A stretch of DNA of 64,000 bases from an uncultured Chthonomonas sp. (GTDB lineage: Bacteria; Armatimonadota; Chthonomonadetes; Chthonomonadales; CAJBBX01): positions 1 to 64,000 of the forward strand of contig CAJBBX010000056.1 in the NCBI GenBank assembly GCA_903951425.1, written 5' to 3'. Positions 1 to 64,000 of the stretch are shown here, in pieces (within the stretch, counting starts at the first letter, position 1; each line of letters opens with the position of its first letter). Position numbers and translations under genes: made by a program. Below the pieces are notes generated by a model. That model was not told the origin of the DNA and did not search any database. It was given only the letters and a program-made list of their open reading frames with translations.

Positions 1-1
1 C

Positions 2-829
2 GACAACTCCACGGTGAGCTACACCTACAACGGCATCGGGCGGCTGACGGGCGAGACCCGCACCGGCACCAACGCCTTCACGGCGAGCTACACCCTGGAC
101 GGCGTGGGCAACCGCACGGCGCAGACCGTGGGCGGCAACACCACCAGCTTCACGCTGAACGCCGACGACGAGCTCACGGCCACCTCCGGCGGCTTCACCA
201 ACAGCTACTCCTACAACGCCAATGGTGAACAGACCGGCCGCACGCTGGGCGGAACCGCCTACTCGCTGAGCTACGACTACGAAGGCCAACTTACCCAGAT
301 CACCCAGGGGCAGACCAGCACCGACTTCGCCTACGACGCTCTGGGTCGCCGGTTCAGCCGCACGGCGGGCGGCACCACCACCGAGTTCGTCTACGGCGCG
401 GGCGGCATGGTCCTCGAGAAGCAGGGCGGCAGCTACACGCAAGCGTACAGCCAGGGCAATGGTCTGCTGCGCAGAGGCTCCGAGTACCCCCTGTACGACG
501 GCCACGGCTCCGAGCGCACCGTTACCAACTCCAGCCAGACCGTGACCGGCTCGGTGAACTTCGAGGCGTTCGGGCAGGTGGCAGGCACCACCGGCAGCAG
601 CACGAACCCCTACATGTACGCGGGCGACTGGGGCTACCGCAACGACGGCGACGCCGGCCTCATGCACGTGGGCGCCCGGTACTCCGACGCGCAGGTGGGC
701 GGTTCATCACTCGCGACGCCGTGCTCAGCGAGCACCCGTACCTCTACTGCGAGCATGAGCCCGCCAACCTCGCCGATGACGACGGACTCTCCAAGAAGAA
801 GGTTCCGCCGCGCCGTAGCCGCGGGTTAG
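2..829 (+). CDS. RHS repeat-associated core protein, C-terminal part (5' end outside window)
   Basis: The reading frame is open from the first bases, so this is only the C-terminal end of a larger RHS/YD-repeat protein. YD-type repeats are visible (YTYNGIGRL, YSYNANGEQTG, YDYEGQLTQI, FAYDALGRRFSR), followed by the RHS core signature (YDGHGSERTVTNSS, YMYAGDWGYRNDGDAGLMHV, GARYSDAQVG). Such proteins form a secreted or surface beta-cage that often carries a variable C-terminal tip. Near position 700 the family sequence jumps to the -1 frame, where GRFITRDAVLSEHPYLYCEH continues to a stop at 838-840. One C appears to be missing from ggc(c)ggttc. As read, the last 35 or so residues are frameshifted. 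No recognisable toxin tip follows. The 3' end lies inside a 61-bp direct repeat. Confidence 0.85.
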   Translation, partial: DNSTVSYTYNGIGRLTGETRTGTNAFTASYTLDGVGNRTAQTVGGNTTSFTLNADDELTATSGGFTNSYSYNANGEQTGRTLGGTAYSLSYDYEGQLTQITQGQTSTDFAYDALGRRFSRTAGGTTTEFVYGAGGMVLEKQGGSYTQAYSQGNGLLRRGSEYPLYDGHGSERTVTNSSQTVTGSVNFEAFGQVAGTTGSSTNPYMYAGDWGYRNDGDAGLMHVGARYSDAQVGGSSLATPCSASTRTSTASMSPPTSPMTTDSPRRRFRRAVAAG

Positions 830-866
830 TTAACGGGTAGGCCCATGTCGCGCAGGTGGCGGCGGA
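806..866. repeat. 61-bp direct repeat, left copy
   Basis: Positions 806-866 are identical base for base to 3500-3560; the match ends at both sides with mismatches (805/3499 and 867/3561). This copy contains the corrected stop codon of the RHS gene (838-840). The other copy contains the last codons of the nucleotidyltransferase gene. The two copies bracket the lower-GC MBOAT/SGNH pair, so they look like the scar of an insertion or recombination event. Confidence 0.9.
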
Positions 867-919
867 TGAGAGGTTCAGATGTCCGACCGTAGCTTATGAG
901 TGCACGGCACTCTCGCCGA

Positions 920-2320
920 TTAGAACTGGAAATATATGAAAGGTGATGTGTTATCGGGAGCAAAGTACAGTATCCCGAGCAGCACGAACACCGCACAGAC
1001 CTGACCGCGCCACGACCCTAGATCCAGCCGAGGGTAATCGGGGCGTCTCGACCCCACATAGTGCGCAACTGCAAAGACAGGAGCAATCACCAGCAACGCG
1101 GTCGCGTACCATGCCACGCCGCCCGTAGGACCAAGCAGCAACATCTTCCGCATCACGATGCCGATGCTGTCGACATGCTGGCACCTGAACACGACCCACG
1201 TGAATGCCACGAACAGCATGGTAAGAACCCAGTTCACCGAGTTCAGCAGCACCTGGGGCCCGCTTGCTGGTACACGGACACATCGTCCCCACGCGCGATG
1301 GGCAATGAGTCCAAGCCCGTGCAAGCCGCCCCAGAGCACGAATGTCCAGTTGGCGCCGTGCCACAAGCCACACAGTAGCATCACCAGCATCAGGTTAGCG
1401 TACTGACGCGCCACGCCGCGCCGGTTCCCTCCCAGTGAAAAATATAAGTACTCCCTAAACCATGTAGAAAGTGATATATGCCATCGTCTCCAGAACTCTG
1501 CAATGTTTAATGCCACATAAGGTGACCTGAAATTGTAAGGCAAGTCAAAACCAAGCATGCATGCAGATCCGATCGCCATATCTGAGTAGCCGGAGAAATC
1601 ACAGTAAATCTGAAACGCATACGCGATTACAGCAAGCCATACAGTGCCTGACGTCCACATAGACGGTTCAGCAAAGACCTGATCGCAGAAGGGAGCTAGG
1701 CGATCCGCCACAAGCAGTTTTTTCAGCAAGCCGAGCACGAATATCTGAGCTCCGCGGTCGAGACCGTTACGCGTCACAGTGATCGGCCCCTGCAACTGAG
1801 GGAGGAAGTGGCGCGGTTTGAGGATGGGCCCGGCTATCAGGTGCGGGAAGAACGCGACCAGCAAGCCAAGATCGAGCAACGATGGTGCCGGCTCGCACTC
1901 CCCCTTGGAGACATCGATCAGGTAACTTATTACTTCAAATATCATGAACGATATGCCAACAGGAAGTATTAAGTGCAGCAGTGGAAGGCTAGTGCCGGTA
2001 AATGCTATTATATCAGTTAGGCCAGACATAAAAAAATCGTAATACTTAAATACCACTAGTATTGTTACGTTAAAACATATTCCCAGGCGAAGCCAGCGCG
2101 ATGCGTGCCGGGTGGGCGGCCTCGATACCGCGAGGGCAACTGCGTGGTTCGCTCCGGTCAGTAGCGCAAGCAGGAGGAGGAACCGGGCGTCCCAACAGGC
2201 GTAGAAATATGCACTGCACATCAATAGCCATATCTTGCGCGAACGATTTGTTCGGAATATCGCAACGCCTGCAATCGCCACAGACAACATGACAATGTAC
2301 GCCATGCTGGAAAATATCAT
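920..2320 (-). CDS. MBOAT family O-acyltransferase (AlgI/PatA-like)
   Basis: A multi-pass membrane protein of 466 residues, a usual length for AlgI-type membrane-bound O-acyltransferases that move acetyl groups across the membrane to exported polysaccharide. The family core is present: EFWRRWHISLSTWFREYLYF (about residues 275-294) and GLWHGANWTFVLWGGLHG (318-335), with His321 in the position of the invariant catalytic histidine. The start overlaps the stop of the SGNH gene upstream (ATGA, 2317-2320), so the two are translationally coupled, which matches the usual AlgI plus SGNH partner arrangement. Base composition is much lower in GC than the surrounding 65-70% DNA, including AT-rich runs near 1981-2060, and the pair lies between 61-bp repeats. 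Horizontal acquisition is likely. The acceptor glycan is unknown. Confidence 0.92.
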   Translation of the reverse strand: MIFSSMAYIVMLSVAIAGVAIFRTNRSRKIWLLMCSAYFYACWDARFLLLLALLTGANHAVALAVSRPPTRHASRWLRLGICFNVTILVVFKYYDFFMSGLTDIIAFTGTSLPLLHLILPVGISFMIFEVISYLIDVSKGECEPAPSLLDLGLLVAFFPHLIAGPILKPRHFLPQLQGPITVTRNGLDRGAQIFVLGLLKKLLVADRLAPFCDQVFAEPSMWTSGTVWLAVIAYAFQIYCDFSGYSDMAIGSACMLGFDLPYNFRSPYVALNIAEFWRRWHISLSTWFREYLYFSLGGNRRGVARQYANLMLVMLLCGLWHGANWTFVLWGGLHGLGLIAHRAWGRCVRVPASGPQVLLNSVNWVLTMLFVAFTWVVFRCQHVDSIGIVMRKMLLLGPTGGVAWYATALLVIAPVFAVAHYVGSRRPDYPRLDLGSWRGQVCAVFVLLGILYFAPDNTSPFIYFQF

Positions 2321-3417
2321 AATGTTCTCGCGATGGCCGATGCCAGCTCATGTGCAACCAAGTCATGCCCAACTTGGTTGAGATGTCCCTCCCCGGGGGC
2401 GGTGTTGTCAAACCCATTCGGGAACGCATGTCGCCGATCCAGGCACGCCGCAAATGCCGATCGCATACTAACGAACGGTACGCCAATCTCGCCGCACGCC
2501 GATCGGAGAGCGACCTCATCTGGCGCAGATGCAACCGCGCGGCTCCGGCAGTCGGTTGGTATGTACAGCACTACCATGCGGTCGTAGCTACGCTTGAGTT
2601 CCTTAATCGCCCATCTGATCACCGCAGGGTCCACTGGGTCCGGTGCTTCAGAGGCTGTCACTGCGGGCCCTGCCTGCCGCCTCTGGGTGATGCGCTTCAC
2701 CTGCAGGCGTGCAAGCCGGACGACAGACCGAGTGCGTAGCCAGTTCAGGAGAGCGTTGTCGACCGACCCCAACCGCGGAGGCGCGTCGTACCGGACCTCT
2801 GGGCCGCGGGGTGTTCGGTTGATGTAGTAGCCCTTTTTGCCTGCAGAATAGGCCTCTGGTCCGAATGAACCGGACCGAAACTGCACGATGGTGATGTCAG
2901 GGGCCACCATGGATGCATAGGCTGGGGCCTGCCCCAGGAGCGTGGCTGCCAATGCTCCGCTGTGGCCGGCATTCGCAACATACACGGGCATGCCCTTGCT
3001 GCGCACCAGTACGCCGGCCCTCTCGGCGAACGTCTCCCTGTCGGGTACCTGCAGGGCCTCAGTGAACGAATCACCGACAAACAGCAACCGATACTCGCCT
3101 GACCTGGACGGCGGAGTGTCGGCGCCACGAAGCCCATCGGCGGCTATCCTCGCCCGGCAGAAACCCTCTTGCATCGATACGTATGTGCCGGGCGCCGTCA
3201 CTGTGCCGAGTACGCGATGAGGGCGATCGGGTGGTAGACGGAAGTACACGGCCTGCAGGATGGCTTCCCAGGCCAAGAGGGCTACGCACACCGCTGCGAT
3301 CCAGCTAAGACAAGCTCGCATGGAACGCCGAAAGCGGGGGACTTGGCCGCAGTGAGTAGCATCGGGCGTACCCGCATCAACATGACTGGCTTGGTGGAAA
3401 ACTCCGTGGCGGCTCAA
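2317..3417 (-). CDS. SGNH/GDSL hydrolase-like O-acetyltransferase partner (AlgX/DltD-like)
   Basis: About 366 residues with one N-terminal membrane segment (near residues 36-58) and an outside catalytic domain. The SGNH block I motif is LLFVGDSFTEALQV, with Ser117 as the likely nucleophile. A C-terminal GEGHLNQVGHDLVAHEL supplies the block V histidine. Proteins of this type work beside an MBOAT channel and transfer the acetyl group to the exported polymer. The start chosen is TTG at 3417, preceded by AAAGG at good spacing; an ATG at 3321 just before the membrane segment is the alternative. The gene overlaps the MBOAT gene by 4 nt and shares its island between 61-bp repeats. GC is intermediate. 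The substrate cannot be told from sequence. Confidence 0.82.
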   Translation of the reverse strand: MSRHGVFHQASHVDAGTPDATHCGQVPRFRRSMRACLSWIAAVCVALLAWEAILQAVYFRLPPDRPHRVLGTVTAPGTYVSMQEGFCRARIAADGLRGADTPPSRSGEYRLLFVGDSFTEALQVPDRETFAERAGVLVRSKGMPVYVANAGHSGALAATLLGQAPAYASMVAPDITIVQFRSGSFGPEAYSAGKKGYYINRTPRGPEVRYDAPPRLGSVDNALLNWLRTRSVVRLARLQVKRITQRRQAGPAVTASEAPDPVDPAVIRWAIKELKRSYDRMVVLYIPTDCRSRAVASAPDEVALRSACGEIGVPFVSMRSAFAACLDRRHAFPNGFDNTAPGEGHLNQVGHDLVAHELASAIARTL

Positions 3418-3499
3418 CTAGGTACCTTTCATATGGCCGAGTAGAACATCGCCCCCATTCTAGCATAGGCCCCAGACCTCGACGCCTCCTCCCGGCACG

Positions 3500-3560
3500 C
3501 GCCGCGCCGTAGCCGCGGGTTAGTTAACGGGTAGGCCCATGTCGCGCAGGTGGCGGCGGA
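3500..3560. repeat. 61-bp direct repeat, right copy
   Basis: This is the second copy of the sequence at 806-866, identical over 61 bases. On the minus strand it covers the stop codon and about the last 13 codons of the nucleotidyltransferase gene (3520-4335), whose reading frame is intact here. That suggests this is the ancestral copy, and that the RHS-side copy was created when the intervening 2.6 kb arrived. Confidence 0.9.
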
Positions 3561-4335
3561 CGGCTTGCTCGCGGGCTTCGGGGTAGGCCAGGCCACGGAG
3601 GGCGCAAAGGGCGCGGGCGTCGTCGGCGAAGAGGTCGATCGAGCGGGCCAGGGCCCGCGCCGCCGCGGTGTTTCCCGCCACGCAGAAGTAGGCGCGCAGG
3701 TGGGTTCGGTCGCGCGTGGTGAAGCGGGCCACGTCGCCCGCCCACCAGTTCCCCTCGGCCCCGGTGCGGAGGAGGTTGAGCAGCCGCACGTGGAGCTGGA
3801 AGAGGGTCTGCTGCACAAAGAGCAGCTTGTACATGTCCTGCCGACGCCAGTACTTGCCGTCCAGGTAGGCATAGACCCAGTAGGTATCGATGAGGTGGGC
3901 CGCCTGGGCGTCGCCGAACACCTGGGCCGGACGTTCCATCTGCTGGACCTCGGCCAGGAGCCCGGTGCGGTCGAGGATGACGCGATCCGGGCGGCGCCGC
4001 CACTCGACGAAGAGCGACCGCGAGATCAGCTCGAAGTCCGTCAGCAGCAGCTCAGAGCCATGCTCGAAGAGGAACGCGAAGTTGCAGTAGTTCGGTCGAT
4101 CGCCCTCGGGCAGCCAGATGCTGATGGGTCCGAAGAGCTCGGCGCAGAGGCCGGGCATCTCCGCCTTCACCGCCTCGTAGGCCTCGTCTTCGATCACGGC
4201 GCCCACGTCGATGTCTGAGTAGGCGTCGGTCTCGCCGCGCCCGATGGAGCCGTGCAGCGCCAGGCCCAGGCAGCGCGGGTCGGCGCTGAAGCGCGCCACG
4301 CAGCGATCGAGCGATTGGAGGAGGTATGGGTGCAT
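3520..4335 (-). CDS. nucleotidyltransferase domain protein (aminoglycoside adenylyltransferase-like)
   Basis: 271 residues. The N-terminal domain carries the polymerase-beta nucleotidyltransferase signature: GSIGRGETDAYSDIDVGAVI, with the GS pair at 29-30 and metal-binding aspartates in SDID (41 and 43). The rest is helical and resembles the C-terminal part of aminoglycoside-type adenylyltransferases, with several Trp/Tyr-rich stretches. Such enzymes transfer AMP or another nucleotide to a small molecule or protein. No resistance function can be claimed from this alone. The gene stands alone on the minus strand, divergent from the nuo operon. Its last codons form the right copy of the 61-bp repeat. 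Confidence 0.8.
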   Translation of the reverse strand: MHPYLLQSLDRCVARFSADPRCLGLALHGSIGRGETDAYSDIDVGAVIEDEAYEAVKAEMPGLCAELFGPISIWLPEGDRPNYCNFAFLFEHGSELLLTDFELISRSLFVEWRRRPDRVILDRTGLLAEVQQMERPAQVFGDAQAAHLIDTYWVYAYLDGKYWRRQDMYKLLFVQQTLFQLHVRLLNLLRTGAEGNWWAGDVARFTTRDRTHLRAYFCVAGNTAAARALARSIDLFADDARALCALRGLAYPEAREQAVRRHLRDMGLPVN

Positions 4336-4572
4336 CGTGCAGGCTCCTGTCGGCGTGTATCGTCCGGCAGTCTACCCGTCCACGCAGAGCAGGGTAAGGC
4401 GCGGCCCGGGCGGCGCCCGCTGCGGCCGACCTGGACGCCTGCGGGAGCAGACCGTGCCACACTCTCGTACTGCTCGAAAGCAGCATCCAGAGATGCGGCC
4501 GTCTTGGCGCGGCAGGTATCTTAGACTGGACCCGTCGGACGCCCACACGAAGAGGAGGCCGAGCGCACCCGC

Positions 4573-4926
4573 ATGAACGCATACCTGACGGCGGCCATGT
4601 TCACCATTACTGGCTTCGCCTTCATCGCGAGTACCCTCCTCATCTCGCGCATCCTGCGCCCTTCGGCGCCGAACCCGGACAAGCTGGAGACCTATGAGTG
4701 CGGCCCGTTGCCCGTGGGCGACGCCTGGCGGCAGTTCAACCTCCACTACTACCTGTTCGCGCTGGTCTTCGTGGTGTTCGACGTCGAGGCCGCATTCCTC
4801 TACCCGTGGGCTGTGGCGTTCAAGCTTGAGGGGCCCTATGCCGTGGCGGAGATGCTCATCTTCGTGGCGTTGCTGCTGGCCGGATGGGCCTACGCGTGGA
4901 AGCGCGGCGCCCTGGAGTGGGAATAG
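4573..4926 (+). CDS. nuoA: NADH-quinone oxidoreductase subunit A
   Basis: 117 residues with three membrane helices. The family core is visible in the loop between helices 1 and 2: KLETYECGPLPVGDAWRQF, then FNLHYYLFALVFVVFDVEAAF, including the conserved Cys and the acidic residues of helix 2. NuoA is a small membrane subunit at the junction of the hydrophilic and membrane arms of complex I. It opens an operon in which nearly every gene overlaps the next by a few bases. An AGGAGG lies at 4553-4558, about 14 nt before the ATG, which is a long but usable spacing. The 237-bp gap upstream, shared with the divergent nucleotidyltransferase, must hold the operon promoter; I could not pick one with confidence. 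Confidence 0.96.
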   Translation: MNAYLTAAMFTITGFAFIASTLLISRILRPSAPNPDKLETYECGPLPVGDAWRQFNLHYYLFALVFVVFDVEAAFLYPWAVAFKLEGPYAVAEMLIFVALLLAGWAYAWKRGALEWE

Positions 4927-5487
4927 ATGGCCGAACCGTTGACCCAGCAGGAAGTCGATACCTGGCGCCTGCCCGTGCCTGGAGGCGCGCTCATCGTGGC
5001 GCCGCTGGACCGACTGACGCAGTGGGCCCGGCGCAACTCGCTCTGGTCTCTCACCTTTGGCCTCTCCTGCTGCGCCATCGAGATGATGGCCACCGCGGGA
5101 TCGCGCTATGATCTCGACCGCTTCGGCATGTTCTTCCGGGCCACGCCCCGCCAGGCCGACGTGATGATCGTGGCTGGCTGGGTCTCGGTGAAGATGGCCC
5201 CCTTCATCCGCCGCCTGTACGACCAGATGCCCGAGCCGAAGTACGTGATCGCCATGGGCGGTTGCGCCTCGGCCGGCGGCCCTTACCGCGACAGCATCAC
5301 GGTGGTGAAGGGCGTGGACCAGTTCGTGCCTGTCGACGTCTACGTCTATGGCTGCCCGCCCCGCCCGGAGAACCTGATCAACGGCATCCTACACCTGCAG
5401 GAGCGCATCCGCCACGAGAAGGCGCTGACGCGACGCGGAGCGCCCGTCCCCGCCCGCGAGCCGGTCATCATCGGAGGCGAAGCGTGA
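4927..5487 (+). CDS. nuoB: NADH-quinone oxidoreductase subunit B
   Basis: 186 residues. This subunit holds the terminal iron-sulfur cluster N2, which passes electrons to quinone. The four ligand cysteines are in place: the tandem pair in [10 protein letters not shown] (Cys48, Cys49), one in [12 protein letters not shown] (Cys113) and one in [12 protein letters not shown] (Cys143). The ATG directly follows the nuoA stop codon. The C-terminal tail after the fold is short and charged. Nothing is missing for function. Confidence 0.97.
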
Positions 5488-5987
5488 GCGCCCCCGCCGA
5501 GGCCGCCCTCGACGCCCTTCGCAAGGCCCTGGGCGACGGCCTGCAGTCTTGCTCGCTGGACGGCGGCACGCTGCGCCTGCAGGTAGCGTCCGCTTCGCTG
5601 CACCAGGCAGCCCTCCACCTGCGCGACGCCGACGGGTTGCGGTTCGACTACCCCGGCGACCTGTTCGCCTGGGACACGGGCGAGCGGTTCGTGGTCGTCT
5701 ACCGCCTCTGGTCCACGACGCTCTCCCAGACCGCCCTGCTGCGCGTCGAACTGGAGCGCGAAGGGGCCGCCGTCGCCAGCGTCACCGACATCTGGCCCGG
5801 CATGAACTGGCACGAGCGCGAAGTCTACGACCTCTACGGCATCGAGATCGTGGGGCACCCGGATGCCGGCGACCCGACCCGCATGCGCATCTTGTTGCCC
5901 AAGGATTGGGAGGGCTTCCCGTTCCGCAAGGACTACGTGCCCGTCTTCTCGGGCGATCCGCTCCACGGGCCGCAGGAGACCAATTGA
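5484..5987 (+). CDS. nuoC: NADH-quinone oxidoreductase subunit C
   Basis: 167 residues, of the 30-kDa subunit family in the peripheral arm. The recognisable core is [19 protein letters not shown], then [20 protein letters not shown] and a C-terminal [20 protein letters not shown], the family signature near the quinone module. The GTG start at 5484 overlaps the nuoB stop (GTGA), with GGAGG a few bases upstream; this start gives the expected length. It is a separate gene, not fused to nuoD as in some proteobacteria. Confidence 0.95.
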
Positions 5988-5992
5988 CCGCC

Positions 5993-7108
5993 ATGCAGCC
6001 AGCAGTGGGAGCCTCAACCAGTTCGGACATGACCATCAACCTGGGGCCGCAGCACCCGTCCACGCACGGTGTGCTACGGCTCATGGTGGCCCTCGACGGC
6101 GAGTACGTGAAGTCGTGCAGGCCCGTCATCGGGTACCTCCACCGCGGCCTCGAGCGCATGATGGCCGCGCGGCCCTACCGCCAGTCTGTGCCGTTCACGG
6201 ACCGGCTGGACTACTGCGCCTCGCTGAACAGCAACCTGGCCATCTCGCAGGCCATCGAGCGGATCGGCGGCATGGCCGTGCCCGAACGGGCGCAATACCT
6301 GCGGGTCATGCTCTGCGAGATGAACCGAATCGCCAGCCACCTCATCTTCTTCGGCACCTACGCCGCCGACATCGGCGCCACCACGGCGTTCCTCTATGCC
6401 TTCCGCGAGAGGGAGCGGCTGCTGGACCTGCTGGAGGCCTACACCGGCGCACGGCTGACGTACAACTGGATCCGCCCCGGCGGCGTGGCCTCCGACATGC
6501 CCGAGGGATACGCCCAGGCCGTCTGCGCGTTCCTGGACGGCTTCCTGAAGGAGCTGGACGCCTACGACACGCTGCTCACCAAGAACCCCATCTTCCGCGT
6601 CCGCACCGAGGGCGTCGGCATCATCTCACCCGAGAAGGCGATCGCCCACGGCGCTTCCGGCCCGGTGCTTCGCGGTTCGGGCGTGAACATCGACCTGCGG
6701 CGCACCGAGCCGTATGACGCCTATCCCCGGATGCAGTTCGACGTGCCCGTGCGCACCGAGGGCGACTGCCTGGCGCGCTACCTCGTGCGCGTGGAGGAGA
6801 TGCGGCAGAGCGCGCGCATCATCCGCCAGTGCCTGCGGGAGATGCCCGAGGGCGAGCACTGGGGCAAGCAGCCGAAGGTCTTCCGGCCCGCGGCCGGCGA
6901 GGCCTACTCGCGCACCGAGTCGCCGCGCGGCGAGCTCTCCATCTACCTGGTGAGCGACGGCACGGCCAACCCGGTCCGCGTCCGCGTAAGGGGGCCGTCG
7001 TTTGTGCATCTGAGCATGCTTCATGAGCTTGTGCGGGGCGTCAAGGTGGCCGACATGATCGCCATCCTGGGTAGCCTCGACACCGTCCTGGGGGAGGTGG
7101 ACCGATGA
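5993..7108 (+). CDS. nuoD: NADH-quinone oxidoreductase subunit D
   Basis: About 371 residues from the ATG at 5993. A TTG at 5984 overlapping the nuoC stop is an in-frame alternative that adds three residues. This 49-kDa-type subunit forms one wall of the quinone cavity and descends from hydrogenase large subunits. Family hallmarks are INLGPQHPSTHGVLRLMVAL near the N-terminus with the conserved His, then GYLHRGLERMM, TYNWIRPGGVASDMP, and the C-terminal GELSIYLVSDGTANPVR. It ends by overlapping nuoH (ATGA). Confidence 0.96.
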   Translation: MQPAVGASTSSDMTINLGPQHPSTHGVLRLMVALDGEYVKSCRPVIGYLHRGLERMMAARPYRQSVPFTDRLDYCASLNSNLAISQAIERIGGMAVPERAQYLRVMLCEMNRIASHLIFFGTYAADIGATTAFLYAFRERERLLDLLEAYTGARLTYNWIRPGGVASDMPEGYAQAVCAFLDGFLKELDAYDTLLTKNPIFRVRTEGVGIISPEKAIAHGASGPVLRGSGVNIDLRRTEPYDAYPRMQFDVPVRTEGDCLARYLVRVEEMRQSARIIRQCLREMPEGEHWGKQPKVFRPAAGEAYSRTESPRGELSIYLVSDGTANPVRVRVRGPSFVHLSMLHELVRGVKVADMIAILGSLDTVLGEVDR

Positions 7109-8253
7109 GCCTGCCTCCGCTTCGCAGGCCCGCGCCGACCCGGACCGGGTTCGAGTGCGATCGCGCGTTCGTCGCCGGGCAGTTCGCCGCGGGCGTCGCC
7201 GTGCTGGTCGCGGCCATCGCCGTCGCCTCGGCGTTGCCGCGCCTGCCATGGCGCTTGGTCGATCCGGCGCTGATCCTGATCGGCAGCCACCCGGTGATCA
7301 ACGCGCTGGTGAAGGCGCTGACCGTCACGGTCTTTGTGACCATCCACGTCATCTTCCTGATCTGGCTCGAGCGCAAGTTCGCCGGATGGATGCAGGCGCG
7401 GCTGGGGCCCATGCACGTGGGCTGGAAGGGCGCCCTCCAGACGATCGCCGATGCGGTGAAGCTGCTGATGAAGGAGGACATCATCCCCACGCGGGCTGAC
7501 CGTGTCCTCTTCGTCGTGGCCCCGTTCCTGACCTTCATGCCCACGCTGCTCACGTTCATGGTCCTGCCGTTCAGCGAGACCTGGGTGGCCTACGACTTCC
7601 CGCTGGGCATCCTCTTCGTGCTGGCCGTCACCACCAACATCTCCCTGGGCACGCTGGCCGCAGGCTGGGGCGCCAACAACAAGTACTCGTTGCTGGGCGG
7701 GGCTCGAGCCTGCGCGCAAGTGCTCTCCTACGAGATACCGATGGCGGTGGCCATGCTCGCGGTGGTCACCCTCGAGGGCACCATGTCGCTCACCGAGATC
7801 GTGAAGAACCAGCAGCATGGGTGGAACATCATCGCCCACGCGCCGGTCATGATCCCGGCCTTCCTGATCTTCATGGTGTGCGGCCTGGCGGAGCTGAACC
7901 GCACCCCGTTCGACCTGCCCGAGGCCGAGTCCGAGCTAGTCAGCGGCTTCCATACCGAGTATTCGGGCATGCGCTTCGCCTTCTTCTACCTTGGCGAGTT
8001 CGCGGCCAACTTCTTCACCGCCGGCCTGGCCGTGACGCTCTTCTTCGGCGGCTGGATGGGACCGTGGCTCCCGGCGCCGATCTGGTTCGGCATCAAGACC
8101 ATCGCGGTGGTGGCGCTCTTCATGTGGATCAAGTGGACCGTTCCGCGATTGCGGGTGGACCAGATGATGGGCTTCTGCTGGAAGCTCCTCGTGCCCGCCT
8201 CCGTGGTCGTCTTCTGCGCCACGGCGCTCTGGGTGATGGTGGCGCAACCATGA
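7105..8253 (+). CDS. nuoH: NADH-quinone oxidoreductase subunit H
   Basis: 382 residues with about eight or nine membrane helices. NuoH is the membrane subunit that completes the quinone-binding site. The signature loops are present: IWLERKFAGWMQARLGPMHV, then GWKGALQTIADAVKLLMKED, and LAELNRTPFDLPEAESELVS with its quinone-site acidic residues, followed by GFHTEYSGMRFAFFYLGEF. The ATG overlaps the nuoD stop, and GGAGG stands just upstream. The N-terminus carries about 60 extra residues before the first family helix, a little long but within range. Confidence 0.96.
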   Translation: MSLPPLRRPAPTRTGFECDRAFVAGQFAAGVAVLVAAIAVASALPRLPWRLVDPALILIGSHPVINALVKALTVTVFVTIHVIFLIWLERKFAGWMQARLGPMHVGWKGALQTIADAVKLLMKEDIIPTRADRVLFVVAPFLTFMPTLLTFMVLPFSETWVAYDFPLGILFVLAVTTNISLGTLAAGWGANNKYSLLGGARACAQVLSYEIPMAVAMLAVVTLEGTMSLTEIVKNQQHGWNIIAHAPVMIPAFLIFMVCGLAELNRTPFDLPEAESELVSGFHTEYSGMRFAFFYLGEFAANFFTAGLAVTLFFGGWMGPWLPAPIWFGIKTIAVVALFMWIKWTVPRLRVDQMMGFCWKLLVPASVVVFCATALWVMVAQP

Positions 8254-8813
8254 GCGGCATCACGAGCTTCATCCGGGGCTTCATCAGCATCCTCCAGGGC
8301 ATGTGGATCACCCTGCAGAACCTGGTGGGCCGCCGCAAGATCACCCTTCTCTATCCGTACCAGCGGCCCGATATCAGTCCGCGCTGGCGCGGCATCTTCT
8401 ACCTGCCGTACAACGACGAGGCCGGCCGCATCAACTGCGTGGGCTGCACCCTCTGCGCACAGGCCTGTCCCACCGGCGTCATCACGATGACCAAGATGGG
8501 GGCAGGCAAGCACGCATCGGTCAACGCCTTCACCATGGACCTGGGCCGCTGCATGTTCTGCAACCTCTGCATCGAGGCCTGCCCGTTCGACGCGATCCAC
8601 ATGTCGACGCGCTTCGAGTTGGCGTCGTTGGATCGGGGCGTCAGCCTGTTGACGATCGACAAGCTGGCGCGGGGCGGCGCCGACGCCGTGGAGCGCACCA
8701 AGCGCACGATCGAGGCCGCGCTGGAGCAGGAGGCCGCGGCCAAGGCTGCAGCGGCGGCGGCCAAGGCCCAGGCCGCTGCGTCCGCCCAGCCGACGGAGGG
8801 GAGCGGCGCATGA
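8250..8813 (+). CDS. nuoI: NADH-quinone oxidoreductase subunit I (2x[4Fe-4S])
   Basis: 187 residues. Two ferredoxin-type motifs bind clusters N6a and N6b: CVGCTLCAQACP (Cys63, 66, 69, 73) and CMFCNLCIEACP (Cys101, 104, 107, 111). These clusters carry electrons toward NuoB. The ATG overlaps the nuoH stop. The last 35 or so residues form an unusual Ala/Lys/Glu-rich tail (EQEAAAKAAAAAAKAQAAAS) without iron ligands. It is probably a helical or disordered extension specific to this lineage. Confidence 0.96.
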   Translation: MSGITSFIRGFISILQGMWITLQNLVGRRKITLLYPYQRPDISPRWRGIFYLPYNDEAGRINCVGCTLCAQACPTGVITMTKMGAGKHASVNAFTMDLGRCMFCNLCIEACPFDAIHMSTRFELASLDRGVSLLTIDKLARGGADAVERTKRTIEAALEQEAAAKAAAAAAKAQAAASAQPTEGSGA

Positions 8814-9367
8814 GTTCACTCGCCATTCTGGGCGCCTTCCTTTCGCTTGCAGTGCTGACCCTGTTTCCGGCCGTTATGGTGATCAGCACACGCAATATCC
8901 TCCATGCCGGGTTCTGGCTACTGCCAACGCTCATCGGTGTCGCCGGCCTCTACGCGATGCTGGATGCCCACTTCTTCGTGGTGGCGCAGGTGCTCATCTA
9001 CATCGGCGCCATCCTCGTGCTGATCCTCTTCGCCTTGATGCTGACGCGCGACGTGATGAACCCCAGAGCGCCGCAGCACAACGGGCTCCTGACGGCCGCC
9101 GTGCCCATCTGCGCTTCGCTGGCGGCCCTCTCCGCGGTCCTGCTTGCGCGGCACCCGTGGCCCGCCGGGCGCCCGCCCGAGGCCGCCGGCGCCCACGATC
9201 AGACCGTGGCGCTGGGTCGTGCGCTCATCGGCACCTACGCCCTGCCGTTCGAGGCTGCGTCGGTCCTGCTCCTGGCCGCGCTGGTAGGCGCCATCGTGCT
9301 GGCCAAGGCGCCGCAGACTGAACCGCCGTCGGCCGAGCGCACCGACTGCTCCGGAGGTGAGAAGTGA
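8810..9367 (+). CDS. nuoJ: NADH-quinone oxidoreductase subunit J
   Basis: 185 residues with five membrane helices. NuoJ lies in the membrane arm next to NuoA, NuoK and NuoH. The family stretch HFFVVAQVLIYIGAILVLIL in helices 2-3 is clear, followed by FALMLTRDVMNP. The ATG at 8810 overlaps the nuoI stop, and GGAGGGG in the preceding codons serves as ribosome-binding site. The C-terminus is longer and more polar than the fold needs. Confidence 0.94.
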   Translation: MSSLAILGAFLSLAVLTLFPAVMVISTRNILHAGFWLLPTLIGVAGLYAMLDAHFFVVAQVLIYIGAILVLILFALMLTRDVMNPRAPQHNGLLTAAVPICASLAALSAVLLARHPWPAGRPPEAAGAHDQTVALGRALIGTYALPFEAASVLLLAALVGAIVLAKAPQTEPPSAERTDCSGGEK

Positions 9368-9675
9368 CCGTCGGCCTTAGCCACTACCTCATCCTCAGCG
9401 CCGCGCTGTTCGGCCTGGGCGCGCTGGCTGCGATTACCCGGCGCAACGCCGTGGCCGTGCTCATGGGCGTGGAGCTGATGCTCAACGCCGCCAACCTCAA
9501 CTTCCTGGCGTTCTGGCGCTACCTGACGCCGCAAGGCATGGAGGCGCAGGTCTTCGTGATCATCGGATTCACCGTCGCCGCCGCGGAGGCCGCCCTCGGG
9601 CTGGCGGTGGTGTTGAGCTTGTATCGGGACTTCGGCACGCTGAACGTGGACGAAGCCTCGGGGCTGAAGGGGTAA
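9364..9675 (+). CDS. nuoK: NADH-quinone oxidoreductase subunit K
   Basis: 103 residues with three membrane helices, the usual size for this antiporter-related (MrpC-like) subunit. The diagnostic stretch VLMGVELMLNAANLNFLAFW contains the helix-2 glutamate used in proton transfer; a second acidic residue follows in FTVAAAEAALGLAVVL. It starts with GTG overlapping the nuoJ stop, with GGAGG six bases upstream. Confidence 0.96.
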   Translation: MTVGLSHYLILSAALFGLGALAAITRRNAVAVLMGVELMLNAANLNFLAFWRYLTPQGMEAQVFVIIGFTVAAAEAALGLAVVLSLYRDFGTLNVDEASGLKG

Positions 9676-9681
9676 CGCCGA

Positions 9682-11742
9682 ATGACCTCCGCCATCGGCC
9701 TCATACCCATCCTTCCCGTCGCGGCCGCCGCTGTCGCCGGCTTCCTGGCCATCATCAGGAAGGCCGAGAAGGCCGCGCCGCTCTTCACGCTGGCAGCCAC
9801 GCTTGCCGCCGGCGTGCTGGCCCTGATGAACATGCCGGGCGCCGGCATCGCGCCCCACGTAGCCGCTCCCTGGGTTAACCTGATCCCCACGGACGCAGCG
9901 CTGGCGGCGCCGCCGGGACCCACGCACGGCATGCCGCCGGGCCTGAGCGTCGTGGTGGGCGTTACGCTGGACCCGCTCTCGTGGATCATGGTGCTGGTGG
10001 TCTGCAGCGTCAGTGCGCTGGTTCAGATCTACTCCATCGGTTACATGGCCGCCGAGAAGGGCTACGCCCGCTACTACTGCTACCTGGCGCTCTTCACCGC
10101 CTCCATGCTGGGGCTCGTGACCGCCGACAACCTCTTCCAGCTCTACGTCGGCTGGGAGCTGGTGGGCGTCTGCTCTTACCTGCTCATCGGGTTCTGGTGG
10201 TTCAAGCCCTCAGCCGCCAACGCGGCCAAGAAGGCCTTCGTGGTGACGCGGTTCGGCGACGTGGGCTTCATGCTGGGCGTGCTGCTGCTCGTCTCGGTGG
10301 CGCAGTCCTTCAAGTTCACCGATGTCTTCGCCGCGTACCAGGCTGTGGCCGACGGGTCGCTGGCGGTGCACGGGCTCTTCAGCGCGCAGACCTTCCTCTG
10401 GCTAGCTCCGCTGCTGCTTCTCTGCGGAGCCATCGGCAAGTCGGCGCAGTTCCCCCTGCACGTTTGGCTGCCGGACGCCATGGAAGGCCCCACGCCGGTC
10501 AGCGCCCTGATCCACGCGGCGACCATGGTGGCGGCCGGCGTCTACATGGTAGCGCGGCTCATCCTTCTCTTCACCCTCCAGGCCGGTGGAGGCGCCGGCG
10601 CGGCGCTGGACGTGGTGATGATCCTGGGCGCCGTGACGGCCCTCATCGCCGCGACCATCGCGCTGGTGCAAGTCGACATCAAGAAGGTCATGGCCTACTC
10701 AACCATCAGCCAGCTCGGCTACATGATGGTCGGGCTCGGCGTGGGCGGCGCCACCGGGCAGGTGGCGGGGATGTTCCACCTCGTGACCCACGCCTGTTTC
10801 AAGGCCCTGCTCTTCCTGACAGCGGGTTCAGTGATCCACGCGCTGCACCACGCCAAGGACCCCAACGACATGCGCAGCATGGGCGGCCTCATGCGCCGGA
10901 TGCCGCACACGGCGATCACCTGCGGCATCGGCGTGCTGGCCCTGGCCGGTTTCCCGCTCCTCTCGGGCTTCTGGAGCAAGGATGCCATCCTGGCGGTGGC
11001 GCTGCAGCGCGCGGGCCTCTTCGGCCATGCCGCGGGAGCAGGTCCCCACGCGCATGTGGCGCTGGCTTGCGGCGTCGCCGGGCTCATCGCGGCGTTCCTC
11101 ACGGCCGTCTACTCGGCCCGCATGTGGCTGATGACCTTCTGGGGCAAGCCGCGCAGCGACGAGGCCGCCCACGCCCATGAATCGCCCGCCGTGATGACGC
11201 TGCCGCTCTGGGCGCTGGCGATCCCCTCCGTGGCGGCGGGCTTCCTGCTGGCCCACGGCGAGCGCTTCGCCACCTTCGTGCTGGGCGGGGAGCCCGGCCC
11301 CTCCCACGAGAACATGGCGCTCTCCATCGTCGCGTCAGCAATCGCATTGGCGGGCTTGGGCCTGGGCGCCCTGCTCTACGCGCGCTGCCCGGCGGTGGAC
11401 CCGGTGACGCGCCTGCCGCGGCCGGTCTACGCGCTCTTCTCGAACCTCTGGTACGTCGACGCATTCTGGAGCGCCGGCGTGGCGCGGGGCTCCCTGGCCT
11501 TCGGACGGGCAGTGGCGTGGTTCGACCGCAGCGTGATCGACGCTTCCATGCACGGCATCGCCTGGCTCGTGGAGCAGGCAGCCCTGGGCATGCGGCGCTC
11601 GGTCTCCGGCCAAACGCAGACCTACGCCGCCGTGCTGGTGGCGGGAACCGTTGCCGTCGTACTGCTGATGACCCTCTACGAACAGGTTGTGGGCAGCCCC
11701 GGACCGGCCGCGGCGGCCGCAGGATGGATGGTGCGCCGATGA
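9682..11742 (+). CDS. nuoL: NADH-quinone oxidoreductase subunit L (proton-pumping, Mrp antiporter-like)
   Basis: 686 residues, typical for NuoL, with about 15-16 membrane helices and the C-terminal lateral helix region. Key segments: DNLFQLYVGWELVGVCSYLL with the helix-5 glutamate, then KSAQFPLHVWLPDAMEGPTP and VSALIHAATMVAAGVYM with pump-channel Lys and His residues, and the second lysine in VDIKKVMAYSTISQLGYMM. It is the distal pump module of complex I. The gene begins six bases after nuoK with GAAGGGG upstream, and overlaps nuoM (ATGA). Confidence 0.97.
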   Translation: MTSAIGLIPILPVAAAAVAGFLAIIRKAEKAAPLFTLAATLAAGVLALMNMPGAGIAPHVAAPWVNLIPTDAALAAPPGPTHGMPPGLSVVVGVTLDPLSWIMVLVVCSVSALVQIYSIGYMAAEKGYARYYCYLALFTASMLGLVTADNLFQLYVGWELVGVCSYLLIGFWWFKPSAANAAKKAFVVTRFGDVGFMLGVLLLVSVAQSFKFTDVFAAYQAVADGSLAVHGLFSAQTFLWLAPLLLLCGAIGKSAQFPLHVWLPDAMEGPTPVSALIHAATMVAAGVYMVARLILLFTLQAGGGAGAALDVVMILGAVTALIAATIALVQVDIKKVMAYSTISQLGYMMVGLGVGGATGQVAGMFHLVTHACFKALLFLTAGSVIHALHHAKDPNDMRSMGGLMRRMPHTAITCGIGVLALAGFPLLSGFWSKDAILAVALQRAGLFGHAAGAGPHAHVALACGVAGLIAAFLTAVYSARMWLMTFWGKPRSDEAAHAHESPAVMTLPLWALAIPSVAAGFLLAHGERFATFVLGGEPGPSHENMALSIVASAIALAGLGLGALLYARCPAVDPVTRLPRPVYALFSNLWYVDAFWSAGVARGSLAFGRAVAWFDRSVIDASMHGIAWLVEQAALGMRRSVSGQTQTYAAVLVAGTVAVVLLMTLYEQVVGSPGPAAAAAGWMVRR

Positions 11743-13250
11743 CCGCCTGGATGCTGACCTTCATCGTTCTGGCGCCGCTGACGGCGTCCATCGTGCTGCT
11801 GATGCTCCCCGCCGCCCGCGGCCTGGCGATCCGGCTCGTGGCGCTGGCGGGCGGGGCCGCCACGCTGCCGCCGTCGATCTGGCTGGCGCTGAACTACGAC
11901 CGCAAGGCCGGCGGCTTCCAGTTTGAGCAGACCGTCTCCTGGGTCCCCTCGCTGGGCATCACCTACCATGTCGCCGTGGACGGCCTGAGCATCGTCATGC
12001 TGCTCCTCACGGCGCTCATCATCACCGGCGGCGTCTTCGCCTCGTGGACCCAGAAGAACCGCACCAAGGAGTTCCTCTCGCTGCTCCTGCTGCTGGTGAG
12101 CGGCGTGTTCGGCGTCTTCGTCTCCCGCGACCTCTTCTTCTTGTTCCTGTTCTACGAAATCGCCGTGCTGCCCATGTACCTGCTCATCGGCGTCTGGGGA
12201 ACCACCACCAAGCTGCGCACCAAGGAAGACTCCGCCATGAAGCTGACCCTGATGCTCATGGGCGGCAGCGCGCTGATTCTTGTGGCCATCCTGGCTCTCT
12301 ACTTCTCCATGGACCAGCGCACCTTCGACATGGGCCTGCTGGCGCAGCATTCGTTCAGCCCCGAGATGCAGCGTTGGGTCTTCCTGCTGGTCTACCTCGG
12401 CTTCGGTGTGCTGGCGGGCATCTTCCCGTTCCACACCTGGTCGCCGGACGGCCACGCCTCGGCTCCCACGGCGGTCTCCATGCTTCACGCCGGAGTGCTG
12501 ATGAAGCTGGGAGCCTACGGCGTCCTCCGCGTGGGTGTGGCGTTGCTGCCGCAGGGCGCGCATGACTGGAGCTTCCTGATGGGGGTCATCGCCACCATCA
12601 ACATCCTCTACGGCGCCTGCTCGGCCATGGGCCAGACCGACCTCAAGTATGTCATCGCCTACTCCAGCGTGTCGCACATGGGCGTCGTCATGCTGGGCCT
12701 GGCGTCGCTGAACCCCATCGGCGTCAACGGCTCCGTCATGCAGATGTTCTCCCACGGCATCATGACTGGCCTCTTCTTCGCGCTGGTCGGCCTCATCTAC
12801 GAGCGCGCCCACAGCCGCGACATCACCCGCATGGGCGGCTTCGCGCGGAAGATGCCCGGCGTGGCTGTGCTGATGAGCATCGGCGGCATGGCCTCCTTCG
12901 GCCTGCCGGCCACAAGCGGCTTCATCGCCGAGTTCCTCTGCTTCTACGGTATGTGGCTGCGGTACCCGATCCTGGCGCTCCTCTCGGTCATCGGCATCGT
13001 GATCACGGCGGTCTATGTGCTTCGGGTGGTGCAGAAGATCTTCCTCGGCGCCCCGAACGAGGAGGGCTACCCCGACCTGCGCGACGCCCGGACCACCGAG
13101 TGGGTGGCCACCGTGGCGCTGGCGGCGTTGCTCATCGTGGTGGGCGTCTTCCCGCGTCCGTTGGTGCGCCTGGTTGATCTGGGCCTGCGGCAGACGCCGG
13201 GCGTAACCTACGCGCGCGGCGCCGGGGCGGTACTCCCGGGAGGACCGTAG
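11739..13250 (+). CDS. nuoM: NADH-quinone oxidoreductase subunit M (proton-pumping)
   Basis: 503 residues, about 14 membrane helices. Antiporter-like proton-channel residues are seen in LFFLFLFYEIAVLPMYLLIG (helix-5 glutamate), GIFPFHTWSPDGHASAPTAV and SMLHAGVLMKLGAYGVLRVG, and in QTDLKYVIAYSSVSHMGVVM. The ATG at 11739 overlaps the nuoL stop; an in-frame ATG 15 bases upstream is possible. Instead of nuoN the next gene is a glycoside hydrolase starting one base after this stop codon, which is abnormal for a nuo operon. Confidence 0.97.
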   Translation: MTAWMLTFIVLAPLTASIVLLMLPAARGLAIRLVALAGGAATLPPSIWLALNYDRKAGGFQFEQTVSWVPSLGITYHVAVDGLSIVMLLLTALIITGGVFASWTQKNRTKEFLSLLLLLVSGVFGVFVSRDLFFLFLFYEIAVLPMYLLIGVWGTTTKLRTKEDSAMKLTLMLMGGSALILVAILALYFSMDQRTFDMGLLAQHSFSPEMQRWVFLLVYLGFGVLAGIFPFHTWSPDGHASAPTAVSMLHAGVLMKLGAYGVLRVGVALLPQGAHDWSFLMGVIATINILYGACSAMGQTDLKYVIAYSSVSHMGVVMLGLASLNPIGVNGSVMQMFSHGIMTGLFFALVGLIYERAHSRDITRMGGFARKMPGVAVLMSIGGMASFGLPATSGFIAEFLCFYGMWLRYPILALLSVIGIVITAVYVLRVVQKIFLGAPNEEGYPDLRDARTTEWVATVALAALLIVVGVFPRPLVRLVDLGLRQTPGVTYARGAGAVLPGGP

Positions 13251-13251
13251 C

Positions 13252-15750
13252 GTGGGTCACAAGGAGCTGAACCGCGGCGCGGCCTCGGCATTGCGAGCGG
13301 CCTGTGCGCTGGCCGCCGCAGGGGGCATGGCCGTGGCACAGACAAGGACCGGCGCCGACTGGCAGCGCGAGTTCCTTACCTTCCCATACGACGGCCCGCC
13401 CGCATCCGGCAAGGCCGCGCTACTGCTGGTACGGCAGGACTTCGAGCAGCTGCAGCGCAATCGCTCCATCCTGAAGACCCCGCTCCGCATCGGGTCGCGG
13501 GCCTTCCAGCACGGCATGGGCACCCACGCGCACAGCTGCCTCCGCCTCACGTCGCCCAAGCCCATGGCGCGCCTCGAAGCCTGGGTTGGCGTCGACCGCA
13601 ACGAGCGCACCGAGGGCGGCCAGGGCTCCGTCGTATTCGCGGTGCGGACCGACGCCTCCGAGCTATGGCGCTCGCCCCTGTTGCGGGGCGGCATGGAGCC
13701 GGTGCGCGCCGAAGTCGCGCTCGACGGCGTCCGGCAAGTGGACCTGATCGCCGAGGACGGCGGCGACGGCCCCTCGTGCGACCATGCCGACTGGGCAGAC
13801 GCTACCGTGACCTTCGCCGACGGCGCCTCAGCCCGCCTGGACGCGCTGGAGCAGGGCATCGCGCACATCGGCGCCCGATACCCCTTCTCCTTCACCTACG
13901 GCGGGCGGCCGTCGGACGAGCTGCTGCCGGGTTGGGCGACCTCGAGGCAGACGCGCAAGTTGCCCGGCGGCGCCGGCGAGACAGTTACCCGTTGGACCGA
14001 CCCGCAGTCGGGCCTCGTGGTGCGGCTGACCACCGTGGCCCACGCTTCGGCGCCTGCGGTCGATTGGCTGCTGGACTTCGCCAACGAAGGCATCGCCGAC
14101 ACGGGGTTGATCGAAAACGTACGGAGCGCGGACATCGTCCTGCGCGGCTCCGCTGACGGAGCGGGCTACAGGGTCCTGCGCACCGCGGGCGGAACGCCGA
14201 CGCCTGCTCAGTTCGAGGAGAAGTGGCTGCCGCTGGGCGGGCCCGATCGCGTCGACCTCGGCGCCGGAGCGGGCCGCTCCTCGACCCAGGACTTCCCCTT
14301 CTTCATCGTCGAGGGCTCCGCGGGCACGTCGGTGGTCGCTGTTGGCTGGTCAGGCAACTGGTCGGCCCGGTTGGAGGCCACCGACCGCCGCCAGGCTCGG
14401 CTGACCGCCGGGCTGGAGCGTTCGCGCTTCGTCCTGCACCCCGGCGAGGCCGTCCGCGGCCCCCGCATGCTGGTCCTGAACTGGCCCGGCGGCGCACTGG
14501 AGGCCTGCGCGCAGTTCCGTCAGCTGCTCCACCGAAGCTACTGCGCTCCGCGCGAAGGCAAGGAGCTATTGCCGATCCTCTTCAGCAACACCTGCTTCAC
14601 GCGCGGCGGCGGCTGGCTGAACGAATGCACGGCGGAGAACCAGATCTCGCTCATCAAGGCCTACGCGCCGCTGGGCCTGGAGGCGGTCATCACCGACGCC
14701 GGGTGGTTTGAGGGAGGCTGGCCCGCCGGCGCCGGTAACTGGACGCCGCGCAAGGACGCCTACCCCGACGGTATGGCTCCTGTGGCAGCCGCCGCGAAGA
14801 AGCAGGGCATGGTGTACGGCCTCTGGTACGAGCCCGAGCGCGTGGTGGCCGGCACGTGGCTCCACAAGAACAAGCCCGAGTGGCTCCTGGCCAGCCAGGA
14901 CGCCCCAGAGGGCACCTACCTGCTCAACTTCGGCCTGCCCGAGGTGCGCGACTACTTCGTCGGCATCGTCAAGGGCTTCATGGACCTGCCCGGCTTCTCG
15001 GTCTACCGGCAGGACTTCAACATGGACCCGCTGCCCTACTGGCGCCACAACGACGCGCCGGACCGGGTCGGCATTACCGAGATGAAGTACGTCGAAGGCA
15101 TCTATGCCTATTGGGATCGCCTGGGCCAGGCGTGGCCGGGCTCCATCCGCGAGGAGTGCGCCAGCGGCGGTCACCGGATGGACCTGGAGACGTTGAGGCG
15201 CTTCCACATCCACCAGAAGACCGACTTCTGGTTCAACAACGAGGTGGACCAGGCCAGCCTGCTCGCCGTGAGCCGCTACCTGCCGACGCATACCGTCGTG
15301 GCGCCCATCGACAGGCTGGATGAGTACACCTTCTGGTCGGTGGCGCCCTCGTCGCTCTGCATCGGGTGGATCGCCGACGGCAAGGGCTTCCCGACGAAGA
15401 AGGCCGGCGCCCTGCTGAAGAAGTACCTGGCCCTGCGCAAGCTAATGGTGGGCGCCTACTACCCGCTGACGGCCTACTCGCGGAGCCATGCCGACTGGCT
15501 GGGGCACCAGTTCCATCGGCCCGACCTCAACGAAGGCCTGGTGATGGCCTATCGCCGGGCGGAGAGCCCCTACCGGTCCATCGACACTGGACTGGTGGGC
15601 CTCGACCCCAAGGCGACCTACAAGCTGACTGACGTGCGCACCGGCGCCTCCTCGAAGGCCCTGGGCGCGGAGCTGGCCGCACATCTGGTGATCACGCTGC
15701 CCGAGAAGCGCAGCGCGGCCGTGCTGACCTATCGGAAGGTGAACCGGTGA
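13252..15750 (+). CDS. GH36-type alpha-galactosidase-like glycoside hydrolase with NPCBM domain, inserted in the nuo operon
   Basis: 832 residues. A short hydrophobic N-terminus could be a signal peptide. Residues about 40-200 form an NPCBM-like carbohydrate-binding domain (SRAFQHGMGTHAHSCLRL, then a run ending in DWADATVTF). A beta-sandwich follows, then the GH36/melibiase barrel. The expected catalytic residues are present: nucleophile Asp588 in YRQDFNMDP and acid/base Asp644 in ECASGGHRMD; NTCFTRGGGW and GLWYEPERV also fit the family. It should release alpha-linked galactose or a related sugar. The GTG start is one base after the nuoM stop and the 3' end overlaps the nuoN start, so it is built into the operon. 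An alpha-N-acetylgalactosaminidase role is possible. Confidence 0.88.
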   Translation: MGHKELNRGAASALRAACALAAAGGMAVAQTRTGADWQREFLTFPYDGPPASGKAALLLVRQDFEQLQRNRSILKTPLRIGSRAFQHGMGTHAHSCLRLTSPKPMARLEAWVGVDRNERTEGGQGSVVFAVRTDASELWRSPLLRGGMEPVRAEVALDGVRQVDLIAEDGGDGPSCDHADWADATVTFADGASARLDALEQGIAHIGARYPFSFTYGGRPSDELLPGWATSRQTRKLPGGAGETVTRWTDPQSGLVVRLTTVAHASAPAVDWLLDFANEGIADTGLIENVRSADIVLRGSADGAGYRVLRTAGGTPTPAQFEEKWLPLGGPDRVDLGAGAGRSSTQDFPFFIVEGSAGTSVVAVGWSGNWSARLEATDRRQARLTAGLERSRFVLHPGEAVRGPRMLVLNWPGGALEACAQFRQLLHRSYCAPREGKELLPILFSNTCFTRGGGWLNECTAENQISLIKAYAPLGLEAVITDAGWFEGGWPAGAGNWTPRKDAYPDGMAPVAAAAKKQGMVYGLWYEPERVVAGTWLHKNKPEWLLASQDAPEGTYLLNFGLPEVRDYFVGIVKGFMDLPGFSVYRQDFNMDPLPYWRHNDAPDRVGITEMKYVEGIYAYWDRLGQAWPGSIREECASGGHRMDLETLRRFHIHQKTDFWFNNEVDQASLLAVSRYLPTHTVVAPIDRLDEYTFWSVAPSSLCIGWIADGKGFPTKKAGALLKKYLALRKLMVGAYYPLTAYSRSHADWLGHQFHRPDLNEGLVMAYRRAESPYRSIDTGLVGLDPKATYKLTDVRTGASSKALGAELAAHLVITLPEKRSAAVLTYRKVNR

Positions 15751-17228
15751 TCGATCTGCGCCCGCTCATACCGCACTGCCTCATCGTTGGCCTGGGGATA
15801 CTGGTCGTGCTGCTGGACGCCCTGCGCGTCCGGCGGAACGCCTGCTGCCTCGGGTTCGTCACGGCCATCGGCGCCGTGGCCGCCATCGCGCTGGACTGGA
15901 TGGGTCCGGACGCGCGGCTCTGGGCCGGCCAGGTCGTGGCGGACCCCTACTCCCGTGCCTTCGACACCATCTTCCTGGCCGTGCTGGCCGTGGTGGCGCT
16001 GGCATCGGCCTCCGATGAGCCGCACATCGCGTTTGCCGGCGAGTACTACGCCCTGCTCTGCTTCGCCACCGTGGGCCTCATGTTCACGGCGTCGGCGGGC
16101 AGCCTGCTGATCCTCTACGTGGGCATTGAGCTCTCCACGATCTGCCTCATGGCCCTGGTGGGCTTCGCCAAGCGCGACAGGCGATCGTCCGAAGCGGCCG
16201 TCAAGTTCTTCGTGCTGGGAGCCGTGGGCTCGGCGCTCATGCTCTACGGCTGCAGCATCGTCTTCGGCCTGGCCGGCGGCACCGAGTACGGCAAAGTACT
16301 CAGCGTGCTCTCCGGCGTCGGAGGCTTCCCGATGGTCCTTTGGCTGGGCTTCGGATGCGTCGTGGCGGGCCTGGGATTCAAGATCGCGGCGGTGCCGTTC
16401 CACATGTGGGCTCCCGACGTCTACCAGGGCGCCCCGACGACCATCACTGCCTTCATGTCCACGGCCTCCAAGGTGGGCGGGTTCGCCGCCCTGCTGCGCT
16501 TCCTCCTCGTTGCGCTGGGCGCCGCGCCGGACCGCTGGGCGCCGGTGGTCGTGGCGCTCTCCGCGGGCTCCATCGTGCTGGGCAACCTCCTGGCGGTGGC
16601 GCAGACCAATCTCAAGCGCATGCTGGCCTACTCCGGCATCACGCAGGCGGGCTACCTTCTCGTGGCGGTGGCCGGGGCCTCGGCGGCCGATTCGGGTCTG
16701 GCCGTGGGCGCCGTGGTGATGTACGGCATGCTGTACGGCTTCATGAACGTGGGCGCCTTCCTGGTGGCCCAGGTGATCGAGGACCATACCGGCTCCGGCG
16801 AGATCACCGCCCTCAAGGGGCTGCACAGGCGGCAGCCGCTCCTGGCCCTGGCCATGCTCCTCTTCCTCTTCTCGCTGGGAGGCATCCCGCCGCTGGCCGG
16901 CTTCGTGGGCAAGCTCTACCTCTTTGCGGCAGGCTGGGAGGGTGGCCGTTTCGCGCTGGTGGGCCTAGGCGCCGTCGCCAGCGTCATCGCGCTCTACTAC
17001 TATCTCATGGTCGCCCTGCAGGTCTACATCAAGGACCCGGACGACGACACGCGCATCCCCGTGTCGCGGCAGGTGAGCCTGGCTGTGGCGATCTGCGTGG
17101 TGGCGACGCTGGCCATCGGCATCTACCCGAAGCCGCTGGTGCAGTTGGGCGACCGCGCGGCGGCCGCGTTGCACGCCTACGCGGCTCCCCGGCCCCTGTC
17201 CGCGGTCCCGAGCGCCCAGAAGCCGTGA
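15747..17228 (+). CDS. nuoN: NADH-quinone oxidoreductase subunit N (proton-pumping)
   Basis: 493 residues with about 14 membrane helices, the third antiporter-like pump of complex I. Family stretches are LLILYVGIELSTICLMALVG with the helix-5 glutamate, then AAVPFHMWAPDVYQGAPTTI and AFMSTASKVGGFAALLRFLL with the buried lysine, and QTNLKRMLAYSGITQAGYLL. The GTG start overlaps the stop of the inserted GH36 gene, so nuoN translation is likely coupled to it. Another non-nuo gene overlaps its stop in turn. Confidence 0.97.
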   Translation: MIDLRPLIPHCLIVGLGILVVLLDALRVRRNACCLGFVTAIGAVAAIALDWMGPDARLWAGQVVADPYSRAFDTIFLAVLAVVALASASDEPHIAFAGEYYALLCFATVGLMFTASAGSLLILYVGIELSTICLMALVGFAKRDRRSSEAAVKFFVLGAVGSALMLYGCSIVFGLAGGTEYGKVLSVLSGVGGFPMVLWLGFGCVVAGLGFKIAAVPFHMWAPDVYQGAPTTITAFMSTASKVGGFAALLRFLLVALGAAPDRWAPVVVALSAGSIVLGNLLAVAQTNLKRMLAYSGITQAGYLLVAVAGASAADSGLAVGAVVMYGMLYGFMNVGAFLVAQVIEDHTGSGEITALKGLHRRQPLLALAMLLFLFSLGGIPPLAGFVGKLYLFAAGWEGGRFALVGLGAVASVIALYYYLMVALQVYIKDPDDDTRIPVSRQVSLAVAICVVATLAIGIYPKPLVQLGDRAAAALHAYAAPRPLSAVPSAQKP

Positions 17229-18343
17229 TCCGCACCGGCGCGGTCGCCCGCCTGGCGGCGGTGGCGGCGACCGCGCTCATGTCGTGCCGAACCGTTGCTG
17301 CACCCGGCCGGCCGGCCGATCGCGTCTGGGTCGGGCCCATGCCCTTCGTGTCCGATCGCACGTTCCGGTCGGACTACCTGCCTATGCTGTTGGATGAGCG
17401 CCTCTGGCCCACGGTGCTGAAGCGCACGCAGGTCCTGAAGTCCTACCTCATGGTCCTGCCCTCGGACCCGGTTCCCGGCAAGCGCGCGCCGGAGGCGTCC
17501 GACGAGCAACTGCGTGCCCTGGCCCGCTTCGTGCGGCGGCATCGGCTGAAGGTGGCCGTCGAGGTGGGCGGCATCCGTATGGCGGCGGATACGCCGTGCG
17601 ACCAGGCGGGCGAGACCACCGCCCAGGGCGAACTGCGCCACCTGCGGAGGTGGCTCAAGGCCGGCGGCAGAATCGACTACCTCACCACCGACCATGCCGT
17701 CATGATGACGGTCGGCGCCCCCTACGTGAACCCAAAGTCCTTCGCGCACAGGGGCATGACCGTGTCCGACGCCATCGGCGAGTTGGCCGACTACTTCTCC
17801 ATTATGCACCGGGCCATCCCCGGCGCCCGGCTGGGCATCATCGAGTCGCTGGGCTTCTTCACGGTGGATGCGGGGAGCCGGACCTACCTGCGCACGGTCC
17901 CAGCGCTACCTGTCTGGCGCTTCGACGAGTTCATCGCTGAGGTGGTGGAGGCGATGCATCGGCGCGGGCTCCGGCTGGACCACTTCCATGTGGACTTCGG
18001 ATGGGAGGGCGCCCGGCACGACGGGCTGGGCAAGCCGGACTGCGGACGCATCCTGGCCGTAGAGGCCGCGCTTCGGCGGCACGGCGTGCGGCCGGGTGTG
18101 ATCATCAACGCCTTCCATGACGGCATGGCGGCCAACCCCGACCCGGCCGAGGCGTCGCGGCAAGCCGTGGCGAACACGCTCCGTTTCACGGATGCGTACC
18201 TGGCTACTGGCGGAGCCGCCGACCACCTGGTGGTGCAGACGTGGCAGCCGTACCCGGACCGCACAGGCCCCGAGACCGACCCCAACACCGTGCTGGGCCT
18301 GGCAGAGGCGGTCCTCGATCGCCTGCCCCTCGATCGACGGTAG
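17225..18343 (+). CDS. secreted protein of unknown function, TIM-barrel-like, last gene of the nuo unit
   Basis: 372 residues from a GTG that overlaps the nuoN stop codon. The N-terminus (AVARLAAVAATALMSC) looks like a signal peptide, possibly a lipoprotein type. I do not recognise the family. The body alternates hydrophobic strands and helices as in a TIM barrel (KVAVEVGGIRM, IDYLTTDHAVMM, ARLGIIESLGF, LDHFHVDFGWEG, RPGVIINAFHDG). Acidic and His residues at strand ends could form a hydrolase site, so a glycosidase-like function is a guess from fold and from the GH36 neighbour. Its stop codon is inside the left copy of a 19-bp repeat. Confidence 0.7.
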   Translation: MIRTGAVARLAAVAATALMSCRTVAAPGRPADRVWVGPMPFVSDRTFRSDYLPMLLDERLWPTVLKRTQVLKSYLMVLPSDPVPGKRAPEASDEQLRALARFVRRHRLKVAVEVGGIRMAADTPCDQAGETTAQGELRHLRRWLKAGGRIDYLTTDHAVMMTVGAPYVNPKSFAHRGMTVSDAIGELADYFSIMHRAIPGARLGIIESLGFFTVDAGSRTYLRTVPALPVWRFDEFIAEVVEAMHRRGLRLDHFHVDFGWEGARHDGLGKPDCGRILAVEAALRRHGVRPGVIINAFHDGMAANPDPAEASRQAVANTLRFTDAYLATGGAADHLVVQTWQPYPDRTGPETDPNTVLGLAEAVLDRLPLDRR

Positions 18344-18357
18344 CCCCTACGCCGGCC
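18339..18357. repeat. 19-bp direct repeat, left copy
   Basis: GGTAGCCCCTACGCCGGCC recurs exactly at 19024-19042. It has internal symmetry (GTAG-CCC-CTAC, then GCCGGC), like a small REP element. This copy contains the stop codon of the preceding gene. The two copies bracket the DUF433/DUF5615 pair. Confidence 0.75.
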
Positions 18358-18418
18358 TTGCAGTACGGCGTCGCGGATGGGCGGTAGAATGCACCATGCA
18401 ACGAACCGGGAGGCACCC

Positions 18419-18664
18419 ATGACAAGCGCGGCGCTACTGGGCCGGATCACATCGCGGGCCGATGTCTTCTCCGGCAAGCCGATCATCCGCAACATGCGAA
18501 TCTCGGTAGAGATGATCCTCAGCTTGCTGGAGCAGGGCGAATCCGAGCAGACGATCCTTGCCGACTTCCCGGCGTTGGAGACCGACGACATCCGGGCTTG
18601 CTTCGCGTACCCCAGGGCGGTAATCGGCCGCGACTCCTTTGACGCTGTCCGCCTAGCCGTCTGA
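18419..18664 (+). CDS. DUF433 family antitoxin-like protein
   Basis: 81 residues. The sequence matches the DUF433 pattern well: LLGRITSRADVFSGKPIIRN, MRISVEMILSLLEQGESEQT, ILADFPALETDDIRACFAYP. DUF433 proteins are small winged-helix or HTH-type proteins usually paired with a PIN-like DUF5615 protein and regarded as VapBC-like antitoxins. The ATG is preceded by GGGAGG at 8-nt spacing. The stop codon overlaps the ATG of the DUF5615 gene (TGATG), which is the normal arrangement of the pair. Since the partner is broken, this antitoxin may now be an orphan. Confidence 0.85.
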   Translation: MTSAALLGRITSRADVFSGKPIIRNMRISVEMILSLLEQGESEQTILADFPALETDDIRACFAYPRAVIGRDSFDAVRLAV

Positions 18665-19011
18665 TGCGGTTTCTCGTGGACCGGTGTGCGGGCCGGCTCC
18701 TCGCGGACTGGCTCGAGCGTCAGGGCCATGACGTGGTCGATGCCGGGTTGCTTGGACCCGACCCGGGCGACCGGGCCCTGCTCGAACTCGCCGCCGCGGG
18801 TGATCGCGTCCTGGTCACAATCGACAAGGACTTCGGACATCTGCTCTAAGTCCACGGCTACAGGCATGCGGGGCTGATACGGCTACCGCACGTTCCAGCC
18901 ATTGAGCGTGTTCGTCTGGTTGGGCAGGTGTTGGATAGGCGCTCTGACGACCTTGCGGGCCGGGCCATTGTTACCGTGCGCGGCGACCGGATTCGTGCGT
19001 CTCGGGCGTAG
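18664..19011 (+). pseudogene. DUF5615 PIN-like toxin gene, interrupted by an in-frame stop
   Basis: The frame encodes MRFLVDRCAGRLLADWLERQ, GHDVVDAGLLGPDPGD and VLVTIDKDFGHLL, a clear DUF5615 PIN-like N-terminal half with the acidic residues Asp6 and Asp55-57. It then hits TAA at 18847-18849 (codon 62). The same frame continues without a shift as VHGYRHAGLIRLPHVP, GQVLDRRSDDLAGRAIVTVR and GDRIRASRA to a stop at 19009-19011, exactly the missing C-terminal half. Intact length would be about 115 residues. A single nonsense mutation has therefore truncated the putative toxin, or the base is an assembly error. Confidence 0.85.
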
Positions 19012-19023
19012 CGCATGCAGCAA

Positions 19024-19042
19024 GGTAGCCCCTACGCCGGCC
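19024..19042. repeat. 19-bp direct repeat, right copy
   Basis: Exact copy of 18339-18357. On the minus strand it includes the stop codon of the ADP-ribosylglycohydrolase gene. The core CTACGCCGGC also occurs at 45988-45997 within a hairpin, so it may be a dispersed short repeat of this genome. Confidence 0.75.
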
Positions 19043-20000
19043 CTGCTGCACGACCTGCGCGGAGATCGGCGAGCCGTTCGCCTGCCGCGGTGACGCGCTC
19101 TCGCTCGTGCAGCTTCGCCAACCACCGACCCGGTACGGCGCCCCGGCCCCAGATGACCCCGGCGGCTCCGCCCGCCACGGCTGCAATCGTGTCGGCCTCG
19201 CCTGCGAGGTTCACCGCCGAGACGATGGCCTCCTCAAGGCTTGCCGCGTTCAGGCAGCACCAGACGGCGGCCTCCAGGCAGTCCACCACGTAGGCAGCGT
19301 ACCCCGTCGGTTGGAGTTGGTCGCACCGCTTCGCCGGGATCGATGCCAGACGGTCCCAGAACCCGCTGGGCAGGCCCGCAGGACCGGGCGTGTCATCCGA
19401 CATCCTGCCCTGAGCGGCGAGGGCCTGCGCCGCGCCCAACGCCGCCTCCCATGCCGCAAGCCGCTCGACGCCACACAACAGCGCCTGCACCCAGAGGCAG
19501 TAGACCGCGCAACAGACCTCAGCCTGGGGATCCCAATGGGTCATGGCGGAGATGCGGGCGGAGGCCTTGAGCATCTCGTGCCGGTCGGCGTAGGCGAGGG
19601 CGACCGGCAGCGTACGCATGAGCGATCCGTTGGCCGCCGCGCGGCCGGCCCGCGCCGAGGGCGTACTCCGCGACGCGTCTGCCCAGTCGCCCGCGTAGGC
19701 GGAGAGCGCGGCCCCGATGGTGGTCCCGATGTCCTTCGGGTGTCCGTGGTACCACTCCAGGAACCGCGCGCCGACGCTTGCGACAGGATCATCCGGGTTG
19801 TCCAGGATGCCCTCGGCGACGGCGAGCGCCAGGGCGGTGTCGTCGGTCCATTCGCCCGGCGCCCAGCAGCCTCCGCCCGTCATCTCGGTCAGCACGCCCC
19901 AGGTGGCCTGGACCTCCTCGAGCGTCTTGAACTCGGCCGGCGCTCCCAGGGCGTCGCCACAGGCCAGACCCAACATGCCGCCGATGATCCTGTCTCTCAT
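19032..20000 (-). CDS. ADP-ribosylglycohydrolase family protein
   Basis: 322 residues, the full length of the DraG/ARH family, which removes ADP-ribose from proteins or small molecules. Signature segments: IIGGMLGLACGDALGAPAEF at the N-terminus, GEWTDDTALALAVAEG with the metal-binding Asp pair, and AVNLAGEADTIAAVAGGAAG with the second metal site before the C-terminal helices. All expected magnesium ligands appear present. AAGGAG stands 8 nt before the ATG. It runs opposite to the preceding pair and is followed downstream only by the 19-bp repeat. The target is unknown; proteobacterial homologues act on nitrogenase reductase, but many others act on other substrates. Confidence 0.9.
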   Translation of the reverse strand: MRDRIIGGMLGLACGDALGAPAEFKTLEEVQATWGVLTEMTGGGCWAPGEWTDDTALALAVAEGILDNPDDPVASVGARFLEWYHGHPKDIGTTIGAALSAYAGDWADASRSTPSARAGRAAANGSLMRTLPVALAYADRHEMLKASARISAMTHWDPQAEVCCAVYCLWVQALLCGVERLAAWEAALGAAQALAAQGRMSDDTPGPAGLPSGFWDRLASIPAKRCDQLQPTGYAAYVVDCLEAAVWCCLNAASLEEAIVSAVNLAGEADTIAAVAGGAAGVIWGRGAVPGRWLAKLHERERVTAAGERLADLRAGRAAGPA

Positions 20001-20099
20001 GGCCGATCTCCTTCGCGGCGCCGTGCAACGGACCCGTGCCCAACCGGACGCCCACGGATCACGACTCGCTCAAGGACGCCAGAACCGGAAAGGACGCGG

Positions 20100-20567
20100 T
20101 TAGGGTCTCGCCGTGCGCTCTTCGGCGCCCCTGCGGAGCAGTGGCATCATCTCAGCGATGCGGCGCGCGCGCGTCTCGGGCCGCTTGGCGCTGTCGATCC
20201 ACCGCATGTAGTTCTTGCGGCAGAAGGTGGTCAGCCCCTCGAAGTTCGCCCGCGCCTCCGGGTCGGCAGCGAGTGCGGCCGCCACGTCCGGCTCCATGGT
20301 GTCGAGCTGCGGGCCTTCGGGCCTGAGAATCACCTCCACCTCGTCGCCGACCTCGACGCCGTTGTCGCGCCGCCATGCCGGGCCCAGGTAGAGGCATGGG
20401 CCATCGGCGGACGCCTCGACCTTTCCCCGGAACGGGTGTCCCGCCACCGAGCCGGTCACGCTGTGCCGCGTCCGCACGCCCCAGGCGGTGTCGGGCTCAA
20501 ACGGAACCACGATCAGCGCCCGTGCGCCGACTGCCCGAACGGAAGCGGCAAAGGTCTCGTCAGCCAT
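20100..20567 (-). CDS. DUF1905 / YdeI (OmdA)-like protein
   Basis: 155 residues. The N-terminal half is a DUF1905-type beta-barrel (VPFEPDTAWGVRTRHSVTGS, then GHPFRGKVEASADGPCLYLG and DNGVEVGDEVEVIL). The C-terminal half resembles YdeI/OmpD-associated helices (EPDVAAALAADPEARANFEG, KNYMRWIDSAKRPETRARRI). The YdeI family is induced by envelope stress and antimicrobial peptides in enterobacteria, but its biochemical role is unknown. AGGAGGG precedes the ATG. It lies about 100 bp upstream of the ADP-ribosylglycohydrolase on the same strand. Confidence 0.8.
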   Translation of the reverse strand: MADETFAASVRAVGARALIVVPFEPDTAWGVRTRHSVTGSVAGHPFRGKVEASADGPCLYLGPAWRRDNGVEVGDEVEVILRPEGPQLDTMEPDVAAALAADPEARANFEGLTTFCRKNYMRWIDSAKRPETRARRIAEMMPLLRRGAEERTARP

Positions 20568-20588
20568 CCTGCCCTCCTGCGCCGTTGC

Positions 20589-22781
20589 TTACCTCAGCCT
20601 GGCGCGGTAGTTGAAGCGGGCATCCGGCGCCACGTCGCCGTCCTCATAGAAGCCGGACCAGTCGCCGCTCTGCCGCACGTTGTCCGCCCACTTGAAGTCG
20701 AGCGCCGCCGGCACCGAACGGAGCCCGAGCGCCTTGATCGGGATGGACAGCTCCAGTTCAGAGCCGCGCATGGCGGCCTTGACCTGGGCCACGGGCGTCC
20801 ACTGGTAGCCGGACCCAACGTAGCGCTCCAGCGTCGTAGAGCCGCCCCTCAGGCCGCCGCGGCCGACGATGAAGTCATATCCGAGCCAGCCGGTCCTGGG
20901 GTTCCTATCGGCGTCGATATAGAGGAGCATCCAGCTTGAGCCCGTGGGAGGCGTGAGCGGCGCCTGGGTGCGGACGTAGAAGCTGAGGGCCGAAGCGCTC
21001 CGGCTCACCTTGGCCACCGTGATGTCGTTGCGCGCGCTCGTGTTGACGAGGCGGGCCGAGCCGCCCCAGGCCTCGTGGTCGCGGTTCACTGCGTCGCCGA
21101 TGAAGTCGCGGAACTCGGGCTGCACTGCGCGCCAGTCCTCGAAGCGGCCATCGATCTTGACGGGGCGCGACACCACCGACGGGACCGGGCGCACCCCCTT
21201 GTAGCGGCGGATGTTGGCCACCATCTGGTAGTAGTAGGCGTCGCCGTGGCCGCCGCGCATGGGCTCCACGTCGCGGCTCCCCTCCTGGCTGAACTGGTCT
21301 ACGAAGGTGGGTCGGCTGTTCGTGTCGAAGCGCTGCGCCACCCACTCGTTCCATCCGGTGATGAAGACGCAACGCGGGTCCAGCTTCAGTGCCCGCTCCC
21401 ACTGCTCGGAGAAGTTTAGGCCCAGCGACACGGCGTTGGGGCGCTTGTCCCACGAGCCGCCATGGTAGCTGCGGCCAAGGGAGCGCTCCTCGCTCAGGGC
21501 GCTCAGCTTGCCGTCAACTGCGTTCTGCGCCACGCCGACCGTCGCCATCTCGCCCTCGCCCTTGCTGTTCTTGTAGAGGTGCTGCGGGAAGACCTCCAGC
21601 CAGCCCCACTGGTCGGGGCCGCTGGGGCCGGTGAAGTAGGAGGCGACGGGAGCGCGGAACGTGAGGGCGTCCATGATGCTCCGTACGCGATCGTCCGCAT
21701 TGGACACTGAAAAGGAGCGCGTGCCCGGCACGGGCTTGCCGTCGGCATGGGCCTGGGCGTCCGGTAGCGTCGGCTGACGGTTGGTCCACCAGCCCACGGT
21801 TCCGCTCGGCTCCGACAGCTCCAACGTGTAGCGCCCGGCGGGCTGCGGAGGCGTCACGTCCAGTGTGGTCCAAGCGTTGTCCAGCACGTTCTCGACGCGC
21901 CGCGAGGCGACGACGGGCCCGTCCGGCCCGCCTCGGCGAAGGCTGATCCGCACGGCCGCTCCGCTGGTGCTCCACGTGGGCGTGGACGCCGCCACCGCGC
22001 CTATGGTCTTGGGAACCGCAAACGTCTGGGCCAGCGTCCCGCCGGCTTCCAAGCGGACCGCCAGGTCGTGCTCGAGGCTGGACAACCCATCGCCGCGCAC
22101 GGAGACGGGGTTGGCGAGGATGAGCGGCTTGCCGTCCCACCGGAACCAGTGTTGCTCGTACTTGCGTGGCTTGTAGAGGTTGTCGTAGAGCCGCCGGACC
22201 ACGGAGTTGGCATCACCGAATGGGGCGATGAAGGCGAAGGCGGGCGTGGCGTTGCCCTGGTCACGGGCCTGGGTGAAGGTGTCGCCCAGGGCGTTCCAGC
22301 ACTTGTCGTACGTGAAGTTGTTGGTCGTATCAAAGACCAGCGCGTCGACGCCGGCGGCGGCCAGCAGGCCGGCGTGCTTGCGGATCACCCAGCGATCGTC
22401 CGACACGTAGTAACCAAAGAGCGGTTCGCCCCAGTGGTGGAAGTGCCCCATGGGCCCCCAGGCCGGGTTGGCGCTGTCGAGCCGGGCCTCGGGGTGCGCG
22501 GCCAGAATCCTGGTGATGTCCCACGGCCCGGTCAGGCTATGCTGGCCCATCCAGAGGAAGTAGAAGAGCGCGGCCGTGCGGTCCTTGCGCGGCGGACCCA
22601 CCTGCTCGTAGGTAGGCAGCGCCCGGCCCAGTGCGTCCGTCGCCACCCAGGTGTCCGCGTAGACATCACGGACGGGGAGCGTACTGGGGCGAGCCAAGGC
22701 CGCGGAGGGCGCAAACAGCGCCGCTGCAACCACGACACAACCGCCAATCATGGCCATCGCACGGCCTCGCTGTGATGTCAT
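20589..22781 (-). CDS. secreted glycoside hydrolase, DUF5010/GH99-GH71-like, with CBM9/DOMON-like C-terminal domain
   Basis: About 730 residues starting at the ATG that overlaps the upstream GH89 stop (ATGA). A signal peptide is clear (MIGGCVVVAAALFAPSAALA). The first 320 residues resemble DUF5010/GH99-type barrels: AALFYFLWMGQHSLTGPWDI, AGLLAAAGVDALVFDTTNNF, KPLILANPVS, and later CVFITGWNEWVAQRF, a motif typical of GH71/GH99-like enzymes. A beta-sandwich insert follows (about 260-370). The last 180 residues (VKIDGRFEDWRAVQPEFRDF, WMLLYIDADRNPRTGWLGYD) look like a CBM9/DOMON-like domain. It is translated with the GH89-like gene and probably acts on the same exported or environmental glycan. 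The exact linkage is uncertain. Confidence 0.8.
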   Translation of the reverse strand: MTSQRGRAMAMIGGCVVVAAALFAPSAALARPSTLPVRDVYADTWVATDALGRALPTYEQVGPPRKDRTAALFYFLWMGQHSLTGPWDITRILAAHPEARLDSANPAWGPMGHFHHWGEPLFGYYVSDDRWVIRKHAGLLAAAGVDALVFDTTNNFTYDKCWNALGDTFTQARDQGNATPAFAFIAPFGDANSVVRRLYDNLYKPRKYEQHWFRWDGKPLILANPVSVRGDGLSSLEHDLAVRLEAGGTLAQTFAVPKTIGAVAASTPTWSTSGAAVRISLRRGGPDGPVVASRRVENVLDNAWTTLDVTPPQPAGRYTLELSEPSGTVGWWTNRQPTLPDAQAHADGKPVPGTRSFSVSNADDRVRSIMDALTFRAPVASYFTGPSGPDQWGWLEVFPQHLYKNSKGEGEMATVGVAQNAVDGKLSALSEERSLGRSYHGGSWDKRPNAVSLGLNFSEQWERALKLDPRCVFITGWNEWVAQRFDTNSRPTFVDQFSQEGSRDVEPMRGGHGDAYYYQMVANIRRYKGVRPVPSVVSRPVKIDGRFEDWRAVQPEFRDFIGDAVNRDHEAWGGSARLVNTSARNDITVAKVSRSASALSFYVRTQAPLTPPTGSSWMLLYIDADRNPRTGWLGYDFIVGRGGLRGGSTTLERYVGSGYQWTPVAQVKAAMRGSELELSIPIKALGLRSVPAALDFKWADNVRQSGDWSGFYEDGDVAPDARFNYRARLR

Positions 22782-25087
22782 CTCTGCTCCTTGAGCCACC
22801 GGTGGGCGGCCTCGATCAGTTGTCGAGTGGTCTGCTTTGTCCGCTCGCCTGCAGGTACCGCGATCTCCTTCTCAAGCCACCGCTTCTCGATCTCGGCGCA
22901 TCGTGAAGCGATATCGGCCCACTCGATGCTGCGGACGCCTGCCTGGGTGTGCGCCAGAAGCTCGCCCAGGTAGACCTCCATCCGAGGCCGATAGTACCAG
23001 TGCATCTGCTCGTAGACCTCGTTGGCCGAGTAGAGGTCGTTGACGCAGTGCTTCTTCATGAGCATCGCGGCATGCGGGTTGACGCCCGGCGTCACCATAG
23101 CGGAGGCGATCTGGGTCTGCAGGGAGAACTCCGGGCGCGTCGACAGGAGGTCCTCGATCCGTCGCAGGCCTTCGGACGCCGACGCTGCCGATGCGGCGGC
23201 GCGGACCGCATCGCCCTGCCGTAACGCACGGTATGCGTCGAGGGTTTTCCAGTTGCAGGCGTATGCCAGCGCCGTCCTCGTCCAGTCCACGAGGTCGGTG
23301 ACGTAGAACCCCTCCTTCCATGCCGCGGGTTTGCACGAGGTTGCCAGGTCGAGGGCCGCGATGAGGTCGTTCAGTTCGCGTGGCGCCGGCTCCAGGCCGG
23401 CCGCCACCTTCCGCGCGCCGACGATGGGCCACCACTGTGGCCCGTAGCCGCACCCCAGCTTCTTGTAGATGGGTGTGGCGCCGCCGCCCGAGTAGACCGC
23501 CTTGACCAGGGCGGCCAGCGCGGCCGTCATCACGGCGGCGTTGGCGGAGCCGTACCTGCGTTCGGCGTAGTCTGCCAGGAACTGGTCCAGCTTCAGACCG
23601 TCGGGGTCCCACGCGGCGCGGGTAGTCAGCTCAAAGTAGAGCAGGTTGTGGCCGTTGCTCTCAGGCACGTGGTAGATGCCCCGGCAACGGTCCGCCTTCG
23701 GGTCCTTCGATACGGACTGGAGCTTGGCGAGGATGCCCGGCATGTCGCCGTGCAGGTGATCGTCGCCCTGGAAGGAGTGCAGGATGCCGAAGGCCCAGTC
23801 GGCTCCCTCGAAGTAGTTGGTGCGCTCGTAGAACGGGTTCACGTCGGCTGCCGTGTCGTAGACGCGCATCATGGTCTTGGGCAGGGCGTTGAAGTAGCGG
23901 GCGATGCGCTCAGCGGTCCACACCTGCGGCACGGCGCCCATATCCCACGAGTCGCTCTGCCATACGGCCTTCGGGTCCATCTCCTTGTAGAGCGCACACA
24001 TCCGCTGCGCGGCCTTGAGCTTGAGCGTGAACGACTGCTCGGGGTCCGAAGCGCCGGTGGACTCCACGAAGGGCGTGTCCTGGTAGATGTGGTCTGTCCC
24101 ATACGTGCGCAGCAGCTCCCCGTAGAACCGGCGCATCCACTGCGTGCAGGCGGGATCGTCGGGATAGAGCACCGTCGCGTCGTACCCGAGGCTGCCCACA
24201 TAGCGATGCTCTGGATGCGTCTGCCGGAACTGGTGGGGCAGGTTGCCGTAGGCCAGGTAGTAGATCCAGCGGATCCCTCGCTGCCTGCCGAAGGCCAGTT
24301 GCGTCTTCAGCCGCTCCGTCACGCGCTCGGCGGGCAGGTCCAGTGCGCCGGGCCAGCCGGAGTACGTGAACGGGTCCGGCAGGCTGTCATCAATGCCGAA
24401 CACCTGCTTGGCCGGTACGCCGGACGTGGCCACGCTGGGGAAGAGGCCCACATGGCTCAGGTTGATCTTCCGCTTGGCCATCCAGTCCAGTATCCGCTTG
24501 CGCTCCCCGGCGGTGCGGAAGTGGTGATGGAACTTGGCCAGCCCCCACCCGTCTGCCAGGCCGAAGTGGCGCAGCGGCCATCTCGGCAGGCTCACCAGGC
24601 AGATGCCGCGCAAGGGCAGATGGGCGCGGCGCGGCACTCGATCGCCGTCCCAGAAGAAGCCCACGCCGCAGAAACGCTCAAGGTACTCATAGGCGCCGTA
24701 CAGGAGGCCGGTGTCGCACGTTGCGGATATGCGCACGCACGCGGGGCCGCGCGACTCGATGACGAAGCCGTCCCGGAGCCGGTCGGCATCGCTCGAGCCG
24801 GGCAAGCGCCTGAGCGGCTCTGAGCCGGGGCCAATCGAGAGGATCAGGCGGGCCCGGCGGTCGCTCGCAGGCGGTGGCGTGACGACGATGGTCACGGGCG
24901 CCCCGGTCATCCGGCGAATGGTCCGGGCCAGTTCCGCGGCGGCATGTGCGCTGCGCCACGTACGCGTCCGCGGCTCAACGACAACCACTCCGGTAGGTCT
25001 GCCGGCCACCGCATGTGCCGCATCGACAACCGAAACCAAGCAGAGCGCGGCGGCGCCCAGTACCATGGCAACTATCGTCACGTTCAT
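22778..25087 (-). CDS. secreted alpha-N-acetylglucosaminidase-like enzyme (GH89)
   Basis: 769 residues with a signal peptide (VAMVLGAAALCLVSVVDAAHA). After an N-terminal alpha/beta domain (to about 165) comes a barrel resembling human NAGLU and bacterial GH89: ILDWMAKRKINLSHVGLFPS, FYGELLRTYGTDHIYQDTPF, MDPKAVWQSDSWDMG, WAFGILHSFQGDDHLHG, and a helical C-terminal domain. Two glutamates stand where GH89 has its catalytic pair: Glu342 (TPFVEST) and Glu476 (HVPESNGHN). The enzyme would cleave terminal alpha-linked N-acetylglucosamine. Other details (FNEMQ-like motif) are divergent, so the substrate could differ. GGGAGG precedes the ATG. It is first in a two-gene unit with the GH99-like gene. Confidence 0.82.
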   Translation of the reverse strand: MNVTIVAMVLGAAALCLVSVVDAAHAVAGRPTGVVVVEPRTRTWRSAHAAAELARTIRRMTGAPVTIVVTPPPASDRRARLILSIGPGSEPLRRLPGSSDADRLRDGFVIESRGPACVRISATCDTGLLYGAYEYLERFCGVGFFWDGDRVPRRAHLPLRGICLVSLPRWPLRHFGLADGWGLAKFHHHFRTAGERKRILDWMAKRKINLSHVGLFPSVATSGVPAKQVFGIDDSLPDPFTYSGWPGALDLPAERVTERLKTQLAFGRQRGIRWIYYLAYGNLPHQFRQTHPEHRYVGSLGYDATVLYPDDPACTQWMRRFYGELLRTYGTDHIYQDTPFVESTGASDPEQSFTLKLKAAQRMCALYKEMDPKAVWQSDSWDMGAVPQVWTAERIARYFNALPKTMMRVYDTAADVNPFYERTNYFEGADWAFGILHSFQGDDHLHGDMPGILAKLQSVSKDPKADRCRGIYHVPESNGHNLLYFELTTRAAWDPDGLKLDQFLADYAERRYGSANAAVMTAALAALVKAVYSGGGATPIYKKLGCGYGPQWWPIVGARKVAAGLEPAPRELNDLIAALDLATSCKPAAWKEGFYVTDLVDWTRTALAYACNWKTLDAYRALRQGDAVRAAASAASASEGLRRIEDLLSTRPEFSLQTQIASAMVTPGVNPHAAMLMKKHCVNDLYSANEVYEQMHWYYRPRMEVYLGELLAHTQAGVRSIEWADIASRCAEIEKRWLEKEIAVPAGERTKQTTRQLIEAAHRWLKEQR

Positions 25088-25227
25088 CGCGGCCTCCCGA
25101 TGCAGGTAACAGGATCATGGCATATCCCGCACGCCCGCGTGTGGCGCACGTGTCCGCTGGAGGCGTATACTCGAACTAGGCCCGGTCGATCACAGAGCCC
25201 ACCGGTACGCAAAGAGGAGGCGTCGAC

Positions 25228-25890
25228 ATGCCTGGTCCATCATACGACGGTGAAGTGCAGACGCGAACTAACCTGAACGCAGGCCTTGACGTGATCAAAC
25301 GCTTTGCCCAAGACTACCCGGCGTGGGTCGTCAACGCACGAGACATGCGCGAGTGCGGACTCACCGGCGGCACTTGGCTCGATTGGGCGACTGAAGAACT
25401 CGCCCGCTGGCGCGCCTGGAGGCCCATGAGCAAGGCAGACGGCAAGGACAACCTACGCGAATGTGCGAGCGACCTGCAGGATCAGGTCGATGCTATCCTG
25501 CAACGGTGCGGCCAGGCTGAGCCCACGTTTGAGACGGTCGAGTGGCGACACCTGTCGGGGCTCTTCGCGATCGCGTTCTCCATCAAGTCGACTGCCTCGC
25601 ACAGCCCCGTCTTCGCATCCAAGCTCTGCCACTTCATCTTCCCGGCGGCCTTCCCGGTGGTGGACGGCGAACTACTGGGCGGGGCGGCGAGCTACCCGGT
25701 CTACTGGCACGGCTGCCGCGGCCTCTGGCTGGAGTGCGAGGAGAAGGACGCCCTGAAGCGCGTAGTGGCGGAAGAGATTGGGATCAATCTGTTGGACGAC
25801 TTCCCGTGGGCGACGAAGATCGTCGAGTGGTGCCTCATCGGCGAGCGCGCCCGGTTGCCTAAGGCGAAGGCAGAGCGCCATGGCTCTTGA
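25228..25890 (+). CDS. conserved-looking protein of unknown function
   Basis: 220 residues, start ATG preceded by AGAGGAGG. I do not recognise the family. No signal peptide, membrane segment or metal motif is evident. It appears helical and cytoplasmic, with many Trp and Cys residues. The segment FASKLCHFIFPAAFPVVDGE resembles the helical motif (K-x-x-HF-x-P-x-x-FP-x-x-D) seen in scattered uncharacterised bacterial proteins that often travel with defence or mobile genes; that link is weak inference. It overlaps the next gene's start by about 11 bases but shares no obvious function with it. Confidence 0.6.
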   Translation: MPGPSYDGEVQTRTNLNAGLDVIKRFAQDYPAWVVNARDMRECGLTGGTWLDWATEELARWRAWRPMSKADGKDNLRECASDLQDQVDAILQRCGQAEPTFETVEWRHLSGLFAIAFSIKSTASHSPVFASKLCHFIFPAAFPVVDGELLGGAASYPVYWHGCRGLWLECEEKDALKRVVAEEIGINLLDDFPWATKIVEWCLIGERARLPKAKAERHGS

Positions 25891-27064
25891 GCCAACCAGG
25901 AGGAGCTTCATGATCGGTGTTGCGGCGGCGATGGGTGCGGGCGGCGGTGCGACGGCTGAGCCGGTGGCGCCGATGACAAACCACCCGAGCTGGGTAGACG
26001 GCAAGCTGGCGCCCTGGCCCGATATGAAGCGGCTCGAGCCGCAGGTCGCCACGCTCTACAGGCCTGCGACCGAGTGGACCTACTCGCACCACCCGCACCT
26101 GGGCTGGTGTGCCGGGCGGTACCACGCCATGTGGTCTAACGGCCGCATCGACGAGGACGCGCCGGGCCAGCGGGTGCTGTGGGCCACGTCGCAGGACGGC
26201 CGCATCTGGACCGAGCCCGCCGTTCTGGCTGAGCCCTCCGTGCGCGACGGCAAGGAGCGCATCCTCACCGCGGCGGGCTTCCTGGCGCGGGGTCGCACGC
26301 TCACGGCCTACTTCGCCGAGTATGGCGAGCCCGAGTGCAGCGACACGCGCCTCTTCGCCGTCACGAGCCGCGACGGCAAGGGCTGGTCGAAGCCCGTGGA
26401 CCTGGGCGTGCCGGTCTGCCCCAACCACGGCCCCCACGCCACGCGGTCCGGCAGGCTCATCATCGCGGGCAACATCGGTTTCCCCTACACCGACGACCGC
26501 GCGGGCCTCAAGGGCTGGCACATGGCCGGCGTCTACGGCGAGCCCGGCGCGTTCACCAAGGACGACCCGCATGCCTTCTGGGGCATCTCAAAGCAGCGCG
26601 GCTGGCCCACGGCGCTCTGCGAGGGCTCCTTCCTGCAGACCGCCGACGGCACGCTCCGGATGCTCCTGCGCAGCACGGGCCCCGGGTTCCGCCACCGGCT
26701 CTGGTACGCCGAGAGCCGCGACGACGGAGCGACCTGGAGCGACCCGGTGGAGGCCGACTTCAGCGACTGCAACACCAAGTTCCACCTCGGCAAGCTGCCC
26801 GACGGCCGCTTCACCTACGTGGGGAGCCCGCTGGCCGGTAGCCGGTGCCCGCTGGTGGTCTCGACCTCCCGCGACGGCCTCTCGTTCGATCGGCACTACG
26901 ACATCGGCCGCACGCCCTACGCCATGTCGCGCGCGGGCCGATGGAAGGGCGGCGAGTACGGCTATCCGCACAGCCTGGTACACGACGGACGCCTCTGGGT
27001 CATCGTCTCGCGGCAGAAGGAGGGCGTAGAGGTGCTGGGCGTGCCGCTGAAGGATTTGGCGTAG
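25880..27064 (+). CDS. Tat-exported sialidase-fold (BNR repeat) protein
   Basis: 394 residues. The N-terminus PTRRSFMIGVAAAMGAGGGA is a typical twin-arginine signal. The mature part is a beta-propeller with Asp-box/BNR-type repeats (TSQDGRIWT, TSRDGKGWS, SRDDGATWS, STSRDGLSFD), as in sialidases and other exo-glycosidases of that fold. I do not see the complete arginine triad and Tyr/Glu nucleophile of true sialidases, so it may act on another sugar or just bind. It starts inside the end of the previous gene and is transcribed toward the convergent beta-galactosidase-like gene, separated by a hairpin. Confidence 0.75.
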   Translation: MALEPTRRSFMIGVAAAMGAGGGATAEPVAPMTNHPSWVDGKLAPWPDMKRLEPQVATLYRPATEWTYSHHPHLGWCAGRYHAMWSNGRIDEDAPGQRVLWATSQDGRIWTEPAVLAEPSVRDGKERILTAAGFLARGRTLTAYFAEYGEPECSDTRLFAVTSRDGKGWSKPVDLGVPVCPNHGPHATRSGRLIIAGNIGFPYTDDRAGLKGWHMAGVYGEPGAFTKDDPHAFWGISKQRGWPTALCEGSFLQTADGTLRMLLRSTGPGFRHRLWYAESRDDGATWSDPVEADFSDCNTKFHLGKLPDGRFTYVGSPLAGSRCPLVVSTSRDGLSFDRHYDIGRTPYAMSRAGRWKGGEYGYPHSLVHDGRLWVIVSRQKEGVEVLGVPLKDLA

Positions 27065-27081
27065 GGAGGTCTGACCCGTCA

Positions 27082-27107
27082 GACTGGTCCGAAATGTCTG
27101 ACCAGTC
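27082..27107. terminator. hairpin between convergent genes (possible bidirectional terminator)
   Basis: GACTGGTC (27082-27089) and GACCAGTC (27100-27107) form a perfect 8-bp stem with a 10-nt loop, in the 76-bp gap between two convergent genes. There is no T-run, so it may be Rho-assisted or just a transcription buffer. Confidence 0.45.
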
Positions 27108-27140
27108 GGACGACCGGGCTTGGCCGGCCCCTGGGTACCC

Positions 27141-28952
27141 TCACTTCCCTGCGGTGTCCACGATCGATGCCGGCGGGACCTCCACTTCGAAGGTTCGGCC
27201 GGCTGTGGTGATGCGGGCCGTGGCGGGTTGAGCCGGGTCGCCGTTGAAGAGAAGCCAGCGGCCCGGCTCGACCTCGGCGGCGTAGGTCTGGCCCCGGAGC
27301 TGCTGCTCCACTACCGGAAGGCCCACCTCGAAGAGCGCGGCGCGCAGGCGGGGCGCCAGTTCGGCCAGCGAGGCCACACGCACCACGCGGCCCTTGCCGA
27401 CCACGCGGCCCTTCGGCTCGGCTCCGAAGAGCAGTTGCTCGGGCAAGGCGGTCCGCTCGACGCTCTCCAGCCGGGGCACGTTGACCACGAAGAGGCGGCC
27501 GCCCTGCCGCACCCAGCCTTCCAGCCGGCGGGCGTCCTCGGCCTCCATCACGCTCCCGTGGACCAGTACCAGCACGCGGCGCTGCACCAGCGCTCCGGCC
27601 CTCAGCAGCGTCTCGTCGATATAGTCCAGGTCGGTGAGCTTGCGGAGCAGGTAGGCGTCGGGCACCTGGGTCCACGACTTGCCCTCCAGCGTCAGCGCCG
27701 CGTTGGGGTACCAGAGCGCCACGGGCGGACGCACGCGGGGCGCGTGGAAGAGGTGGCGCAGGTTGGCCTCGATGACGGCGCGCTGGGTGGGCTTCTTCAC
27801 CGTGTTGTAGTGCTTGTCGGCCAGTTGCACCGCGCCGGACGTGGTCGCGTTGAAGATGCGCGCCACGGCCCCGACCTCGTCTTCCAGCGCGGCGGGCTCG
27901 AAGCCGAAGGGCGCGCCGTAGTGCCGGCCCGCGGTCGCCACCCACCGCGTGAGCAGGAAGTTGCCGGGGTAGTCCGAGCCTTCGTTGGTGATGCGGATCG
28001 AGGCGCCGTGCTTGGCGGCCACGCGGCACTGCTCGGCGAACTGGGAGCCGTGGGCGGGCGGTGCGTCGCCGCCGGTGCAGAGGTAGATGGGCGTCCGGCC
28101 GAAGTGACGCCGCGCCGTGGCGAGCCAGAAGTCGGCCAGGTCGGTCATGGCTCCGCGGTACCACTCCACGAAGTCGAGCCAGCGGCGCCGCTCCTGCACC
28201 GAGCCGGTCGCGGCCGAACCCGCCGTGCGGTTGGCGGGGTAGGTCACGGCCTCGGGGGTGGCGAAGGTCGTGCCCCAGGCGGCGTTAAGCCCCGCCAGGG
28301 CCGGGTAGCGTCGTCGCGCCCAGCGGCGGAAGTCGGACCGAGCCCGCTCGTCGCCGCACCAGAAGCCGGGGTGCTGGTGGTAGTCGCCGGTCCATCCGCC
28401 GCTGACGGGGTAGATCGCCTCGCCATAGTCTCCCTGGATGCCGAGGTTCACCGACTCCAGCAGGTCGCTCGCGGCGTACCTCTCGGCGAAGGCGCGGAGG
28501 AACCGATCCACTCGTGCGCGGACGTGCGGGCTCCAGAGCGACTGGATGTCGGAGGTGACGCCATGCTCCAGGCAGACGGCTGGAGCGTGCTCAGGGCCCT
28601 GGCGGTACCACCTGGGCGTGGCGTAGGACGGCGAGACGATGAGGAACGGAATCCACTTGAGGCCGTGGCGCTTCAGAGTGGCGGCGGCGCCGTCCCACGC
28701 CTTCCAGTCCCACTGGCCGTCGCCGGACCGCTCGCAGGTCTCCCAGGTCACATAGGTCTGTATGCTCGTGCCGCCCATGGCCTTCCAGTCGGCGGCGATG
28801 GTGTCCAACTGGGGCAGGACGCCCTCGAGTATGTCGTCGATGGTGTAGCTCATACCCCGGCGTGCGGGGCCACCGGCCGCCTTCTGTCCCATGGCTCCCT
28901 CCGTGCAGAGGAACAGCGACAACAGGCCTATCAGACCTACCAGACCGCGCAT
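27141..28952 (-). CDS. secreted GH42/GH14-like beta-galactosidase-type glycoside hydrolase
   Basis: 603 residues from the ATG at 28952, preceded by AAGGAG at 8 nt; a signal peptide follows (GLVGLIGLLSLFLCTEGAMG). The first 420 residues form a TIM barrel: DWKAMGGTSIQTYVTWETCE, HGLKWIPFLIVSPSYATPRW, ESVNLGIQGDYGEAIYP (likely acid/base Glu) and HGASIRITNEGSDYP (second Glu). The order is like GH42/GH14-clan enzymes. The C-terminal 180 residues contain a glutamine-amidotransferase-like fold (YIDETLLRAGALVQRRVLVL, GWVRQGGRLFVVN), as in GH42 domain B. It probably removes beta-galactose or a related sugar outside the cell; the family is not certain. A longer frame upstream lacks support. Confidence 0.78.
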   Translation of the reverse strand: MRGLVGLIGLLSLFLCTEGAMGQKAAGGPARRGMSYTIDDILEGVLPQLDTIAADWKAMGGTSIQTYVTWETCERSGDGQWDWKAWDGAAATLKRHGLKWIPFLIVSPSYATPRWYRQGPEHAPAVCLEHGVTSDIQSLWSPHVRARVDRFLRAFAERYAASDLLESVNLGIQGDYGEAIYPVSGGWTGDYHQHPGFWCGDERARSDFRRWARRRYPALAGLNAAWGTTFATPEAVTYPANRTAGSAATGSVQERRRWLDFVEWYRGAMTDLADFWLATARRHFGRTPIYLCTGGDAPPAHGSQFAEQCRVAAKHGASIRITNEGSDYPGNFLLTRWVATAGRHYGAPFGFEPAALEDEVGAVARIFNATTSGAVQLADKHYNTVKKPTQRAVIEANLRHLFHAPRVRPPVALWYPNAALTLEGKSWTQVPDAYLLRKLTDLDYIDETLLRAGALVQRRVLVLVHGSVMEAEDARRLEGWVRQGGRLFVVNVPRLESVERTALPEQLLFGAEPKGRVVGKGRVVRVASLAELAPRLRAALFEVGLPVVEQQLRGQTYAAEVEPGRWLLFNGDPAQPATARITTAGRTFEVEVPPASIVDTAGK

Positions 28953-29057
28953 GGCGGGACTCCTTGGGGCGCCACTGAATACGAGCCGACCATCGCCGAC
29001 ACTCCCGGAGGTCAGTATGGCACCGGACGATCCGTCGCCCATGATCGCGCTTATACC

Positions 29058-29087
29058 TTGACAAGTTTGCCCCGACGGGCCCATGCT
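29058..29087 (+). promoter_or_regulatory. possible sigma70-type promoter for the FG-GAP gene
   Basis: TTGACA (29058-29063) is followed after 18 nt by a weak -10 (CATGCT, 29082-29087). A start near 29094 would leave a 25-nt leader and would exclude the ATG at 29083, supporting the TTG start at 29119. The -10 match is poor. Confidence 0.3.
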
Positions 29088-29118
29088 CTCTGAACCATCG
29101 CGGTGCGAGGAGATCACA

Positions 29119-30537
29119 TTGAAGCGTCTTGCCGTTCTGCTGGCCGTCTGCTGCGGAGTTGCCTGCCTTTCGGCCGGGGCCGCACCGGCGTTTCGGGATC
29201 GAACCGCCGAACTGGGCATCGGCCTCGGCAATGACGCCGCTTGCTGCGTCGACGTCGACAACGACGGCTGGACCGACCTGGTCTCCGGGGGGGGCGTGTG
29301 GCGCAACAAGGCGGGGAAAGGCTTCGAGAAGCTCGCCGACATGGGAGCCTGCGTGGCGGCCGATTTCGACAACGACGGCTGGACCGACCTCTTCTGCTGG
29401 AGCCAGTTGAAGCTCTACCGCAACGAGGCGGGCAAGGCCTTCCGCGAGGTGGCGATGCCGCCGATGGCCACCAACTGCCGGGGCGCCTGCTGGGGCGACT
29501 GGAACAACGACGGCTTCGTGGACCTCTACGTGGGCGGCTTCGAGGACTGGGACCGGCAGATCACGTACCCCAGCTACGTGCTCGTGAACAACGGCGGCAA
29601 GTCTTTCACCATCACCTGGTCCGATGCCACCTACCGGACCCGTGGCGTCACAGCCTGCGACTTCATGCGGTGCGGCACGCCGGCAGTCTATGTCTCCAAC
29701 TACCGGCTCCAGCCCAACTGCCTCATGGTGGGCGATGGGTTCGGCTCCTTCACCAACCGGGCGACGGGGCTCAATGCGCTGGCCACGTCGGAGGGCTTCG
29801 ACGGCGGGCACTCCATCGGGGCGGCATGGGGCGATTTCGACAACGACGGCTGGATGGACCTCTTCGCCGGAAACTTCGCGCACCGTGACAGCCGGGGCGA
29901 CCAGCCCAAGAGCCGCTTCCTGCGCAACACAGGGCCGGCCGCGGGGTTCAAGTTCGATGACAAGGGAACCTGCGGCGTCTTCTACCAGGAATCCTACGCC
30001 AGCCCCGCAGCCGGGGACTACGACAACGACGGCCGACTGGACCTCATCTTCACCGCCGTCTACGGCGTGGCATCCTTCGGGGTGCCGAACTATCCGGTGC
30101 TCTACCGCAACGGCGGCGCCTTCGCCTTCACCGATGTCACCGCGGCAGCCGGCGTGGCCCAGTTGCCGCCGACGTACCAGGCCGCATGGGCCGACTTCGA
30201 CCAGGACGGCAAGCTGGACCTTGTCTGCGGCGGCAAGCTCTTCGGGAACCAGGCCGCGGCAGGTAGCTGGCTACGCGTTCGTCTCGAGGGCGACGGCAAG
30301 CGGGTGAACCGATCGGCCATCGGCGCCCAGGTGCGGGTGCGGACCAAGAACGGCGTCTTCACGCGGCAGGTGGAGGCCGGCACGGGCGAGGGCAACCAGA
30401 ACGACCTGATGCTCCACTTTGGCCTGGGCGACCATGCGGGCCCGGTCTCGCTGGAGGTGCTTTGGCCCGGTGGTAAGGTCCAGAAGGTGCGGCGCGCCGC
30501 CACTGGCCGGACGCTACTGGTGCGCTTCCGGGGCTAG
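29119..30537 (+). CDS. secreted FG-GAP/VCBS repeat protein with ASPIC/UnbV domain
   Basis: 472 residues from TTG at 29119, chosen because GAGGAG lies 7 nt upstream and the signal peptide (LAVLLAVCCGVACLSAGAAP) then sits at the N-terminus; an ATG at 29083 is the alternative. At least six calcium-binding D-x-D-x-DG-x-x-D loops of a beta-propeller are visible (DVDNDGWTD, DFDNDGWTD, DWNNDGFVD, DFDNDGWMD, DYDNDGRLD, DFDQDGKLD). The last 100 residues fit the ASPIC/UnbV domain (GAQVRVRTKNGVFTRQVEAG, HFGLGDHAGPVSLEVLWPGG). Such proteins are exported and are thought to bind or scaffold at the cell surface. No enzyme activity is implied. Confidence 0.88.
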   Translation: MKRLAVLLAVCCGVACLSAGAAPAFRDRTAELGIGLGNDAACCVDVDNDGWTDLVSGGGVWRNKAGKGFEKLADMGACVAADFDNDGWTDLFCWSQLKLYRNEAGKAFREVAMPPMATNCRGACWGDWNNDGFVDLYVGGFEDWDRQITYPSYVLVNNGGKSFTITWSDATYRTRGVTACDFMRCGTPAVYVSNYRLQPNCLMVGDGFGSFTNRATGLNALATSEGFDGGHSIGAAWGDFDNDGWMDLFAGNFAHRDSRGDQPKSRFLRNTGPAAGFKFDDKGTCGVFYQESYASPAAGDYDNDGRLDLIFTAVYGVASFGVPNYPVLYRNGGAFAFTDVTAAAGVAQLPPTYQAAWADFDQDGKLDLVCGGKLFGNQAAAGSWLRVRLEGDGKRVNRSAIGAQVRVRTKNGVFTRQVEAGTGEGNQNDLMLHFGLGDHAGPVSLEVLWPGGKVQKVRRAATGRTLLVRFRG

Positions 30538-30653
30538 CGCCTGCAGCCTTGAACTTCGACAAAAGCTCGACACGTCGGGCATTGTCTGGCTGCGATATGC
30601 GTAGATAACACCGGCAGGGCCCCGAACGCCGGCCGGAAGGAGCCGACACAAGC

Positions 30654-32237
30654 ATGAGCCAGACGACAACAGAGCCACCACGACGCGAGTCGGACGCCCG
30701 CAGGGCGCGCCGCCGGATGGGCGCGGCACGAAGCGCCGTCTGGCTCATCGTGCTGGCGGCGGTGCTGGGCGGCGGAGCATGGTTCCGATCGAAGCCCGCC
30801 TCGGTGGTCGTGGTGCGACCGACCGAGGAGCTGGTCACGGAGAGCGTGGCCGTCTCGGGGCGGGTCCAGGGCGCCGAGGAGACTGACGTCACGGCCACCA
30901 CGGCCGGCCGCGTGGCCCAGCTGTTGGTGCGCGAGGGTGGGCGCGTGGAGGCAGGTCAGCCGCTGGCCCGACTGGACGACGACCTCCCCGCTGCCGATGT
31001 GCGGCTGGCCGAGGCAACGTTGCGCACGGCACGAGCCCGGCTGGCCCTGGTGGCGGCGCCTGCGCAGGCTTGGACCATGGCCCGTGTGAAGGCCGATACC
31101 TCGCAGGCCTCGGACGTAGCCCGCCAGCGGCTCCAGGCATCAGAGCAGCGGCTTGCCGAGCTGGAGCGCGGGGCCACGCGCGAGCAGGTCCACGCGCTGG
31201 AGGCTGCGGCCCAGGGCTCGGGCTTCCGTGCCGCCGCCGCCTCGGCCGCCGTGCGGCAGGCTCGCGCACGCCTACAGCAGTCCGAGCGCGACTTGAAGCG
31301 GCAGGCTGAACTCGCCGCCGACGGCGCCGTCTCGCAAGCCGATGCCGATCGCGCCCAGAGCGGCCGCGACGAAGCCCTCGCTGCGCTGGAGGCCGCTGAC
31401 GAGAGCCTCCGCGCTGCGGACCAGGCCCAGCGCGAAGCCGACGCCCGCCTGCGCGACCTGCGGGCCGGGACCCGTCCCGAAACGCTGGCGCAGGCTCGCG
31501 CCGACGTGTCGGCCGCACGAGCCACGCTGCAGGGCGCCACGCGTAGCGGCGCCGCCCAGGTGCGCACGGTTGCCGAAGCCTCCCGGCGCGAGGAGGTCGA
31601 AGTGGCCCGCGCCACCGAGGCCGAAGCACAGCGCTCCCTGGACGCCGCTCGGTCGCGGCTGGCGCAGGTCGTCGTGCGGGCTCCGGTTGCCGGCCTCGTC
31701 TCGCGCGTGCTGGCCTACCCCGGCGCTTCGGTCTCCGGTTCGGCGCCGCTCGTGCGTATCGTGCCGGCCCAGCCGCTGGAGGTGCTGATGCAAGTGGATG
31801 AGAACTACCTCGGCAAGCTCCGGCCGGGTCTGGACGCCCTGATCACCAGCGACGCCTACCCGGGCCGCACGGCGCAGGCCCGTGTGGGGCGACTGGGCGC
31901 GCAGGTGGATGCCGATAGGGGCTCAATCGACGTGCGCGTCTACCCCGACGGCCGGGTTCCGTGGCTCATGCCCGGCCAGACCGTCTCCGTGAACCTCATC
32001 GTGGCCCGCGCCAAGCCCATGCTCACCGTGCCGCTGGCCGCCGTGATCTCCGCGGGCGACCGGTCGCAGGTGATGCTCCTGGACAACGGCGTCGTGCGCG
32101 CGGCAGACGTTCGCACGGGTGCACCGGGCGTCAGCCGCATCCCGGTGCTGCAGGGCCTGACGCGATCCTCGCAGGTGCTGGCCGATGCGGCCTCGGCCAA
32201 GCCCGGCGCCCGAGCCGCGGCCGCGCCTGCCCGATGA
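30654..32237 (+). CDS. HlyD/MacA-type periplasmic adaptor subunit of an ABC exporter
   Basis: 527 residues. One N-terminal membrane anchor (SAVWLIVLAAVLGGGAW), then the lipoyl/barrel-sandwich half (TTAGRVAQLLVREGGRVEAG, QPLARLDDDLP), a long Ala/Arg/Glu-rich coiled coil from about 110 to 340, the second lipoyl half (VVRAPVAGLVSRVLAYPGAS) and a beta-barrel. The coiled coil is unusually long for MacA and more like the hairpins of HlyD-type adaptors. It links the inner-membrane transporter to the outer parts of the envelope. GGAAGGA precedes the ATG. It is first in a tightly overlapping operon with the permease and ATPase. No TolC-like gene is in the window. Confidence 0.88.
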   Translation: MSQTTTEPPRRESDARRARRRMGAARSAVWLIVLAAVLGGGAWFRSKPASVVVVRPTEELVTESVAVSGRVQGAEETDVTATTAGRVAQLLVREGGRVEAGQPLARLDDDLPAADVRLAEATLRTARARLALVAAPAQAWTMARVKADTSQASDVARQRLQASEQRLAELERGATREQVHALEAAAQGSGFRAAAASAAVRQARARLQQSERDLKRQAELAADGAVSQADADRAQSGRDEALAALEAADESLRAADQAQREADARLRDLRAGTRPETLAQARADVSAARATLQGATRSGAAQVRTVAEASRREEVEVARATEAEAQRSLDAARSRLAQVVVRAPVAGLVSRVLAYPGASVSGSAPLVRIVPAQPLEVLMQVDENYLGKLRPGLDALITSDAYPGRTAQARVGRLGAQVDADRGSIDVRVYPDGRVPWLMPGQTVSVNLIVARAKPMLTVPLAAVISAGDRSQVMLLDNGVVRAADVRTGAPGVSRIPVLQGLTRSSQVLADAASAKPGARAAAAPAR

Positions 32238-33472
32238 GGTTCGAGGTCACCGTAGCCACCCGCCACCTGGTGGCGGGCAAGGGGCAGACCGTGCTGACCG
32301 TGGCCGCCGTGGCCGTGGCCGTGACGGTCATCATCTTCATCACCAGCCTCATCCAGGGACTGCAGCGGCGGCTGGTGGACGACTTCATCGGCTCGCTGCC
32401 GCACGTCACCGTCAAGCCTGCGGAGCGCCAACCCAGGCCTCTCGCCGCCACCGCCGCCACGGTGGAGGGCATGGCCGGCACGACGGTGCAGGAGACCGTG
32501 CAGCGTCGCGGGTCGTTCGACGACGTGGAGAAGCTCACGCGGCAGTTGGCCCAGTTCGCCGGCGTGACGGCCGTGGTGCCCGCGATCCGGGGGCAGGCCT
32601 TCCTCGTGCATGGCGTCAAGCGGCTCGGCGTTTCGGTCTCCGGCGCGGATCCCGCCAAGCAGGAGCGCATCAACGCCCTGCAGGACGACATGATCGCCGG
32701 ACGGTGGCTCAGCCTTGGGTCCGACGAGATCGTGGTCGGCTTCCGGCTGGCCGATGAAGCCGGCGTGCGGCTTGGCGACCGCGTGCGGCTGATCTCGTCG
32801 GAGGGTGTCGACGGCGTCTTCACCGTGGCGGGCATCTTCGATACGGGCCAGAACGCCGCCGACCTGGGCTCCGTGTTCACCACGCTCCGCTCGGCCCAGC
32901 GCCTATTCCGGCTCCAGGGCGCGGTCTCGTCGGTGCTGCTGAAGCTGGCCGACCCCTTTGCTGCCAACCGTGTGGCTGACGCGGTCACCGGGTCTCTGCG
33001 CCACAAGAGCGAGAGCTGGATGCGTGAGCAGGCGCAGTTCGTGAACGGTCTTCGCGCGCAGAGCTCCTCCAGCGCCATGATCTCGGTCTTCGCGCTCCTC
33101 GCCTCGGCGTTCAGCATTGCGGCAGTACTCATCGTCTCCGTGATCCAGAAGAGCAAGGAGATTGGCATCCTGAAGAGCATGGGCGCTCGGGACAGGCAGA
33201 TCATGCTCATCTTCGGTCTGGAGGGGCTGGGCATCGCCATGGTTGGCGCGGCTGCCGGGTGCGGCGCTGGATATCTCTTCCTCCGCATGCTGGCCGGCGT
33301 CCGCCAGGTGGCGCGCTTCGGCCGGACCGACCAGCTCTTCCCGGTTTCATTCGACCCGGCCATCTTCCTGGGCGCCGCCGCCGCGGCGGTGGCAGCCACG
33401 ATGTTCGCCGCAGTGCTCCCCGCCAGGCGGGCCGCACGCATGGATCCTGTGGAGATCATCCATGGCAGCTGA
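32234..33472 (+). CDS. ABC transporter permease, FtsX/MacB/LolE-like
   Basis: 412 residues. One membrane helix at the N-terminus (QTVLTVAAVAVAVTVIIFIT), a large periplasmic MacB-type domain (about 45-270) with GADPAKQERINALQDDMIAG and GSDEIVVGFRLADEAGVRLG, then three C-terminal helices of the FtsX domain (VFALLASAFSIAAVLIVSVI, QKSKEIGILKSMGARDRQIM, FEGLG region). This type exports lipoproteins, peptides or drugs by mechanotransmission rather than a channel. The ATG overlaps the adaptor stop and the end overlaps the ATPase start, so the three subunits are translated together. Confidence 0.92.
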   Translation: MRFEVTVATRHLVAGKGQTVLTVAAVAVAVTVIIFITSLIQGLQRRLVDDFIGSLPHVTVKPAERQPRPLAATAATVEGMAGTTVQETVQRRGSFDDVEKLTRQLAQFAGVTAVVPAIRGQAFLVHGVKRLGVSVSGADPAKQERINALQDDMIAGRWLSLGSDEIVVGFRLADEAGVRLGDRVRLISSEGVDGVFTVAGIFDTGQNAADLGSVFTTLRSAQRLFRLQGAVSSVLLKLADPFAANRVADAVTGSLRHKSESWMREQAQFVNGLRAQSSSSAMISVFALLASAFSIAAVLIVSVIQKSKEIGILKSMGARDRQIMLIFGLEGLGIAMVGAAAGCGAGYLFLRMLAGVRQVARFGRTDQLFPVSFDPAIFLGAAAAAVAATMFAAVLPARRAARMDPVEIIHGS

Positions 33473-34172
33473 GGCCGTCGTGGCCGTGGAGGGCTTCGGC
33501 CTCCGCAAGGTCTATGGGCTCGACACGCCCTATCCGGTCGAGGTGCTGCAGGGCGTTGATGTCTGCATCCATCAGGGCGAGTTCGTGGCCATCATCGGCC
33601 AGAGCGGCTCAGGAAAGACGACGCTCCTCAACCTACTCGGAGCGCTCGACCGGCCCACGGAGGGGCGCATCGTCCTCTCCGGCGCCGACACTGCGGACCT
33701 GGACGACAACGGACTTGCCGACCTGCGGAACCGCGTGGTGGGTTTTGTGTTCCAGTTCCACTACCTGTTGCCCGAGTTCACCTGCTTGGAGAACGCGCTG
33801 ATGCCCCTGGCGATCCGCCACGGCCGGCCCGGCCGGGCCGATACCGAGCGTGTTCGGGCCCTGCTGGACCGGGTGGGGCTGGCGGACCAGATGCACAAGC
33901 GGCCCGGACAGATGTCCGGCGGCCAGCAGCAGCGTGCGGCCCTCATTCGCGCGCTGGCCAACAGCCCGCGCCTGGTGCTCGCCGACGAGCCAACTGGCAA
34001 TCTGGACGCTCGGTCAGGGCAGGAGGTCTTCGACCTTATGCGCGAGATGACCCGCGAGACGGGCGTAGCCTTCGTCATGGTGACCCACGACGACCGGCTG
34101 GCGCAGGCCGCCGACCGCGTGATCCACGTGGAGCTGGGCCGCGCCCACGAGCACACCGGCACGGTGGGGTGA
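33462..34172 (+). CDS. ABC transporter ATP-binding protein, MacB/LolD-like
   Basis: 236 residues, complete ATPase: Walker A GQSGSGKTTLLNLLGALDRP, Q-loop in VVGFVFQFHYLLPEFTCLEN, signature MSGGQQQRAALIRAL, Walker B LVLADEPTGNLDARSG and the H-loop VMVTHDDRLA. The LLPEFTCLENALMP wording is characteristic of the LolD/MacB/FtsE group, in keeping with the FtsX-like permease before it. The start codon lies within the last codons of the permease gene. The substrate of the exporter is unknown. Confidence 0.93.
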   Translation: MAAEAVVAVEGFGLRKVYGLDTPYPVEVLQGVDVCIHQGEFVAIIGQSGSGKTTLLNLLGALDRPTEGRIVLSGADTADLDDNGLADLRNRVVGFVFQFHYLLPEFTCLENALMPLAIRHGRPGRADTERVRALLDRVGLADQMHKRPGQMSGGQQQRAALIRALANSPRLVLADEPTGNLDARSGQEVFDLMREMTRETGVAFVMVTHDDRLAQAADRVIHVELGRAHEHTGTVG

Positions 34173-34183
34173 CTGGGATTTGG

Positions 34184-34206
34184 GCGGGAATGGCCTGCAA
34201 TCCCGC
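34184..34206. terminator. hairpin after the ABC exporter operon
   Basis: GCGGGA (34184-34189) pairs with TCCCGC (34201-34206) in the gap between convergent genes, 11 bases after the ATPase stop. The downstream tail ctccttcatg is only partly T-rich. Confidence 0.4.
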
Positions 34207-34244
34207 TCCTTCATGAATCATTCACGTGGCCGGTGTACTCTGGA

Positions 34245-34267
34245 TGCATTCGGGCCGGCCGGATGCA
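34245..34267. terminator. imperfect palindrome in the convergent gap
   Basis: TGCATTCGGGCCGGCCGGATGCA is an almost perfect inverted repeat centred on GGCCGGCC, 57 bases beyond the 3' end of the GH5-like gene on the opposite strand. It is probably a terminator or mRNA-protecting stem; it could equally be a protein-binding site. Confidence 0.35.
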
Positions 34268-34323
34268 GCCCGTTGCGCGGCGGCGATCGGGACCCGCCGG
34301 CGCGCTTGCCGGCCCGGATCCCT

Positions 34324-35397
34324 CTACTTTGACAAGCCCAGCGTGCGGCGGATGAACTCGGCTTCGTCGGCGTCGTAGGGCTTGCCGTCGGCATGCAGCA
34401 CGTCGTGCTGCCACTGTGCGGGCATCTGCGACCCCGGCAGCGAGCCCCAGTGGCGATAGGTCTGCGTTCTCCCTGCCACCAGACCCCAGTGCCAGCATCC
34501 CACATTCCGGCGCAGGAGGATCGGCAGCAGAGACCGGAAGTCGTTGCCGCTCTGCCGGTGCAGCCACTCGGTGCAGAGCACGGGGCGGCCGGCGGCGTCG
34601 CAGAGGTCGATCTTCGCCTCGAAGCCGGCCGGGGCGTCGTAACCGTGGAACGAGACCACGTCGGAGAGCTCCATCAGCCGGCGCGACATCGTGTCGTTGA
34701 AGTCCGCCCAGAGGCCCATGGTGAGGGGTTGGGTGGGACGTGCCTGCCGCGCCCAGGCGAAGACGGCTTCGGCCAGCGGCAGGCTCCGCTCGCCCATGCC
34801 GGAGTTGCCCGGCTCGTTGTAGAGGTCCCACGCTACGATGCGCTTCTCCCCGGCGAACGTGCCCACGATGTCGGCGACGTAGCGCTGCAGGTCGGGCCAG
34901 GCGGCCTGGTCCGTGACCATGGCGAGCGGCGGGCTGGAGACCCACTGGCTGTTGTGGACGCCTGGCACGGGGCCCGGCTGCGGGCCCGCGGCGGCAACGC
35001 GGCCGGCGAAGTTGCAGTCATCGAGCAGGATCGGCATGACCGAGATGCGATGGCGCGCGGCCATGCCCAGGAACTGCCGGAGCCGGGCCTTGAGGCCCGC
35101 GGCGTCTTCCCGCCAGACGACGTAGTTGAGGAAGACGCGCACCGAATTGAAGCCGAGATCGTGCGCCCAAGCTAGCTCCCGGTCAATGGTGGCTGGGTCG
35201 AAGGTGGCCTTCTGCCACATCTCGATGTCGTTCACGGCGGTCGACGGCACGTAGTTGCAGCCCACCATGCGTCCGGCGCGGGCGTGCCAGCGCAGGGCCT
35301 GCTCCAGCGTCCAGCGCTCCGTGGACCCGAGCCCGGCGGCCGGCGGCGCCGGTGCGCCTGCGACGGTGCAGGCCACACAGCAGAGGGCGATCGGCAT
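34324..35397 (-). CDS. secreted GH5-like (clan GH-A) glycoside hydrolase
   Basis: 357 residues with a short signal peptide (ALCCVACTVAGAPA). A clan GH-A barrel: WAHDLGFNSVRVFLNYVVWR, HRISVMPILLDDCNFAG, then KRIVAWDLYNEPGNSG with the acid/base Glu near residue 194, VVSFHGYDAP, and RPVLCTEWLHRQSG with the nucleophile Glu near 275. The Asn-Glu-Pro triplet and the later Glu at strand 7 make it a likely retaining endo- or exo-glycosidase of the GH5/GH2-related group. The linkage is unknown. It lies alone on the minus strand, downstream of a hybrid kinase transcribed the same way. Confidence 0.8.
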   Translation of the reverse strand: MPIALCCVACTVAGAPAPPAAGLGSTERWTLEQALRWHARAGRMVGCNYVPSTAVNDIEMWQKATFDPATIDRELAWAHDLGFNSVRVFLNYVVWREDAAGLKARLRQFLGMAARHRISVMPILLDDCNFAGRVAAAGPQPGPVPGVHNSQWVSSPPLAMVTDQAAWPDLQRYVADIVGTFAGEKRIVAWDLYNEPGNSGMGERSLPLAEAVFAWARQARPTQPLTMGLWADFNDTMSRRLMELSDVVSFHGYDAPAGFEAKIDLCDAAGRPVLCTEWLHRQSGNDFRSLLPILLRRNVGCWHWGLVAGRTQTYRHWGSLPGSQMPAQWQHDVLHADGKPYDADEAEFIRRTLGLSK

Positions 35398-35429
35398 GGC
35401 ATATCCTCCAGGGGCCGCACGCGGGGCGG

Positions 35430-38021
35430 CTACCGTTCGAGTTGGGCGCGGACGGCGGCGAGCAGCTGGTCCTTCGAAAAGGGTTTCATCAGGAACCCCA
35501 TGCCTGCCGCCCCGCGGTAGCCGGCTACTTCATCGGTGCCATAGCCGGAGATGAGGATACACCGCATCTGGGGCATGTGGAGCAGCATCTTGCGGGCCAG
35601 CTCGGGCCCCGTCATCGTGGGCATGTTGATGTCGCTCACCAGCAGATCAACGGGGTCTGTGGCGGCGATGACCAGCGCCCGCTCGGGCTGGTCCGCCTCC
35701 TGAACGGAGTAGCCTGCCCCTTTGAGGAACAGGGAGACCGACCTGCGTATGACCCGATCATCATCAACGACCAGGATACGGACGCGATCTGCGGGCCGAT
35801 CGCCCTCGGCCGGAGCCGGGCGCGCGGGCGTAGCCTCGGCACGTGCGGCCGGTCCAGCCTGCGGCGTCGCGTTGGCGATCGGCAAGTAGATGCTGAACAC
35901 GGCGCCATGCCCCGGCTCGCTCTCGACCGTCACGGAGCCACCGCTCTGCTTCACGATGCCGTAGACGGTGGCGAGGCCCAGCCCGGCGCCTTCCCCGACT
36001 GACTTGGTGGTGAAGAACGGTTCGAACAGGCAGCTCTGGACCTCTTTGGTCATGCCTGCGCCCGTGTCCGATACCTTGAGTACCGCGAACCCGCCCATCG
36101 TCGGCTCCTGACCCCAAAGGCTGGCAGCGCCGGGGCTATCGGTGACGGCCGTTTCAATGGTCAGTGTGCCGCCGTCAGGCATGGCGCTGCGGGCATTAGC
36201 CACGAGGTTCAGAAGCGCCTGGTCCAGCTGGGTCGGGTCCATGTGCACGGTGGTCCCGCGCGCCGTGAGGGACCAGACCGTCCGCACGTCGTAGCCTACG
36301 ATCCGGCTGAGGGTGGACATGAGCCCGGAAACGCGCTCGTTGAGGTCAAATACCTGAGGGCTTGCGTGGTGCCTCCGCGCGAAGGCCAGAAGGTAGCCGG
36401 CCATCTGGACGGACCCCTTGGCGTCGTGCGTGATCGCGTCGAGGTGCGCCATGGCCGGGTGCTCTGGCTCCAGGTTGGACCGGGCTATCTCGACGAAGTT
36501 CAAGATGCCTGTGAGCAGGTTGTTGAGATCGTGCGCTACGCCGCCGGCCAGCAGCCCAACAGTCTCCATCCTCTCAGTCCGGGCCAGCCGCGCCTGGACT
36601 TCCTGGTGCTGTTGCTCGGCCTGCTTCATCTCCGTGATATCGCGAGCGACGAGCAGGATGCCGTCCATGCGGCCGTCGCGCATCACCGGCGTCGAGCTCA
36701 CGCTGAGGGAGACGCGCCGACCTGCCGCGCCGACGATCCCCATCTCGTAGTGCATGGCGCTCAGGTCGCCGGCCAGTCGCCGATCGCGCCTGACGGCCAT
36801 GTCGGACGCGCGCTCCGGCAAGAGGAGGCGATCCAATCGCAGCGACCCCAGGTCCGCCTCGGTGGCTCCCACCAGGGCCAGTCCAGCGGGGTTCGCGTAG
36901 CGGATGATGCCGTCAAGGTCGTGCAGCACGATGGCGTCGCGGGTCATTTCGGCCAGGAGGCGGTAGGTCTCCTCTGAGACGCGTAGCGCGTCTTCCGAGC
37001 GCCTCAGGTCGGTCAGGTCGACGAAGCAGAACATTGTGTGCGGCCCGTCTGCAAGATCGATCGCCTCAGTGGAGACCAGCACATCGACGGTTGTCCCGTC
37101 GTCCCGACGCAAGCGGGTCTCGAAGGGCTCGACGCGGTCGCTTGCGATGACAGATGCCAGGGGGTCCGTCGCGTGCGATGGGTCCACGACCCAGTTCAGG
37201 TCCTTCACGTCAGCGCCGGCTAGGTGACCACGGTCTGTCCCCATGAGCCTCGCTGCGCTTTCGTTCAGGTCCAGCAACACGCCGTCGCCGCGCCGCACCA
37301 GGCCGATGCCGTATGGGGCGGCCAGAAACGCCTTCCGGAAGCGCTCCTCGCTCGAGCTCGCCTGCTCCATGAGGCCGGCGCTCACAGCAAGCTGGAGAAA
37401 GAACGTTAGGGCGACGAACATGACGAGGTATGCCATGATGCTCACGGCCATGGTCGGGCCGGCAGTGAAGAGGTCCCGGCCAGACAGGTTGGAGACGAGC
37501 CCGTCGAGCACCCGTAGAATCGCCACAATGGCGTAAGCTGCGTAGGCCCAGCCCAGGGGGCGTGTAAGCCGCCGAACGCGAGGGACGGCTGCATACAGCA
37601 TCATGTACGCGCCCTGGCCGGCAATGACCAGGATCCCGGCCGAGAACACCGTGAACCGAGCGGTCACATTCGGGCTGATGTAGTAGAAGAACGCGAGGCC
37701 GGCGGCGACGGCTCCGATCACAAGGTAGTTCGGCCACTGCGGCGAGTCGAGGCCCGCGTACTTCTGTACGCCGCGGTAGCTCATCCACGTGGCATGGACC
37801 AGTATCGTGTTGGCTACCACGAGACTCAGCCAATCGGGCACGGCGCCCCGAAGCATCAGCAGCACCTGGCCCACAACCATGATGCCGATGGCAGCGGCGC
37901 AACGACCGATCCCGTGCAGCCGACCGGCGCTCCGGCGCCACAGCAGCACCGTAACCGCCCCGCAGAGCACGGTTAGTATGAGGCCAACCACCATGACAGT
38001 CGGGGTATGCAGCGTAAGCAT
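35430..38021 (-). CDS. hybrid sensor histidine kinase: membrane N-terminus, PAS domains, kinase core, receiver
   Basis: 863 residues from the ATG at 38021. About six hydrophobic helices fill the first 210 residues (TVMVVGLILTVLCGAVTVLL and onward). PAS-type sensor domains follow (SSSEERFRKAFLAAPYGIGL; VSEETYRLLAEMTRDAIVLH). The kinase core has its phosphorylatable His near 496 (LAGGVAHDLNNLLTGILNFV), N box (LLNLVANARSAM) and G boxes (SDTGAGMTK, GLGLATVYG). The C-terminal receiver has Asp near 796 (VDLLVSDINMPTMTGPEL). Such hybrids usually need an HPt partner or pass phosphate back and forth; none lies nearby. It probably senses a membrane or redox signal. It is divergent from the sulfatase gene. 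Confidence 0.9.
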   Translation of the reverse strand: MLTLHTPTVMVVGLILTVLCGAVTVLLWRRSAGRLHGIGRCAAAIGIMVVGQVLLMLRGAVPDWLSLVVANTILVHATWMSYRGVQKYAGLDSPQWPNYLVIGAVAAGLAFFYYISPNVTARFTVFSAGILVIAGQGAYMMLYAAVPRVRRLTRPLGWAYAAYAIVAILRVLDGLVSNLSGRDLFTAGPTMAVSIMAYLVMFVALTFFLQLAVSAGLMEQASSSEERFRKAFLAAPYGIGLVRRGDGVLLDLNESAARLMGTDRGHLAGADVKDLNWVVDPSHATDPLASVIASDRVEPFETRLRRDDGTTVDVLVSTEAIDLADGPHTMFCFVDLTDLRRSEDALRVSEETYRLLAEMTRDAIVLHDLDGIIRYANPAGLALVGATEADLGSLRLDRLLLPERASDMAVRRDRRLAGDLSAMHYEMGIVGAAGRRVSLSVSSTPVMRDGRMDGILLVARDITEMKQAEQQHQEVQARLARTERMETVGLLAGGVAHDLNNLLTGILNFVEIARSNLEPEHPAMAHLDAITHDAKGSVQMAGYLLAFARRHHASPQVFDLNERVSGLMSTLSRIVGYDVRTVWSLTARGTTVHMDPTQLDQALLNLVANARSAMPDGGTLTIETAVTDSPGAASLWGQEPTMGGFAVLKVSDTGAGMTKEVQSCLFEPFFTTKSVGEGAGLGLATVYGIVKQSGGSVTVESEPGHGAVFSIYLPIANATPQAGPAARAEATPARPAPAEGDRPADRVRILVVDDDRVIRRSVSLFLKGAGYSVQEADQPERALVIAATDPVDLLVSDINMPTMTGPELARKMLLHMPQMRCILISGYGTDEVAGYRGAAGMGFLMKPFSKDQLLAAVRAQLER

Positions 38022-38195
38022 ATCGGTCCTCAGCCACAGGCGCTTGCCGCACCGGGGTGCGGCGCGGATAAGCTGTCCCGGCCGAAGTGTACCCAACGAT
38101 GCGCGGCGGTCAGTGGCGCCGGCGTCGGCCCGTGTGCTGCTCCAAGGTACCATCCCCTTATGACCACGCCCCGCGCGGGCCTCTGGAGGATGCCG

Positions 38196-39734
38196 ATGAA
38201 CCGAAGGGAACTCATCCTGGCGGGCGCCGCTGCCCTGGGCGGTGCAGCGGCCGCAGGTACTGCGCCGGAACCTCGCCGGCCCAACATCGTCCTCTTCATG
38301 GTGGACGACATGGGCTGGCAGGACACCTCCGTGCCGCTCTGGGAGCGCGAGACCCCCTTCAACGGCCTCTACCGTACACCGGGCATGGAGCGGCTGGCTT
38401 CCGGCGGGATGGCGTTCACCAATGCCTACGCCGCGGGTCCCGTCTGCACCCCCACGCGTGTGAGCATGATGACGGGATGGAGCCCGGCACGGACCCATGT
38501 CACCAACTGGACCTTGCGGCCCGGTACCGATACCTCAGGCAAGCACCCTGATCTCCTGCCCCCCGACTGGAACATGGGCGGGCTCAGCAACAGCGCCGAC
38601 ACCGCCTGCGCGTGTGCCGCCCCGTCCCTGCCCGCCCTGCTGCGCGGCGCCGGCTACCGGACCATCCACGTGGGCAAGGCCCACTTTGGGGCCATCGGCA
38701 CTCCCGGCGCCGAGCCGAGGAACCTGGGGTTCGACGTGAACATCGCAGGCCACGCCGCCGGAGCGCCGGGAAGCTACCTGGCCCGCGAAGGCTACGGCAG
38801 GGGCTTGGCGAACAAGGAGCGCGCCTGGGACGTGCCGGGCCTGGAGAAGTACATCGGCATGGGCGCCTTCCTCACTGAGGCGCTCACCCAGGAGGCCGTC
38901 GCCGCCGTAGATTGGGCCATCGCTGACGGCAAGCCCTTCTTCTTGAACATGGCCCACTACGCTGTCCACGTCCCCTTCGCGCCGGATGAGCGGTTCATGG
39001 GCCGCTACACCCGTGCGGGCGTTAACCGCACAGAGGCCATGTACGCCTCTCTGCTGGAGGGCATGGACAGGAGCCTCTGCGACCTGCTGGACCTCCTGGA
39101 CCGGCGGGGCATTGCCGACAACACGCTGGTGGTCTTCGCGTCGGACAACGGCGGCCTTTCCGCCCACGGGCGCGGCGGCCGGCCCCACACGCACAATGCC
39201 CCGCTCAACAGCGGCAAGGGCTCGGCCTATGAGGGGGGCGTGCGGGTGCCCATGCTGTCTCGGTGGCCCGGCAAGGTCGCCGCCGGCACGCGGTGCCACG
39301 CGCCCGTCATCACGCAGGACCTCTTCGCAACGTTCCTCCGGGCATCCGGCGTGCGCGGGGCCTCCGATGCCGTGCGGGCCGGCGACGGCAGGGACATCAC
39401 GCCGCTCCTGCGCCGCACCGGCTCCCTGCCCGCCTCGAGGCCGCTGCTCTGGCACTACCCGCACGTCTGGGGCGTGGCGGGACCGGGCATCCACCCCTAC
39501 AGCGCGGTGCGCTCGGGCGACTGGAAGCTCGTCTACTTCCATTCCGAGCCGCGGTACGAGCTCTTCAACCTGGCCGAGGACATCGGCGAGGTCCGCGACC
39601 TCTCGGCGGCGGACCCGCGCCGGACGCGCCGCATGGCCGACCTGCTGCGCCACGAACTGGAGCGGTGCGGGGCGCAGATGTCCATCCGACGGTCCGACGG
39701 CCGGGCCGTGGCCTTGCCGGGTGGCCGCGCCTAG
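38196..39734 (+). CDS. Tat-exported sulfatase (formylglycine type)
   Basis: 512 residues from the ATG at 38196, preceded by GGAGG at 6 nt. The N-terminus MNRRELILAGAAALGGAAAA is a twin-arginine-type signal. Sulfatase hallmarks: NIVLFMVDDMGWQDTS with the Asp metal ligands, then GPVCTPTRVSMMTG with the C-x-P-x-R motif whose Cys84 is converted to formylglycine, HVGKAHFGAIG, and TLVVFASDNGGLSAHGRGGR. It would remove sulfate esters from a glycan outside the cytoplasm. The modifying enzyme is not in the window. It is followed 92 bp later by the GH29 fucosidase on the same strand, which suggests joint work on sulfated fucose-containing glycans. Confidence 0.92.
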   Translation: MNRRELILAGAAALGGAAAAGTAPEPRRPNIVLFMVDDMGWQDTSVPLWERETPFNGLYRTPGMERLASGGMAFTNAYAAGPVCTPTRVSMMTGWSPARTHVTNWTLRPGTDTSGKHPDLLPPDWNMGGLSNSADTACACAAPSLPALLRGAGYRTIHVGKAHFGAIGTPGAEPRNLGFDVNIAGHAAGAPGSYLAREGYGRGLANKERAWDVPGLEKYIGMGAFLTEALTQEAVAAVDWAIADGKPFFLNMAHYAVHVPFAPDERFMGRYTRAGVNRTEAMYASLLEGMDRSLCDLLDLLDRRGIADNTLVVFASDNGGLSAHGRGGRPHTHNAPLNSGKGSAYEGGVRVPMLSRWPGKVAAGTRCHAPVITQDLFATFLRASGVRGASDAVRAGDGRDITPLLRRTGSLPASRPLLWHYPHVWGVAGPGIHPYSAVRSGDWKLVYFHSEPRYELFNLAEDIGEVRDLSAADPRRTRRMADLLRHELERCGAQMSIRRSDGRAVALPGGRA

Positions 39735-39826
39735 CCGGACCCCCCGCGTCGCTGTGGGGCCATGGAATACCGTTACAGCAAGGCGGCGCCGCCGACCCTC
39801 GGCGAGCCGCCCGCAGGAGAGCCATC

Positions 39827-41296
39827 GTGATATCCGCACTAGGAGTGATTGCCGCCATGCTACCTATCATGACCTTGCCCGCCGCCGGTCCGTCATCCGC
39901 CCCCGCACCGTATGGCGCCCTTCCCAGCGCAGCGCAGGTCCGGTGGCAGCAGATGGAGTTCATCGGCTTCATCCACTTCACCACCAACACCTTCACCGAC
40001 AAGGAGTGGGGCTTCGGCGACGAGAGCCCGAGGGTCTTCAACCCGACGGACTTCGACGCGGAGCAGATCGTCAGCTCCTTCGCCGTGGCCGGCATGAAGC
40101 AGATCGTGCTCGTCTGCAAGCACCATGACGGGTTCTGCCTCTGGCCCAGCAAGTTCACCGACCACTCCGTTGAGCAGAGCCCATGGAAGGGCGGCAAGGG
40201 CGATGTGGTGCGCGAGATCAGCGACGCCTGCCGGCGCCACAAGCTGAAGTTCGGCATCTACCTCTCGCCCTGGGACCGCAACCGGGCCGACTACGGCTCG
40301 CCCAGCTACGTGGAGTACTACCGCAACCAGCTCCGCGAGCTCATCACCACCTACGGTCCCGTGAGCGAGGTATGGCACGACGGCGCCAACGGCGGGGACG
40401 GCTACTATGGCGGCGCCCGCGAGGCCCGAAAGATCGACCCGACCAGCTACTACGACTGGCCCACGACCTGGGCGCTCATCCGCAAGCTCGACCCCAACAT
40501 CGTCATCTTCAGCGACGTGGGCCCGGACATCCGCTGGGTGGGCACCGAGTCGGGCTGGGCCGGTGATCCCTGCTGGTCCACCATCACCCCCGTGGCCGAG
40601 GAGGCGGGCCGCAAGCCTTCGCCGGGCATCGGCATCAAGGACCTCTGGCACGGGACGCGCAACGGTGAACGGTGGATGCCCGCCGAAACCGACTTCTCCA
40701 TCCGTCCGGGCTGGTTCTACCACGCCTCGGAGGACGCCAGGGTCAAGACCGGGCCCGAGCTGGTGTCGCACTTCTTCGGCTCCGCGGGGCACGGATCGGT
40801 CATGCTGCTCAACGTGCCGCCAGACCGGCGCGGTCGCGTCCACGAGACGGATCGGGCCTCGCTTGAGGATCTGGGGGAGCGCTTGAAGGCCATCTTCGCC
40901 ACCGACCTGGCCAGGGGCGCCGCGAAGCGCATCGGCGCGGCACGGGGCGGCGACAAACGGTTCAGCCCGACAAGCCTGACCGACGGCAAGGCCGACACCT
41001 ACTGGGCCACCGACGACGGCGACACGACGCCCAGCGCCGTGCTGGAGTTCGCCAAGCCCGTTACCTTCAGCGTGGTGCGCCTGCGCGAATACCTGCCGCT
41101 GGGCCAGCGGGTGGACGACTGGGCCATCGATACCTGGGACGGCTCCGACTGGGTCGAGCTGGCGAAGGGCACGGCGATCGGCTCATGCCGGCTGGTGCGC
41201 GCCAAGCCCGTCACGACCACGAAGGTGCGGCTGCGAATCACCAGGTCGCCCGTCTGCCCCTGCATCTCGGAGATGGGGCTCTTCCTGGAGCCGTAG
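39827..41296 (+). CDS. secreted alpha-L-fucosidase (GH29) with discoidin-like domain
   Basis: 489 residues from GTG at 39827, with CAGGAGA upstream and a signal peptide (SALGVIAAMLPIMTLPAA). GH29 signature: MEFIGFIHFTTNTFTDKEWG, KQIVLVCKHHDGFCLWPSKF, KLKFGIYLSPWDRNR and SEVWHDGANGGDGYYG, where Asp185 is the expected nucleophile. The last 120 residues (SPTSLTDGKADTYWATDDGD, VVRLREYLPLGQRVDDW) form an F5/8 type C (discoidin, CBM32-like) binding domain. It should release terminal alpha-L-fucose. Placed directly after the sulfatase gene, it probably forms an operon with it. Confidence 0.93.
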   Translation: MISALGVIAAMLPIMTLPAAGPSSAPAPYGALPSAAQVRWQQMEFIGFIHFTTNTFTDKEWGFGDESPRVFNPTDFDAEQIVSSFAVAGMKQIVLVCKHHDGFCLWPSKFTDHSVEQSPWKGGKGDVVREISDACRRHKLKFGIYLSPWDRNRADYGSPSYVEYYRNQLRELITTYGPVSEVWHDGANGGDGYYGGAREARKIDPTSYYDWPTTWALIRKLDPNIVIFSDVGPDIRWVGTESGWAGDPCWSTITPVAEEAGRKPSPGIGIKDLWHGTRNGERWMPAETDFSIRPGWFYHASEDARVKTGPELVSHFFGSAGHGSVMLLNVPPDRRGRVHETDRASLEDLGERLKAIFATDLARGAAKRIGAARGGDKRFSPTSLTDGKADTYWATDDGDTTPSAVLEFAKPVTFSVVRLREYLPLGQRVDDWAIDTWDGSDWVELAKGTAIGSCRLVRAKPVTTTKVRLRITRSPVCPCISEMGLFLEP

Positions 41297-41395
41297 GCGC
41301 CGTAGCCGGTTGCGGAGTATGGCGGGACTACGGGAACGGATCTCCTGCGCCGGCGTCCTGAGTGCGCTGCAAGTCATGCAGGGAGGTATGCGCAC

Positions 41396-42481
41396 TTGGA
41401 TAGACAATTGTTCATCGGCGTCTTCGCGGTCGCGGTCGGCCTGGCGTCGCTGGCCGGTTGCGGCGGCGGCGGGACCACAACAGAGGCCGGGCTGGTCAGC
41501 GTCCACGTTGTGGACGGGTTTAGGGAGGACTACGCACAGGTCTGGTCGTCCGTCTACCGCGTGGAGCTGAAGACGGCGGGCGGCCAGTACTGCACGGTGT
41601 TTGAGTCTGCCGACGGCGAGGCCGTGAATGCCGCCGACCTGGCCGGCACGAGCCAGTTCATGGGCGTCGGCGCCGCGCCGCAGGGCGCCTACACCCGCGC
41701 CAGGGTGACGCTGCACGACCATATCCGCCTGGTGGACCGCGCCGGGCGGAGCCACGATCTGCCGCTGGCCGGCGATGCAGGCGCCGGGATGCAGGCGGGC
41801 GGCCAGGGCCGGTTCACCTGCGAGTTCGACGCGCCCCTTCAGGTCAGCTCCGGCAAACGCTGCGATCTGGTGGTGGACTTCGATCTTGCCAACTTCCAGG
41901 TGCAGGGCGGCCAGGTGCGCGCTCGCCTCCAGGGCGCCGATGCGTCACGGGTCCGCGGCTACGCCCATACCGGGGCCGTTCGGGGCACGGTCTCTTCGCT
42001 GACCACGTCCGGCTTCTCGCTCCTGCAGGCAAGCGGCCGCTCGGTGGCCGTGACCATGGATGCGGTGACCACGGTCGTCAGCCAGTCCACCGGCGACACG
42101 GTCGCCCTGGCCGAAGGACAACGCGTGGCGGTGACGGGTGCGTACGACTGGGATGCACGGACCGTGGCAGCCGACCTGATTGTCGTGAACGATCTGGCCA
42201 TCGTGCCGGCAGGCTCGACTGTGGCCCATGTGCGCGGCGCTGTGACCGCGGCTGACCCGGTTGCGGGTTCGTTCGTTCTGACGCCGCGGCAGGCGCAGTG
42301 CGTGCTGCCGAACGCCGCCACGATGACCGTGACGATCAGCGACATCACCAACATCGTCAAGGCGCCGAGGGAGCCGGGCGTGCCGGCCGATATTACGGTT
42401 GGCGCCGACGTGAACGTCGTGGGAACCTTGAACTCCGATACGGGCACGCTAGCCGCGACGGCAGTCGTCATCCGCAGGTAG
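41396..42481 (+). CDS. lipoprotein with DUF4382 and DUF5666 domains
   Basis: 361 residues. The start TTG at 41396 has GGGAGG 9 nt upstream; a nearer ATG at 41388 is in another frame that soon becomes meaningless. A lipoprotein signal ends in LAGCGGGG. Residues about 30-160 fit DUF4382 (LVSVHVVDGFREDYAQVWSS, VYRVELKTAGG, TRARVTLHDHIRLVDRAG). From about 190 on there are two DUF5666-type OB-like repeats (VRGTVSSLTTSGFSLLQASG; VRGAVTAADPVAGSFVLTPR). These domains occur in extracellular bacterial lipoproteins of unknown function. The gene ends at a strong terminator hairpin. Confidence 0.82.
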   Translation: MDRQLFIGVFAVAVGLASLAGCGGGGTTTEAGLVSVHVVDGFREDYAQVWSSVYRVELKTAGGQYCTVFESADGEAVNAADLAGTSQFMGVGAAPQGAYTRARVTLHDHIRLVDRAGRSHDLPLAGDAGAGMQAGGQGRFTCEFDAPLQVSSGKRCDLVVDFDLANFQVQGGQVRARLQGADASRVRGYAHTGAVRGTVSSLTTSGFSLLQASGRSVAVTMDAVTTVVSQSTGDTVALAEGQRVAVTGAYDWDARTVAADLIVVNDLAIVPAGSTVAHVRGAVTAADPVAGSFVLTPRQAQCVLPNAATMTVTISDITNIVKAPREPGVPADITVGADVNVVGTLNSDTGTLAATAVVIRR

Positions 42482-42493
42482 GCCGTCCAGACG

Positions 42494-42534
42494 ACGCCGG
42501 GAGCCTGCCGCGTGTGCGGTCGAGCTCCCGGCGT
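42494..42534. terminator. strong terminator hairpin between convergent genes
   Basis: ACGCCGGGAGC (42494-42504) and GCTCCCGGCGT (42524-42534) form a perfect 11-bp stem, 13 bases after the lipoprotein stop, followed by tggtttcgtt. The gene on the other strand ends at 42560, so it may serve both. Confidence 0.75.
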
Positions 42535-42559
42535 TGGTTTCGTTAGCCGCCCCGCCTTC

Positions 42560-43675
42560 CTACTGCGCCGGGGCGGTGGCCAGGCAGGTGTAGACCTCGC
42601 TGCCGCCGTAGTAGGCCCACCACTTGCCGTCGCGCCGCGTCAGCCCGTTGAAGAAGATGCAGTCGAGCATGCGCGAGATGGGCCTGTGGGGCTCCTCGGC
42701 GGTGAGGCCGTTCTCCCACGGGATCGTCGGGTCTGCAGTCAGCACGGGCCGGGGGAGCCACTCCACGGCGCGGTCGGGCTGGTTGCGGTCCACCAGCACC
42801 TCGCCTACAGCGTAGAAGTGGCCCGAATGGGGACCGCCGGTGAAGACGAGGATGTTGTCCGGGTACCGCTCATCCCAGTCGACCACGGCGAAGCAGTTCT
42901 CTCCGCCGGGCCACGGGTCGGCCACATCGCGCGAGTGCCAGTGGATGAGGTCGTCGCTGGTGGCGATGAGCCCATCATTCAGGTACATCACAAAGCCGCA
43001 GCCCAGCCGCGCCGCCTCGTTCTCAGGCGTCTGGACGATGACCGGGTTCCGGTGGATGCGTGTGGCGCCGGGGAAGCAGAGGCCGTGCGTGGTCCATGTC
43101 CGCAGGTCCGGCGAGGTGGCCAGGAAGGCGCCGCTGGTAGCGGGGTTGTCCATGTCGGGCCAGAACCAGCGGTTGCAGAAGAGGTAGTAGAGCCCGCCGT
43201 AGCGCACACAGCTCACATCCTCAAAGCTGTACTTGAAGTCGTGGCCGAGGCGGAAGAAGGGGCTCGCCTCGTCATCCTTGGTGAAGGCCACGCCATCATC
43301 GCTGAAGGCCAGGCCGATATCACACATGTATCCGCCGGCCATGCCCGGCACGGCGCCGGGCTCCATCTCACGCTCGCCGCGGTAGACGTAGGCGAAGCGT
43401 CCATCGACCTGCAGGATGGAGCCGTTATGGACGCCTCCGCCGAAGCGGCCGCAGTCCCAGGCGCCCGCCGTGGGGGCGAGGATGGGGTTGCCTGCGAACT
43501 TGGCGAAGGGCCCGATGGTCCACGGCGGCGGCGTGTAGCCGGCCTCGTCGAAGTCGCGGTCCCAGCGGTCCCAGCGCACCTCCTCGGAGAACGTGATGGG
43601 CGGCCCCTCCTCCGGGGCGATGCTGCGCTCCCAGGAGAAGGCGGGCGGCGGCAGGGGCGTGGGATCTGAGTTCAT
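42560..43675 (-). CDS. GH130-like beta-propeller protein (mannoside phosphorylase family)
   Basis: 371 residues, no signal peptide, so cytoplasmic. A five-bladed propeller of the GH130/GH43/GH32 superfamily: FAKFAGNPILAPTAGAWDCG, GGVHNGSILQVDGRFAYVYR, YSFEDVSCVRYGGLYYLFCN, GCGFVMYLNDGLIATSDDLI and a last blade GKWWAYYGGSEVYTCLATAP typical of GH130. GH130 members phosphorolyse or hydrolyse beta-mannosides. The cytoplasmic location suits intracellular use of imported oligosaccharides. The phosphate-binding residues cannot be assigned by eye. It is the second gene downstream of the amidohydrolase on the same strand. Confidence 0.78.
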   Translation of the reverse strand: MNSDPTPLPPPAFSWERSIAPEEGPPITFSEEVRWDRWDRDFDEAGYTPPPWTIGPFAKFAGNPILAPTAGAWDCGRFGGGVHNGSILQVDGRFAYVYRGEREMEPGAVPGMAGGYMCDIGLAFSDDGVAFTKDDEASPFFRLGHDFKYSFEDVSCVRYGGLYYLFCNRWFWPDMDNPATSGAFLATSPDLRTWTTHGLCFPGATRIHRNPVIVQTPENEAARLGCGFVMYLNDGLIATSDDLIHWHSRDVADPWPGGENCFAVVDWDERYPDNILVFTGGPHSGHFYAVGEVLVDRNQPDRAVEWLPRPVLTADPTIPWENGLTAEEPHRPISRMLDCIFFNGLTRRDGKWWAYYGGSEVYTCLATAPAQ

Positions 43676-43794
43676 GGCGGTGGCTCCAGTGCTGGAAGTG
43701 GTTAGGCTCCGAGTCTATCCAGCCGCCGTAGCCCACGTCAAGGCGCCGGCTGCCGAACAGCCACGCCGCGGCCGATCGCAGTGCGCCGGGTAGC

Positions 43795-44673
43795 CTATCG
43801 GCAAGGTATCCGGAGGAGTCGTGCGGCGTTCCGCCAGGCGATCTTCTCGGAGGCTTCGGCCGTGATCTTCCGGCTCTCGCGCACGTCGCGGAAGAACGAG
43901 ACATTCGGGTAAGGGCTCTCCACATCGCTACGCCGACACGAATCGGTGCCGAACATGAGCCGGTCCTGGAACTCCTCCAGGAACGCGATCCCGAACTCCG
44001 GATCCCTGGTCAGGGCGTTGTTGCCGCTACCGGCGGAGGTATCGGCCCAGAGGTTCCCGTACCGCCGCATGAGGCGCGGCACGGCCCCGCCCTCGCGCAC
44101 CGGGCCGGGCGGATAGCCCGAGCGCTGTGCCGCCGGGACATCGGATGAGATCTCGGCCCAGAACGTGGGACCGTGGCCAATGAACGCGGTGTCCGGACAG
44201 GTGCGCAGGGCGTGCTCCAGCCTCGGCAGGCCGCGGTCGTCGCACAGGCCGTAGCCCCACTCGCCGTCGTGCATATCGAACAGCACCGGAAGTTCGAACT
44301 CGCCTGCCTGGCGGTAGAGGTTCAGGGCGCGTGGATCGTCGAAGTCGAGCTTGGGCAGCACTTCGCCGACGCCCCTGCATCCGCGGTCCCTGTACTCGCG
44401 CAGCAGGGGGCGGAAGTCGGTGTCCGGTCGGTTCCCATAGCGGGGGTCAATGAGGCAGAACGGGATCAAGCGCCCGGGATAGCGCCCGCATGCTGCGAGG
44501 ACATCCTCGGTATCGCACTCCAGATAGGCTCCCTCGGGCTGCTCACTCAGGGGCAGCACGCAGGCCATGTCGATACCCCAGGCGTCCATCTTGGCGATCA
44601 GGTTGGCAGCATCCATGAACTCGCGCCGGTCGGGCACGACCCGGCCGATATGCGTGTGCACGTCGATCAGCAT
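43795..44673 (-). CDS. amidohydrolase family protein (amidohydrolase_2)
   Basis: 292 residues from the ATG at 44673, preceded by GGGGAGG. Metal-dependent TIM-barrel hydrolase: N-terminal MLIDVHTHIGRVVPD with the HxH pair, LPVLFDMHDGEWG, TAFIGHGPTFW with the third His, and MFGTDSCRRSD with the catalytic Asp. These match the amidohydrolase_2 group of lactone hydrolases and decarboxylases. The substrate is unknown; nearby GH130 and glycosidase genes make a sugar lactone or aldonate possible. The protein is cytoplasmic. Confidence 0.85.
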   Translation of the reverse strand: MLIDVHTHIGRVVPDRREFMDAANLIAKMDAWGIDMACVLPLSEQPEGAYLECDTEDVLAACGRYPGRLIPFCLIDPRYGNRPDTDFRPLLREYRDRGCRGVGEVLPKLDFDDPRALNLYRQAGEFELPVLFDMHDGEWGYGLCDDRGLPRLEHALRTCPDTAFIGHGPTFWAEISSDVPAAQRSGYPPGPVREGGAVPRLMRRYGNLWADTSAGSGNNALTRDPEFGIAFLEEFQDRLMFGTDSCRRSDVESPYPNVSFFRDVRESRKITAEASEKIAWRNAARLLRIPCR

Positions 44674-44829
44674 CGCCTTCGCCTCCCCTGCCACGTCAGC
44701 CTCACGATAGCCCGGGCGACACAGCACCGGTCGATGGGCTACCGGTGAAGCTCGCACGGGGCTGGAAGCGGTCGTCCTGGAGTGTAGCGAGTAGCGCCGA
44801 GCGGCGTCAAGGATCGGGGCGAACGAGAG

Positions 44830-44861
44830 GGGTCACGGGCGTAACAACCTGCCCGTGACCC
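44830..44861 (-). terminator. terminator hairpin of the prepilin/lipoprotein operon
   Basis: GGGTCACGGGC (44830-44840) and GCCCGTGACCC (44851-44861) make a perfect 11-bp stem with a 10-nt loop, 20 bases beyond the stop of the small lipoprotein gene at 44882. The run of U is missing, so Rho or the stem alone would act. Confidence 0.65.
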
Positions 44862-44881
44862 ATTGCAGACGACGATCGGCC

Positions 44882-45112
44882 CTACTTGCCGCCCTTTTCG
44901 GCCTGCTCCAGTTGCTTGCGGAGGAGGCCGAGCACCATGCCCTTGACGTTCGGCGGCATGTTCTGGTCACCCTCTACCTTGGCGATTTCCGCACGCACCT
45001 CGGCGGGCGTCTTGGTCTTGGCCTCGGGCTCCCGCCGACAGGCTACCAGCGAGCAACAAGCCGCGACGGCCGCGATGGCCGCCAGACCCCTGAGCCAGGG
45101 CTTAGGCCGCAT
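44882..45112 (-). CDS. small lipoprotein encoded after a prepilin gene
   Basis: 76 residues from the ATG at 45112, which overlaps the prepilin stop codon (TAATG). A short lipoprotein signal reads LRGLAAIAAVAACCSLVACR, with the lipid Cys in SLVAC. The remaining 45 residues are charged and helical (KTPAEVRAEIAKVEGDQNMP, NVKGMVLGLLRKQLEQAEKG). I do not recognise a family. Another small membrane protein follows the second prepilin gene at 54574, so the pairing is a repeated theme here. It may assist secretion or assembly of the prepilin-like protein. Confidence 0.7.
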   Translation of the reverse strand: MRPKPWLRGLAAIAAVAACCSLVACRREPEAKTKTPAEVRAEIAKVEGDQNMPPNVKGMVLGLLRKQLEQAEKGGK

Positions 45113-45545
45113 TACGGTTGCTGGCCGCGGCACGGCGAGTCCCGGTTCGGGTCGTACAGCCAGTCCTGCGGGCCGCTGTCGTACCACTTGATCATTCCCG
45201 GGAAGAGGACGTTCTTGCAGTAGTTGAGCCGCCCCTTCATCATGGCCTTGGCGTGGCCGTCGGCGAAGGCCATGTTGGCGGAGTTGGTGTGGCGGTAGCG
45301 GGGCAGGTACGTGTTGCAGGCCGACCAGCCGGCCGCGCTGCAGTTGGCGTTAGTCCCGTCACCGTCGAACTTCTCGGCCGAGTCGGGACCCGAGAAGACG
45401 GGTGGCCATGTGGCGCCGCCGTGCCACCAGAAGCCTTCGATCAGGCCTTCCAGGCTACCGTTGCCGTCGTCACCGACGCCGACCTCGGTGACGAGGATCA
45501 ACTCGGACGGCCGGTTCAGGTCGGCCATTCCCACGGGCGCCAGGA
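45112..45545 (-). pseudogene. C-terminal part of frameshifted prepilin-like protein
   Basis: This frame continues the prepilin of 45516-45953 in the -1 frame: [20 protein letters not shown], then YRHTNSANMAFADGHAKAMM, the H-x(n)-DG signature found near the end of this prepilin family, and a C-terminal WLYDPNRDSPCRGQQP. It has no start codon or ribosome-binding site of its own that makes sense. Joined at about 45536-45550, the two parts give about 280 residues, matching the intact 271-residue paralogue at 54838-55653. The full span of 842 bases is one short of a multiple of three, so a single base is missing. Confidence 0.82.
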
Positions 45546-45953
45546 GGCGTTGTTGGACATGGTCGGGTAGTGGATGATGGCCGAGTGGGCGCCGTAGACG
45601 CGCTTCGAGTTCGTCTTGCTGGGGCATCCGAAGAGACCGCCCACCACGGTTCCATCACCCACCGACGCCGTACCCAGAGCGCCGTTCTTGATGTACGGCA
45701 GGAGCGTGATGCGCCAGTCGGTGCGAGTGCCGTTCGCATAGATGGTAGTCGCGTACGGATAGAGCTCGTCATAGTCCTGGATATACATCATGGCGGCCGT
45801 GCCGAGCTGCTTCAGGTTCGACAGGCACGAGATTGCCCGGGCCTTTTCGCGCGCCTGCGCGAAGACCGGGAACAGGATGGCGGCGAGGATCGCGATGATC
45901 GCGATCACAACGAGCAGTTCGATCAGTGTGAAGCCTGATCGGGTCTTTCCCAT
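45516..45953 (-). CDS. type II/IV prepilin-like protein (H-x9-DG family), N-terminal part before frameshift
   Basis: 145 residues as read. MGKTRSG at the N-terminus is followed by the class III prepilin signal [20 protein letters not shown] and [20 protein letters not shown], the signature of Armatimonadota and planctomycete-type pseudopilins with a C-terminal HxnDG motif. They are processed by a prepilin peptidase and exported or held at the envelope; function is unknown. After about residue 135 (SNNASW) the family sequence moves to the -1 frame. The gene follows an operator-like palindrome (46013-46028) and a hairpin leader, suggesting control by the LacI regulator encoded upstream on the same strand. 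Confidence 0.85.
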
Positions 45954-45978
45954 TGCCTTACATCTCCTTGATGTTGTG

Positions 45979-46000
45979 GTCGCCGGCCTACGCCGGCGAC
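45979..46000 (-). other. hairpin in the leader of the prepilin gene
   Basis: GTCGCCGGC (45979-45987) and GCCGGCGAC (45992-46000) form a perfect 9-bp stem with a 4-nt loop, 26 bases upstream of the prepilin ATG. It contains CTACGCCGGC, the core shared with the 19-bp repeats near 18.3 and 19.0 kb. It could end LacI transcripts, stabilise the mRNA, or be a REP-like repeat. Confidence 0.5.
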
Positions 46001-46012
46001 GGGGGATGGGTC

Positions 46013-46028
46013 ATGCATTCGTATGCAC
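46013..46028. promoter_or_regulatory. operator-like site O2 for the LacI regulator, upstream of the prepilin gene
   Basis: ATGCATTCGTATGCAC matches the perfect palindrome at 47069-47084 at 14 of 16 positions. It lies 60 bases upstream of the prepilin start codon, with a candidate -35 (TTGCAC on the minus strand, near 46034-46039) next to it. Binding here would repress the prepilin/lipoprotein operon. Identity as an operator is inferred from the shared sequence. Confidence 0.6.
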
Positions 46029-46066
46029 TCCTTGGTGCAAACGATGCTGCCCGGTGTAGCCCCTCC

Positions 46067-47074
46067 TCACGCGGTTAGTCCGACATGCACAGAGACGTCG
46101 ATGATCGTCTCGTCAGGTGTCTCGTATCCACCCATACGCATCCGCAACAGATCGAGCGCACGGTGTGTTACCTCCGGCCAGTGGGCCGAGATCGTGGTCA
46201 GGTGCTGCCCTACGAGCCGTGTGTCGAGCAACCCATCGAAACCCATCACCGCCAGGTCGGCCGGCACAAGCACGTTGGCTGTGACGCAGGCCTCCAGCAG
46301 CACGAGGGCCGTGACATCGTTCCAGCAGCAGACTGCCGTCAACGGGCAAGTCGCCGACCGGATTGCAGCCAGGGCGGGAGTGGCCTCCTCGTACTCGACT
46401 TCGATCAGGTGCGGCTCCAGGCCCAGGTCCGCCATGGCCGCCAGATAGCCCTCGATTCGGTCCCGGACCGATGCCAACCGCCGGCCACCGTGGGTGAAAC
46501 CGATGCGCGGGTGGCCCCGTTCCGCCAGATGACGCACCGCCAACCCCATGCCGCCGAAGTCATCGCAGAGCACGGCCGGCATGCCGGTGACGCGGCCGGC
46601 CACCGCGACAACCGGGAGGGAACTCCCGGACAGGCGTCGGACCAGCGGGTCGTCGTCGTTTCCGTGCAGGATAAGCCCGTCGATCCGGCCGGACAGCAGC
46701 TCGCCATACTCCACATCGTCCGACGTCTCCGCCGCAAAGCTCTGCAGCATCAGAAACTCGCCGTGGTCGGAGCAGTCGCGCTGCAGGCTGCCGATGATCT
46801 CAGCCAGGAACACATTGCGCGCGTCCAAGCGGCCGTGGCGGCTGCAGAAGCCGATCACTCGTGTGCGGCCTTGGCGCAGCGACTGCGCGACGGCGTGGGG
46901 GCGGTACCCCATCTGCTCTGCCTTGGCCTGGATGCGCTTGCGCGTCTCCTCCGAATACTGGTAGTCCTTGGAGCCGCTGAGCACGCGCGACACAGTGGAC
47001 TGCGACAGCCTCAGTTTGCGGGCGATGCCGCGGGATGTCACGCGGTCCGGGTGTGCTGTCTCATCGTCATGCAT
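46067..47074 (-). CDS. LacI family transcriptional regulator
   Basis: 335 residues. The N-terminal helix-turn-helix reads TSRGIARKLRLSQSTVSRVL followed by a hinge (MGYRPHAVAQSLRQGRTRVI), as in LacI/PurR proteins. The C-terminal periplasmic-binding-protein-like domain (from about 60) has IDGLILHGNDDDP, GMGLAVRHLAERGHPRIGFT and DLAVMGFDGLLDTRLVG, which bind a small sugar or similar effector. The start codon lies inside a perfect 16-bp palindrome, so autoregulation is likely; no Shine-Dalgarno sequence is evident. It reads toward the prepilin operon and is divergent from the beta-helix protein gene. Both have an operator-like site nearby. Confidence 0.93.
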   Translation of the reverse strand: MHDDETAHPDRVTSRGIARKLRLSQSTVSRVLSGSKDYQYSEETRKRIQAKAEQMGYRPHAVAQSLRQGRTRVIGFCSRHGRLDARNVFLAEIIGSLQRDCSDHGEFLMLQSFAAETSDDVEYGELLSGRIDGLILHGNDDDPLVRRLSGSSLPVVAVAGRVTGMPAVLCDDFGGMGLAVRHLAERGHPRIGFTHGGRRLASVRDRIEGYLAAMADLGLEPHLIEVEYEEATPALAAIRSATCPLTAVCCWNDVTALVLLEACVTANVLVPADLAVMGFDGLLDTRLVGQHLTTISAHWPEVTHRALDLLRMRMGGYETPDETIIDVSVHVGLTA

Positions 47075-47084
47075 ACGTATGCAT
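47069..47084. promoter_or_regulatory. operator-like site O1, perfect palindrome over the LacI start
   Basis: ATGCATACGTATGCAT is a perfect 16-bp palindrome with a central CG, the usual symmetry of LacI-family operators. It covers the start codon of the regulator gene and is 101 bases upstream of the divergent beta-helix gene, so it may control both. A near copy precedes the prepilin gene. Confidence 0.65.
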
Positions 47085-47184
47085 TACAGCGAGACACTGC
47101 GCCGGTGTCAATGCCCCGGGTCACGTATGGGTCATGCGCGGCACGCTACACAGCCGGCGCAAGTCGCACCGCGGGAGATCCACC

Positions 47185-49182
47185 ATGTACCCATCGCGAG
47201 CCCTGCCTCTCATGGCGCTCTTCCTCTGCCCCGCCCCGTCCATCGCCGCGCCACCCCTCCGCCTCGTGGTATCTCCCGGCGGCAACCTGCCCACGCTGGA
47301 GGCGGCGCTGGCGCAGGCGCGGCGGCTGCGGCAGGGGGCGGGCGCCCGGCGCGCGCTGCGGATCGAGATACTGGGCGGGGTCTACCGGCTGCATAGGCCG
47401 CTGCTTCTCACGCCGGAGGACTCCGGCACGGCATCGGCGCCGACCGTCATAGCCGCGGCGAAGGGCGCGCGCGTAGAGATCACAGGCGGGCGGCGCATCA
47501 CCGGGTGGGAGCGGCGAGGGCGCGAGTGGGTCGCACCGCTGCCGGCCGAACTGGCGCAGGCGAACCAGCTCTTCGTGAACGGACGGCGTTGGACCCGCGC
47601 GCGTACACCTAACGAGGGGTTCATCACCGTGGACGGGCCCATCGACGGCGCATGGACCTGGGGGCCCAACGGCGGACGTCTGGGTAGCGGGGCCGCATCG
47701 TTCCGCTACCGACCGGGCGACATCCTGCCGCAGTGGGCGTCTGCGGGACGCGCCGAGGTGGTGGCGCTGCAGGTCTGGGCCGAGGTTCGCATGCCGATCC
47801 GCGCTGTGGATCCGGCCTCCCGGCGCGTCACCCTCTCGGCCATGTGCTGCCCCTCGAACCGCGAGCGTGACGCCCGATACTGGGTCGAGAACGCCCCCGA
47901 GTGCCTGGACGCACCCGGCGAGTGGTACGCGGACGCCGAGGCCCATGAGATCCGCATGATCCCCCTGCCAGGAGAGGATCCGCGCCGCTGCGTGGTGGAG
48001 GCGCCCGCACTCACCAACCTCCTGCGCGTCGAAGGGGACCCCGCCGCAGGCCGGATGGTGCATGACGTTCGACTTGAGGGCATCGAGTTCCGCTGCGCCG
48101 ACTGGCGGCTGCCGGTCGACGGCTATGTCGACGTCCAGGCGGCCTTCGACGTGCCCGCGGCCGTGACCCTGACGGGCGCCGAGCGCGTGGCCTTCGCCCG
48201 GTGCCGGTTCGCGGGTCTGGGCGGCTGGGCCGTCGAGGTGGGGCGCGGCTGCCTGGCCTGCCGTCTTGACCGGTGCCGTATGGAGGACCTTGGCGCGGGC
48301 GGCGCGCGGCTGGGCGAGTTCTGCCGCAGACCGCACGTCTTCGACCAGTCGGGCGGCCACACGGTCGAGCGGTGCCTGGTCCGGGGCATCGGGCGGGTCT
48401 ACCCGGCGGCCGTGGGCCTCTGGATCGGCCAGAGCGGCGGCAACCGGATTGAGGCCTGCGAGGTGGCGGACACCTGGCAGAGCGGCATCTCGGTGGGCTG
48501 GTCGTGGGGGTTCGAGGCTAGCTCGGCACGCGACAATATCATCGCCCGCAACCGTGTCCACCAGATCGGGCAAGGCCGCCTATCGGACCTTGGCGGCATC
48601 TACACGCTCGGGATGCAGGCCGGCACGCGCATCGCGGGCAACCGCGTGTACGACGTGCGCTCGCGCGCGGGCGGCGGCTGGGGCATCTACCTGGACGAAG
48701 GGAGTAGCGGTATCACGGTGGAGGACAACCTGGTCTACCGCACCACCAGCGCCGGCTTCTTCCTCCACTACGGACGCGACAACGTGGTCAGGCGCAACGT
48801 GTTCGCCCTCTCCGACGAGCCCAACATCCTGCGCCACCGAGCGGAGCAAAGCGCGGGGCTGCGGTTCGAGCGCAACATCGTGCTCTGCTCCGGCGGCCTG
48901 CCGCTGGGCGGCGAGTGGGCCGACGGCGCGTTCACCATGGAGCGCAACCTCTACTGGAGCGCCGGGGGATACGGACTGCGCTTCGGCGACCTGACCTGGG
49001 ACCAGTGGCGCGCCCGGGGCCACGATGCCGGATCGCAGACAGCCGACCCGCTCTTCGTGGCCCCGGAACGAGGCGATTTCCGTCTCAAGCCCGGCTCACC
49101 CGCGCAGGCGCTTGGGGCGGGGCCGGCCGTCGGTCAGTGCGCGGAGTGGCCCGCGGCGCCCACCGGGTCCGACGGCGGGTAG
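47185..49182 (+). CDS. secreted right-handed parallel beta-helix protein (GH141-like)
   Basis: 665 residues from ATG 47185 with GGGAGA upstream and a signal peptide (ALPLMALFLCPAPSIAA). The N-terminal region RLVVSPGGNLPTLEAALAQA, then EILGGVYRLHRPLLLTPEDS and TVIAAAKGARVEITGGRRIT is typical of pectate-lyase-like/GH141-type beta-helix proteins. Repeated coils follow (HTVERCLVRGIGRV, NRIEACEVADTWQSGISVGW, NIIARNRVHQIG, GITVEDNLVYRTTSAG, NVVRRNVFAL). GH141 includes fucosidase and xylanase activities, but family membership here is tentative. It is probably a glycan-acting enzyme under LacI-type control. Its last 49 bases overlap the 3' end of the permease gene on the other strand. Confidence 0.82.
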   Translation: MYPSRALPLMALFLCPAPSIAAPPLRLVVSPGGNLPTLEAALAQARRLRQGAGARRALRIEILGGVYRLHRPLLLTPEDSGTASAPTVIAAAKGARVEITGGRRITGWERRGREWVAPLPAELAQANQLFVNGRRWTRARTPNEGFITVDGPIDGAWTWGPNGGRLGSGAASFRYRPGDILPQWASAGRAEVVALQVWAEVRMPIRAVDPASRRVTLSAMCCPSNRERDARYWVENAPECLDAPGEWYADAEAHEIRMIPLPGEDPRRCVVEAPALTNLLRVEGDPAAGRMVHDVRLEGIEFRCADWRLPVDGYVDVQAAFDVPAAVTLTGAERVAFARCRFAGLGGWAVEVGRGCLACRLDRCRMEDLGAGGARLGEFCRRPHVFDQSGGHTVERCLVRGIGRVYPAAVGLWIGQSGGNRIEACEVADTWQSGISVGWSWGFEASSARDNIIARNRVHQIGQGRLSDLGGIYTLGMQAGTRIAGNRVYDVRSRAGGGWGIYLDEGSSGITVEDNLVYRTTSAGFFLHYGRDNVVRRNVFALSDEPNILRHRAEQSAGLRFERNIVLCSGGLPLGGEWADGAFTMERNLYWSAGGYGLRFGDLTWDQWRARGHDAGSQTADPLFVAPERGDFRLKPGSPAQALGAGPAVGQCAEWPAAPTGSDGG

Positions 49183-51143
49183 ATCCGGTCGTCGAGGAAG
49201 TATCGCACGTTAACGACCACCACGCCCGGCCTCTGCGACAGGTAGAAGCGGATCAGCGGTCCGTTGGCGTTATGCAGCAGCGAGTGCCACCACCGGAGCG
49301 GCGCCAGCTCGGGCAGGACGACCGTGACCGTGTGGTCCTCGCGCTCGCGGATTACCTCGTCCACATAGGCCATGAACGGGCCGATGAACGAGCGATAGGG
49401 CGACTGAAGGATCACCAGGGGCGCTTCATCGCCGACGTTGGCCTCCCATTCGCGCATGAGCCGGGGCACCTCGCCTGGGTCGATCTCCACGTGGATGGCG
49501 CGGCAGTCCGGGCTGAGGCCGAAGGCATAGTCGAGGGCGGGGAAGATGCCCCTGTGGAGGCTCGGCACCGGTAGCAGTACCGTGTTGCAGACCGTGCGCC
49601 GCTCGGGCAGGCCGGTGGCGATCGTCAGGCTCGACCGCATGAACTCGTAGTGCCGGTTGATGCCCCGGAATACGGTGATGATCAGCAGCACGAGGATGAC
49701 CACCACCCAGGCGCCCTCGCGAAACTTCTCCGTGGCGATCACCAGGAGCACCACACCCGTGCAGAGGGCGCCGAAGCCGTTGATGGCGGCCTTGACGCGC
49801 CACCGCGCGCCGCGCTCCTTCATCCAGTGCCGCACCATACCGGACTGGGACATGGTGAAGGCCGTGAAGACGCCGACGGCGTAGAGCGGGATCAGCCGGT
49901 CGACGCTGCCGTGGAACACCGCCACGAGCAGGGCTGCGAAGACGGCCAGGATAACGATCCCGTTGGAGAAGACCAGCTTGTCGCCCTGGTTCGAGAGCTG
50001 CCGCGGCAGGTAGCGGTCGCGGGAGAGGATCGCGGCCAGCCGCGGGAAGTCGGCAAAGCTCGTGTTGGCGGCGAGGACCAGAATGCCCACGGTCGCTGCC
50101 TGCATCAGGTAGTAGAGCGCCGAACCCCTGCCGAAGACCGCGCCGGCAAGCTGGTCGATGACGGCCGGCGAGGTGTAGTGGTGGCCCGCGTGTCCGTAGA
50201 CGACACCCAAACGCACCGCGAGGCCGGTGATGCAGAGGAACAGCACGCCTAGGATAATCGCCATGGCCGCCAGCGTTCGGGAAGCGTTGCGCGACTCGGG
50301 GGCGCGGAACGCCGGGATGCCGTTGCTCACCGCCTCGGTACCGGTCATCGCCGCGCATCCGCCGGCAAACGCCTTGAGGACCAGGCCCACCAGCGCCATG
50401 CCCGCCAGGCTTCCCATGGGCTGGAACGCGCCGGGTGGAAGCGAGCGGGTCACGGCCTCGGGGTGGAGCTTCCAACCGAGTGCCGGACCGAAGAACCCCA
50501 GGAACGTCATCACGAGGACCATGGTGATGAAAAGATAGGTCGGAGGCGCAAAGACCGTACCCGACTCCCGCAGGCCGCGCAGGTTGGCCAGGCAGATGAT
50601 GCCTATGAACACCAGGCAGACGGCAACCTGGCGGTGTGCGAACCCGGCCATGACCGGTGTGTCCAGCAGGTTCTGCACGCCGGACGCAATGGAGACCGCC
50701 ACCGTGAGGACATAGTCGACCAGCAGGGCGCCCCCTGCCACCAGCCCGGCGAGGGGACCGAGGTTGTCCTTGCTGACGATGTAGGAGCCGCCGCCCGAGG
50801 GATAGGCGTAGATCGTCTGCCAGTAGGAGATGGCGACCACGGCCAGGAGGCCCACGATGCCCGCCGTGATCCAGATCGGCAGCGTTCGATAGAGGCCTGC
50901 GCTGGTAGACCAGAGCCCGGCCGCGCCGATGACCAGCAGTATCTCCTGAGTCGCGTAGGCCGACGAGGAGATGGCGTCCGACGCGAACACCGGCAGGGCG
51001 ACCCGCTTGCTCAGCCGGGCGTGGTCGCTGTTGTCGGTGGAGATCGGCCGCCCGAACAGCAGCAGGCGTATTGGGTTCACGCTGTGCAGCGTCCCCCCAC
51101 GCGGCGCCGCACCGAAACGCGCACCGGCGCCGCTAGCAGGCAT
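49134..51143 (-). CDS. APC-superfamily permease, KimA/YdaO-like (potassium or amino acid uptake)
   Basis: 669 residues from the ATG at 51143; a GTG 9 bases upstream is possible. About 12 membrane helices. The sequence follows the KimA/YdaO group: RLLLFGRPISTDNSDHARLS, ASDAISSSAYATQEILLVIG, IYAYPSGGGSYIVSKDNLGP, LVDYVLTVAVSIASGVQNLL and FAGGCAAMTGTEAVSNGIPA. A soluble C-terminal domain (DEAPLVILQSPYRSFIGPFM, HTVTVVLPELAPLRWWHSLL) resembles the regulatory domain of KimA, which in Bacillus is a c-di-AMP-controlled K+ importer. Substrate here is inferred. The start lies within the last codons of the response regulator gene, so it belongs to the same operon. Confidence 0.85.
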   Translation of the reverse strand: MPASGAGARFGAAPRGGTLHSVNPIRLLLFGRPISTDNSDHARLSKRVALPVFASDAISSSAYATQEILLVIGAAGLWSTSAGLYRTLPIWITAGIVGLLAVVAISYWQTIYAYPSGGGSYIVSKDNLGPLAGLVAGGALLVDYVLTVAVSIASGVQNLLDTPVMAGFAHRQVAVCLVFIGIICLANLRGLRESGTVFAPPTYLFITMVLVMTFLGFFGPALGWKLHPEAVTRSLPPGAFQPMGSLAGMALVGLVLKAFAGGCAAMTGTEAVSNGIPAFRAPESRNASRTLAAMAIILGVLFLCITGLAVRLGVVYGHAGHHYTSPAVIDQLAGAVFGRGSALYYLMQAATVGILVLAANTSFADFPRLAAILSRDRYLPRQLSNQGDKLVFSNGIVILAVFAALLVAVFHGSVDRLIPLYAVGVFTAFTMSQSGMVRHWMKERGARWRVKAAINGFGALCTGVVLLVIATEKFREGAWVVVILVLLIITVFRGINRHYEFMRSSLTIATGLPERRTVCNTVLLPVPSLHRGIFPALDYAFGLSPDCRAIHVEIDPGEVPRLMREWEANVGDEAPLVILQSPYRSFIGPFMAYVDEVIREREDHTVTVVLPELAPLRWWHSLLHNANGPLIRFYLSQRPGVVVVNVRYFLDDRIYPPSDPVGAAGHSAH

Positions 51144-51894
51144 GGCTGCCACCTGCCACGGGGCCGTAGCCCAGGACCGTGTCGAGCCAGCGCCGCATGG
51201 CTCCGGTGAGGTCCTCGGCGCGAAGCAACCCGTCCGTCGGCACCTGCGCGTTCTGCCAGAGGTAGTTGGTCAGGACCTCCTCGCAGAGGCCGCCCCAGAG
51301 GGCCGCACCGTTAGCCTCCCCTTCGGGCTCCACATAGGCGTCGACGCACTGAACGAGGCTCGGAGCCAGCTCCACCGTGCAGTTTGCCACCTCGCCGGAG
51401 GGCGTACGCACGCGGAACGTCTGGCGCCTCGGCGCGCCGTCGGCCGGGCTGATGGCGTCGCGCGCCTGCACGCGGAAGCCGTTCACCGTCGCCAGTCCCA
51501 GGCCGTGGGCGGCGCGAGCCTCGTCGTCGTCGCCCTGCAGCACCGCCGCCACCGCGCCGCGCAGCATGTCGGCGGTGAAGGGCTTGCGGAGCAGGTCGCG
51601 GGCGCCGAGCCGCATGGCGTTCACGGCCAGGTCGACCGTGCCGAAGGCGGTGATCATGATCACCCTGGCCGCCGGGTCGACCTCGCGGATACGGCGCAGG
51701 ACCTCGATGCCCTCCATACCGGGCATTCGCTGGTCCAGCAGCACGAGGTCCCAAGCTTGGCCGCCCTCTAAGCGGCTCAGTCCGTCGGGCCCATCCGCCG
51801 CGGTCTCCACGGTGTGCCCCACGTGCTGCAGGGCCAGCCGCACCATGAGGCGTATGTTGTGCTCGTCGTCGATCACCAGTATCCTGGCCATCAT
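51133..51894 (-). CDS. response regulator with uncharacterised C-terminal domain
   Basis: 253 residues. Residues 1-120 form a receiver domain: MMARILVIDDEHNIRLMVRL, phospho-acceptor Asp54 in DLVLLDQRMPGMEG, the Thr in VIMITAFG and the Lys in LLRKPFT. The remaining 130 residues have no recognisable DNA-binding or enzyme domain (RQTFRVRTPSGEVANCTVEL, then VQCVDAYVEPEGEANGAALW and DLTGAMRRWLDTVLGYG). AGGAGG suits either of two adjacent ATG codons (51894 or 51891). The gene overlaps the histidine kinase before it and the permease after it, so they form one signalling and transport operon. Confidence 0.88.
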   Translation of the reverse strand: MMARILVIDDEHNIRLMVRLALQHVGHTVETAADGPDGLSRLEGGQAWDLVLLDQRMPGMEGIEVLRRIREVDPAARVIMITAFGTVDLAVNAMRLGARDLLRKPFTADMLRGAVAAVLQGDDDEARAAHGLGLATVNGFRVQARDAISPADGAPRRQTFRVRTPSGEVANCTVELAPSLVQCVDAYVEPEGEANGAALWGGLCEEVLTNYLWQNAQVPTDGLLRAEDLTGAMRRWLDTVLGYGPVAGGSHAC

Positions 51895-53765
51895 GCTCCT
51901 CCTGCTGCGCCGCTCTGCATGGCGCCCTGCGTATCGGGAAGCGTCAGCGTGAACGTGCTGCCGCTCCCCAACCTGCTGACGGCGCGGATGTCGCCGCCGT
52001 GAGCCCGGGCGATCGTACGGGCGATCGCCAGACCGAGACCCGCGCCACCCCGCGCCGCACCGGGCACCTGGACGAAGCGGTCGAAGATCCGGGGCAGGTA
52101 GTCCGGCGGAATGCCCGGGCCCGCATCGGTCACGATGATCTCCACGTCGGCGGCGCCGGACTGCGAGGCCCTCGCCGCGAGCGTCACCGCGCCGCGCTCC
52201 GGCGTATAGCGGACCGCATTGCTCAGCAGGTTCACCAACGCTCGGGCGACCTGCGACCGGTCCGCCTGTGCGTCGCAGAGACCCGGCTCCACGTTGACGT
52301 CGATCGAGACGCCTCGCGCCTGCGCCTGCGCGGCCACAGCCTCGGCGGCATCCGATAGCAGGTCGCACACGGCCACGGTCGCCAGGCGGGGCGCCATGCG
52401 GCCGGAGTCCATGCGAGCGGTGTCCAGCAGGTCTCGGGTAAGCCGGTCCAGCCGCTCCAGATCCTCGCGCTGCGCGGCGACCACTTCAAGCTGATCGCCG
52501 CTCAGGGGACCCACGGCGCCCTCCTGCATGAGCTGCACGGAGAGGAGCAGCGAGGTCACGGGTGTCCGTAGCTCGTGCGACGCCACGCTGATGAACTCCG
52601 TCTTCAGGCGGTCGACGTCGCGCAGGAAGGTCACATCCTCTAGCGCCACCACGGCTCCCAGTGTGGCGCCGTCGTCGTCGAGGATGGGCGTGCTGCGGAG
52701 CCGGTACGCCCTCTGCCTGCCGCCATCCCGCAACACGACGCCGCCCGCGTAGTCGTCGGCCGCGGTGGTGCGTCCATCAGAGACAGCGCGCTCCACGGCG
52801 GCCGCGATCCGCTCATCGCGTACCACGGCCGAGGCCTGCGCTCCCAGTGCGCCCGGCTCCGGACCGAAGAGCGCCTCGGCGGCGCGGTTGAGGTGCACCA
52901 CGCGGCTCTCAGCATCGGTGACGACCACGGGGTCGTAGAGGCACTGCAGCGCCTGGACGCTCATGAGCTCGGCCCGGTGCAGGCGCCGCTGGTCGGCGGC
53001 CTTGGCCGCCTGCAGCCGCTCCGCCATCCGGTTGAACGCCCGGGAGAGCGAGGCGATCTCGTCCGATCCGCGGACCTCCAGCGCCGGGTCGAGGCGCCCG
53101 CCGCCGATCTCGTCGGCCCTCGCGGCCAGCGCGCGCAGAGGCCCCAGCGCCCGCCGCACCATGACCACCGCCCCGAGCATGGCCAGGATAAGCGCGGCCA
53201 GTGTGGTCACTACCGCCGTCCAGGAGGCCCTCGTCGCCTCGGCCTTGGCCCGGCGGTTGGCCCGAATGATGGCGTTCTGGTTCAGCACGAGGACCCGGTT
53301 GGCCTGCTGCTTCAGGCGCTCGAAGGCGGGCTCCAACACCACCACATAGTGCCGTCGAGCGTCTGCCCCCGAGCCTGGGGCGTCCCCGGCCACGAAGCGT
53401 TCCAACTCGGACCGGTACGCCACGAACTGCGCGCCGATGGAGTCCGACAGCTCCTGCTCGCCCGCCTCGGTGATGTTGTTGGCTTCGTCGCGGTGCGCTG
53501 CCTCGAACCGCGCGGAGTAGGTCGCGCACTGGCTCCGGGCCTTGGCCTTCTCTCCGGCCAGCACCAGCGTCGCGGAGTTGTCGAGCCGCTCCAGCGCATC
53601 CTTCATGGCCTGCGCGGCGGTGACGCTCCGGTAGTTGTCCTCCATGATCCGGTCGATGCTCCGGCCGAGGTGGAAGAAGCTGTAGACCGAACCGACCATC
53701 GCCGCCAGCATGACCGCCAGCGCCAGCAGGTGACCGGCCAAAAGTTGTACTCGCAGGTTTCGCAT
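51891..53765 (-). CDS. sensor histidine kinase (HAMP, PAS, HisKA, HATPase), NtrY/KinB-like
   Basis: 624 residues. Two membrane helices (LLAGHLLALAVMLAAMVGSV near the start; WTAVVTTLAALILAMLGAVV near 195) flank a helical periplasmic sensor of about 155 residues (EDNYRSVTAAQAMKDALERL) like that of KinB. A HAMP linker (ALGPLRALAARADEIGGGRL), a PAS domain (LYDPVVVTDAESRVVHLNRA) and the kinase follow, with His near 396 (FISVASHELRTPVTSLLLSV), N box (LVNLLSNAVRYTPERG) and G boxes (TDAGPGIPPDY, GAGLGLAIARTI). The next gene, overlapping by 4 nt, is the receiver partner. Leader element E2 occupies the 200 bases upstream. Confidence 0.93.
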   Translation of the reverse strand: MRNLRVQLLAGHLLALAVMLAAMVGSVYSFFHLGRSIDRIMEDNYRSVTAAQAMKDALERLDNSATLVLAGEKAKARSQCATYSARFEAAHRDEANNITEAGEQELSDSIGAQFVAYRSELERFVAGDAPGSGADARRHYVVVLEPAFERLKQQANRVLVLNQNAIIRANRRAKAEATRASWTAVVTTLAALILAMLGAVVMVRRALGPLRALAARADEIGGGRLDPALEVRGSDEIASLSRAFNRMAERLQAAKAADQRRLHRAELMSVQALQCLYDPVVVTDAESRVVHLNRAAEALFGPEPGALGAQASAVVRDERIAAAVERAVSDGRTTAADDYAGGVVLRDGGRQRAYRLRSTPILDDDGATLGAVVALEDVTFLRDVDRLKTEFISVASHELRTPVTSLLLSVQLMQEGAVGPLSGDQLEVVAAQREDLERLDRLTRDLLDTARMDSGRMAPRLATVAVCDLLSDAAEAVAAQAQARGVSIDVNVEPGLCDAQADRSQVARALVNLLSNAVRYTPERGAVTLAARASQSGAADVEIIVTDAGPGIPPDYLPRIFDRFVQVPGAARGGAGLGLAIARTIARAHGGDIRAVSRLGSGSTFTLTLPDTQGAMQSGAAGGA

Positions 53766-53811
53766 CACGACCTCCGGCGGCGTCCTCGCCGCCGAACCAG
53801 CCCAAACAACG

Positions 53812-53907
53812 AAAGGCCGGAAGACCCACGGAACAAGGAGGCGTGCCCCTATTCCGCATGTCCTCCGGCCTCCAGCTTGCCTGGCGGCTTCGATGAAGCC
53901 GCCCTGC
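53812..53907 (-). ncRNA. structured leader E2 upstream of the histidine kinase gene
   Basis: Read leftward, this 96-base element has GCAGG plus a 9-bp hairpin (GGCGGCTTC/GAAGCCGCC), then a small hairpin CCAG-GCAAG-CTGG, then a long terminal stem GGCCGGAGGAC/GTCTTCCGGCC followed by TTT. The same blocks, in the same order, occur in E1 before the DUF2294 gene (54401-54491). A last small stem (GGCGGCG-AGGA-CGCCGCC, 53778-53795) lies near the kinase start. The final stem plus TTT looks like an intrinsic terminator within the operon, so E2 may be an attenuator or riboswitch. I do not recognise a known class. Confidence 0.55.
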
Positions 53908-53962
53908 ATCCCGGCAACCGGGCGTCCGCGTGTCGCCACACGGCGCTCAAGCGATCAGTCGT

Positions 53963-54364
53963 CTAGTCGTCTCTGCCGGCGAGGTCCCTGGCGCGCTTTC
54001 TGAATGCGTCCTCCAGGTTGTCCTTCAGCACGAACACCTCGACCTGCTCAGCCGCGTCCACGTTCACGTCGTAGTAGCTGCGCAGCACGGCCGTGTGCGT
54101 CAGTCCGGTGATGATCCCATCCATCTCGCCGTGACTGATGGCGTGCAGCTCCTGCCGTGCGCTTCGGACGAGCCTGCGCCCCTCCTCCGTCGCCGAGAGG
54201 CGGGCCTCCGTGGCGGTCAGGATGTCGGTGCAGCGCACCACCAGCAGCGCGCCGACGATGTGCGCCCGCACGTCGCCCGGCCCGCGCCCCTGTTGCTCGC
54301 GCTGGAACCGGACCACCGCGTTGGCCACCATCGCCTCCACAGCGCCCTTGGTCGGCTGGTCCAC
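53963..54364 (-). CDS. DUF2294 family protein
   Basis: 133 residues from GTG at 54364, preceded by GAAGGGG; an upstream ATG at 54421 lies inside the leader hairpin and is less likely. The sequence follows the DUF2294 pattern: EAMVANAVVRFQREQQGRGP, GDVRAHIVGALLVVRCTDIL, TATEARLSATEEGRRLVRSA, and VNVDAAEQVEVFVLKDNLED. This small cytoplasmic family has no established function. Here it is the first gene of an operon with a histidine kinase, response regulator and permease, which suggests a role in sensing or in regulating transport. It sits between leader elements E1 and E2. Confidence 0.82.
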   Translation of the reverse strand: MDQPTKGAVEAMVANAVVRFQREQQGRGPGDVRAHIVGALLVVRCTDILTATEARLSATEEGRRLVRSARQELHAISHGEMDGIITGLTHTAVLRSYYDVNVDAAEQVEVFVLKDNLEDAFRKRARDLAGRDD

Positions 54365-54400
54365 CGAATCGCACCCCTTCGCCCCTCGGCCACACACGCA

Positions 54401-54491
54401 AAAGGCCGGCACAGACCCCATACGGCATTGCCGTACGAGGGTCAGGTGCCGGCCTACAGCGTTGCACTGAACCGCGTCAGCGGCTCCCTGC
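54401..54491 (-). ncRNA. structured leader E1 upstream of the DUF2294 gene
   Basis: Read leftward, this 91-base element has GCAGGGA, a hairpin CCGC-TGAC-GCGG, a small CAG..GCAAC..CTG hairpin, and a terminal stem GGCCGGCAC/GTGCCGGCC containing an inner GACCC/GGGTC and TACGGC/GCCGTA stem, followed by TTTT. Sequence blocks AAAGGCCGG, AGACCC, CCGGCCT-CAGC and TTGC-CTG (plus-strand reading) are shared in order with E2 (53812-53907). The stem lengths differ while pairing is kept, which argues for RNA structure. It lies between a good promoter (54521-54550) and the gene, so it would be transcribed as a 5' leader. The class is unknown to me. Confidence 0.6.
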
Positions 54492-54520
54492 GTCTGTCAA
54501 CCGAGTTTCGTCAATGGGTG

Positions 54521-54550
54521 ACTGTAGCACCTTGCCTATCGGCCTGTCAA
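54521..54550 (-). promoter_or_regulatory. sigma70-type promoter for the DUF2294/kinase operon
   Basis: On the minus strand TTGACA (54550-54545) is followed after 18 nt by TACAGT (54526-54521). Transcription would start near 54514 and run through leader E1 to the GTG at 54364, giving a 150-nt leader. The -35 is perfect and the -10 matches four of six. Confidence 0.55.
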
Positions 54551-54573
54551 TAGCCGCTCGGCGCTCGCTTCAG

Positions 54574-54834
54574 TTACTCGCGCTCCCGCCGCGACGTGGC
54601 GCCCCGGCGCCCTTCCTTCTGCAAGAGGTCCTGCAGCTTGGCCTTGTAGGGCTCCGAGTACTGCCGCCCCGGCCCTCGCTTGGCGGCCTCCTCAGGCGAA
54701 GTCCACTGTTTGGCGACGCGGGCATCGTCCGAAGCGGGCTTGATGAAGGCAAAGTAGACCACGCCGAGCACGACCACCACCAGAGCGATCACGACCGGTA
54801 TGGGGTTCACCTGTTTGTCGCGGAGACTTGCCAT
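54574..54834 (-). CDS. small membrane protein encoded after a prepilin gene
   Basis: 86 residues. One membrane helix (IPVVIALVVVVLGVVYFAFI, about 12-31) is followed by a charged, helical tail (DDARVAKQWTSPEEAAKRGP, KAKLQDLLQKEGRRGATSRR). I do not recognise the family. It starts 3 bases after the prepilin stop, so the two are co-transcribed. The arrangement parallels the prepilin and small lipoprotein pair at 44882-45953, which suggests a common helper role in assembly or retention of the prepilin-like protein. Confidence 0.72.
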   Translation of the reverse strand: MASLRDKQVNPIPVVIALVVVVLGVVYFAFIKPASDDARVAKQWTSPEEAAKRGPGRQYSEPYKAKLQDLLQKEGRRGATSRRERE

Positions 54835-54837
54835 GGC

Positions 54838-55653
54838 TTACTCGACCGGCTGAGCGATCTGCTCCATGTTCCACCACTCGCCCTTAATGGCGGATGGCCG
54901 GATCGACTTGGCGTGCCCGTCGCACCAGGAGATGTTCATCGACTGCTGGTGACGATGGGGATCCTTGATGAGCGTGCTGTTGTCGACCCGGCCGCCACCC
55001 GTGAGGAAGAGCTGGGCGATGGTCTGGCTACCGTCGAGCTCGACGCTCTGGGCGGAGCCGGGATCGGTGAGAGCCAGGGCCTCAAGGTTGGTCCAGTTCG
55101 TCAGCCCGGACTGGAAGATGGAGGCGTTGGAGTCATAGAACCAGATCGTGCTGGCCGGGGCCACGAGCTCCGCCAGGGCCGGGCTGTACTGGCCGGGCTT
55201 GGGCGTCAGGTTGGTGCCGCCGTTGCCGTCATTCCAGTTGCCGGGCGGCGTGGGCGCGCCTGGAAAATCGTCGTTGGACGAGTTAACGTTGATGGTGTAG
55301 CCGAAGTAGGGCTGGTTGCGCCGATCCGGGCAGGTGTAGATGTCGAGGTTCTTCATGTAGGGCATGATCGCCTCGGGCCAGCACATCCAGTTCGCACTCC
55401 AGAAGTAGTTGGAGTACTGGGTGGCAGGCGGGCCGCCGCGGCGGCGCGTGGCCGGCCCGACGAGGACCTCATCGTAGTCCTGCGAGTACATGATCGCGCC
55501 GAGGGCGACCTGCTTGATGTTCGAGAGACAGGAGGTCTTGCGAGCTTGCTCCCGGGCCTGGGCAAAGACCGGGAACAGGATTGCAGCCAGAATCGCGATG
55601 ATCGCGATCACCACCAGCAGTTCGATCAGGGTAAATCCGTGCTTTCTTGCCAT
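54838..55653 (-). CDS. type II/IV prepilin-like protein (H-x9-DG family)
   Basis: 271 residues, intact paralogue of the broken gene at 45112-45953. [20 protein letters not shown] is the prepilin signal, cleaved before Phe by a prepilin peptidase; [20 protein letters not shown] follows. The C-terminal part contains [20 protein letters not shown], the HxnDG motif. The middle region has [14 protein letters not shown] and many Asn/Gly/Pro residues of a beta-rich globular domain. A good AAGGAG precedes the ATG (55661-55666 region). It is co-transcribed with the small membrane protein downstream. The role of these abundant pseudopilins in Armatimonadota is unknown. Confidence 0.9.
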
Positions 55654-55822
55654 GCAACGCGCTCCTTTCTAGATGCGCTTACAGTGGTACCTCCTCGGGA
55701 ACGCACAACCGGGTCGCCACAGGTAGCGCCAAGCAGCACCCAAAGAGGGTTCTTCCCGACATTACGTAGGCCAATGCGTGGGTGTGCCCGGTCCGTTGCG
55801 ATCTAAGCGGTGCGGGAGCCTC

Positions 55823-56920
55823 CTACGGTCCGGCTGGTAAGTGGAGGACCCGTTCGCGCAGGGCCGCCGCCAGCTTCCGGGCCAATGCGGCGCTACCGGC
55901 GATGTCGGGGTGCAGCGGGCCCGCGTACCATCCGGCAGTGTCGACATAGAAGACCCGGGCGTCCCCGGCGGCATGGCGGGCATCGACCGCAGCCGGGATG
56001 GCGGCCTCCTGCGCACCGCAGAAGGGGCGCAGGGCCACGATCTTCGCCTTCGGGTAGGCCGCGCGGATCATGGCCAGGTAACGGGTGTAGAGCCGCTGGT
56101 ACTCATCCTGCGGGATCGACCCCTCATTGGTGCCCTGGTTGACGACCGCCACATCGGGCTGCCAGGCGTCGCGCGGACAGCCGGCGTAGAAGGAGCCGAA
56201 TGCCTCCAGGGCTCCCGGCGCTCCGCCGCTGCCGACGAGCAAGAGGCCCGTCGCGCCGAACCCCACCTGCCGCCACTCCGCCCCCAGCGCCATGGCGGTT
56301 TGGGACGCATAGGATTGCCGCGCGTCCGCAAGCCAGGGCCAGGTGAAGGGGATGCCATTCACCACGCCGGCGCGCCCCTCGTTCACCACCACGCCCTCGG
56401 TGATGCTGTCGCCGAAGAACTCCATGGTCAGGGCGGGCTTTACCCATTCGCGAAGTGGCTCCACCAGCCGCCCGCCGGCAGTTGGCGTGAATCCGGTGAA
56501 CGTAACGCTGGCCACCAACGGAGGCGTCCAGCGGCTCTGGTGCTCATCGAGCCCGCGGACCATGAGCATGACGCTGTGCCGCCCCTTGCCCAGCCCCTCC
56601 GCCAGCTTCACCGAGGGAGCGATCTCCGCCTCCTGCCACTCGCCTGCGTCGATCCGCCACGCGATCGTCGGGTACGAGCCCTCCGTGGTGCAGACGCACT
56701 TCGGCTGGTTCACGGACAGGTCAAATGCGGCGCTGATGCCGGCGCCCGAGAAGCGCACCCGGACGTAGCTCCCGCTGTTCACGGTCACGGCGCGTCTGGC
56801 GGCACGCAGGTCCCACCTCCCGAAGAAGCGGTAGCCTGCCGGCCAGCTGCTCGCCGTACACGAAGCCGCCGCCGGCAGCAGAAGGAGCGCCACTGAGGCG
56901 AGGGTTGTGGACCAGATCAT
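55823..56920 (-). CDS. secreted SGNH-type carbohydrate esterase (CE2-like)
   Basis: 365 residues from the ATG at 56920, with GGAG 7 nt upstream; a further ATG at 56950 is possible. Signal peptide: TTLASVALLLLPAAASC. An N-terminal beta-sandwich (about 25-150; GRWDLRAARRAVTVNSGSYV, VRFSGAGISAAFDLSV) is followed by an SGNH domain: TMEFFGDSITEG with the nucleophile Ser, PDVAVVNQGTNEGS with the oxyanion Asn, and YAGPLHPDIAGSAALA with the catalytic His. This domain order is that of CE2 deacetylases. It lies 45 bases downstream of the GH78 rhamnosidase, so it probably removes acetyl groups from the same glycan. Confidence 0.85.
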   Translation of the reverse strand: MIWSTTLASVALLLLPAAASCTASSWPAGYRFFGRWDLRAARRAVTVNSGSYVRVRFSGAGISAAFDLSVNQPKCVCTTEGSYPTIAWRIDAGEWQEAEIAPSVKLAEGLGKGRHSVMLMVRGLDEHQSRWTPPLVASVTFTGFTPTAGGRLVEPLREWVKPALTMEFFGDSITEGVVVNEGRAGVVNGIPFTWPWLADARQSYASQTAMALGAEWRQVGFGATGLLLVGSGGAPGALEAFGSFYAGCPRDAWQPDVAVVNQGTNEGSIPQDEYQRLYTRYLAMIRAAYPKAKIVALRPFCGAQEAAIPAAVDARHAAGDARVFYVDTAGWYAGPLHPDIAGSAALARKLAAALRERVLHLPAGP

Positions 56921-56965
56921 TGCTCTACTCCATTCCATATGCAGAACCATGGCGGTATTGCCTCG

Positions 56966-59900
56966 CTACCCTCCGGCGTCGCCGCGCAGGACGTGGACGC
57001 CCGGCCCGACCATCCGCTCCGGCTGACCGGGAAGCGTCACCAGGGCCTGCGTGTTGGGCGGCACCGTCAGGTTCAGCGTCAGGCGGGCGCCCTGGGTGCG
57101 CCAGTGGACGGCGATGCGGCCCGTGGGCGCGTCGAACTCGCCCTTGGCCCAGGTGAGGCCGCCGCCGGGGATGGGCCGGACGCGGAAGCGCCGCCAGCCG
57201 GGCGCCTTCTCGTCCGGCGCGAGACCGACGACGCTGCTCCAGAGCCACTCGGCCACAGATCCCAGAGCCCAGTGGTTGAAGGAGTTCATGCCGGGGTCCT
57301 GGAAGCCGCGTCCCTTCACGTAGCCGTCCCAGCGCTCCCAGATGGTGGTGGCGCCGTTCTCGATCATGAAGCCCCACGACGGGAAGTCGGTGCGGTTCGC
57401 CAGCGTGTAGGCCAGGTCGCCCCGCCCCCACCGCGAGAGCTCCAGCATCATCCGGTGGGTCGACTGGATGCCGGTGGAGATGTGGTCGCCGTACCGGTGG
57501 ATCGCCTCCACGAGCCGCTCCACGGCCTTCGGGCGCATGGCCTCGGGCAGCAGGTCGAAGTGGAGGGCGAGCGCGTAGCCGGCCTGGGTGTCGCCCACGA
57601 GGCTGCCGTCGGGCCGCACGAACGCCCTGTTGAAGGCCGCCTTGATGCCCGCCAGCTGCTTCTCCAACTCTTCCGCGTCGCGACCGAGGCCCAGCACGCG
57701 GGCCATGCGCAGCGTCAGGTCGGTGGAGTGGGCGAAGAAGGCGGTGGCGAAGAGGTCGTTCGGCACGGCGCCGCCGCTCTTGGGCCAGCCCTGCAGCACC
57801 AGCGTGTCGCCGTTCAGCCAGTCGTTGTAGTCGGCGTTGCGGCCGTTGCGCCAGACCAGGTCGGGGTTCAGCTTGCGGATGTACTCAAGCCAGCGGCGGC
57901 AGCTCGGGTAGCTCTCCGCAAGTAGCCGCTTGTCGCCATAGTTAACCCAGACGCGCCAGGGGACCACGACGCCGGCATCGCCCCAGGCGGGCACACCGGA
58001 GAAGCTGCCCGACGCCTTGCCGGGGTTGGGAGCGAAATCGGGCATGCGGCCGTCGGGCGTCTGGGCGTCGCGCACGTCCTGCAGCCACTTGGTGAAGAAC
58101 CCGGCCATATCCATGTTCATGATGGCCGACTGGCTGAACGACTGGATGTCGCCCATCCATCCCAGTCTTTCGTCGCGCTGCGGGCAGTCGGTGGGCGTGC
58201 TCATCAGGTTGGCGCGCTGCGTCCAGAAGACGTTGCGCATGAGCCGGGTGAGCATGGGGCTCGAGCAGGCGAACCGTCCCACCTCCGGCGAGGAGGAGCA
58301 GAAGACGCGCCCCACCAGGTCGGCCGGCGTGGGCTTGATGAACGAGCCCGTCACCTCCACGTAGCGGAAGCCGTGGTAGGTGAAGCGCGGCTCGCAGACC
58401 TCGGCGCCGGAGCCGGCGAGGAGGTACCGGTCGATCTGCGGCGCTCCCCGCAGGTTGGCCACGTAGATCGTGCCGTCGTCGTTGAGCATCTCGGCGTGGC
58501 GCACCTGCACCATCGCTCCCGGCCTGCCGGTGATCCGGAGCCGGGGCCACCCGACCATGTTCTGGCCCAGGTCGAAGATGAAGACGCCCGGCTTCGGCTC
58601 GGTGACGGCAACGGGCCTCAGCTCCTGCACCACGCGGATCGGCTCGTTGCGCTGGCGGACGAGCCTCGCCTTGACCCCTGCCGCCGTGGACGCGGGCTGC
58701 CATGCGTGGTCATCGAACCCCGGCAGGTCCCATCCGGGCATGGCGCGGCGCAGGTCTACGGTCTCGCCGTCGAGGATGTCGGCTGCGCGAACGGGACCCT
58801 CCAGCGTCGATCGCCACTTGCCGTCGGTAACGAGCCTCCGCACGGAGCCGTCGGCCATCTCCATGCGCAGGTGGAGGCGTAGCGCGGGCTTGCGGCCGTA
58901 GTTTGCGCGGCCGGGGAAGAGCCCTATGCGGCCTGCGTACCAGCCGTCGCCCAGCATGGAGCCCAGGGCGTTGGCGCCGGGGCGCAGGGCGCGGGTGACG
59001 TCGAAGGCCTGGTACTGCACGCGCACGCCGTAGTCGGTCCACTCCGGCGCCAGCAGGTTCGGCCCGACCCGCGCACCGTTGAGGCGCAGTTCCATCAGAC
59101 CCAGCGCCGAAGCGTAGAGCACGGCCCGGCGCACGGGGCCGCTTACGCCAAACTCGCGGCGCAGCATGGGCGCGGGCAGGGCGAGCTGCGGTTGGGCCTG
59201 GCGCGACCTCTTCTCGCCGTCCGTGAGCCGCGCCGCCGACCATCCGCCCTGCTCCAAGCTGTCCAGCGCCGTCACCGCCGCTCCGCGCGCCACGTTGGCC
59301 TCGCCGTCCAGCGCCTCCAGGGCGCTCAAGCAGAGGGCGTAGTTGCCGGGGTCGCGCATGGCCAGCTGCGTGGCGGCAAGCCGCACGATCCGGGCGCGGC
59401 GGGGTTCGAAGCGGTGCGTCACCGGGCCGTCGCCGGGGTTGGGGACATCCTCGGCCGTCCGATCGGCCACGACGACGAAGGGGCCGCCGGGCTTCTCGGC
59501 CGTCTCGATCCGGTACCGGACCGGGAAGAGGAAGCCGGGCACGTCGGCGGCCCAGTCCACCGGCCGCGCGGGCCAGAGGCGCACGCCGTCGATGCGCCGC
59601 GCCGAACCAAGGTCCGCCTGCACCCACTTGGCGACGTCGGCGGCGGTCTCGAGCTTGCTGTGGTAGCCGTTGCGCATCTCGGCCCCGGCGCCCTTGCCGC
59701 CGGGCGCGGGGTTGGGGTCCTCGATCCAGGCGCCGCCCCAGCCGCCCTCCGACCCCGGCCCCATGCTCCAGCGCTGCGGCGCGGCCCATCCCGAGGCGCG
59801 CCCGGTCCGGTCCCACACGCGCACGCTCCACCAGCACTCCTGGTGCGGCGTCAGCGCGCGCCCGGCGTACTCCACCTGCGCGGTGCGGTCCGAGGCGACG

Positions 59901-60169
59901 CGGCGGCTATCCCAAAGGTCCGCCGTTCCCCGCGCCAGCCCTTCCCGCGTCGAGGCCGCCCGCACCTGGTAGGCCGTCTGCATGGCGTCTGGCCCAGCAG
60001 TTGCCGTGGCAACCGGCGTCCAGCTGAGCCGGGGCCGCGCCACGTCGATCCCCAGCGGCTCCCGCAGGTACTCGCACCGTAGCCGCTCGGGCCGGATGCA
60101 GGCGGGAGTGGCGGCCAGGGCCGAGCAGGCGGCCGCAAGGCAGAGGGCAAGCGGGACCGATCGAAGCAT
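56966..60169 (-). CDS. secreted alpha-L-rhamnosidase (GH78) with embedded discoidin-like domain
   Basis: 1067 residues from the ATG at 60169, GGAGG at 6 nt, with a signal peptide (VPLALCLAAACSALAA). First an Ig-like domain (ACIRPERLRCEYLREPLGID, LTPHQECWWSVRVWDRTG), then a discoidin-like region inserted at about 130-290 (VAKWVQADLGSARRIDGVRL), then the rhamnosidase N-domain (YASALGLMELRLNGARVGPN), and the (alpha/alpha)6 barrel with STPTDCPQRDERLGWMGDIQ near residue 665, which holds the catalytic acid Glu. The C-terminal beta-domain ends in LTLNLTVPPNTQALVTLPGQ. It cleaves terminal alpha-L-rhamnose. It forms an operon with the CE2-like esterase. Confidence 0.93.
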   Translation of the reverse strand: MLRSVPLALCLAAACSALAATPACIRPERLRCEYLREPLGIDVARPRLSWTPVATATAGPDAMQTAYQVRAASTREGLARGTADLWDSRRVASDRTAQVEYAGRALTPHQECWWSVRVWDRTGRASGWAAPQRWSMGPGSEGGWGGAWIEDPNPAPGGKGAGAEMRNGYHSKLETAADVAKWVQADLGSARRIDGVRLWPARPVDWAADVPGFLFPVRYRIETAEKPGGPFVVVADRTAEDVPNPGDGPVTHRFEPRRARIVRLAATQLAMRDPGNYALCLSALEALDGEANVARGAAVTALDSLEQGGWSAARLTDGEKRSRQAQPQLALPAPMLRREFGVSGPVRRAVLYASALGLMELRLNGARVGPNLLAPEWTDYGVRVQYQAFDVTRALRPGANALGSMLGDGWYAGRIGLFPGRANYGRKPALRLHLRMEMADGSVRRLVTDGKWRSTLEGPVRAADILDGETVDLRRAMPGWDLPGFDDHAWQPASTAAGVKARLVRQRNEPIRVVQELRPVAVTEPKPGVFIFDLGQNMVGWPRLRITGRPGAMVQVRHAEMLNDDGTIYVANLRGAPQIDRYLLAGSGAEVCEPRFTYHGFRYVEVTGSFIKPTPADLVGRVFCSSSPEVGRFACSSPMLTRLMRNVFWTQRANLMSTPTDCPQRDERLGWMGDIQSFSQSAIMNMDMAGFFTKWLQDVRDAQTPDGRMPDFAPNPGKASGSFSGVPAWGDAGVVVPWRVWVNYGDKRLLAESYPSCRRWLEYIRKLNPDLVWRNGRNADYNDWLNGDTLVLQGWPKSGGAVPNDLFATAFFAHSTDLTLRMARVLGLGRDAEELEKQLAGIKAAFNRAFVRPDGSLVGDTQAGYALALHFDLLPEAMRPKAVERLVEAIHRYGDHISTGIQSTHRMMLELSRWGRGDLAYTLANRTDFPSWGFMIENGATTIWERWDGYVKGRGFQDPGMNSFNHWALGSVAEWLWSSVVGLAPDEKAPGWRRFRVRPIPGGGLTWAKGEFDAPTGRIAVHWRTQGARLTLNLTVPPNTQALVTLPGQPERMVGPGVHVLRGDAGG

Positions 60170-60419
60170 AGGGCGCCTCCAGACGCTGATAGGGCGGCGC
60201 AGGTCCCGCCCGGGTAAGCCAGAGGATACACCGGGATGGGTGCGAAGTCCTGCCGAGGCTGATGTGCGGAACCCGGAGGCGGTTGGGCTTGTCATTGGAC
60301 GACTGATTTGTTACCCATCGGTGACCCGGCAGTCTAGCTGTGGCGGTATCACGTATCATGTACTTAAGTGCTCAGGGTGGGGGCTCTGGGCCAAGCAGGT
60401 GAATGGAGGATTACCCGCT

Positions 60420-62804
60420 GTGCCAGCAGACCGAGCTGATTTCCCAACTGACAAACACTGTGTGACCGAACCATCCACGACAACAAGCCGCGCCGCCACG
60501 GAGGCCTTTGCCCTACAGGCGATCTTGGAGAACACGGACGACCGCATCTGGGTGGTTGACCGCGACTACCGCCTCGTGCTGTCCAACGCGGCATTCGACG
60601 CCCACGTTCAGGTCACCATGGGCCGTAGCCTGCTCCCCGGCGACAGCATGGTGCCGGACGACGTCGATGACGATATCCGAACGCTATGGTGCGGCCTCTT
60701 CGACCGAGCGCTGGCCGGCGAGTGCTTCACCCACGTTCGGACCACGCTGAAGACGCCCGAGCCCCGGATTGCCGAGTATCGGCTGAACCCCGTGCGCGAC
60801 GAGAGCGGTGCGGTGACCGGTGCCGTGGTTCGCGCGCGCGATATCACGGAGCAGCAGAGGGCGCTGGAGGCCAGAGCAGCCGACGAGCGACGCCATCTGG
60901 CGTTTCTGGACGCCACCGACGACATCCTGCTCCTAAAGGACAGCCGGTTCCGGAATGTGGTGGCAAACCGGCGGGCCACAGAGTACTTTGGCCTGCCCAA
61001 GTCGGAGATCGTGGGTAAGAGCGATGATGAGCTGATGGGCCCCGAGGCCGCGCGCGGCTGCCGCCTGAGCGACCTGGCGGCGCTCGAGGCGGGCGGCGTC
61101 TGCCAGAGCGAGGAGCAGGTAGGCGACCGCGTCTTCGAGACGCGCAAGTTCCCCGTGCCGTTCGACGACGGCTCGGTCGGCGTAGGAGCCATCATCCGCG
61201 ATGTGAGCGACATCCGGGCCGCCGAGACGGAGCGCAGGCGCAGCGTCCAGATGTTCAAGGACATGGCCGAGCAGGTCGTCGACGTCCTCTACACGCTGGA
61301 CTTGCAGGGAACCTTCACATACGTGTCGCCATCATGCACGACGCTGTTCGGCTACGCGCCCGAGGAGATCATAGGCCGGCCGTTCACCGAGTTCGTCGCG
61401 CCTGAGACGGTCGGGCAGGCGGTAGGCATGTTCTGGGATGTCCTCGCTACGGGGACCACTTTGCGCAACCTGCGCGTCACCGTGGTTCGGGCGAATGGCG
61501 ACCACGCCAGCACCGACTTGAGCGGGGCGCCGCTCCGTCAGGATGGCAGGCTGGTGGGCTGCATCGGTACGTTGCGCGATGTGACCGATATCGTCCGTGC
61601 CAACGCCGAGGCACGGCAGCGTCACAAGCTGGAGGCGCTGGGAACCCTGGCCGCCGGTATCGCCCACGACTTCAACAACATCCTGCAGGGCATCCAGGGA
61701 CTTGCCGAGGAGTTGGGGCATCAGTCCCGGCCGTCGGACCCCTGCGCCGGCACGGTGGGCTCCATACGGGCCGCTTGCGCTCGTGCCGCCGCACTGATCG
61801 AGCGGATCCTGGCCTACGTCAGCGGGACGCCGCGCCCCAAGGTGGCTCAGCAGTTGCAGCCGGTGATCAGCGAAACCATCCAGCTGTTCAGCGCTTCCAT
61901 TCCGCGTACAGTGCGCATCGAGGGGCGGATCTCCCCGGAATGCAAGCCCGTTCTGGCCGATCCGGCCCAGGTGCGCGAAGCGGTCCTGAGCCTCTGCGCG
62001 AACGCGTGCGAGGCCATGGCGGAGGCGCCCGCCGGCGTCCTGAGCGTGGCCCTGGAGCCCGTGAGACTGGACGAACGGCATGCGAAGCGCCTCCTGCCGC
62101 TAGCCGTGGCCGGCACCGAGGCCGCGCTGCGTCCGGGCGAGTACACCCGCCTGACCGTCGCCGACACCGGCGTCGGCATACCGGCAGACCTCGTCGAGCG
62201 CATCTTCGATCCCTACTTCGGCACGCGCAAGGGCCGGGACGGCTCAGGCCTCGGCCTGACGACCGTGGTGGGCGCCGCCGCGGCGCACAACGCCGCGCTA
62301 CTGCTGCAGACGTCGGTAGGCTCGGGCAGCACCTTCTCCGTCCATTTCACCGTGACGGAGGCGCCTGCCCCGGGCCCTGCGGCAACGATGCCGACCCCGT
62401 CGGGCGCGTCAGAGGTACAGGGATCCGAGCGCGTCCTCGTGGTGGATGACGAGGAGGTGATCACGAAGGTGCTCCGGGCGTCGCTCGGCCGCCTGGGCTA
62501 TTCCGTCACGACGTATACCAACCCTCTGGACGCGCTGGAATCCGTGCGCCGCAACCCGGACGCGTACGATGTCGTAGTCACGGACCTGGCGATGGTGGAG
62601 ATGTCCGGGCTAGACCTGGCAGCCGAAATCCGGGAGGTCCGGTCCGGCCTGCCTGTCCTGCTCTGCACAGGTTACACGGAGTTCGACGACCACGCCAGGG
62701 CAACGGAGATCGGGATCCACGCCGTCCTGAAGAAGCCCCTGCCCACGCGCGCGCTGGCCGGCGCCATCCGGGCGGCGCTCGCCGAGGGGCCAAAGCACGG
62801 CTGA
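60420..62804 (+). CDS. soluble hybrid sensor histidine kinase: three PAS domains, kinase core, receiver
   Basis: About 794 residues from GTG at 60420, chosen because GGAGG lies 10 nt upstream; GTG at 60462 is an alternative. There is no membrane helix, so it is cytoplasmic. Three PAS-type domains follow one another (ILENTDDRIWVVDRDYRLVL; FLDATDDILLLKDSRFRNVV; VVDVLYTLDLQGTFTYVSPS). The kinase has His near 415 (TLAAGIAHDFNNILQGIQGL), N box (VLSLCANACEAMAEAPAG) and G boxes (ADTGVGIPADL, GSGLGLTTVVG). The receiver has Asp near 722 (YDVVVTDLAMVEMSGLDL) and Lys in VLKKPLP. It is divergent from the GH78 gene across a 250-bp gap. No regulator partner lies next to it. Confidence 0.9.
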   Translation: MPADRADFPTDKHCVTEPSTTTSRAATEAFALQAILENTDDRIWVVDRDYRLVLSNAAFDAHVQVTMGRSLLPGDSMVPDDVDDDIRTLWCGLFDRALAGECFTHVRTTLKTPEPRIAEYRLNPVRDESGAVTGAVVRARDITEQQRALEARAADERRHLAFLDATDDILLLKDSRFRNVVANRRATEYFGLPKSEIVGKSDDELMGPEAARGCRLSDLAALEAGGVCQSEEQVGDRVFETRKFPVPFDDGSVGVGAIIRDVSDIRAAETERRRSVQMFKDMAEQVVDVLYTLDLQGTFTYVSPSCTTLFGYAPEEIIGRPFTEFVAPETVGQAVGMFWDVLATGTTLRNLRVTVVRANGDHASTDLSGAPLRQDGRLVGCIGTLRDVTDIVRANAEARQRHKLEALGTLAAGIAHDFNNILQGIQGLAEELGHQSRPSDPCAGTVGSIRAACARAAALIERILAYVSGTPRPKVAQQLQPVISETIQLFSASIPRTVRIEGRISPECKPVLADPAQVREAVLSLCANACEAMAEAPAGVLSVALEPVRLDERHAKRLLPLAVAGTEAALRPGEYTRLTVADTGVGIPADLVERIFDPYFGTRKGRDGSGLGLTTVVGAAAAHNAALLLQTSVGSGSTFSVHFTVTEAPAPGPAATMPTPSGASEVQGSERVLVVDDEEVITKVLRASLGRLGYSVTTYTNPLDALESVRRNPDAYDVVVTDLAMVEMSGLDLAAEIREVRSGLPVLLCTGYTEFDDHARATEIGIHAVLKKPLPTRALAGAIRAALAEGPKHG

Positions 62805-62825
62805 GCCCCTCTGCGTCGCCCGAGC

Positions 62826-63620
62826 CTACCCCTCGCCCAGGGCCTCCTCCAGCAGCCGCACGTCCTGCTCCAGGAGGCCCTGCTCCTCGGGGTCGTAGAT
62901 GCCCACGCAGACGGCATCGTTGGCGTGCATGTGGCGGGCTGCGGTGGCGAAGGCTTCGGCCGGGTCGTTGCGGCCGGCGGCCATGATCTTGTAGTGGATC
63001 ACCGGACGCTTGATGCCGGCGATCAGCTCGGTCATTCGGAGGCGGTCCTCCTCGAGGAACCACTCCTTCTGGCCGCTGACGTGCTCCGCGCGCTCGTCGC
63101 GGTGGGCTGAATTGTAGTAGCAGCAGAGGTAGTAGTCGGTGTCGAGATGCTCCTCGGCCCACTCGAAGACGGCGGGGTTGTGGCCGGCGATGCCCGCCAG
63201 CATGCCCTTGGAGCGGATCATGTCGATGACGCCGGGGATCTCGTCCAGCTGCTTGTTCGCCACCAGATAGTCCATGACGCCGCCGTGGATGTGGCACGCA
63301 CGGGCGCCTCCCCAGCCGGCGCGCTCCACGCAGACCTGGTGGCTACCGACTTCCGGGCAGGTCTGGGCGAACCACTGGAGGCCGCCACCCTCGTCGCCGT
63401 ACTCCAGCAGCACGCGCATGACGTGGTGGTCGGTGCGGGCGATGAGGGTGTTGATGCCCAGCCCCTCGGCGTCGCGCAGGGTCTGCTTGATGCGAGCCGT
63501 GGTGAAGTGGCGCTTCATGGCCATGTCGGTCTCGGGCGACTGGTGCGAGAAGCCGCTAAAGGGGTTGCTGCCCAGGATGAAGCGGCTGACGGCGCAGCCC
63601 CCGATGTTCACGTTGCGCAT
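62826..63620 (-). CDS. aldo/keto reductase-like TIM-barrel protein of unknown function
   Basis: 264 residues from ATG at 63620, with AGGAGA 7 nt upstream. No signal peptide. The N-terminus VSRFILGSNPFSGFSHQSPE resembles the aldo/keto reductase-type barrels found in planctomycetes and related groups, usually annotated as hypothetical. Strands and helices alternate (LRDAEGLGINTLIARTDHHV, MLAGIAGHNPAVFEWAEEHL, RPVIHYKIMAAGRNDPAEAF). The Asp-Tyr-Lys-His set of true reductases is not evident. It may be a sugar or aldehyde enzyme, or only a barrel relative. Confidence 0.7.
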   Translation of the reverse strand: MRNVNIGGCAVSRFILGSNPFSGFSHQSPETDMAMKRHFTTARIKQTLRDAEGLGINTLIARTDHHVMRVLLEYGDEGGGLQWFAQTCPEVGSHQVCVERAGWGGARACHIHGGVMDYLVANKQLDEIPGVIDMIRSKGMLAGIAGHNPAVFEWAEEHLDTDYYLCCYYNSAHRDERAEHVSGQKEWFLEEDRLRMTELIAGIKRPVIHYKIMAAGRNDPAEAFATAARHMHANDAVCVGIYDPEEQGLLEQDVRLLEEALGEG

Positions 63621-63689
63621 GGCTGGTCTCCTACGGCAATGATGCCCCACACTTCGCCGCCGCCGCGCCGTGTTCCTGCCTGCGCGGTC

Positions 63690-64000
63690 CTACGCTCCCT
63701 CGCCATGGCAGCAGGAGCAGCCGCCCGAGAGCGCCTCGCGGCCCTCTTTAGCCAGGATCGGCACAATGGCCAGCGCCACCGCCGCGTCGAGCCACCACCA
63801 GCCGATCAGCCGGTTGGCCGCAAGCCCCGCCAGCACGGCCCAGGAGAGGTAGCCGCAGGTGAGCGTCTCCATGGCGTCGGCACGCAGGGCGCCGCTGCCG
63901 ATCCGTGCGGCCACGCGCAGTTTGGCCCGCGCCAGCACCGGCATTCCCAGCGCGGCCACACCCGTCACTGCCATGCCGAGCCACGACTCGCCCGCCGCCT
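63690..64000 (-). CDS. cation transporter C-terminal part (CDF-like), 5' end outside window
   Basis: The frame is open past the window edge (ESWLGMAVTGVAALGM and onward), so the ATG at 63974 is internal. About 103 residues are visible with three or four membrane helices. SGALRADAMETLTCGYLSW resembles the CDF-type metal-binding helix (LxADAxxTLT), and GWWWLDAAVALAIVPILAKE the last helix with its Asp. A His/Cys-rich end (GGCSCCHGEGA) could bind metal. It probably exports divalent cations such as zinc. Confidence 0.7.
   Translation of the reverse strand, partial: AAGESWLGMAVTGVAALGMPVLARAKLRVAARIGSGALRADAMETLTCGYLSWAVLAGLAANRLIGWWWLDAAVALAIVPILAKEGREALSGGCSCCHGEGA

What the first reader, a model, noticed from the sequence alone, without database searches (positions are those of the whole stretch)
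806..3560. 61-bp direct repeat bracketing a low-GC acyltransferase/SGNH island
806-866 and 3500-3560 are identical. The left copy holds the RHS stop codon and the right copy the end of the nucleotidyltransferase gene. Between them lies the MBOAT/SGNH pair, markedly poorer in GC than its surroundings. No transposase or integrase remains. It looks like cargo that arrived with duplication of its target, or recombination between two copies.
Basis: seen in the sequence. Interest (0 to 1): 0.6.

Follow-up and report, generated by a model that had tools for sequence, protein, structure and literature searches.

The report
Gene-pair insertion bracketed by duplicated target
Two genes for decorating the cell surface were inserted between two overlapping genes of this bacterium and left a 61-base copy of the target on each side; a sibling species still shows the empty site with one copy, and several other small insertions in this genus have the same layout, so foreign genes seem to enter here without any recognisable transposon machinery.

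Summary
806-866 and 3500-3560 are identical over 61 bp, the only two copies in the genome, and the 2,633 bp between them (57.5% GC, lower than any of 1,406 sampled segments) hold only an MBOAT-SGNH pair. Sibling species G001 has RHS joined directly to the nucleotidyltransferase with exactly one repeat copy and no island. G002 also lacks the island. The first interpretation, cargo that arrived with duplication of its target, is therefore supported. No integrase or inverted ends exist, no Ku was detected, and repeat or SGNH gene was not found in the phage, viral or plasmid collections searched.

The layout recurs. Of eight clean insertions found between the three siblings, four are bracketed by 39-106 bp copies of a target that is single in a sibling, with different cargo (MBOAT-SGNH, DUF433-DUF5615, DUF6883, DUF2971). 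This matches the published 'insertion with long target duplication' (ITD), described mainly for restriction-modification genes of Helicobacter pylori; I file it as a new member with different cargo. The joining reaction is inferred (illegitimate or template-switch integration, kept because the duplication leaves both neighbours whole). The pair looks like a complete PatA/PatB-type acyltransferase.

The parts
806..866 (.). left copy of the 61-bp direct repeat: 20 bp of the RHS tail plus 41 bp of the nucleotidyltransferase 3' end
   Evidence: exact match to 3500-3560; single copy in the G001 empty site
3500..3560 (.). right copy of the 61-bp direct repeat; contains the real 3' end of the nucleotidyltransferase gene
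867..3499 (.). inserted island, 2,633 bp, 57.5% GC
   Evidence: absent from G001 and G002; lowest GC of 1,406 segments
920..2320 (-). MBOAT O-acyltransferase, 466 aa, with WHG catalytic-His motif and C-terminal FIYFQF acyl-shuttle motif
   Evidence: Pfam PF03062 E=5e-34; DltB structures E=1.5e-29; motif alignment
2317..3417 (-). SGNH/GDSL protein of the MBOAT-SGNH pair; the true start is probably ATG at 3319-3321 by alignment with relatives
   Evidence: PF13472 E=7e-6, below Pfam's curated cut-off; GDS block I; relatives paired with MBOAT in G023 and G027
3520..4335 (-). flanking nucleotidyltransferase (Adenyl_transf/NTP_transf_2); its 3' end is the duplicated target
14..829 (+). flanking RHS/YD-repeat fragment, frame-shifted tail; its 3' end is the other half of the duplicated target; the contig begins inside it
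18339..18377 (.). left copy of the imperfect 39-bp repeat of a second insertion with the same layout
19024..19063 (.). right copy of that repeat; contains the stop of a convergent ADP-ribosylglycohydrolase-like gene
18378..19023 (.). second insert, 646 bp: DUF433 gene (ORF 18377-18664 +, beginning at the repeat boundary) and a decayed DUF5615/PIN-like gene; single-copy empty site in G001 and G002

Best explanation
[quoted passage not shown] SHOWN: exact 61-bp duplication; one-copy empty site in a sibling; no island in two siblings; atypical GC; no recombinase, no inverted ends; both flanking gene ends kept whole by the duplication; the same layout at three other loci with other cargo and other repeat lengths. 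INFERRED: foreign DNA was joined by illegitimate or template-switch recombination. The repair fork ran to 866, switched to the incoming DNA, then returned to the chromosome about 61 bp behind its departure point. Insertions of this form survive between tightly packed genes because each neighbour keeps a complete end. The insertion is recent: the flanks differ from G001 by only 3 bases in about 2.2 kb, against 4-6% or more beyond. The cargo would O-acylate a surface polymer: MBOAT loads an acyl group on the Tyr of its FIYFQF tail and hands it to the periplasmic SGNH protein.
For: Exact repeat, two copies only. Empty site in G001 with one copy and both flanks colinear; island absent from G002, which also lacks the 20-bp RHS half of the repeat next to its nucleotidyltransferase, so the duplicated unit is the pre-existing RHS/nucleotidyltransferase junction of the G000/G001 lineage. 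SGNH absent from all f1-family relatives searched, nearest relatives 28-32% (SGNH) and 47-50% (MBOAT) identical in another family of the order. Lowest GC of 1,406 segments. Terminal inverted-repeat score not above shuffles. Four of eight clean insertions among the three siblings carry significant boundary repeats: scores 112, 48, 142 and 116 against a random-pair median of 19 and 99th percentile of 31. Case 2 is empty in both siblings. In case 3 the two copies resemble each other more than the sibling's single copy, so they arose by duplication in that lineage. Published precedent: RM systems insert with long and variable, order of 100 bp, target duplications (PMC3874152; PMC1643837).
Against: No donor sequence is known, so junction microhomology, the expected mark of template switching, could not be tested. 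Only one genome per species is held, so within-species presence or absence is unknown. The nearly identical tract around the site shows homologous exchange between the two lineages; the empty state in G001 could be a later precise loss. Published ITD cases are mostly restriction-modification genes, not acyltransferases.
Confidence: 0.62

Rival explanations
1. Site-specific integration: a tyrosine-recombinase element used the nucleotidyltransferase 3' end as attB, the 61 bp are attL/attR, and the integrase was lost or acts in trans.
For: Length and position (3' end of a gene, gene kept whole) resemble att repeats; the cargo sits exactly between the repeats.
Against: No integrase and no room for one; the repeat was not found in viral contigs and the SGNH gene not in viral contigs, phages or plasmids; the other three insertions in the genus have unrelated repeats of 39-106 bp at unrelated sites, which one integrase does not explain; the 61 bp include 20 bp of lineage-specific RHS tail.
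Confidence: 0.13
2. Homologous (Campbell-type) integration: a circle, or DNA from a relative already carrying island plus repeat, crossed over at the 61 bp.
For: Flanks are nearly identical to G001 over about 2.2 kb spanning the site, while the surroundings differ by 4-6% or more, so homologous exchange did happen here; 61 bp could support a crossover.
Against: It moves the origin of the repeat-island unit to another genome and does not explain it; no circle or second locus with the repeat is known.
Confidence: 0.15
3. G001 is not ancestral: both species once had the island and G001 lost it precisely by recombination between the 61-bp repeats.
For: Precise loss would give exactly the G001 sequence; the repeats are long enough for deletion.
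Against: G002 also lacks the island and no sibling shows a remnant; this still requires a gain with duplication earlier.
Confidence: 0.07
4. Assembly artefact: the second repeat copy or the island was placed there by the assembler (61 is a common k-mer length).
For: Draft assembly of 188 contigs; the island lies 0.9 kb from a contig end; raw reads not available.
Against: The repeat is lineage-specific coding sequence, so a foreign contig would need it at both ends; the other insertions have diverged repeats of different lengths (39, 68, 106 bp, roughly 85-95% identical) in two separate assemblies, which no fixed k produces.
Confidence: 0.03

Closest known systems
Insertion with long target duplication (ITD; Nobusato et al. 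2000 Gene 259:99, cited in PMC1643837 and PMC3874152)
   Same: Insertion seen by comparing two related genomes, bracketed by long direct repeats of variable length (order of 100 bp) copied from a target that is single in the relative; described as moving without a known mobile element.
   Different: Published bacterial cases are mainly restriction-modification genes in Helicobacter pylori; here the cargo is an MBOAT-SGNH acyltransferase pair and, at the sister loci, DUF433-DUF5615, DUF6883 and DUF2971 genes, in an unrelated genus.
Tyrosine-recombinase genomic islands with att direct repeats at gene 3' ends
   Same: Direct repeat made of a gene's 3' end, gene restored by the repeat, foreign cargo between.
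   Different: No integrase; no shared att among the insertions of the genus; only 2.6 kb of cargo.
Classical transposons and IS elements with target-site duplication
   Same: Target copied on both sides of the insert.
   Different: Their duplications are short (IS1 8-10 bp, IS5 4 bp: PMC3031569); they have inverted ends and a transposase. None of that is here.
PatA/PatB and related MBOAT-SGNH acyltransferases (PMC12148441)
   Same: Adjacent MBOAT and SGNH genes; MBOAT with WHG histidine motif and C-terminal FXYXXF acyl-shuttle motif (FIYFQF here).
   Different: The SGNH partner has Gly in place of the usual block V Asp three residues before the His, also in its two nearest relatives; acyl group and polymer unknown.

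Membership tests
Insertion with long target duplication (ITD) | relative has the uninterrupted target in single copy | tested here: met
   G001:C171 50015-50075, one copy, both flanks colinear
Insertion with long target duplication (ITD) | direct repeat of tens to about 100 bp flanking the insert, copied from the target | tested here: met
   61 bp, identical to the G001 single copy
Insertion with long target duplication (ITD) | repeat length varies between insertions of the same genome or genus | tested here: met
   61, 39, 106 and 68 bp
Insertion with long target duplication (ITD) | no associated transposase or integrase and no inverted ends | tested here: met
   ORF list and Pfam; terminal-repeat test
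Insertion with long target duplication (ITD) | restriction-modification cargo (frequent association, not definitional) | tested here: not met
   cargo is MBOAT-SGNH; no defence-library hit for either gene
Integrase-type genomic island | integrase gene next to one att | tested here: not met
   only two ORFs of note in 867-3499
Integrase-type genomic island | attP on a mobile element | tested here: inconclusive
   42-bp core of the repeat not found in IMG/VR; metagenome contigs could not be scanned
DNA transposon / IS | terminal inverted repeats and short fixed target duplication | tested here: not met
   TIR score 10 vs shuffled mean 12.3; 61-bp duplication
MBOAT-SGNH polymer acyltransferase pair | MBOAT domain with catalytic His and C-terminal FXYXXF motif | tested here: met
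   PF03062; GLWHGANW and FIYFQF at the C terminus; motif definition from PMC12148441
MBOAT-SGNH polymer acyltransferase pair | SGNH partner with Ser-His-Asp triad | tested here: inconclusive
   GDS Ser and block V His present, usual Asp absent; PF13472 below curated cut-off
MBOAT-SGNH polymer acyltransferase pair | acyl transfer to an envelope polymer | not testable with these tools
   needs biochemistry

The most novel reading that the evidence does not exclude
This genus has a cargo-independent insertion pathway: small foreign gene cassettes of any kind are repeatedly joined into the chromosome with 40-100 bp of target duplicated, without a recombinase of their own and without Ku, perhaps by a host replication-repair or DNA-uptake system, so that ITD is a general route of gene gain in bacteria rather than a property of restriction-modification genes.
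Probability: 0.35. Interest if true: 0.65.

Novelty: new member of a known kind. Interest (0 to 1): 0.45.

Why it matters
How small foreign genes enter bacterial chromosomes without transposons or integrases is an old open question. This locus gives a very recent, clean example with the empty site preserved in a sibling. The sister loci suggest that about half of the clean insertions in this genus (4 of 8, a small sample) use the same form, with cargo unlike the restriction-modification genes for which ITD was described. The duplication also explains how insertion between overlapping genes is tolerated.

Tried and rejected
NHEJ with fill-in of staggered ends: not favoured, as no Ku (PF02735) was found in the genome. 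Phage or plasmid origin: repeat core absent from viral contigs, SGNH absent from viral contigs, phages and plasmids. Transposon ends: no terminal inverted repeats in this or the other two inserts tested. A fifth candidate (G000:C12 112483/114498, glycosyltransferase-methyltransferase gene) was dropped: its boundary score of 27 equals the 95th percentile of random pairs. Donor search among 85,000 genomes returned only distant MBOATs, at most 44% identical; own-genome records are withheld there. The 37-bp repeat around the homologous pair in G023 (L161 5838/10421) is a partial copy of a neighbouring dehydrogenase gene, and no empty site was available to test it. A nested 34-bp gene-end copy in G001:C134 (7362/9678) was left out of the count because the event is complex.

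Full report
OBSERVATION. The window is the start of contig C56 of a 6.08-Mb draft genome in 188 contigs. A 61-bp sequence occurs exactly at 806-866 and 3500-3560 and nowhere else in the genome. It is the only exact direct repeat of 28 bp or more within 15 kb in the whole window. The left copy contains the TAG (827-829) that ends the RHS reading frame, and the right copy contains the stop (3520-3522) of the nucleotidyltransferase on the other strand. Between them lie an MBOAT gene (920-2320) and an SGNH gene (2317-3417), both on the minus strand. GC of 867-3499 is 57.5%, below all 1,406 sampled segments of the same length.

EMPTY SITE. Two genomes of the same genus are held. In G001 (C171) the sequence runs from the RHS end straight into the nucleotidyltransferase with exactly one copy of the 61 bp. 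G001 has no SGNH homologue and only MBOATs of 35-40% identity. G002, more distant, also lacks the island. Its nucleotidyltransferase end is conserved, but the 20 bp of RHS tail in the repeat are not there. So the 61 bp are a junction that existed in the G000/G001 lineage before the island, and the island arrived together with a second copy of it.

TIMING. Between the window and G001 there are no differences in 674-866 and three in 3500-5499. From 5500 onward most 250-bp bins hold between 5 and 52 differences. A short tract around the site was therefore exchanged recently between the two lineages, and the gain of the island (or, less likely, its loss in G001) is younger than that exchange or part of it.

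RECURRENCE. Stretches of the three siblings were aligned (209 kb G000/G001, 160 kb G000/G002, 107 kb G001/G002). Eight distinct clean insertions of at least 250 bp were found. Four have long direct repeats at their boundaries, copied from a target that is single in a sibling: the present 61 bp; 39 bp at window 18339/19024, single in G001 and also in G002; 106 bp at G001:C149 13860/14679, single in G000:C96; and 68 bp at G001:C134 6072/7410, single in G000:C83. Boundary-repeat scores are 112, 48, 142 and 116; 3,000 random pairs gave median 19, 95th percentile 27, 99th percentile 31 and 99.9th percentile 76. The score of the second case alone is only moderately rare, but its repeat lies exactly at the insertion boundary and is single in two siblings. 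Cargo: MBOAT-SGNH; DUF433 with a decayed DUF5615/PIN-like partner; DUF6883; DUF2971. In cases 1 and 2 the target is the junction of two convergent genes with overlapping or nearly touching stop codons; in case 3 it is a short intergenic stretch; in case 4 a gene end. Other clean insertions lacked such repeats; two of these are present in both G000 and G002 and are probably deletions in G001.

MECHANISM. A long, variable target duplication without transposase, integrase or inverted ends does not fit IS elements, which leave 4-10 bp (PMC3031569), nor one integrase, because the four targets are unrelated. Ku was not found, which speaks against fill-in by end joining. The form fits insertion with long target duplication, described in H. 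pylori and other prokaryotes chiefly for restriction-modification genes (Nobusato et al. 2000, via PMC1643837; 'in the order of 100 bp', PMC3874152). I infer illegitimate or template-switch joining, with survival bias: between tightly packed genes only an insertion that duplicates both gene ends leaves both genes whole. The joining reaction itself is not shown, and no donor is known.

CARGO FUNCTION. The MBOAT matches PF03062 and DltB structures. It keeps the WHG histidine motif and ends in FIYFQF, the FXYXXF acyl-shuttle motif that PatA-type MBOATs carry (PMC12148441; alignment). Its nearest relatives (47-50%) are also paired with an SGNH gene in another family of the order, in the opposite gene order. 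The pair is intact and probably O-acylates a surface polymer. The SGNH partner lacks the usual block V Asp in all three proteins compared, so its chemistry may differ.

LIMITS. One genome per species, draft assemblies, no raw reads, no metagenome scan. Host phylum is not named by the tools. A prepilin-like protein of a family relative ([32 protein letters not shown]...) recalls Armatimonadota from memory only; this was not tested.

VERDICT. Real feature, interpretation supported, known kind with new cargo in a new genus; the recurrence across loci is the most interesting part and deserves a whole-genome count.

Noticed in passing
window 18339-19063: Second insertion of the same form: 646 bp with a DUF433 gene and a decayed DUF5615/PIN-like gene, bracketed by an imperfect 39-bp repeat; one copy in G001 and G002.
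   Followed up: yes
L171/L172 (G001:C149 13860-13965 and 14679-14784): 106-bp repeat, 92.5% identical, around a 713-bp insert with a DUF6883 gene; G000:C96 has one copy.
   Followed up: yes
L205 (G001:C134 6072-6140, 7410-7477; also 7362-7395 and 9678-9711): 68-bp repeat around a DUF2971 insert next to a Gp49/HTH toxin-antitoxin-like region; a 34-bp copy of a downstream gene's 3' end sits at the insert's edge, as if two cassettes had been fused by unequal recombination between alleles.
   Followed up: partly
window 674-866 and 3500-5499 against G001:C171: About 2.2 kb nearly identical to G001 while the surroundings differ by 4-6% or more: a recent homologous exchange that straddles the insertion site.
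   Followed up: partly
L014 (G002:C111) and L013 (G001:C171), RHS side: Several repeated RHS core fragments with different tails lie in tandem next to the nucleotidyltransferase, like an array of displaced Rhs tail modules; the tail next to the nucleotidyltransferase differs between G002 and G000/G001.
   Followed up: no
window 690-829: The RHS tail is frame-shifted relative to a normal Rhs end (GRFITRD...NLADDDGL is in the next frame), identically in G001.
   Followed up: no
L062 46-123 and 4026-4330 (G000:C12): Short stretches of 60-300 bp with many dispersed, 70-95% identical copies across contigs of all three siblings; one copy lies beside the nucleotidyltransferase in G002 (C111 4939-4997). 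Possibly a dispersed non-coding repeat family.
   Followed up: no
L161 (G023:C395) 5838-5874 and 10421-10457: The homologous MBOAT-SGNH pair of another family is also bracketed by a 37-bp exact repeat, a partial copy of a neighbouring dehydrogenase gene; no empty site available.
   Followed up: partly
window 2317-3417: The SGNH protein and its two nearest relatives lack the usual block V aspartate of the Ser-His-Asp triad.
   Followed up: no
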